Shown here: piece after piece, positions 1-64,000 of the stretch | How the letters are laid out: every line of letters begins with the position of its first letter | Numbering within the stretch: the stretch's first letter is position 1 | Assembly (NCBI GenBank): GCA_949318235.1 | Contig: OX439132.1 | Coordinates: forward strand, 20,910,217 to 20,974,216 | Source: Ecdyonurus torrentis | Taxonomy: Eukaryota; Arthropoda; Insecta; Ephemeroptera; Heptageniidae | Length of the DNA stretch: 64,000 bases | Reading direction: 5' to 3' | Made by a program: the position numbers and the translations under genes | The notes under the pieces: generated by a model | Told to the model about the DNA's origin: nothing | The model's database searches: none | What the model saw: only the letters and a program-made list of their open reading frames with translations

Positions 1-463
1 ACCTTATCACAAAAAATAGGTACTTCCAAAAACCGACGCATAAGAATTTCAAACTTTGTTTAAAGAATCTTAAAAAACAAATTTTTATAAATAAAGTAAG
101 AAAACTAGCTATAACCAAATTGGGATGCGGTAAGGACAAGTTGGACTGGGAAAATTTTGTTTTGCCCACTATTGAAACTATTTTCAAAAATATGCATATT
201 GAAATACATGTTTTCTGCAACAAAAAATAAATGTTAACATGCATAGCAGCAATAACAATAAAGTTATATATTAATTTGTATATGAAAGTTTTTTTATTTT
301 ATTCAAGAGGAATCGGGGCGAAACTCAGTTTTATTGTGATAGAGGGTCGCATGCGAGGGAAGGGAAAGACCCCAGGCGCTGCAATCGGGATGCATGCCTT
401 ATATATATAAACCCTATACGCGTGAAAAAAGTTTTGTAAAAGATATTATATATTAAAAGTATT
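1..463. other. AT-rich intergenic sequence, no gene seen
   Basis: No open frame of note and no splice-flanked segment resembling a known protein. A short less AT-rich patch around 305-400 has no recognisable identity. Confidence 0.5.
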
Positions 464-795
464 CAATGAGGAAGACTACAAAAAATGTAGGAGGTTATTT
501 TATATTCTAGAATAGCGGACATATTAATTGTCCCGAATTGATACACACAAAGTGAATTTTTAATTTTTGGAGTATATGTAATTATTGTTATTAATTTTTT
601 AATGTCAAGAAATGAGACAGAGTATACGTCACAGGCGCTGCTGCAGCTTATGCATATGTGAGCATAGAAAAAAGTTGAAGCCTGTCGTGACGTCATTTAT
701 TTGTGACTAAAAAATTAATTAAAATATACTGAAAATTTATATAAAATTCACATATTAGTCGATTCAGAGAGGTAATGCAAAATGTCTTTTAGACG
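464..795. mobile_element. Foldback element, family F copy 1
   Basis: The left end reads CAATGAGGAAGAC and is followed by a TATATTCTAGAA block. The right part carries the inverted form of the internal blocks (AATTCACATAT, GTCGATTCAG). The same block order recurs near 24258, 39260 and 43735, which defines a dispersed family: TATTCTAGAAG, a TGAATCGA-like site, GTGAATTTCTAATTTTTGAG, a TTAATTAATTTTT block and a TGACGTCA-like core, then the mirror image. This is the most diverged copy. No transposase frame is present. Exact ends are uncertain. Confidence 0.6.
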
Positions 796-1000
796 TGCGG
801 ATCCAGGGGGGAGGGCGACCGCCCCCCTCTCCCCAAAACGGCCCGCATGGGTGGAAAAATGAGTCAAAATTGAAAAAAATTAGTCCATACAAAGAAAAAA
901 GTTGCGCCTCCGGCGCGCAACTTTTATTGTTGCATTAATTCTCGTAGATAAGCGTTTGAATCCTGAACCTGAACAACACAAAATAATTTGTCTATAACAT
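796..1000. other. GC-rich block plus short hairpin
   Basis: A G/C-homopolymer-rich segment (about 800-850) is followed by a short hairpin at about 895-926 whose arms are AAAGTTGCGC and GCGCAACTTT. It resembles the tail of an interspersed repeat, but no family is assigned. Ns follow directly. Confidence 0.35.
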
Positions 1001-1200
1001 NNNNNNNNNNNNNNNNNNNNNNNNNNNNNNNNNNNNNNNNNNNNNNNNNNNNNNNNNNNNNNNNNNNNNNNNNNNNNNNNNNNNNNNNNNNNNNNNNNNN
1101 NNNNNNNNNNNNNNNNNNNNNNNNNNNNNNNNNNNNNNNNNNNNNNNNNNNNNNNNNNNNNNNNNNNNNNNNNNNNNNNNNNNNNNNNNNNNNNNNNNNN
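1001..1200. other. Assembly gap (200 Ns)
   Basis: A run of exactly 200 N, the usual placeholder for a gap of unknown size. It falls just downstream of the only exon of the partial gene at 1476-2005, so later exons of that gene may be in or beyond the gap. Confidence 0.99.
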
Positions 1201-1475
1201 CTTTGATTGAGGTTTGAAGCTTCTTTTGCTATTAAAAAAATAAAAATGACGTTTTTCCTATGCTGGCCTATGTATTCATAACCAGCAAAATGGCGGCTCT
1301 TAAATATGAGTGCAACCGGTCTATTATAGAAAAAAATATTAAGACTTTTGTTTTTCGTTTTCCTAAACTCGGGTGCTAGCTCATTGGTCGTATCCCTGCT
1401 CCTCGTACTCGATATATATACAGCTAGGATCTATATAAAAACTATATATAATATATGTCTATATTACATACTTAC

Positions 1476-2005
1476 TCTATCAAATTATCTGGTTGATAAA
1501 AATCATTGTCATCTTCATCATACGTGTAGAAACGACAGCGCTCCAAAGCAACCAATGTCTTTTTGTTGTTGATAGTACTCTCCAAAATTGCCGTACGTTG
1601 ACGGTTGACAAATGCAATAACTCTGCCACTTTGACAACACACATCAGGCGTATTATAATCATCAGATTCTTCATCAGAGGAATATTCACTTTCCGATTGA
1701 CAGTCAAATATAGGTTTGCTTCCAATCCATACAAGGGTTGCTTGGTACCAAACATCATAGCCATATTCATAAACTGGTTTTCTGAATCTTTCTGCATTAA
1801 AATGAATGTGAGTGCCAACTGGTGCATATTCATTTATTCCTTTCCAAGAAGTGCTCTTGCATTGTTCACCATAAATGTATAAATCTTCTAGATCGAAGAA
1901 AGCTCTAAAAGTATATCCATCACTTTGTAAGCTTGTCAAACCCACACTATTATCATGGATGCCTTTTACCATTCCACTCCATCCATTTGCGTATACTGCA
2001 GCCAT
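1476..2005 (-). CDS. First exon of a repeat protein of unrecognised family (gene B, partial)
   Basis: Function unknown. The minus-strand exon starts at an ATG (2005; an upstream in-frame ATG at 2029 is possible) and ends at a GTAAGT donor (1475-1470), phase 2, so the protein continues in exons not visible here. About 177 residues. The paralogue at 8234-10850 starts at the matching place: MAAVYANGWSG here, MSFLEGWSG there. One complete module of about 90 residues runs from GWSG to YDVWYQATLVWIGSKP. An acidic linker (ESEYSSDEESDD) follows, then the first half of a second module ending in LVALERCRFY. Alternating hydrophobic residues and conserved glycines suggest small beta domains (OB- or SH3-like), but this is inference. 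It is probably a tandem duplicate of the neighbouring gene. Confidence 0.6.
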
Positions 2006-2210
2006 ATAGTATCCTTTGTAGTAGTACACAGAAATTACTGTGGAAAATTAAATTCTATATAATATATACAATTACTATGTGCTACTATTTCTATTTATAA
2101 TAAACTAAATATATCAAGTATTTATTCTTAATAAATATAAAATACATAAAATAAACAATTGTTATCATATATATTTTTGAAAGATTTTAGTGTGCAATAA
2201 CAGAGAAGAC
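2006..2210. other. Upstream sequence of gene B
   Basis: AT-rich. It should contain the promoter or 5' UTR of the gene at 1476-2005, but no motif can be assigned. Confidence 0.3.
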
Positions 2211-3007
2211 TATGCAGAGATATATCATAGGTATAAGCAAATTGATGTCGCTGAGAGTGGGGGAGTGCGCTTACGATATAAGTATTTTTAATGGTTTCCA
2301 AGCTGTTGTGACCCTATGACCCTATGTGGCCTATGACGGCCTATGACTACAAGCAGAGATGTAAAATTCGCGAATTTAAGATTTCGGCGAATGTTCGCGC
2401 GAATATTCGCGAATATTCGCGAATATTCGCGAGTTTTCGCGAACTTTCAAGATGGCGGCCCTAGAACAGCTGACGTCTCAGAAATTTAATAAAAAAATTA
2501 TTAAAATCATTTTAGGAGATTGTCAGGGTCATAAAAATAGTATCAATCGATTCAGAATTAAAATTAAAAAAAAAAGTCAAAAAAAAAATTTTTTTTCTTT
2601 AAAAAAATTTTTTTTGGCCAATCTACCTATTTTAATTAAAAATTAATTAATTAAGTAGATTAACCATGAAAAAAGTTAATTTAAATCTCTTTTAGTTTCC
2701 GAGTTATGTGGCTTTGAAGTTTGGCGGGAAATTTGAAATTTTTAATGTTCGCGAACATTGGCGAACTTTGCCCGCGAATATTCGCGCATATTCGCGAATA
2801 TTCGCGAATATTCGCGCGAACATTCGCGGGCTTACATCTCTGACTACAAGAGGGCAGTGTAGTCAGGGCAGTCATGTTCAGTCATGTTAAAGTTCTCTAG
2901 GCAGTCCGGGTCACAACTGCTTGGAAACCATTAGAAATACTAGTAGACACTCCCCACTCTCAGCGACATCAATTTGCTTATACCTGATATCTCTGTAGTC
3001 TTCTCTG
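2211..3007. mobile_element. Foldback element with a nested insertion
   Basis: The outer arms are inverted copies of each other: CAGAGAAGACTA and the following segment GGTATAAGCAAATTGATGTC on the left, their reverse complement ending at 3007 on the right. A second inverted block contains ATGGTTTCCAAGC. The ends look hAT-like (CAGAG), but the flanks (TGCAATAA and TGCATGGT) do not give a clean duplication. The element at 2354-2842 is inserted inside it. Confidence 0.75.
2354..2842. mobile_element. hAT-like MITE with 8-bp target-site duplication
   Basis: Perfect 11-bp terminal inverted repeats CAGAGATGTAA and TTACATCTCTG are flanked by the direct repeat ACTACAAG (2346-2353 and 2843-2850). An 8-bp duplication with a CAGAG start (YARNG pattern) is characteristic of the hAT superfamily. 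Both ends contain arrays of TTCGCG and CGAATATTCG, probably subterminal transposase-binding repeats by analogy with Ac. There is no coding capacity, so it is non-autonomous. It lies within the older foldback at 2211-3007. Confidence 0.9.
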
Positions 3008-3016
3008 TGCATGGTT

Positions 3017-3260
3017 ATAGCCTAACTTATAAATTTACATAAAAATTATATAAAAATGATAGCAACCTGGTCCAAGATCCAACCTCTAGGATCGTTGACC
3101 TGATCCTGATTCCAAATTGCTTTCCAGCTGTTTTGTGGATAGCCTAACTTATAAATTTACATAAAAATTATATAAAAATGATAGCAACCTGGTCCAAGAT
3201 CCAACCTCTAGGATCGTTGACCTGATCCTGATTCCAAATTGCTTTCCAGCTGTTTTGTGG
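3017..3260. repeat. Tandem duplication, 2 x 122 bp
   Basis: Two adjacent copies (3017-3138 and 3139-3260), starting ATAGCCTAAC and ending CAGCTGTTTTGTGG, appear identical by eye. Identity suggests a very recent duplication or an assembly artefact. Confidence 0.9.
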
Positions 3261-5035
3261 ATGTTGTGTTGTGATGGTTGTGACAATGATTCTTTAGAAT
3301 CGTTGTGTTGTACAACACAACGTGAGAGGTGTGATCTGGTCGAGCTGGTTATGTGACAATAAAGGTAAATTCCTTAGTTGTGACTTTTGTGACGAACGTA
3401 AAATGCACAAAAATGGAAAAAGCGCCAATCCTTGGCTTGGCATAAATTAATAAATATAATCAGATCCAGGGGATTCCCCACGCCCCACATCAGTTGCGCA
3501 CCAGTTGAAAGTTGAAAAGAAAACAAAGGAAAAGCGCAGCTTTTCAAAATAAAACTATGTTCTATGAATGTATGGGATTAGTGTTATTATTGTTTTATAT
3601 CATTTTGTGTCATATATAAAATAAAATGTAATAATATTTCCAAAGAAAATTAATGTAAAAAAATATATATTTTAAAAGTCGACGATATGAAAATTAAAAT
3701 ATACAATGGAGGTTATCGGTTTAAAAAAGTTCTATATGGTTTTTACAACACGTAAAAGTATATAAATCTAGTATTTCTTATTTCTTATTAAATTTTCTCC
3801 TAAATCAATAGTTTAGTTTTCTCAAAATTAAAAAAAAAAAAAAAAAAAAAAAAATGTTTTTCCCCATGCGTAATGTTAAATGAGGGGACCCTTAATTATA
3901 GCTTTCCCCGCGCGCTAAATCGATGCTCCGCATAGATTATGCCGTAGCCGTACTATTAAAAAAATTAATATAAATTAATTTAATGAACATAATCAACACA
4001 AATCATAATCAAACAAATTTTATTCGTAGGCCTGTATGTAACAGTTTTTTTATGCAATTTATGCTAATTTTAGTTAAGAGGTTATATTGAAACTTTTGGG
4101 ACCATATATATTTTGAATATATGCACTCATGGTGAATATTTTAAAATTTGTGTTTTTATAAAAAGGGCCCATTTCATTTTTTTTTTATTACTTTTTTTTT
4201 TTTTTAATTAAAGAAATTTTATATACATATATAGGCCTATCACAAAATTTAATTGCATTTTAAATTGCCATCACACCTTTAAGCATAAATCACTGCACTG
4301 AATCCTATTACTGATAGATAAAAATGGTCAAGTTATTTCACGTTCACATTCACAAATATCTATATAGCTACTGAAAGTTACTCAGGTCAACTATAGAGTC
4401 CTAGAAGGATGAAGAACTCTTCTATAGGACTAGTCAGCTATAGCTGTGTGTACATTGGCTGCAATATTCAAATACAGAACAATTAAGAAAATATTTTACA
4501 TGTTCTAGCTCAATAATAAGAAAACTAATGATATCACATTTATTATAGGTTTTATTATTAGAGTCCATTTGAATTTTGAACACATAAATACAGTCTGTTA
4601 CATAACCATTAAGTTTCCTTTATATATATTAAGCAAAAGAAAATAAATACTTTTAAATTTTTATATACATATTATATAGATATATATGGCACACACAAAA
4701 ATAATAATAATACAAAAGTTATTATAGCATTTATACTTGATACATAAAGATTTAAATTGGATATATCATGGCAATAAAGCACAAACTGTGTGTATCTGCA
4801 AAAGTAACAATAAAGTTCTACAACAAGATCAGAGTTTTGACGTTGCTGCTTTTGCACATACATGGTTTGTGCTCTAATGCCATTATAATTCTAGTTTAAA
4901 AATATATATATTTAGAAAATAGTTGGTAGAGCACATAGAGATTCAACAAGCTCTAATATATCTAACAACTATTTTCTAAATATATTTTTTTAACTCATTA
5001 ATATCAACGGCAGTTTTTTTTTTTCTCTCTTTTTA
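3261..5035. other. Non-coding AT-rich interval
   Basis: No gene found. It contains a 22-bp perfect palindrome at 3301-3322 (halves CGTTGTGTTGT and ACAACACAACG), a poly-A tract near 3829-3854 and a short imperfect hairpin around 4910-4988 (TTTAGAAAATAGTTG and its complement). Confidence 0.45.
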
Positions 5036-5194
5036 AGGTAGAGACAGTGGTAAAAAAATATCGCATTTTTATTGTGACAGCGATAGTAAACTAGCTCTCT
5101 GATTGGCTCGAGAGTTCCCACTAGCCAATCAGAGAGCTAGTTTACTATCGCTGTCACAATAAAAATGCGTTATTTTTACCACTGTCTCTACCTT
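5036..5194. mobile_element. 159-bp MITE, near-complete palindrome, TTA target duplication
   Basis: Arms of about 70 bp start AGGTAGAGACAGTGG and end in the reverse complement, meeting near the centre. It is flanked by TTA at 5033-5035 and 5195-5197. A 3-bp TWA duplication is the PIF/Harbinger signature. Confidence 0.8.
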
Positions 5195-5743
5195 TACTTA
5201 TTATTTTATTTCTGTGGCATTTAATTTTCAACCCATGATTTTTGTTTCTTTCAATTCAATTTTACTATAAAATGCATCAAATACATATATAACTGTCACC
5301 ATTGTAGACTCACTCATTTAATACTGTAGAAAAAGTATTTCCCTTAGTTTAAGTCTAAAGTTAACCAGTTGGAGAGGTTGGCGAGTAGTTCAGTTAATGA
5401 AATAGGGCTGGGTATAACTAATGCTGATGTACCTATATAATAAGTTTTGCCACATAGGCAGTAAAATTGTTAGTTATAAAATAACAAGGACCAAGGCAAT
5501 GACTTATTAAACTTGCAGAGAGAGAGAAGAGTTGTGGTTTTATCATCAACAAACGATTAAAATTATGGTTTCTTAATTACATATATATATTATACAATAC
5601 AGTGCAGTCATTGAGTCTTTGCCAATATTAAAAAAATATTGTTACAAATTAAATGTAGCAGTCATAAATATTGGAAAAGTAGGCTATAAACATTTTTCTA
5701 AAATATTATTGATCAGCTATGAACACAGATATACTTTTAAATG

Positions 5744-5766
5744 CCCCCCCCCCCCCCCCCCCCCCC
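5744..5766. repeat. Poly-C tract (23 C)
   Basis: Uninterrupted C homopolymer in AT-rich sequence. Similar runs occur at 7437-7449 (C), 12968-12983 (G), 24957-24972 (G) and about 35810-35821 (G). Confidence 0.95.
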
Positions 5767-5929
5767 TGTTGTAAGTAAAGCAGTAGAAAATAGTTTTTTT
5801 AACATTTAAATTTGTCAGCCACAATTAAGATCTTAAAAATATAGTACATATTATATAACTTCTGCTATAATATCTCCTTTTCCAAAAAAAAAATCCTGGA
5901 TTTTGAGTCAATTTGGGTGAAAATAACAA

Positions 5930-6115
5930 ATTGTAACCAAATGGATTGAAATTTAGGAAAACAAAAGCTTGGAGGCTCAGTAAGTTACAGTAAAAATTTC
6001 AACTCTTAGAAATAATTTGAACTTGAGTTATAGCTGTTTCATTCCCTCATTAGAAAGCATGTTAAATTGAGACAGGAACACAAAGTCATCTGCTAGTACC
6101 TTGTTAATATTGTTG
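5930..6115. repeat. Half-copy of a dispersed repeat shared with 37225-37560
   Basis: Shared blocks include GTAAAAATTTCA, CTTGAGTTAT, TTCATTCCC and GTCATCTGCTAG, in the same order as the right half of the foldback at 37225-37560. No coding potential. Confidence 0.55.
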
Positions 6116-6252
6116 AGCTAAAAAATGAAATAAATAAAAAAATAAATAAATAAAGCAGAATATGCAAGATATTATGTTTGATTTTTTTTAGTAGTATAAG
6201 GGTCTAATTAATATTAAGAATTATTAAGAGATAATTATTGTAATGTTATGTA

Positions 6253-7081
6253 TAGAGACCGGATTTTTTGGTTTCACCACTTTTTTTCAGTCATCAATCA
6301 TTAGGTCACTTTCAATCAAAAATGAGTGCAAATTACGTAAAATAAAGTCATTTCAGACCCATTTGTTTTCACCATTCACCAACATTTTTTGGTTTGTCAC
6401 CATTTTTACAATTTTTTACTTTTTGTTTTGTTTTGTTTTACCATTTTTAAGGTTTTTGACAAAAAAAAAAAAAAAAAAAAAAAGTCATTTTTTTATAAAA
6501 CCTATTAAAAACAGAACTTATTTACTATAATATATAAGAAAAATTAAAAAAGAACCATAAAATATGACGAAAAAAAAAAAAGCCCATAATGCTTTAAATG
6601 AATAATAATAACTCTCCCTTATCTGACTGTCACGATGAGTTGTAAAAAAATTGGTATTACATTTTGGGTAGCTATTAGAAGTGTTATACCTTTAAATATT
6701 AAAATACATTAAAAATTTAAATGATCAAAGTTTGAAAGTAGATTTATATTTTAAATTTAATATATATACAAAAATTAAAAATTATTACTAAATTTGAATA
6801 ATTACTACTATGATGTAGTACAAAATATTGTATATTTTATTATAAAAAAACTATGTATTTCTATAGTAATTATTATTTTTGTATGAAATTAGTAAAACGT
6901 CTTAAACATTCTGTTTTATTACGAAAGTAAAAATAAACACTTTTTATACAATTTCAAGTTTTTCACCATTTTTTCAAAAAATTCACAATTTTTCAACATT
7001 TTGCACCATTTTTTTTGCGAAAAAATTCACCTTTTTTTGTGACATTTTTGGAAAAATGTTCACCAAAAAATCCAGTCTCTA
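6253..7081. mobile_element. 829-bp hAT-like non-autonomous transposon
   Basis: Terminal inverted repeats of about 20 bp, TAGAGACYGGATTTTTTGGT (one mismatch), are flanked by the 8-bp direct repeat GTTATGTA (6245-6252 and 7082-7089). TAGAG fits the YARNG end pattern of hAT elements. The interior is AT-rich with repeated CACCATTTTT motifs near both ends and no transposase. Confidence 0.9.
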
Positions 7082-7467
7082 GTTATGTATAATATCGCTG
7101 TTGTTTGTCTCTATTGGCCGATGTTTTTTTGACCTTGAAAAAATAAAAATCATCGGATCGACCTCAAATTTTGGTGACTGTGAGCTGTGACTATCTGAAA
7201 GCAAGTGCTGGAATGACAAGACGGAGCTGTATTTATACCCGCATCCCAAGTGTGTCGCTGCGGCTTACATTCCTTTTGGTTAACAGGGATTTAAAGAAAA
7301 TAGTAGCATAAATATAGGAGGTTAAAGATGAACTAAAAAAAAAAAAAGCGACCTTTGCACTGGTTCAAAATTTAGGAAAATAATTGATGTTGTGATAATT
7401 GATTGATAAAAACATATTAGAATAACGAAAACATATCCCCCCCCCCCCCTCAAATAATATATATCGA

Positions 7468-7667
7468 GGGCTATGCGGCATTTTGGTACTACTGCAATCT
7501 CCACGGGTGTAATTTTGGCACATCTGTAGTCTCTGCGCTCCCCTCATTTGAAACTCCGTTATATGCTTAGCCTGTACAGATGTGCCATTAGAAGGCGCGG
7601 CGGAGATTGCAGAGGTGCGAAAAGTGCATCCGCAGAGATTGCAGTAGTACTAAAATGCCGCCTAGCC
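7468..7667. mobile_element. Foldback element of about 200 bp
   Basis: The left arm GCGGCATTTTGGTACTACTG and the right arm with its reverse complement flank a loop containing CAATCTCC-type and CACATCTGTA repeats. Termini are approximate and no clear duplication was seen. Confidence 0.65.
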
Positions 7668-8233
7668 ATCAATACATATATAAAAAAAGGGCAGTTAAGG
7701 CTATTCAAAAGTTATACATAATCTCCATTTTTTTATGTATTTCATTTGAAAGGCAATGACAATAGACAATGACAATGGTGATAAAAATTATAGGACCCAT
7801 AACTGTCAGATAAGGAAGGTCTTATGAAAAAAAAAATTAAAAAATAATCTTGCATAGCAACCCCCTAAAATTATTTATATTTTTAGAGCTGGCTCATCCT
7901 TAAGTGTTATTGTAATAATAATAACTTGTACATTTTAAGTCAAATCCCCACAGTACCTCTTTTTGGCATTAATACACAAGTCAAATAGCAAGAAAATATA
8001 GTTGGCCCTGTTGAGGATGGAGATGCAAAAAAGAATTTAAACATTTTACAACAGTTAATATCTCCAGGAACTATTTTTTAATTGAAGAAAAAGTTATCAA
8101 TTTAGATGAAGGTAAAGTTATTTTTACTTTCAAACAATGACATCAGATTTGCAAGTCTTCTTTATAATATATCACCTTTTTTATATCTGAAGTAGTTAAC
8201 TTACAAACTGCATAAAAACCTATTAGCATGGGT
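7668..8233. other. Intergenic sequence downstream of gene A
   Basis: No coding signal. No canonical minus-strand AATAAA close to the stop codon at 8234-8236 could be singled out with confidence. Confidence 0.35.
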
Positions 8234-10850
8234 TTACTTGAGGATATTAGCATGCAGAGCAGTGAAAAGATCAACAGTCAAGACTGCAGGCAGGTCTAGC
8301 ATGTGAGAGGGCCGAGGTAGTTCCAGTTGAGGCCGCACTCCAAGCCATGCCAAGCTGACTCGATACTCAACACCACAAGGTAGACAACCTCCTATGTAGA
8401 AAGGCTCAAAGCGTACAGGTGTGCCAATTCTTAACACCCTAAAATATAAATAAAAATATATTAATCAAAAATATTTTTATAAATCGATGTTGTTGCGAAC
8501 AAAATGTCCATCTCATTTTTTTTATCAGTGAAAGCAAAATGTCTATCATGTTTTTTTGTCACAAGAAGCAATAATGCTGTTCGTAAACCCTGTTCTCTGC
8601 TCCTAAAATGACGATTGCCTTTGGTTATTTAAATAGAATGCACATTTTTTGGTGCAAGAAAACAGGGTTTACGAACAACACTATTATGTGTAAGTTGTTT
8701 CCGAACGTAATGTAGATGGCGCTCAACTTACACATTTTGCTTTCATTGATAAAAAACAAGATAAACATTTTGTTTGCAACAACATCGAAATAGAATAAGA
8801 TAACTAGGAAAAGCTACTTTTGTTTGGTAAAAAAGGGACATAAATATTTTACAATAATATATACCTATAATAAGTTATAATAACCCAAGTACAGTACTGC
8901 ACTATTATTATTATTATTTTTTTTTTTTTTTTTACTCTTTTATGTAGCTATTTTTTCCCCTTCCTTCCCATAGCAAAACTTACGTAGCAATATCAGGTGA
9001 ACAAATACGATTGTTGATGTAGAGTCTGCATCTTTCCACAGCAATTAGTGCAGGTTTATTTTCAATCTCACTTTTAACTACAGCTGTAGATGAGTTAGGT
9101 AAGGCTACCACCAATCCAACTAGGCCTGGTAGAGGAGGAGCTTGACTAGAGGTAGAAGGACCAGGAACATTTTGAAGAACTGTATTTGTACTTCTATCAA
9201 CCTTTACTGCATGGACTGGTACATGTGGTGGTGCGCCAGGTAGAGAGAAATCAGACGCAGAGGATGGTCCTGGTAATGAGGGATTAGGAGCTGTTACATT
9301 CTGTTCAGGTGGGAAGACAATTTGATCTGGTAAATGAGGAACATGGACTGGCCTTTTCACATCAATATCTGGTCTCCACACAAGCCAAGCTAAGCTAGCT
9401 TGATAGGCGACTGCTGAAGGATGAATGCTTCTTAATTTGTATGCTTCAAAGAAAACTTTCATTCCCAATTGAAGGTCACTGAAACAAAACATGAAACCGC
9501 AAGTTAAAATCAAAGACAATTTTCTTCACTTTATAGATAAAAGTGATGTTGCAAGGAAAACAAGGAAAGAAATATACCTATTGATCAAAAGAGGATGCAC
9601 TAATTCGAATATAGTGGAGGAACCGGTGAAGGACTTGTTATGAATGATAATGAGGAAGACTAATGATTTTTGGGACAGCATTTGAGCACATATTTAGAAA
9701 GAGCATAATTAGTAGATTCTATTGACATCAATATTTACCTTTATTACTTAAATTTCAGCCATTAATTAATGATTTAAAAGTGGCGGCCACGCCCCCAAGA
9801 AGCCTGTGCCGTTAGTCATTTGTTTGAATTTGCAGCGGAGTCTGATGTTCTTCTGCAAATTTGGATACGAGATTTTAAATTTTACGCGAATTTTTAAAAT
9901 CTCGTATCCAAATTTGCAGAAGAACATCAGACTCCGCTGCAAATTCAAACAAATGACTAACGGCACAGGCTTCTTGGGGGCGTGGCTGCCACTTTTAAAT
10001 CATTAATTAATCGCTGAAATTTAAGTAATAAAGGTAAATATTGATGTCAGTAGAATCTACTAATTATGCTCTTTCTAAAAATGTGCTCAAATGCTGTCCC
10101 AAAAATCATTAGTCTTCCTCATTGTTTCATAGATTTTGAGAGCGCACCTGTTATAGCATGCTTATTGACACTTAAGTAATGTCAAACAGATATAGCAAAT
10201 TTAATGCTTATATTAACTTACTTGGCAATATTTTTGGAAGCAGGCTGTCCATTAATGAAGAGCCGGCAACGTTCCACAGCTACAAGAATGTTTTTCTTCT
10301 CAATTCTAGCTTTGACGATTGCTGTGTTTCTGTTGACAATGCTCACGACCTTTCCACTCTCACCATATAGATCAGGTACATCACCATTCAAACTTTCATA
10401 TTCTGATGATGAATCATTGTTCGTCGCTTCTACTGGCTTTGGTCCGACCCATACAAGAGTGGCTTGATACCATACATTGACTCCTTTGTCATACTGTGGT
10501 TTAATTTGTTTTTCTGCATTAAAATGAAGTAAATCACCTAATTTTACATAGCTATGTAAGTGTCCTCGGTCAGAACAAGCTCTCCCATTGATTTGTAAAG
10601 CCTAGGACAGCCGTCATTCTTATCCCCTTTTCTTAGCGCAGCGATAAGAGCTTGGACAATGCTAACTTTATGAACGCTATCGCAGGGGTGGGATAAGAAT
10701 TGCGATAAGAAACGACCGCTGTCCTGCCCTTAAGCACGATGTATCAAAGACGACTTCAAATGGGCACCCATCGATCACAATGGAGATGATTCCTGTCTTA
10801 GTTTTCAAATACCGATCAAGCCTCCCAGACCATCCTTCCAAAAAAGACAT
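8234..10850 (-). CDS. Three-repeat protein of unrecognised family (gene A), exon 1 disrupted by a MITE
   Basis: Function unknown. Coding exons on the minus strand: 10850-10215 (approximate end, donor GTAAGT), 9478-8984 and 8438-8234. Both introns are phase 2 with GTAAGT donors. The ATG (10850) gives MSFLEGWSGRL. Three modules of about 85-90 residues are visible. Module 1 ends VWYQATLVWVGPKP. Module 2 has LVAVERCRLFI, then, across intron 1, LGMKVFFEAY and YQASLAWLVWRP. Module 3 has LIAVERCRLYI, then, across intron 2, RIGTPVRFEPF and SLAWLGVRP. Both introns cut the modules at the same place, just after ERCRxxI, which implies internal duplication of an exon unit. The linker between modules 2 and 3 is Pro/Ser-rich. 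Exon 1 contains a 132-bp insertion (10599-10730) with in-frame stops, so this allele may be null. Intron 1 contains the 475-bp palindrome at 9649-10123. Confidence 0.65.
8485..8787. mobile_element. Foldback element with a nested hairpin
   Basis: The outer inverted repeats are CGATGTTGTTGC and GCAACAACATCG, followed inward by GCAAAATGT and ACATTTTGC. It lies in intron 2 of gene A. A related half (GTAGATGGTGCTCGACTTAC) is found around 18890-18990. The smaller hairpin element H1 interrupts it. Confidence 0.65.
8571..8687. mobile_element. Mini-hairpin element, family H copy 1
   Basis: About 115 bp with inverted ends GTTCGTAAACCCTGTT and AACAGGGTTTACGAAC and internal blocks GCTCCTAAAATGACGAT and TTTTTTGGTGCA. 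Other copies lie at 11873-11976 and 27637-27757. It is nested inside the foldback at 8485-8787. Confidence 0.8.
9649..10123. mobile_element. 475-bp near-perfect palindromic element, family G copy 1
   Basis: The two halves are reverse complements with very few differences, starting AATGAGGAAGACTAATG and ending in its complement. The centre lies around TTTTACGCGAATTTTTAAAA. The same short frame reads on both strands, which is a consequence of the symmetry and not a gene. A second copy of exactly the same length is at 12454-12928. It sits in intron 1 of gene A. No duplication was identified. Confidence 0.9.
10599..10730. mobile_element. 132-bp Tourist/Harbinger-like MITE inserted in a coding exon
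   Basis: Ends AGCCTAGGACAGC and GCTGTCCTGCCCT are imperfect inverted repeats. It is flanked by TAA at 10596-10598 and 10731-10733 (TTA on the coding strand). The length is 44 codons and the coding frame is the same on both sides, but the element carries in-frame stops. Without it, FDTSCLQINGRAC aligns position for position with FDLEDLYIYGEQC of the paralogue at 1476-2005. That alignment fixes both the insertion point and the 3-bp duplication. Confidence 0.88.
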
Positions 10851-11847
10851 TTTAAGAAACTACTAAAATTATACTACAAAATATATAAAAAAATGCAAGC
10901 AAATACGTGAATTCTGAAAGGAAAATATAAGTGCACGTAAGGAAAAATAACAAATAACGATGTATCACGTGTCCGCCATTAATTTTAACAGCTGACGTAT
11001 GTCAACATTCCCATGAACATTCCATTTTCAGCGTCCAGTCATTTCATTGGTCGCCGGTCATTCTTTCGATTCAGCTTTCGATTCAAAAGTTCAAAAACTT
11101 CAAAAAAGTTCAAGAAAAGAAAAAAAAAAATGATAATATACATAATAAAACAAACAATATTTACCAACAATATTATTAAGTGTAGAAGTATTTTAAATTA
11201 ATTTACAAATTCAAATTCAAATTCAAAATTCTTTATTCATTTCTTTCTCCTACAATCAGTATACAAAAACAATGCATCTGCCAAGGTTAAACATCTACAA
11301 AAAAATATAGACACTGAGAAATGATAGTCAAACTTACATACTAACGCATTTTAAAAAATGCCACTTTTTTACATAATAAATAATATTGTAAATACAGACT
11401 GGTATTTACCACCTACCTCATTTTTTTTTTTTTTTTTTTTTTTTTGTTACTATACTGCGGACTGCGACCTTTGGCGCCCCTTCTTTTATTTCTTCTTGGT
11501 TCACACTATACCAACTACAAAGGTAGTACAGTCGATTCAGCAAAAGTGGTTTTTTGCTTCACACCGTCCTATCTAAGCCCATGTTAAAAGGGGTCTAAAA
11601 GAGAGATTGTGAAAAAAAAAAGTTCTTCAACAGGTGCATTTCACTTTTTTTCCCCCTATACTTGGCACAATAACGACATTGCGTTTAATTAATTTATTAT
11701 GTTACCAAAAACAGGTAATTTTTACTCGCCAATACATTGGTGGTATACACCGAGTACACATGCACCCACAGTACATTAACGATTAACTTTGGACAAGAAG
11801 GAACTTTTATTTTTTAGTTTTTTACTATAACTTTTTTTTTTAAAATG
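10851..11847. other. Upstream region of gene A
   Basis: Probably includes the promoter and 5' UTR of gene A. No core promoter motif can be assigned. It contains a poly-T tract at about 11421-11445 and CAAATT microrepeats at about 11206-11228. No other gene seen. Confidence 0.35.
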
Positions 11848-12162
11848 CAGCATAAATTTGTATTGCCTTCAATAATAATGCTGTTCTTTGCTCCTAAAAT
11901 GACGATCAGCTATGGTTAATCAAATGGAATGCGCATTTTTTGGTGCAAGAGAACAGGGTTTACGAACATCATTAATAGCATAATTATGTGTACAGCACCA
12001 AATTTTAAATCGATTTGTCTGTCAGTTTTATGTGGGAAAAATAACATGGTGCTGCATATAGGACGTCCTATATTTCCCATGTTATTTTTACCACATAACT
12101 GAGGAGCAAATCGATTTGAAATTAAGTACACATGCTATTCAAGGCAATACAAACTTATGCTG
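11848..12162. mobile_element. Foldback element with nested family H hairpin
   Basis: The outer inverted repeats are CAGCATAAATTTGTATTGCC and its near complement ending at 12162. An inner inverted pair surrounds AAATCGATTTG and ACATGGTGCTGCATATAGGA. Family H copy 2 lies within the left arm. Confidence 0.7.
11873..11976. mobile_element. Mini-hairpin element, family H copy 2
   Basis: Shares GCTCCTAAAATGACGAT, TTTTTTGGTGCAAGA and AACAGGGTTTACGAAC with copies 1 and 3. The left end is partly deleted. Confidence 0.75.
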
Positions 12163-12453
12163 AAAATTAAAGAAAAATAAAATAAAAAAGCTTATTGAGT
12201 AAAAAAAATGTTCCACCATGTCTGAGGTTAATCCTTAATTATACAGAATAAATTTGCTGAAAAAAATAAAATATAGAAAAGTACATATAATATTAAAATT
12301 ATGAATAATTTGAATTGTATAGCCTATGATAAGTGAATGAATAAATAATAATATTTATTTAAATGGAATCTTTATTTTTATGCACAAAGATGTGGCACAA
12401 AAAACAAAACAAAAATACATGCAAATGCAGTGCACGTACTAAAAAAATACAAC

Positions 12454-12928
12454 AATGAGGAAGACTAATGATTTTTGGGACAGTATTTGAGCACATTTTT
12501 AGAAAGAGCATAATTAGTAGATTCTATTGACATCAATATTTACCTTTATTACTTAAATTTCAGCGATTAATTAATGATTTAAAAGTGGCGGCCACGCCCC
12601 CAAGAAGCCTGTGCCGTTAGTCATTTGTTTGAATTTGCAGCGGAGTCTGATGTTCTTCTGCAAATTTGGATACGAGATTTTAAATTTTACGCGAATTTTT
12701 AAATTCTCGTATCCAAATTTGCAGAAGAAGATCAGACTCCGCTGCAAATTCAAACAAATGACTAACGGCACAGGCTTCTTGGGGGCGTGGCTGCCACTTT
12801 TAAATCATTAATTAATCGCTGAAATTTAAGTAATAAAGGTAAATATCGATGTCAATAGAATCTACTAATTATGCTCTTCCTAAAAATGTGCTCAAATGCT
12901 GTCCCAAAAATCATTAGTCTTCCTCATT
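12454..12928. mobile_element. 475-bp palindromic element, family G copy 2
   Basis: Nearly identical to 9649-10123, also with near-perfect symmetry. A handful of differences lie near the centre and in the outer arms. High similarity between copies and between arms implies recent movement. Confidence 0.9.
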
Positions 12929-12967
12929 GATTATGCCATTGACAGAACAGTTCCACATTTTAAAACA

Positions 12968-12983
12968 GGGGGGGGGGGGGGGG
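12968..12983. repeat. Poly-G tract (16 G)
   Basis: Homopolymer between family G copy 2 and the LINE. Confidence 0.95.
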
Positions 12984-13032
12984 TATTTTATATTGCAATT
13001 AAATTGCATTTTCTAGAGTTAAACAATTTACT

Positions 13033-13260
13033 ATATATAGCCCTGCAGATAAACCACCAGCTAATCCCTACCGGTTTAGTGTAACTCCTCCTCCTAATCA
13101 AACGTCAATTTATAATAATCCTGCAATGACACAAGCATGGGTAGAAGACGAGGATAATAGAAAATCCCCTGTAGGTGAAAAGACACATGCATATTATCAT
13201 GATATCCCTTCTCAGCATTTTCTTCATCCCCTCTCAATGACACATGTGTCACCAGTGTAA
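13033..13260 (+). CDS. LINE ORF1, C-terminal remnant
   Basis: Open in one frame from the truncation point to a TAA at 13258-13260 (75 codons). Composition is Pro/Asn/His-rich, with no zinc knuckle left. Its role as an ORF1 tail is inferred from its position immediately before ORF2. Confidence 0.5.
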   Translation: MYSPADKPPANPYRFSVTPPPNQTSIYNNPAMTQAWVEDEDNRKSPVGEKTHAYYHDIPSQHFLHPLSMTHVSPV

Positions 13261-13274
13261 AGCCTGGGGCACAG

Positions 13275-16135
13275 TTGTCTATTCTTGTATGGAATGTGGA
13301 GGGTGTTAAAAATCTCTTTAAAAAGTTACCAGATGTTAATGTGTTTAAAAACCTAGATATTCTTGTTTTAACTGAAACATTTTCAAAAGTTAGCTTTGAG
13401 TTAAGAGATTTTTATTCAACACATTCGTTTGCCATACAGGGATTGGGAGGGCGCCCTTCTGGAGGTATTTCATGTTTCTCCAGTCCCAAACTATAGGCCC
13501 TGTTATCAACAGTTTTCCTAATGCTAGATATTTAATTGTAAATTTTAATTCTGTATGTATTATCTGTTTTTATCTTAATCCTTCTCTATCGCAAATTGAT
13601 GTTCACGAGACGGTTCTTGAAGCCTTTTCACAAGCTTTAAAAAGTAACACTCCAATTATAATGGCAGGTGATTTTAATTGTAGAATGGATGCCAATGACA
13701 AGGACAAGGGTCAGTCTCTTATTGATGTCATGTCAGAGATAAATTTTATTTTGTGTAATAATCCTATGGACAAAACCTATATCTGTCACAACGGTTCCAG
13801 CACGATTGATTTATTATTCATAGATCCCTCAAAATTCAAACTACTCTCTCATTACTTTCCTAGATTTGCTGGTATTCACCTGAGAAAACACCAACCACTA
13901 ATTTTTAATGTAAAATTCCTGCACGAGGTGCAATCAAATAAGTGGTACACAACTCCATTATCTAATATAACAAATAAAATAGATCTGGAAAAACTAATGT
14001 ACCTGATCCAAAATAATTTTAAACTTTTAAATGACCTCTTCATAAAAGGGGAAATTGATAAAATATATGAACAAATTCAATATTTGATATTAAACTCTGC
14101 TTTACCTAAGAAATATTCTAAGCGGCAAGCAAAACCGTGGTTTGATCAGGAAGCTTTTCTTCTCCGGAAATACGTGTTACACCTTTTATTTAAATTAAGA
14201 GCTTGTAGATTTAAAGATAAGCAACTTCTTACTCATTTCAATTTAGTTAAAAAAGAATATATAAAATTACTCAATGTAAAACGGGATCTATTTCAAATTA
14301 AATATGAAGAAAATTTAGTTTCAATTGCGGAAAGCGTTCCATATACATATCTTAAAAAAGACAAAATTCTAAATGTCCAATGTCCCATTCCTGTTCATGA
14401 TTGGGAGAATCACTTTAAAGAGATATTAAACTGTAAGAATCTTTCATCAGAAGATTCATTGAATTTAATTAGTTTAATAGATAATTATTCATCGGATATA
14501 ATTTTTAAACCTATCTCTACCTTGGAATTAAATTCTGTTATTAACTCCATGAAAAATAATAAGGCAGCTGGCCCGGATTGTATTTCAAAGGAACATATTG
14601 CTGTCTGGGGTTTGCTTTCGGGCAACTGTTTAGCTAACTTTTTTAATCTATGTATTGAAAATAAGAAATTACCTCAAGTCTGGAAACAGTCTCGTTTAAA
14701 AGTTTTGTATAAAGGTAAAGGTAATATTCTGTCCACTAACTCCTATAGAGGAATTGCAAACTGTTACATCATGTTCAAAATGTTTGATAAAGTTATTTGT
14801 AAGAGAGTTTTTGATTGCACTAAGGATCTTATCCCAGATATACAGTTTGGGTTTATGCCAGGCAGATCAACAATTCAAGCCGTTAAATATTTGCATGCTC
14901 AGATTTTAAAAGATGTAGCTGAACCAAAAAGTTGTACATTCGTGCTATTCATTGACTTTCTAAAAGCATTCGACCTGGTTGATAGAAAGTTATTATTAAG
15001 TAAACTTATCGAAACTAAAAAGCTTCCGAAAGAAATACTTGTTGCTCTGGCCCTGCTACTGGAAGTCAATTTTGTAACTGTAAATGATGGTTTACTTCTC
15101 TCGGACCCTATCTTGCAAAGCAATGGAGTTTTGCAGGGGGGCCCGAGTAGTCCTCTTTTGTACAACCTTTTAACCTATGATATACTAACTATAATCGAGG
15201 AAATTGTTAATTTAATAGCAGATGATCCTGAGATCTTTCTCAGTATCTATGCTGATGATTTGGCTATTATATGTAAAAACTTAGAAAAATTACAGAAAAT
15301 TTTGGATAAATTAGTTAAATGGGCCTCTCTAAATGGGTTAAAAATAAATGCGAATAAAACAAAAATAATGAAGTTTAAATATGCAAGTGGTGGCCGCCCA
15401 AAAACAAACCCTCCTCCGGAAAATATCTACTGTAATGGAACTAAATTGGAGTTTGTAAGCTCATTTAAATATCTAGGTATTACCTTACAGCAATCAGGCA
15501 AGACATTTGCAGCTCATGTCAAAGATAGAAGCAAAAGTGCCATCACAGCATCCTTCACCATATCAAACGTACATTTGCTATCTCTGAAAACGGCCATAAA
15601 ACTTTTTCACCTGAAAATATCACCTGTAGCATCTTATGGAATAGAGATTTTCTGGTCATATCTAACCATCACAGACTTCAACTTATTAGAGTCTGTAAAA
15701 TCTCGTTTTCTTAAGAGAGCAATGTGCCTCTCAAAATATACAAAATCTAGACTAGTTTATGAACTTTCAGGAGAGGAGTTTTATGTACGGGAGCTGAGAT
15801 TAAAATTTAATTTGCCAGAAACTGAAAATTTTATTAAGTTTGTTCAAATTAGAGAAAATAAAACCGATGATATTAATCTATCATTTTATAATACACCAGC
15901 TTTAAAAAATGATACATGGAAAAACTCAAATCAGAGGAATCGTAATATTATCACCCGCTACGCGGCACACGGTTTTCATCACAAAATTTGTAACACTAAA
16001 GAATATCATATTTGTAATAATAATTGTATCTGCTCCTTGTGTGGGATGTCATGTGAACAGTATCATCTCCTCACATGTTCTAGGAGACATTTAAGTATGG
16101 CCTACTATGCCGAGGGCACTGATCAACATGTATAA
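13275..16135 (+). pseudogene. LINE ORF2: AP endonuclease and reverse transcriptase, one frameshift
   Basis: Encodes the retrotransposition enzyme. The first segment (13275-13496) holds the endonuclease start (LVWNVEG, LTETF). The remainder is in another frame from 13472, so one frameshift falls in the endonuclease around 13472-13496. Downstream are IIMAGDFNCR and STIDLLFI (endonuclease), then the reverse transcriptase: KAAGPDCI, GFMPGRSTIQAV, FLKAFDLVDR, LQGGPSSPLLYNLL and the catalytic YADD. The C-terminus has a Cys/His cluster (CSLCGMSCEQYHLLTC). The stop is at 16133-16135. There is no ATG at the 13275 end, so translation may rely on ORF1 read-on or reinitiation. Apart from the shift the frame is intact for 887 residues, which indicates a young copy. 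Confidence 0.93.
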
Positions 16136-16335
16136 TACTGTTATTTGATCTTGATATTATATGTAATGTTTATGAGTTGAATGTTTAGATGTATGTTGTA
16201 CACGCAATGTGTTTAATAAATAAATAAAAAAAAACAATTTACTTCCACTTTGAACATAAAATTTTATTTCATGTTAATAGACGAAGTACAAATATCCAAA
16301 TAATAATAATAAAAAACATTACATAAGAATCTGCA

Positions 16336-16448
16336 TGTACACTCCTCTCAAATAAATCTGACCGGTTGCGTTAAAGTTTCCCCATATATTTAACATTTGG
16401 AGTGGAGACATGAATGCTATGGTCTGATTTATTCGGGAGAAGTGTACA
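16336..16448. mobile_element. Small foldback of about 110 bp, family S copy 1
   Basis: Inverted ends TGTACACT and AGTGTACA, with AATAAATCTGACC and GGTCTGATTTATT inside. The internal block TTGCGTTAAAGTTTCCCCAT is shared with a copy at 45957-46060. Confidence 0.7.
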
Positions 16449-16856
16449 TTGATAATGATTTTCTTTGTGCTAAAAATATATACGTATTTTCAATTAAAAA
16501 CAAAATTAAAATCTTGGAATTGTTGCTAGATATGACCTGATGATTGTATTCTTTTACTTTAGATTAAAATCAATGTTGCACAGTTTGATTTTAGTACAGC
16601 ATTCTTACAGAATTCATTGTAAAATAAGGTATTTTCGTGTGTGTTTCTTGATGTAATGTATTTTTCTGATTGTTGGCATTCATACAGTATTACTGAATAT
16701 TGTAAAATATATCAATAAAATAAGTTTATTTAATAAAGGACATGATTGAAATTCTGTAACATAAAATTAGAACGTGACAACAATCAATGATATTTGAAGG
16801 ATGACAGACGTGATACCGACAAAGTATTTTTCACTTGACATTGTAGTTCAAGAGCT

Positions 16857-16955
16857 GGGGGCTGATTCTGTAACTTTTTCGCTTTGTTGCAACAAACAAA
16901 TTTACATAAGATATCGAATAATTTCGTTCGTTATGAAGTTACAGAATCAGCCCCC
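16857..16955. repeat. Short foldback
   Basis: GGGGGCTGATTCTGTAAC at the left and its reverse complement at the right, loop about 60 bp. No duplication identified. Confidence 0.6.
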
Positions 16956-17140
16956 TGGTCTGTTAATAATTTATTTCATATTACTTTAAAATTACTCAAC
17001 TTAATAGAAAAGTGTATAATGGAATTTTACACTTTTCTGTTCTAAAATATTGATTTTTTGAAATCAACCCAATAATAATTAAGTAATCCCAGACAACAAG
17101 TTATTAATGTTATAGAATTTCTATTATCTTAAATTTTGTA

Positions 17141-17422
17141 TATCGATGCTATTGCGGCTAAACCACGCTTCTACTTTTAGCGTGTTTCTTTACTTTCACG
17201 GATCTACGTTTATCGCGATAGACATAAAAACACGTATCTACATTTATCGCGACAGCAGGTAAAAACATTTCTACATCTGTTTTCCTATGTAGAAATGTTT
17301 TTACCTGTTGTCGCGATAAATGTAGATACGCGTTTTTATGGCTATCGCGATAAACGTAGATGCGTGAAAGTAAGGAAACACGCTAAAAGTAGAAGCGTGG
17401 TTTAGCCGCAACACCATCGATA
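17141..17422. mobile_element. 282-bp near-perfect palindrome
   Basis: Arms begin TATCGATG and contain GCGGCTAAACCACGCTTCTA and its complement. The centre is around 17283. It may be flanked by TA. It lies just downstream of the 3' end of NOP58. Confidence 0.8.
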
Positions 17423-17528
17423 TTATGTTTGACCGTTATCATTTACACTCAAGCCAAGAAAAGTATGTAAAGCTACTATTAATTTAAAAGAAAAAAATGC
17501 AGGCAGTAATTATTTTTAGTAATAGCAG

Positions 17529-17536
17529 CCTTTATT
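17529..17536 (-). terminator. NOP58 polyadenylation signal
   Basis: AATAAA on the minus strand about 50 bp past the NOP58 stop codon (17585-17587). A second AATAAA overlaps the stop codon itself (GAATAAATG). Confidence 0.6.
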
Positions 17537-17584
17537 CTTTTCATTGCTTGATAGGAGAGATTGTATATTAGAGAAAATACACAT

Positions 17585-18829
17585 TTATTCATCTGTCTTC
17601 TTCTTCTTCTTTTTCTTCTTTTTCTCACTTGTTGGTTCCTCAGGCTCTGGTTGCTCTGCCTTCTTCTTCTTCTTCTTGCCCTCTTGTGGCTCCTCAGCAG
17701 CCTCCTCCGAGATGCTGTGTTTCTTCTTTTTTTTCTTCTTAGGAGTTTCTGGAACACAAAGAAAATTGTGTAAGCAAATATTACATAAAACATTATTAAC
17801 TAGCATGTATTACAGTATAGAGGCAGTTAGGTATTTTAAACTCTCATTTAATTAAAATAAAGTCTGTTTAATACTCCTATGAACTGAAGGTTTACATGTG
17901 TACGGGTAAGGTATCTTTTAAAGAACAACATATCAACATATTGAAGAACAAATTAGCACAGCACAGGCTTGCAATGAGTACAAAATAACAATTCAATGTT
18001 CTAGGTTTGGTCAGCAGCTTTAGTCGGCACTTACATTTTTTTTTTTTAATTTATACAATATGTTTAGCAATAACAAAGTTTTAAAATGACTGCTTATGTT
18101 TACTCAAAATGCGGAAAAGGAAGTGCCGGAAAAGGAAACCACGTGACGGTAAAAGTGGGAGGAAGCTCAGGCGTAGCTTGCTGCTGGCACCAACTTTTCT
18201 CCCACTTTTACCATCACGTGGTTTCCTTTTCCGGTCACTTCCTTTTCCACATTTGGAGTAAACATAAACAGTCATTGACAGTCATTAAAAAAAATAGCGG
18301 GGGGAGTTGTCAACTTCAAACGTTGACCCCAGGCAAATTGCCAAGGGGACATTTTTTTTTGTCAACTTTTTTCTCCAGCCAATCATGCAACTACAATAAT
18401 GCTATCCATAATAGTTTTTTTTTCTACAAATAGGCAAAGGTGTGTGTGATTTTTTTTTTATTATTATTATTATTTTTTTTTTTTAATATACCTAACGTCC
18501 TTTACATATCAATGTTGTAGCAAACTATAGGGTGGTTTCACTCATGTTAAAGTCGATGTCATAAGTGAGTACCAAATAACATTGGCCAGTATAAGAAAAT
18601 GGCACATTTTGCCAGTTAAAAAATACTTCGCAATTTTTTAGAGAGCATTGATGCTGCTATAACAGGTTAATTTAGTACCTCAAGAATGCAAGAAAAATAA
18701 TAATGACCAAAAAATAGCTAATTTACCAAAGAAAATAGCCAAAAACTATGTTTGTCCTATGCTGAGCAATGTTATTCATTGCTCAAGAAGAGCATCAAAA
18801 AGCACTCAGAATGACGTAATGCGCACACA

Positions 18830-18871
<42 letters not shown>

Positions 18872-21800
18872 CTTGATTAGCAAAATGTGTACGTATTGTA
18901 GATGGTGCTCGACTTACACATTTTACTTCCCATGATAAAAACAAGATACAAATATTGCTTACCATGACACAAAACGAGATACACATACTGTTTGCTACAA
19001 CAATGATTTATAATTAAATTTACTTGTAACATAAAACAAAAATTGTTTATATTAAGAGAAAAAAAAAAAACTTATTCTTGGTTAACATTGCCCGATTCCT
19101 CATAACAGGAAAAAAAGTGCAATTGTATCATCAATACAATTTAATACACAGTAGCTTAAAAAAATGCATAATGTAATGTATCAATTTAAGGAAAAAACCA
19201 TCGCGGTTAGGATCAATGATAAAGAAAAGGATAGAAAAACCAGCAAGGGCCTTACCACAGTAGAAGTTCTATGGAGAGGTCGAGGTCTTGCATGGCACAG
19301 TATAATGTTATAAAAGTTTCTTTATAACTTGAGAGCTTTCGTCATATGATAATGACATTATCAATCAAAAGAGAAAATTACTTGAGCACATCACTGAGCA
19401 GTGTCTTGTCTTGTACTCTAGTACTCTAGTACAAGACAAGACACTGCTCAGTGATGTGCTCAAGTAATTTTCTCTTTTGATTGATAATGTCATTATCATA
19501 TGACGAAAGCTCTCAAGTTATAAAGAAACTTTTATAACATTATACCGTGCCATGCAAGACCTCGACCTCTCCATAGAACTTCTACTGTGGTAAGGCCCTT
19601 GCTGGTTTTTCTATCCTTTTCTTTAATGTAATGTATATGCAACAAATGAAATAATAATTATAAATATGCAATATAGCCATAACTAATTATTTAAAATAGT
19701 AATTATTATACATATAATATTTGTTATAAATATAGAGCGCAAAAATAGTCGATCATTTTGACAAAATAGTCGACTATATAGTCGATGATTGCTGGTGCAA
19801 ATAGTCGACAAATAGTCGATTTTATACGAAAAAGTCGAAAAAAGTCGATTTTTTATACATAAATTTACATAAAGAATGATAAAAAAAAGATTTTGTGAGT
19901 AAAAAATAATTTAATTTAATGTTGAAACAGTAATTTTAGTATCTAAATACTCAAATAGGCTGAGCGTGTCCCTATCTTGTATGTAGTATTTTGTTAACGC
20001 GATAAAAACCATGAACAATTTTTTAAAAGGGTATGGGACTTCAGCACTATTACAAAATAGTATCAAATTTACCTAGGACTCATCAGGCAAGGCACAGCAG
20101 AGAGCTCTGTACAGCTAGAGATGATTCATACACAACATCTACTAGCTGACTGAGCTGGGGAAGTAAGTGGCAGTGCGCTTTTATACACAGTGCCCTCTCA
20201 GCTGCACGCGCTGATTCGTTGGTACAAGAGAGCGCGCGAAAACTGGCTTGCTATTTGAAATTGTAAATAAATTACTATTTTTTTTTCAAAAAGTATCGAA
20301 TACCAATTGTCGGATTTATGTATCGATATATCGATACATATCGCCTCAAAAAAGTATCGATAATATCGATACTATCGGATATATCGATATATATTGCCGA
20401 TTTCTAGTAGAAATCTCCTTAAAGGAATAGACCGGAGAAAAACATAAGCATTTATATCACAAAACACTTGATGGGATTTACAAAAATAACGTTAGTTTGT
20501 CCCAAAACCCAAGAGTAGCCCCGTAGCAGAGATTAGAAAATTCGATTTATGCAACCTGCATAACATTTTCATACTAATTTTTGCATGTTTCTGACGTCAT
20601 AAACATGAATTTTCACACAAATTGCATACTTTACAGTTGTTTCACGCTCTCTCGTGTGGCTACATTATCATTCTGGTAAAAATTGTCATCAATTTTGAAG
20701 ATCCCATTTCGTGTTTATTCATTAAAAAGCACATGATGTTTTATGCGGTCTATGGCTTTAAAAACTTAAAAAAGGTGAGAAATAGTCGACAAATAGTCGA
20801 TTTCTCGTGAAATAGTCGCTGAGCTCGAAATAGTCGAAAATAGTCGATTTTTTTATTGGTTTAAAATGCACCATATGTTGAGATCGGTGGAGATATGAAA
20901 TAATACTAGCAATAGTCGACATAATGGCAATAGTCGAAAAACTATTTTTGCGCTCTCTAGTTATAAATAATAGTTATACAAATAATCTAATAACTATAGC
21001 CAATACTAAGATATGTGTATATAATTAGGAATCAAACATTCCGTCAAGTGGGGTGACTGACCAAATTTTCAAAAAATTATTTACTCCCGAACTAAAAGCT
21101 CATAGAAACAAGGAAAATAATTATCTGTGCACTAACTTTCAGTTTTTGTTTCACTGTGGTTATGGAGTAAATAATTTTAGAACATTTACTTGTTAGTCAA
21201 AGTCACCCCACTAAAAGGTTCAACTTGATGTACGATATGTTTAATTTTGTTGTTTTTGATTACTTGAAAATGAAAACACAATATTATGTGTCAAAAATAA
21301 CAAGATAAATAAAAATGAACATACGATTGAATCTTAAGTACTGTACTAATAATTCAAAAGTAACAAAATTTTCAAATGTTAACCTATTTAATGGATGTGT
21401 CCTTACCTAATTAACATGACAACATCAGATATGATATAACTATTGATTACCAGGCCAAAAGTAAATAGAGATAATAATGGATTCTGCTTTGAAAATGTCT
21501 AAGATTTTTTGCTTCACATCTGGCCAATGCAATGCATCAAGTCCACAACCAATCATAGGCATGGCTAGTTCTCTCACTTCCAGTTGTTGACACAAAGCTC
21601 TTAACTCCAGTAGACTGCTTTCCAGGCTCTCTAGTGTGGGATTTCCATAAGATACTTTCTTACTAACAAGGTAGAAAATGTAACGCTCATCTGATTGAAT
21701 AACTGCAACTTGACCTGTCACTTTGCCCTGACTTAGAAGGAAACTTTGATTTCCAAATTTTTGTTTAAAGTCTACAGCTATGCCTCGGCTCATCCAGAAA

Positions 21801-22903
21801 TCCTCAGCTACACAATGAGCTAGTGAGACATGCTTAGGTGCAGAGAACAGACTACCACACAACTCATGATATTGTAGACACCCACCTTCCTCAACTTCCA
21901 CAGGTTCTGCCTTCAATGATGACTTTTTCTTCTTTTTCTTTTTCTCTTGGCCTTCACCTATCACAGAAAAAATATATATATACATATTACTCGACATATT
22001 TTCTTTATACCTACACTACTATAGCAATAAGTAACTGTTTTATTTATGGTTTAAAACTCTAAATATATCACTGATAAATAAAAATAATATTTTATCATCA
22101 TTTGTTTTTTGTGGTATTTCTGATTGATGGTAAAACAATTACTTATAATTCACACAACATTATTATTACCTTCTTGCTCCTCATCTTGTGGTTCCATCTT
22201 GATCTTCTTTTTGGGTGTTTTAACTAAAATTAGAAGAAAAATAGATAAGAATTACAAGTATTAAAACATAAAAAGGTAGCGCAATTTTTAAGCATTGACA
22301 GTTTAAACTGCCTAATTCAGTGAATTCAAAACATAGCAGCAAAACTTGACAATTAAATTTTCTTCTAACATAAAGAAATTATTTATAGGGATATAATAAT
22401 AAAAAATTAATTAATAATAGCAAATAGTAGATAGGGATTAGAAAATTAATCAGTTAATTAATTTTCGTTGGATTGAAAGTTAATAAAATACAAAGATTAT
22501 CTATGTAATTCATATAGTTAATTGGGATTTGGGATCATTTGTTCTAGCATAGGCATTTTTTTTAAAGACGTTAAAAGGATAGGGATGTGTCTATAAAATA
22601 CAGTATAGGTCACATTCTCAGATGGGTAAGTCTGGTACTGTTTGATGTAGCGTGAGAACATGAGTTACTGTACTAAATATATTTTATTGACACAATATCC
22701 CTATCTTTTTAACATCTATTTAAGAAAGAAGGGGGAAAAAATCTAGTGGTCATCTATGCTAGAACATATTATTCCATGCCCAAATTAGCTATATTAATAA
22801 TACCTTCGCATTTTATAAAATTTTAATCTTAAGTGCTCCAATCCCTCCTCTACTACCCAACTACTACTTTTAACAACCACAATAGTTTCCTCCTCATTTC
22901 AAT

Positions 22904-22938
<35 letters not shown>

Positions 22939-23471
22939 ACAACAATGTAAATTTTAAATTATGGATAGGCATTAATTAGAACATAATGAGAATTATATTT
23001 TCAATGAAAGTGGAACTAACCCTGTTGTTCAAAACTGTCATCAATTTCTTCTACAAGTGGTCTCTTCATCTTGCCACCAGGAATGGTCGAGTCCATTTCA
23101 GTCGGATACTGCTTCACCTCACTAAGGTAAAACAAACAAAAATCAGAAAATACTTCAGGATTCCAAAATACAGGTTAATTATTTTAGCACGCCATAGAGA
23201 AAACAAATTAGGACAAAGAGAGACTGACCTCCTTGAGTGGTACTTGTCAAATTTGGCCTTCACTTTGCCAGTGCCAGAAATTCTCCTGTTGCCTCCCTCC
23301 TCTAGCTGTCGTATCCTCAAAGTGAGAGTTGCTTTGTGGTCTGTACCTAGCTCTGCAGTTCCATCATCTCCAAGGGCATCTACACGGGTGGCTAGAGCTG
23401 CCTTAGCAGCCAGCATACGTGACACCTAACACAAAACAAATTACAAATAAATGACGTGCGTGTGTGTGATG

Positions 23472-23529
<58 letters not shown>

Positions 23530-24519
23530 TTATATATAGATTAGAAAATAGCAGGACAAAGAGCATGTTGAATTAAAATTAATATAATGCAAAGATTTTT
23601 TTTTTTTAATTTATACAGTAAATTGGGACTTGGCATCATAGGTTTAGCGTAGACAGGTACTAATTTATCATTTATTTAAATAGAAGTTACAAGAATAGGG
23701 ATAATGTGCAAAACAAAACAAAAAAGTAGCTCACATTTTCACACTTTATCAAAGACACACCATTATAAAAATTTATAAAAGAGCCCCAGACTGGAAATTT
23801 GATTCCACTTCCTACAATCTACAAATAATAGAATCTTTGGATATCTTTAATCTAAAATATCATCACATTTTTAGTAAATGTTAAGAAATAAATGAAACAA
23901 GCTTGTAATAGCATAGGATATTTCAGCATATAAATTTATGCAATACAAGCACAAAACTGCATACCTTTCCTTTGTTCTTAGTACTTGCAGATCCAACCAG
24001 ATGTGCATGGTAGATGAGACCATACTTAGGAGTGTCTCTATGTGTTTTGAGAGCCCTAAACAATGCTTTTTCTGCACCTAGGATTTGCACAGTGGAGGCA
24101 GGGTGCTTGGCTAAGTTTATTAGGGAACCTAGCAATCATACCAAAAAATTGTAATTAATAAACAAAAAAAAGTGGATGCTAACGTAAGTGGAGCAGGAAA
24201 TATTGTTATTTACACTCTCCTGGCTGGAGTGAAAAAGAACAAAACAACTTAATATACACGATGAGGAAAAACAAAAACAATTTTAGGGGGTAATTTTATT
24301 TTATATTCTAGAAGAGAACGTTGACCTGAATCGACGAACATGTGAATTTCTTAGTTTTGAGTTTATTAAGTATTTTACTTGGTGTCACAGGTGGCAAATT
24401 AGGCATGTGGGAATAGGAAAAGTTACCGACCGTGACGTCACATCATGACTTCCAAAAATTAATTAAAAATACTTAAAGAATTAAAAAAATTAGACATTTG
24501 CATATCTATTCTAGATTAT

Positions 24520-24564
<45 letters not shown>

Positions 24565-24983
24565 AAAAAACTTTTAGCTTTCCTTATAGCACCAGGAAGA
24601 AAATATTAAGATTTCCATAAGTTTAACATTTCAAAATATATTGTCTTGATTGCAATGTTCCACTCACCTGCATGAGAGATGAGACGGGCACCAATTAACT
24701 CTCCCACAAGTACAGTAAGGTTGGGGGCAATGGCCATCATACGAGAGTTAAGATACTCATAAAGATTTGTCCGATACTCAGAAATATCCAAGACCTGTTA
24801 CACAAAAAAAATGAAGAAAATTTTTGAACTAAAAAATTATCAATAAACATGTTACTAATTAATGCACTAATGAACATTATAATATTATATATTGTTGATA
24901 ACAATAAACACAAGGTATGTTTTTAAAGTAGCTATAAAATAATACTTTCAGAACTTTGGGGGGGGGGGGGGGAGCAGTATATG

Positions 24984-25052
<69 letters not shown>

Positions 25053-26810
25053 CATTGCAGAGCTGCTGAATGTTCGTTATGTCTTCTTCAGAGATTTCAG
25101 TTCCCATGGAGATTTCTGCAGCTTCCTTTACTTTTTCTTCAATTTCTTCCGGAATAATCTCGGATAAATCTGTCTCGGACATCTTCTCACGCGTACCTGC
25201 AGCCAAATAATTTCAACTCATGACTTGTACTCAGAAATGTATTTTCAAAATATAAGTAATTTTTTGATACACTCAAGCGGTACTAAAAATTTTGCTTCTC
25301 ACTTAGACACTAAAATTTACAGTTCAGAGAGATGCTTACCAACGAGTTTAATAATCTTGATGAAAGCTATGTTGTCAACAACAATCTTGCCAAGTTCTGG
25401 GAAATGCCAACCATACCATTCTCTACATCTCATAACATAATTATTGATTTCCTTGTCAAGATCATCTAACAAGCAGATTGCCTGGATAACCATTGTATCT
25501 ACTTTGTCAGGACTGAACTTGAGCTTGTAGCGGGACAAACTGTGAACAGAAAGATAAATAAGTTGTTGTTGTTGTTTTTTTGTTGTTTTTTTTTTACTGA
25601 AAGTGTTGACAGAATGTGACAGTTAAAATTAAGACTATAAATATTTTCAAGGGGGTATTATAATGACTAAGAACAAAAATATCAACATGAACATTATACT
25701 GTACCTGTGAGCTAAACCTAATGCCATGGCAGTCATCTCTTTTTGTGGTAACCCTGCCAGAAGTCCATCTATCTGAGAGCGAATACATCTCATCAGCTCT
25801 TGTACTGCAGAGCTTGACATGCAGTTGACATCCATTTTCTCTTTGATGGCACCTCCCAACTTGGCATCGGAAACAAGTAACTTTTCATGGGCTTCCTTGA
25901 TCTCTAATTTTTTCAGCATTTTCTTGAGTACTTTAGAAATTTTTCCCTCAACTGCAGCTGTAGTAGCAGCAAGGGCTTCTGTAGTATCAGTAAATTTTTC
26001 AAAATGCTTCAGTTTTAATCTGAAAGAGTTAGTATTTTAATTAAACAATAGTAAATATACATTATGTAATAATATATATCTGTTGATACAAGTTAATGGC
26101 AGGCCATTAATCGGCAGAAATGGATTTTTAATTTTTACGCAATATGCGAGACCCCCTTCCCCATTTTACAAAACACATCCCGATCTGCCGATAACTAGTG
26201 TAACTATACATACATACACAAAAAATTATGACAGGGGCAAGTTAACTCTTTAATTGGGCCTATCCAATAGAGGCAAAAGTATTTTTATTAATAATACATA
26301 CATAATCTTATTATCATATGTATTTATATGTACATTACTAATATAATCTCTTGATATAAACAAAGAGAAAGTAAAATACATGCAAGATACACAGTAGCAA
26401 AAGAACATAAAACACATGACATACATGCTATACTAGATAAGTAATATGTATTTATCACATATACATACATACATACCAGTATGCATATGTACCGGTATAG
26501 ACACATAAACACTTACAGTTTGCTAGCTTTCTGAGGTGTCTCAAAATCTTTGAAAAGATCATCTGTAGCTTGAAGCTTTTTCTCGTCTAATAGCTGAAAA
26601 TAAGACAAATATCATGACAAATCGATAATCACCGATGTTGCATGCAATGCAACTTTTATTCAAATGATATCATTACTTACACATCGCATGAACACATTTT
26701 GAGGCAACATGCGTTAATCAGTTTTAGATTTTATACACAAAAATAAATTATAATTCATCACTTACCTTGAATATAGCATAGCCCGCAGGCGTTTCAAATA
26801 AGACCAACAT
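17585..26810 (-). CDS. NOP58: Nucleolar protein 58, box C/D snoRNP core protein
   Basis: Core protein of box C/D snoRNPs that guide rRNA 2'-O-methylation; acts in the nucleolus with fibrillarin, NOP56 and 15.5K. Coding exons: 26810-26766, 26593-26517, 26019-25705, 25539-25340, 25196-25051, 24794-24668, 24128-23965, 23425-23229, 23121-23021, 22223-22170 and 17748-17585. All junctions are GT-AG with matching phases. The product is 529 residues, the length I recall for human NOP58. It starts [15 protein letters not shown], has the coiled-coil and [11 protein letters not shown] segments, then the NOP domain ([46 protein letters not shown]) and ends in a typical lysine/glutamate tail. An additional exon with a macro domain (21957-21440) lies between the last two exons in the same phase. 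Introns hold many transposon insertions. It shares a short promoter region with UBE2G2. Confidence 0.97.
18083..18275. mobile_element. Foldback of about 190 bp
   Basis: Inverted arms ATGACTG, TTATGTTTACTC and GGAAACCACGTGA and their complements. Located in the last NOP58 intron. Confidence 0.75.
18833..18860. repeat. Poly-T tract followed by (TG)n
   Basis: Homopolymer of roughly 28 T next to TGTGTGTGTG. Confidence 0.9.
19182..19623 (+). mobile_element. Polar hairpin element, family P copy 1, with 13-bp direct repeats
   Basis: Long palindrome (arms about 200 bp, containing AAAGAAAAGGATAGAA and AACCAGCAAGGGCCTTACC) preceded on one side only by a unique stretch of about 36 bp (CAATTTAAGGAAAAAACC ... 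GGTTAGGATCAAT). Flanked by TAATGTAATGTAT at 19169-19181 and 19624-19636. The same polarity occurs in copy 2 (30179-30421). Located in the last NOP58 intron. Confidence 0.85.
19731..20959. mobile_element. 1,229-bp hAT-like element with AGTCGA subterminal arrays
   Basis: Inverted ends TATAGAGCGCAAAAATAG and CTATTTTTGCGCTCTCTA (one mismatch) are flanked by the 8-bp direct repeat GTTATAAA (19723-19730 and 20960-20967). Each end carries at least six copies of AGTCGA. The centre has an ATCGAT-rich block (about 20290-20400). There is no transposase. The left end is shared with the fragment at 60012-60245. Confidence 0.92.
21036..21208. mobile_element. Foldback element of about 175 bp
   Basis: Left arm AGTGGGGTGACT plus ATTATTTACTCC, right arm with their complements. 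In the NOP58 intron just downstream of the macro-domain exon. Confidence 0.65.
21440..21957 (-). CDS. NOP58 alternative exon encoding a TARG1/OARD1-like macro domain
   Basis: Macro domains of this class bind ADP-ribose and, in TARG1/OARD1, remove ADP-ribose from acidic side chains. The acceptor (TGATAG, exon from 21957) is phase 1, exactly matching the end of the NOP58 exon at 22170. The exon opens with GEGQE and a run of seven lysines like the NOP58 tail, then the macro fold: [38 protein letters not shown] and [13 protein letters not shown]. The catalytic Lys and Asp of TARG1 (human K84, D125) are both present, 41 residues apart as in human. The usual GDLF is GSLF and GAG is SRG, so binding may differ. 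The first Met after the acceptor lies inside the domain, which argues against a separate gene. The frame ends at TAG 21442-21440. A donor-like GTAATC at 21450 would instead make it a 507-nt in-frame cassette joined to the exon at 17748. Confidence 0.82.
22530..22790. mobile_element. Foldback element with a related half-copy at about 23630-23780
   Basis: Left arm TTCTAGCATAGGCA and AAGGATAGGGATGTGT, right arm with the complement (ACACAATATCCCTATC, TATGCTAGAACA). A diverged half containing GGTTTAGCGTAGACAGG and AGAATAGGGATAATGTG lies in the next intron upstream. Both are in NOP58 introns. Confidence 0.55.
23474..23524. repeat. (AT)n microsatellite
   Basis: About 25 AT repeats in a NOP58 intron. 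Confidence 0.95.
24258..24520. mobile_element. Foldback element, family F copy 2
   Basis: Starts CGATGAGGAAAAAC, then GGGGTAATTTTATTTTATAT, TCTAGAAGAGAACG, GTGAATTTCTTAGTTTTGAG and GACCGTGACGTCA, then the inverse blocks. Located in the NOP58 intron between 24668 and 24128. A poly-A tract follows at about 24521-24555. Confidence 0.65.
24983..25049. repeat. (AT)n microsatellite abutting a splice donor
   Basis: The donor of the NOP58 exon ending at 25051 reads GTATATATAT, directly continuous with about 33 AT repeats; a 16-G run (24957-24972) lies on the far side. Confidence 0.95.
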
Positions 26811-27017
26811 TATAGATAGCTCTATTTATGTCAAATTAATAGTAAAATCATAAAGTATTATAACAAAGTCTGATTCTACCACGCCGACCACGCGGTGAAT
26901 TTAGTGTACTGTACGGTGTACGCAGCGCGCAGCGGTACGCATTAGCGACACGATGGGAATGCGGAGAATAATGGAACTAACAATGATAACAAACAATTGA
27001 CAATCGAAGAAATAAAG
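26811..27017. promoter_or_regulatory. Bidirectional promoter of NOP58 and UBE2G2
   Basis: 207 bp separate the two divergent start codons. The stretch 26878-26965 is CpG-rich (GCAGCGCGCAGCGGTACGC) within otherwise AT-rich DNA. The UBE2G2 start codon lies in AAGATGGCA, which resembles a YY1-type site. Both genes are housekeeping, so a shared core promoter is likely. No TATA box was recognised. Confidence 0.75.
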
Positions 27018-30000
27018 ATGGCAGGTTCGGCACTGCGACGTTTGATGGCTGAATACAAACGTAAGAATATTGTTAAAAATTCACCATTTACATATCTCAT
27101 AAGACGTATTTGTGAAACAAGATATAATTTTCTTTTTATGTGGCAAAAATTTCAACTGGCAAGTAAAAGGTTTTTCTTAAATCGGAGCCTATATTTCACC
27201 TGGGTCTGAACTTACACGGCATGCATTTTTTTTTTATCTGTATCCATATTCATAGTTTTTATACATACATACACATGATAAACATATATTATGGTGTATT
27301 ATATTTATGAATATTTAAACACCTTTTTTAATGTTAATTTTTGCACTTTTCAGAGTTAACCTTGAATCCACCAGAAGGAATTATTGCTGGTCCAATAAAT
27401 GAAGAAAACTTTTTTGAGTGGGAAGCATTAATTACGTGAGTTTTCTTCAAGATTTCTGCCTGTATCTTAAAAATTTTAATGCTATTTACCGGTGGTGACG
27501 TGTAAACAATCTGATACGCGCGGGAAAACAAGGTTGGAAAGGAAACATTATTCTGTAACTAGCATTGCGGTAAAATGCTTTTAGCGATTTTTAAGAAACT
27601 ATACTGCAGACTGCAGATAAAAAAAAAAAAAAAAAGTAATGATGGTGTTGTTCGTAAACCCTGTTTTCGTGCACCAAAAAATGCGCATTTCATTTGAATA
27701 ACCAAAAGTGATCGTCATTTTAGGAGCAGAGAACAGGGTTTACGTACAGCATTAATAAAAACGTGTATGTACACTAAACATAATTTGAGCTAAAAAAAAA
27801 CAACAAACAAACAAACAAAAAACTAGTAAGAAGCATTTGAAATAACAGCCTGTATCTTATATGTGAAACTCTTATTACAGTTCCCGATAAATACTGTATG
27901 GATTAGCAAATTTCTAATTTGTATGCTTAACTATAGCAAGGAACTATCTTGTTTTATAGTAATGCCTATAGTGGCTAATACCGTGTTCATAATGGGCCGA
28001 AATTTCGGGTCCGGTGACGGATGACTCTTCTGTCGTTTCCAATGAAAATTTGACGACCGTCTCCAATGCTCCAAAATCTGTCGGACGACGGATCCGACGG
28101 ATATAAAAATAAGTGCTGCCATCTATTTTTATGGCGCGTTTCAATTGAAACTATAAAATCTCGTTTATTTAAAACTAAAAGACAATTTTATTTGACCTGG
28201 TTAAAATTATAATAGAGTCGTGATACTTGCAGGGTCTAGAGAAAAAAACTTGCGCATTTAATTTCCGACGCTTTTACTACCTGATTTTGTGCATTTCTTG
28301 CTTATTGAAGGGTTTGAATTTCCCTTTATTTGAGATTTGAAGGTACAGTAGGTACTTCTAATAAATGCCTAATTTCGTGGTGTAAGTAAATAAATTAGCA
28401 CCTGTAGTGGTGAAAAAAAAAAAAAAAAGAAAGAAAAGAGAGGAAGCAGAGTAAGGTCCTAAATTTTTAATTTTTACCCTTGAGAAATATTTCGGGGGTG
28501 TGCAACCACCGAGAGTTCTCTTATTTTGACGCAACCAATGATTTTACCCTGGTAACTTATTCATCTGCAAATGACAATAGTGACCACTAAAAATGTGAAA
28601 ATTAACCCTTGTGCCACCCTTGTAAATCAACATCTCCGACTTTGAAGCAAACATCGATGTTATTGTGGTAACTTGACCTAAAAATACAATGGTGATCAAG
28701 AAAATGTTGAATATTAGCCTCAATGGCAAATTAGGTGTGGTTGTATTTTGTATTTATTTAGTATTTAACTATTAAAATTTTAGAAACTATTTTAAATTGT
28801 CAGGGAATGTAGGTTAACATTTTCTGTGGTCAGATTTTCTGGGTATCAGATTATACCTCGGCAACGTCGGCTAGCGGACGAATTGGCCGCCGAGATATCA
28901 ATGATTTCTCGATATGCGCCGCATCCAAATATGGGCTGTACCAGCTTTGCTCCCCGTACCCCCCATCAAAGTGTGGACCGTCTCTTGGCTATAGAACCAT
29001 AGCGACCCATGCCATCCCACGTACGCCATTGCTTGCATCCAAATTGAAAAACAAAAATTGTTTTCCAGGTGTGGCACCCTTTTAAATTCTGCCGGAATCA
29101 AGTTGAACGTTTTCGGTGGTCACCATCATTATTTTTCCGGTCAAGTTACCCCGATAATATTGTTGGTTTCCTCAAAATCGGAGAACTTGAATTTACAGGG
29201 GTGGTACCCTTAAATTCGGCAGAGGTCTAGTTGAACATTTTTGGTGGTCACCATCATCTTTTTCAGGTCAAGATACCACGATAATATGGTTGGTTGACTC
29301 AAAATCGGAGAACTTGAATTTACAGGGGTGACACCCCTAAATTCTTCGGGGGTCAAGTTGAACCCTGGTCAAGGGGTCAAGTGGTCGCCATCATCTTTTT
29401 CAGGTCAAGTTACCACGGTGACATCGTTGGTTGTCTCAAAATCGGAGACCTTTAATTAAAAGAGGTGGCACCCCTAAATTAAAGGGTCAATTTAAACATT
29501 TATGTTGGTCAAAACATAAATTGAAACAAAAACCCTAGAAACTCTGATAAAAAAATCAGAAAAATTCCCATCCGAAAAGACAGGCCCCCCTTCCGTCGTC
29601 CTTCAACGTCGGAGAGCTTGACGGATGGCGGACGTCGGAAGGGTCTTCAGTCGTCCGACAAGTTCGGAAGTGTCGGACCATTGGAGACAACTTTCGGTCC
29701 ATTGTGAACATGGTGTAAGACTCTCTATTACATTATTCCATACAGATGGGCAATGTCATCATGTTATTATGTCTAGAAAATAGAAATTTCAATAGAAATG
29801 AGCAAAAAAATAAAAATAAACAATTAACTGTGCGGGTACTGGTACTTTACGATAAACTTTCTCTTAACTTGTATTGATGAATAATTGGCTATGCGATATG
29901 TATGATCATAAAAAGATTTGATAGTAAAACACATATAGATTAGGAAAAATTAAGGAATATAAGATAGTATGAGCTTACGCTAACAGGGACGCCATCGTAG

Positions 30001-33000
30001 AGAAAATATTCTAATCTGAACAGAAATTTCTTTTCAGCTTGGTTTAGAATATTTTCTTTACCATGGCGTCCCTGTTAGTGTAAGCGCATACTATCTCCCA
30101 ATCCCCAATTTTTCCTAATCTGTCTAGGTATGTGCTTTAGTATCAAATCTTTTCATTGTCATACATTTCTCTTAATTTCAATATTAAAGAAAAGGATAGA
30201 ATAACCAGCAAGGGCCTTACCACGGTAGAAGTTCTATGGAGAGGTCGAAGTCTCGCATGGCACAGTGTTTTGTTATAAAATGAACTTTTTTGTAACAAAA
30301 CACTGTGCCATGCGAGACTTCGACCTCTCCATAGAACTTCTACTGTGGTAAGGCCCTTGCTGGTTATTCTATCCTTTTCTTTAATATTGATCCTAACCGC
30401 GATGGTTTTTTCCTTAAATTGATTTCTCTTAATTTGTGTATTCAATATATATTTTAGAGGTCCAGAAGGAACATGCTTTGAGGGTGGAGTATTCCCAGCT
30501 AAACTCGTCTTTCCTCCTGACTACCCGCTAAGTCCACCCAAGATGCAGTTCACCTGTGAAATGTTTCACCCAAATAGTAAGTGTGGGATATTCTCATAGA
30601 GAGCATGATATGTATTACTGTATTCATATCGTATAGATTAGGTAGCTGGAAACTCATGTTTAATTTGTATTCTGGCTTGGACAGTCCTCTTCTAACTGAT
30701 TCACATTCAGTTGGCCTTAAATTGTTGTTTAATAAAACTATGGGCAAATTAAGTACTGGTAAGAATAAAAATTCTTTATTGAACCAGGCAGTTCATAGTA
30801 ACATAGTGTTACAACAAGCGTTGGTTTTGTCAACTATTTACAAAATTATAATAAAAGATAGGTCTATTATTTATATAAAATAGGCCTATATATACACACA
30901 TTGTCGATAAAACATTCCAAAAACAAAGAATAGGATATACTGAGTGAAAAGAAAATTAAAATAACAAATATATTAAATAGAGAAGTGAAAATAATATATT
31001 ACTGCAATTAATATTGTTCAATCAGTATAAAATTGTAAATTAAACGTGTAGTATGCACTGGCATATCAATATACATTAATCAATATTTGAACTGGGATCA
31101 TAAAATTTAGCTGAAGTGTAATATATATACTGTATATATTTATTCCTGCTATAGGAGATGGACTACTGTACCATCTACTGTGTATAGGCCTATATATTTA
31201 TCATTACGGATAGTAAACGGCCACTAGGATTTTTGTGTTTTTCAACTTTACATCGTAATATCACCACAGTACAAAGTTTTAAAAAAATAGACCAACATTC
31301 TCGTAATGTATAAAATTAATATCGGACAGTAAATGTGTCAAGTTTTAAAATTTTCCTGCTCATGGTAGACTCGCTAATGATTAATTAGTCATCAGAAACA
31401 CCGATTTGGCACTTCATTTTTTTAAATCATGGACTTACCGATAGTGATAAAACTTCAAACTTGATGGACAGAGTAAACAAATGTTACTTATGAATGTAAC
31501 GTAGTTAAAATATTTCGCAAACCACCCCCTTTGCAAATAAATGGCAAAAAGTGTAAATTTAGATCCGCTTAAGTTACAACGATAAATTTTAGTTTTTGGG
31601 TAGAAACTAGCTTAAGTAATAGAACTCAGATAAAAAATGTATATAATTATTTTTTTTAGCGATGTTGCAAATTTTTTTTAACCTGGGAGAGATGAATGCT
31701 CAGAGTTTTTAGCCTGATGAAGGCAACCTTCAGTACGCCAAATTAATAAAAAATCAAATTTTCCTAAAAAATAAAAAAAATTGACATTTTTTATTTGAAT
31801 TCTTTTACTTAAACTACTTCCTACCCACAAAGTAATTTTCATCCTTGTAACTTAAGCGGATCTAAATTTACCCTTTTTGCCATTTATTTGCAAAGGGGGT
31901 GGTTTGCGAAATATTTTAACTACGTTACATTCATAAGTAACATTTGTTTACCCTGTCCATCAAGTATGAAACTTTTATCACTATCGGTTATAGAGACAAC
32001 TCACAGCTTAAGTCCATGATTTAAAAAAATAAAGTGCCAAATCGGTGTTTCTGATGACTAATTAATCATTAGCGAGTCTACCATGAGCAGGACAATTTTG
32101 AAACTTGACACATTTACTGTCCGATATTTATACATTACGAGAATGTTGGTCTAATTTTTTTTTAAAACTTTGCACTGTGGTGATATTACAATGTAAAGTT
32201 GAAAAATACAAAAATCCTGGTGGCCGTTTACTATCCGTAATGATCGATATTATATTTTTTATTATGTATAGGTCAATTGGTCTATAAATTGAATACAGTT
32301 TTAGATGTATGTTGTACACACATTGTGTTTAATAAATAAAATATTATTATAGGTATGTATTATTAAAATTATAATTAAATTATGCAGATTCAGATTATGT
32401 TTTGCTTATGATAGATTACTTGTACTTGTAAAATATATTATTTCAAAACATTTTCTTATTGTATCTTTATTGTGGTCACTGGTTTTGTTGTAGTATATGC
32501 TGATGGTCGAGTGTGTATCTCAATCTTGCACGCACCAGGTGATGATCCTATGGGATATGAATCAAGTGCGGAACGATGGAGTCCTGTGCAGAGTGTAGAG
32601 AAAATTTTACTCTCTGTCGTCAGCATGTTAGCAGGTTAGTTAAAAAAAAAAAAAGCATACATATTGTCGATTTGTTTAGAAAAAATACATGTAAAATTTC
32701 TGTAGTATTTAACTAAAACTATTTGTCAATTTGTGGTTGTGTATGAAATCATTTGACATGCATTTCCTTTTCTAGTTTAATATTAATAATAATAAGATGG
32801 AGAAGAAAACCCCATTAATCAAATATAATTAGCTTCTTTAAGTGCATTTTCTTTAGGTCAATCCCACCCTTAAATTTATTTATTTTATTGACTAATAAAA
32901 GAACAACTATTTTGAGGCTGACTATAAGTGATTTTGCTTACATCCACTTCCGTTCCTACATACTGTGCATCCGTAGTAAGTTGAAACGGAAGCAGATGTG

Positions 33001-33961
33001 ACCAAAATCGCTTATAGTGGGACTCAAAACAGTTGTTACTTTATCAATTAATTTTATAAGGTAAAAATATTACAGTATCAAATTCATTTATAACACTATT
33101 ATTCTTATATTTATATATTATGTACAATATACGTACAATATTCATCATTTTTAAATCATTTATTTGGAGTTGCAGTATAAATTATGAAATGATTCGTAGT
33201 GTATCATCCAAAGTTATGATAGTAAATAAATAACAAATATACATGGCTTTAAAAAGAATGCCTGTATTGTATATATATTACAGTTTAATATAAATAATAA
33301 ACATAATAATGGGTTAAATAATAACCATAATAATAACACTTTTATTCTTAAGGAAAATGGGAGTAAAAAATCATATTGTTTTTTAAGTTTCAGAATGTTT
33401 TATTCAACCAATTAATTTATTTGAACTAAAAATTAATATATAATAACTACCAACACATACCAACACATATTTTTTATCTTAAATTTTATGTACAGTACAT
33501 TGTATTTTATCCATTTCAAAAAAGCTGCCTGTTTTATGCCTGTTATGAAACCGCTAGGAACTTTATAATAATTTATTTTAGTGTATTATTTAGTTGTAAA
33601 TTCATTTCAATGACACTAACAACTATACTATGTAACAAACTTAATATTATGCGAACACCATGTTCTGGATTTTTGAGAAATTACAAGGGATTCCAAATAT
33701 AGCAAGGTCATGAAATTAAAGTTTAGAGGTTTAAAATTGAATTATCTGTTTTAATAACTTATGCAGACCTTAAAGAAGAGAAGGAAGGAAAAAAAAAATG
33801 CAATTTAAGTGTTTATTAGTATGTATGATTTTGCCCCTACAGAACCCAATGATGAGAGTGGTGCTAATGTTGATGCAGCGAAAATGTGGAGAGAAAATCG
33901 TGAGGAATTCAACAGGATAGCAGAGAGAATTGTTCGCAAGACTTTAGGCATTCCTCCTTAA
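27018..33961 (+). CDS. UBE2G2: Ubiquitin-conjugating enzyme E2 G2 (Ubc7 orthologue)
   Basis: E2 enzyme that receives ubiquitin from E1 and, with ER-membrane E3s such as gp78/HRD1-type ligases, builds chains during ER-associated degradation. Exons: 27018-27060, 27354-27435, 30458-30576, 32494-32634 and 33843-33961. All junctions are GT-AG with matching phases. The product is 167 residues, close to human (165). It begins [14 protein letters not shown]. The HPN motif (EMFHPN) precedes the catalytic Cys89 in GRVCISI, followed by the acidic loop insertion [17 protein letters not shown] typical of the Ubc7/Cdc34 type. The C-terminus ([16 protein letters not shown]) matches the family. Intron 2 (27436-30457) holds a family H hairpin, a Harbinger-like element and two other foldbacks; intron 3 holds a 1-kb palindrome. 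Confidence 0.98.
27637..27757. mobile_element. Mini-hairpin element, family H copy 3
   Basis: GTTGTTCGTAAACCCTGTT on the left and AACAGGGTTTACGTACAGC on the right, with the core blocks in the opposite orientation to copies 1 and 2. Confidence 0.8.
27979..29715. mobile_element. 1,737-bp Harbinger-like non-autonomous element
   Basis: Inverted ends YACCRTGTTCAYAATGGRCC with a TAA direct repeat (27976-27978 and 29716-29718). Inside each end are several copies of TCGGACGAC and CCGTCGTC-type motifs. The middle carries tandem repeats. No transposase frame. Located in intron 2 of UBE2G2. Confidence 0.8.
28540..29510. repeat. Repeat array inside the Harbinger-like element, unit about 127-137 bp
   Basis: CTCAAAATCGGAGA recurs at about 29171, 29298 and 29436, each time with GGTGGCACCC-like, GTCAAGTTGAAC and GGTCACCATCATC blocks. 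The unit from about 28540 to 28740 has the same blocks diverged and partly inverted (GTGACCACTAAAAATG, AACATCTCCGACTTTG). The third interval is longer because GGTCAAG-type sequence is locally duplicated. Confidence 0.75.
29911..30153. mobile_element. 243-bp foldback
   Basis: Arms AAAAGATTTGATA, AGATTAGGAAAAATT and AACAGGGACGCCAT and their complements around a centre near 30030. It lies 25 bp from polar hairpin copy 2. Confidence 0.75.
30179..30421 (-). mobile_element. Polar hairpin element, family P copy 2, with 14-bp direct repeats
   Basis: Palindromic arms AAAGAAAAGGATAGAA and AACCAGCAAGGGCCTTACC as in copy 1, with the one-sided extension at the right end, so it is in reverse orientation. 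Flanked by ATTTCTCTTAATTT at 30165-30178 and 30422-30435. Arms are shorter than in copy 1 (about 105 bp). It ends 36 bp before UBE2G2 exon 3. Confidence 0.88.
31200..32244. mobile_element. 1,045-bp palindromic foldback in UBE2G2 intron 3
   Basis: Arms of about 440 bp are inverted with few mismatches, starting ATCATTACGGATAGTAAACG. The loop lies around 31620-31800. No frame and no clear duplication. Confidence 0.88.
32300..32340 (+). mobile_element. Short 3'-tail fragment of the LINE at 13033-16231
   Basis: TTTAGATGTATGTTGTACAC followed by TGTGTTTAATAAATAAA matches the last 45 bp or so of the full LINE copy with a few differences. Either an extremely truncated LINE copy or the tail of a SINE using the same machinery. 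Confidence 0.75.
32899..33042. mobile_element. Foldback of about 145 bp
   Basis: GAACAACTATTTTGAG and ACTATAAGTGATTTTG at the left with near complements at the right. UBE2G2 intron 4. Confidence 0.65.
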
Positions 33962-34342
33962 TTTATTTCCTTTTGCTCCGATTGTTAACACATATATTTT
34001 TTTTTAAAGCAGCTCTTATACTCATTGAAACAAATTTTGAATAACTCAAAAGAACTAACAATTTTATGCTCAGAGCTTACTAGAACTTAAAAATTTAAAT
34101 TTACACTGAAAAAAAAAAAATAATTGCACGATCTTAATTTTTGACCATGAAATTACTACACAGTTTTTGTAAGTTTGTAATGTTACTATTTTCTAAAAAG
34201 TTATTTAAAATTTGTTTTTTATACAGCTGCTATGTGATGTTTGAATGTTACTAAAACATATTTTTATGACTGGCTGTATATATATTATAACAAATAATGA
34301 ATGCATGCATCGTTATTATTATTATTTTTTTTTTTACTATCA

Positions 34343-34373
<31 letters not shown>

Positions 34374-34558
34374 GCTTCCTCTGCATTCCTTTTTTATAGA
34401 ATGGAATCAATTGTTACTTCTCTATTATCTTCTGGAAAAAAGTTCTAAAAATGTTAAAAAAATATATATATATCTTTTTTCATAGTTAATTATCCCCCCT
34501 TCCCCTTCCCAACATAAGTTGATATGTATAAGAAACGAGTTTAAATTAAATTTGATAA

Positions 34559-34564
34559 AATAAA
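34559..34564 (+). terminator. Probable UBE2G2 polyadenylation signal
   Basis: AATAAA about 600 bp past the UBE2G2 stop. It lies only about 70 bp from the opposite-strand signal of the convergent LLTP gene, so the two transcripts end almost back to back. Confidence 0.5.
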
Positions 34565-34634
34565 TTAAATAGATGCTTCTTATTTTCTATGTTTAACCCG
34601 TAGTGTTTATAATGTATAATATGATACACTTCAC

Positions 34635-34638
34635 TTTA

Positions 34639-34641
<3 letters not shown>
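34635..34641 (-). terminator. LLTP polyadenylation signal overlapping its stop codon
   Basis: The minus-strand sequence CTTTAATAAAG contains the stop TAA (34641-34639) and AATAAA (34640-34635) overlapping. If used, the 3' UTR would be only about 20-30 nt. Confidence 0.6.
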
Positions 34642-63221
<28,580 letters not shown>

Positions 63222-64000
63222 CTAAAAAAGTAAATAATAATTATCGGTGATTTATTTATTTATTATTATTGTGTTTTTATTTTTTTGTTTTCAGAAAATG
63301 TCATTATATTCATTGTGAGTCTATTATTATTTTTATTGTTTTAATTTAATAATAATTTCAGTAAACAATACGTTCAGAAAATGTACTAATAGTTTTTTTT
63401 TACTACAAGGTCTATTTTTATATATTCTGGGACAAGTATTCGCCTTCGACTTGAAATGTAAGTCGCATGCACTTGCCGCAAGGACTATGGAAGTACATAT
63501 TGTCCCATATATTTCCAGAACATGTTGGTAGAATAAAAAAAAAAAGCTCTTATCCTGCACCAAGCATGGTATTTGTCAATCAAAAAATTGTAAGAAACAA
63601 GTGCTTAAGCCAGAGTGACATTCACTTGATCAACGTTGCATTTCTCCTCTTTTTATCGTTTTTTTTTTTTTTTTTTTTTTTCATGTCAACTCTACACAAA
63701 GTTGTTTCATTAATACTTATGGTATCTAACACTATATTTATCTTATATTTTGTCAATAACTGTATGTACTGTACATGACAAGAAAATTTGTGTTTGCAAG
63801 GCAGTAGAAATGATACAGCAAAGTTATTTTATAAGTGATTATTTTCCTAACCATATATCTTATTAGTAATTACTAATTAGTAAAACATAAAAAAATATTG
63901 CAGTTCCAACAAATTAACTAATAATTTTAATTTTTTTTCCTTTAATATTTATAGTTATCCCTATAGGAAATTGAAATTTTTAATTTTAGAATCGTAATTT
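63222..64000. other. LLTP intron running off the window
   Basis: No further exon is recognised on the minus strand. Contains a poly-T tract at about 63660-63680. The 5' half of the gene is expected beyond 64000. Confidence 0.6.

Follow-up and report, generated by a model that had tools for sequence, protein, structure and literature searches.

A TARG1-like macro domain lies in frame with exon 11 of NOP58 in Ecdyonurus torrentis and may be joined to it by alternative splicing

The window analyzed here is a 64,000-nucleotide stretch of Ecdyonurus torrentis contig OX439132.1, to which all coordinates refer. Its minus strand carries, from 26810 to 17585, a 12-exon NOP58 gene in which all exon borders follow the GT-AG rule and the reading frame is never interrupted. 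Exons 1-3 (26810-26766, 26593-26517 and 26019-25705), 4-6 (25539-25340, 25196-25051 and 24794-24668) and 7-9 (24128-23965, 23425-23229 and 23121-23021) together span 23021..26810 and encode the NOP5NT and Nop domains. They are followed by exon 10 (22170..22223), which ends in phase 1 at the donor AAG/GTAATA (the slash marks the exon border), by a short form of exon 11 (21886..21957) between the acceptor tgtgatag and the donor AAG/GTGGGT, and by the last exon (17585..17748), which is entered in phase 1 behind the acceptor tgttccag and closes with the stop TAA at 17587-17585. An AATAAA on the same strand (17531..17536) is the likely poly(A) signal of the gene. Pfam recognizes NOP5NT (E 4.3e-20) and the snoRNA-binding Nop domain (E 3.1e-86), both scored on the fused reading described below, exons 1-10 being common to fused and plain NOP58. 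The best PDB match of the product is human NOP58, and it aligns to human NOP58 with 685 bits as against 314 bits for human NOP56; the gene is NOP58, and closer to NOP58 than to NOP56. Positions 17300-27200 contain 0 Ns. No match reached the gathering score when 17000-28000 was scanned with Rfam, which means that no known intronic snoRNA lies there.

In its short form exon 11 measures 72 nt, has phase 1 at both ends and codes for a lysine run and an acidic spacer; with the last exon, exon 12, it makes up the lysine-rich tail of a 553-aa NOP58. Past the donor of the short form the same frame continues on the minus strand through 21440..21885, where it encodes a TARG1/OARD1-like macro domain and ends at the stop TAG (21442-21440). 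The original prediction had described an exon opening at 21957 behind a proper acceptor, with phase 1 shared by 22170, 21957 and 17748, a lysine run at its start and no Met between acceptor and macro fold. We found each of these as described, the first in-frame Met being residue 55 of the exon frame, inside the fold. The extent given for the exon was right as to the stop at 21440, but the proximal donor at 21885 had been overlooked, as had a distal donor at 21406 among the choices of exon end. The lengths of 647 and 698 residues calculated for its two protein models were both reproduced.

The extension matches human TARG1 (PDB 4j5q) with E 6.9e-36 and 126.6 bits, covering residues 10-143 of 149, while the best PDB chain not named TARG1, C6orf130 or OARD1 reaches 48 bits; Pfam Macro is matched with E 6.7e-5 and 23.2 bits, just over the cut-off of 22. 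A frame of 171 open codons would arise by chance with a probability of about 1e-6 (31% GC assumed). The extension is thus a real TARG1/OARD1-like macro domain, in frame with a NOP58 exon. Alignment to TARG1-like relatives bears out the claim that the catalytic Lys and Asp are kept: the Lys is present here and in all 119 aligned relatives, and the Asp here and in all 118 that have a residue at that position (119 of the 122 retrieved proteins were aligned, 3 having been dropped for length). In human numbering we take the dyad to be Lys84 and the acidic residue 125. Passages of PMC7050489 describe the TARG1 dyad with Glu125, where the proteins aligned here show Asp. Another conserved position, the Asp of the GDLF motif, has changed: the window encodes Ser, and three related contig proteins, P0001, P0002 and P0003, have Cys, Cys and Ser, respectively; 113 of the 118 aligned relatives with a residue at this place have D or N, and the remaining two exceptions, P0065 and P0121, are both Ser. 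This Asp presumably contacts adenine, and its loss may alter ligand binding by the macro domain.

P0001 and P0002, predicted as 177 and 189 aa on unannotated contigs, are 66% and 65% identical to the domain over 99% of the query. Each encodes in one frame a lysine run, an acidic spacer ending in EVEEG and the macro domain, and a text pattern for a lysine-rich stretch ahead of the fold picked out these two alone among the 122 retrieved proteins. Of 5000 shuffles for each of the three pairs formed by the window, P0001 and P0002, 1, 0 and 0 reached the likeness of the pre-macro segment, and 4, 0 and 7 reached that of the spacer taken by itself. In a tree of 45 of the 122 retrieved proteins and the window sequence, these three form a clade (support 99/82) to which P0003 is sister (100/98 for the clade of four). 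The P0003 macro domain is 56% identical and has also lost the GDLF Asp; it opens with a Met at the first strand, without a lysine run, and is either a standalone protein or one cut by the gene caller. Conservation of the joint lysine-run/macro frame in P0001 and P0002 argues against chance, assembly error and decay. It is from the segment shared with exon 11, and from that only, that we infer a possible linkage of P0001 and P0002 to NOP58. The original prediction had proposed searching related genomes for NOP58 carrying a macro domain, and a protein search yields the joint frame in P0001 and P0002 but no full-length fusion: a macro-part query, whose reach was limited to relatives with short exact words in common, matched none of 351 candidates of about 356-1132 aa in the protein database. 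One-query protein searches have limited reach (6 matches, versus 5080 by alignment search, best 120 of 5080 kept), so that the absence of a full-length fusion from them weighs little. Scans of genome contigs and of viral contigs gave 1 and 2 distant loci, and none for P0003.

Whether the macro domain enters the NOP58 message would depend on the donor at which exon 11 ends. We scored candidate donors on two matrices, a generic one and an own-gene one built from the first 10 donors of NOP58. The proximal donor GTGGGT (21880..21885, minus strand, as are all sites in this paragraph) lies within Gly-Gly codons of the fusion frame, and the Gly at its start is kept at the protein level in P0001 and P0002; the donor scores 9.6 on the generic matrix, third of the 11 NOP58 donors, and 6.59 on the own-gene matrix, fifth of 11. 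The candidate distal donor TAG/GTAAGG (21401..21406), 33 nt past the fusion stop, reaches 9.84 and 9.24; sites with generic scores this high number 0.062 per kb over the minus strand of the whole window, a rate to be read with the fact that the site was chosen after the fact. The donor CTG/GTAATC (21445..21450), at which the original prediction would end an in-frame cassette, scores 5.59 and 5.95, below the distal donor on both matrices. Its generic score exceeds those of three of the 11 NOP58 donors (4.97, 5.5 and 5.56), and on the own-gene matrix its gap to the proximal donor, 5.95 vs 6.59, is small. An unrelated GT at 21714, inside the macro extension, has an own-gene score of 6.74, and further strong donors are found in intron 11 at 18962, 18034 and 19255. 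The ATTAAA at 21387..21392 might act as poly(A) signal if a fusion mRNA had an end of its own, but it is a weak candidate, being 1 of 15 AATAAA/ATTAAA motifs between 21440 and 17450.

The explanation that we favour, and to which we give slightly better than an even chance, is a locus with two products, NOP58 and NOP58-TARG1, selected by the choice of donor for exon 11 or by intronic polyadenylation. Exon 11 ending at the proximal donor (21885) would give the mRNA for the ordinary 553-aa NOP58. Were this donor passed over, the exon would run in frame through the macro domain to the stop at 21440, and splicing would most simply connect the distal donor at 21406 with the usual last exon at 17748, unless the mRNA ended by polyadenylation within the intron. 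The predicted product, of 647 aa, is NOP58 with an ADP-ribosyl-hydrolase-like domain in place of the last segment of its tail. A stop codon close to the last junction as a rule escapes nonsense-mediated decay, and since the fusion stop would lie 33 nt before it, escape is to be expected. An ATG start within the exon is a poor candidate, as initiation at Met 55 would cost the domain its first strand and its first conserved block. With no ATG ahead of the fold, the exon has to be reached from a preceding exon or from a start further upstream, and exon 10 fits in phase. The lysine run of exon 11 can be an ordinary part of the NOP58 tail, with the macro domain as its extension. The fusion reading frame of the original prediction is supported, and more strongly than the window alone allowed, by P0001 and P0002, in both of which a lysine-rich stretch runs into the macro domain, but the cassette by which a fusion was to come about is not the likeliest route. 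The use of these splice sites and the existence and function of a fused protein are inferred here from sequence; as its function we propose that it would take an activity removing ADP-ribose to box C/D snoRNPs.

The main rival holds that TARG1 is transcribed separately, from a first exon of its own. On that account an independent TARG1 gene is nested in NOP58, with its own mRNA starting in intron 10 or at some other first exon, and NOP58 never carries the domain; the lysine-rich exon would then have been borrowed as an N-terminal extension, perhaps one that targets the protein to the nucleolus. Ahead of the acceptor the frame indeed stays open as far as in-frame ATGs within intron 10 (ORF 22015-21440), and a Met precedes the lysine run by 10 residues in P0001 and by 8 in P0002; in all three frames, therefore, an in-frame start lies upstream and outside the exon-like part, which leaves room for a separate mRNA. 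Judged by eye, however, the stretches from Met to lysine run differ among the window, P0001 and P0002, whereas they resemble one another in the exon part. Intron 10 is short, at 212 nt, and proper splice sites connect the exon with NOP58 exon 10 in matching phase. We regard a nested gene as rather unlikely.

More doubtful still is the cassette itself, a 507-nt in-frame exon (21957-21451) joined to 17748 that would place the NOP58 tail behind the macro domain in a protein of 698 residues. Its phases fit and its frame stays open, the own-gene score of its donor (5.95) is near that of the proximal donor (6.59), and P0001 has Pro-Gly-Lys, which fits a donor at the same place. On the generic matrix, by contrast, the donor falls far short of its neighbours (5.59 vs 9.6 and 9.84), P0002 has Pro-Asp at the donor place, which cannot encode GT, and the three frames end 6, 8 and 20 residues past the last conserved Tyr. 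The higher scores of 21406 on both matrices and the Pro-Asp of P0002 speak against the cassette as the likeliest splicing, and we consider it improbable.

Very little remains in favour of the idea that the macro reading is noise from intron retention across a functionless relic of a TARG1 insertion. Such a relic would suit a macro domain that stands beyond a donor, at the head of intron 11, which is 4.1 kb long and holds a palindromic repeat, but it would hardly retain 171 open codons, the dyad positions, about 65% identity to two relatives and a conserved junction. Least credible of all is an assembly chimera or a misread exon, in favour of which nothing was found, given the same lysine-run/macro frame in two other contigs, the absence of Ns and the fitting phases. 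Frame length, the kept dyad and the junction in two relatives make a chance open frame, a decaying insertion and a chimera alike unlikely. A second TARG1-like fragment, at 3-227 of the window, led us to consider a retroelement origin for the NOP58 macro domain. Among the 122 retrieved proteins the closest to this fragment is P0094, which carries an integrase zinc-binding domain; the fragment and the NOP58 macro domain are 32% identical over 71 residues only, with no sign of a recent common origin, and we rejected that origin.

If NOP58 and NOP58-TARG1 are indeed alternative products of this locus, published work on human cells offers a setting for the fusion. Human TARG1 accumulates in transcriptionally active nucleoli and binds ribosomal, rRNA-processing and ribosome-biogenesis proteins according to PMC5928194, and PMC7050489 also reports it in nucleoli, bound to ribosomal and rRNA-processing proteins. 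The former, a study of 2018, adds that evidence for a part of TARG1 in ribosome biogenesis is missing. RNA metabolism and ribosome biogenesis are enriched among TARG1 neighbours in PMC7237415. The main text of PMC5928194 and of PMC7237415 does not name NOP58. A review (PMC8162545) relates the proposal that nucleolar PARP1 is stimulated by snoRNAs, with ADP-ribosylation of DDX21 as the outcome; if a box C/D snoRNP protein carried an eraser, the eraser would act just where this stimulation is proposed. In PMC11172406, which cites the same snoRNA/PARP1 work, DDX21 left the nucleoli upon PARP inhibition whereas human NOP58 did not, which suggests that NOP58 itself need not be a target.

More tentatively, and with a little less than an even chance of being right, we suggest that this lineage built a TARG1-type hydrolase into NOP58 through regulated 5′ splice site choice, such that an ADP-ribose eraser comes as part of some snoRNPs, perhaps the only TARG1 of the lineage, and that this marks snoRNPs as a place where TARG1 may act in other animals too. 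If true, the naturally occurring NOP58-TARG1 would single out the box C/D snoRNP as a physical place that needs an eraser, and the question of TARG1 in ribosome biogenesis could be put to a direct test in model cells in which the two are fused or tethered. The view that such a fusion had not been described before agrees with our searches, within whose reach no paper and no database protein was found; a fusion of NOP58 with a macro domain or OARD1 was not encountered in the literature covered, mainly open-access papers, some of them judged by title. A paper that names NOP58 together with 'macrodomain' concerns archaeal chromosomes, and those that name NOP58 together with OARD1 do so once or twice each, under titles on unrelated subjects.

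Compared with known systems, the NOP58 macro domain has nearly the whole fold and the dyad positions in common with TARG1/OARD1 (C6orf130), an ALC1-like hydrolase, and differs from it in having no Met of its own before the fold, in being joined to a lysine-rich NOP58 tail exon and in carrying Ser in place of the GDLF Asp. ALC1-like macrodomains are minimal and lack N- or C-terminal extensions according to the review PMC7050489, in contrast to the in-frame lysine-rich extension present here and in P0001 and P0002. With ordinary NOP58 the predicted fusion would share NOP5NT, Nop and the lysine-rich tail, whereas reading past exon 11 would swap the last segment of that tail for a macro domain.

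Intron 11 of NOP58 contains a palindrome (19220-19625) with two 203-nt arms that are 99% complementary and joined without a spacer, which is a foldback or MITE-like element. A stretch near 30146-30520 resembles this palindrome by eye. A 911-aa open frame on the plus strand (13400-16132) carries endonuclease and reverse transcriptase domains and, judging from this make-up, is a non-LTR retrotransposon.

On the minus strand, an open frame of 2615 codons extends over 49413-57257, for which a Pfam search at an E threshold of 0.01 returned no match. By eye, it is perhaps a single exon of a large lipoprotein-like gene, of which further pieces may lie between about 41000 and 63000.

At the window edge (3-227), the plus strand encodes part of a second TARG1-like macro domain, a distant one, of which the C-terminal half is present. 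A Pfam search with this fragment gave no match, and protein comparison revealed 48% identity over 71 residues with P0094, the closest of the 122 retrieved database proteins, in which a Macro domain is adjacent to an integrase H2C2 zinc-binding domain. The fragment could represent a macro domain carried by a retroelement. Two other database proteins, P0007 and P0008 (the latter from Biomphalaria pfeifferi according to its record name, and lacking by eye the GLD motif in its second copy), each contain two TARG1-like domains in tandem within a single protein.
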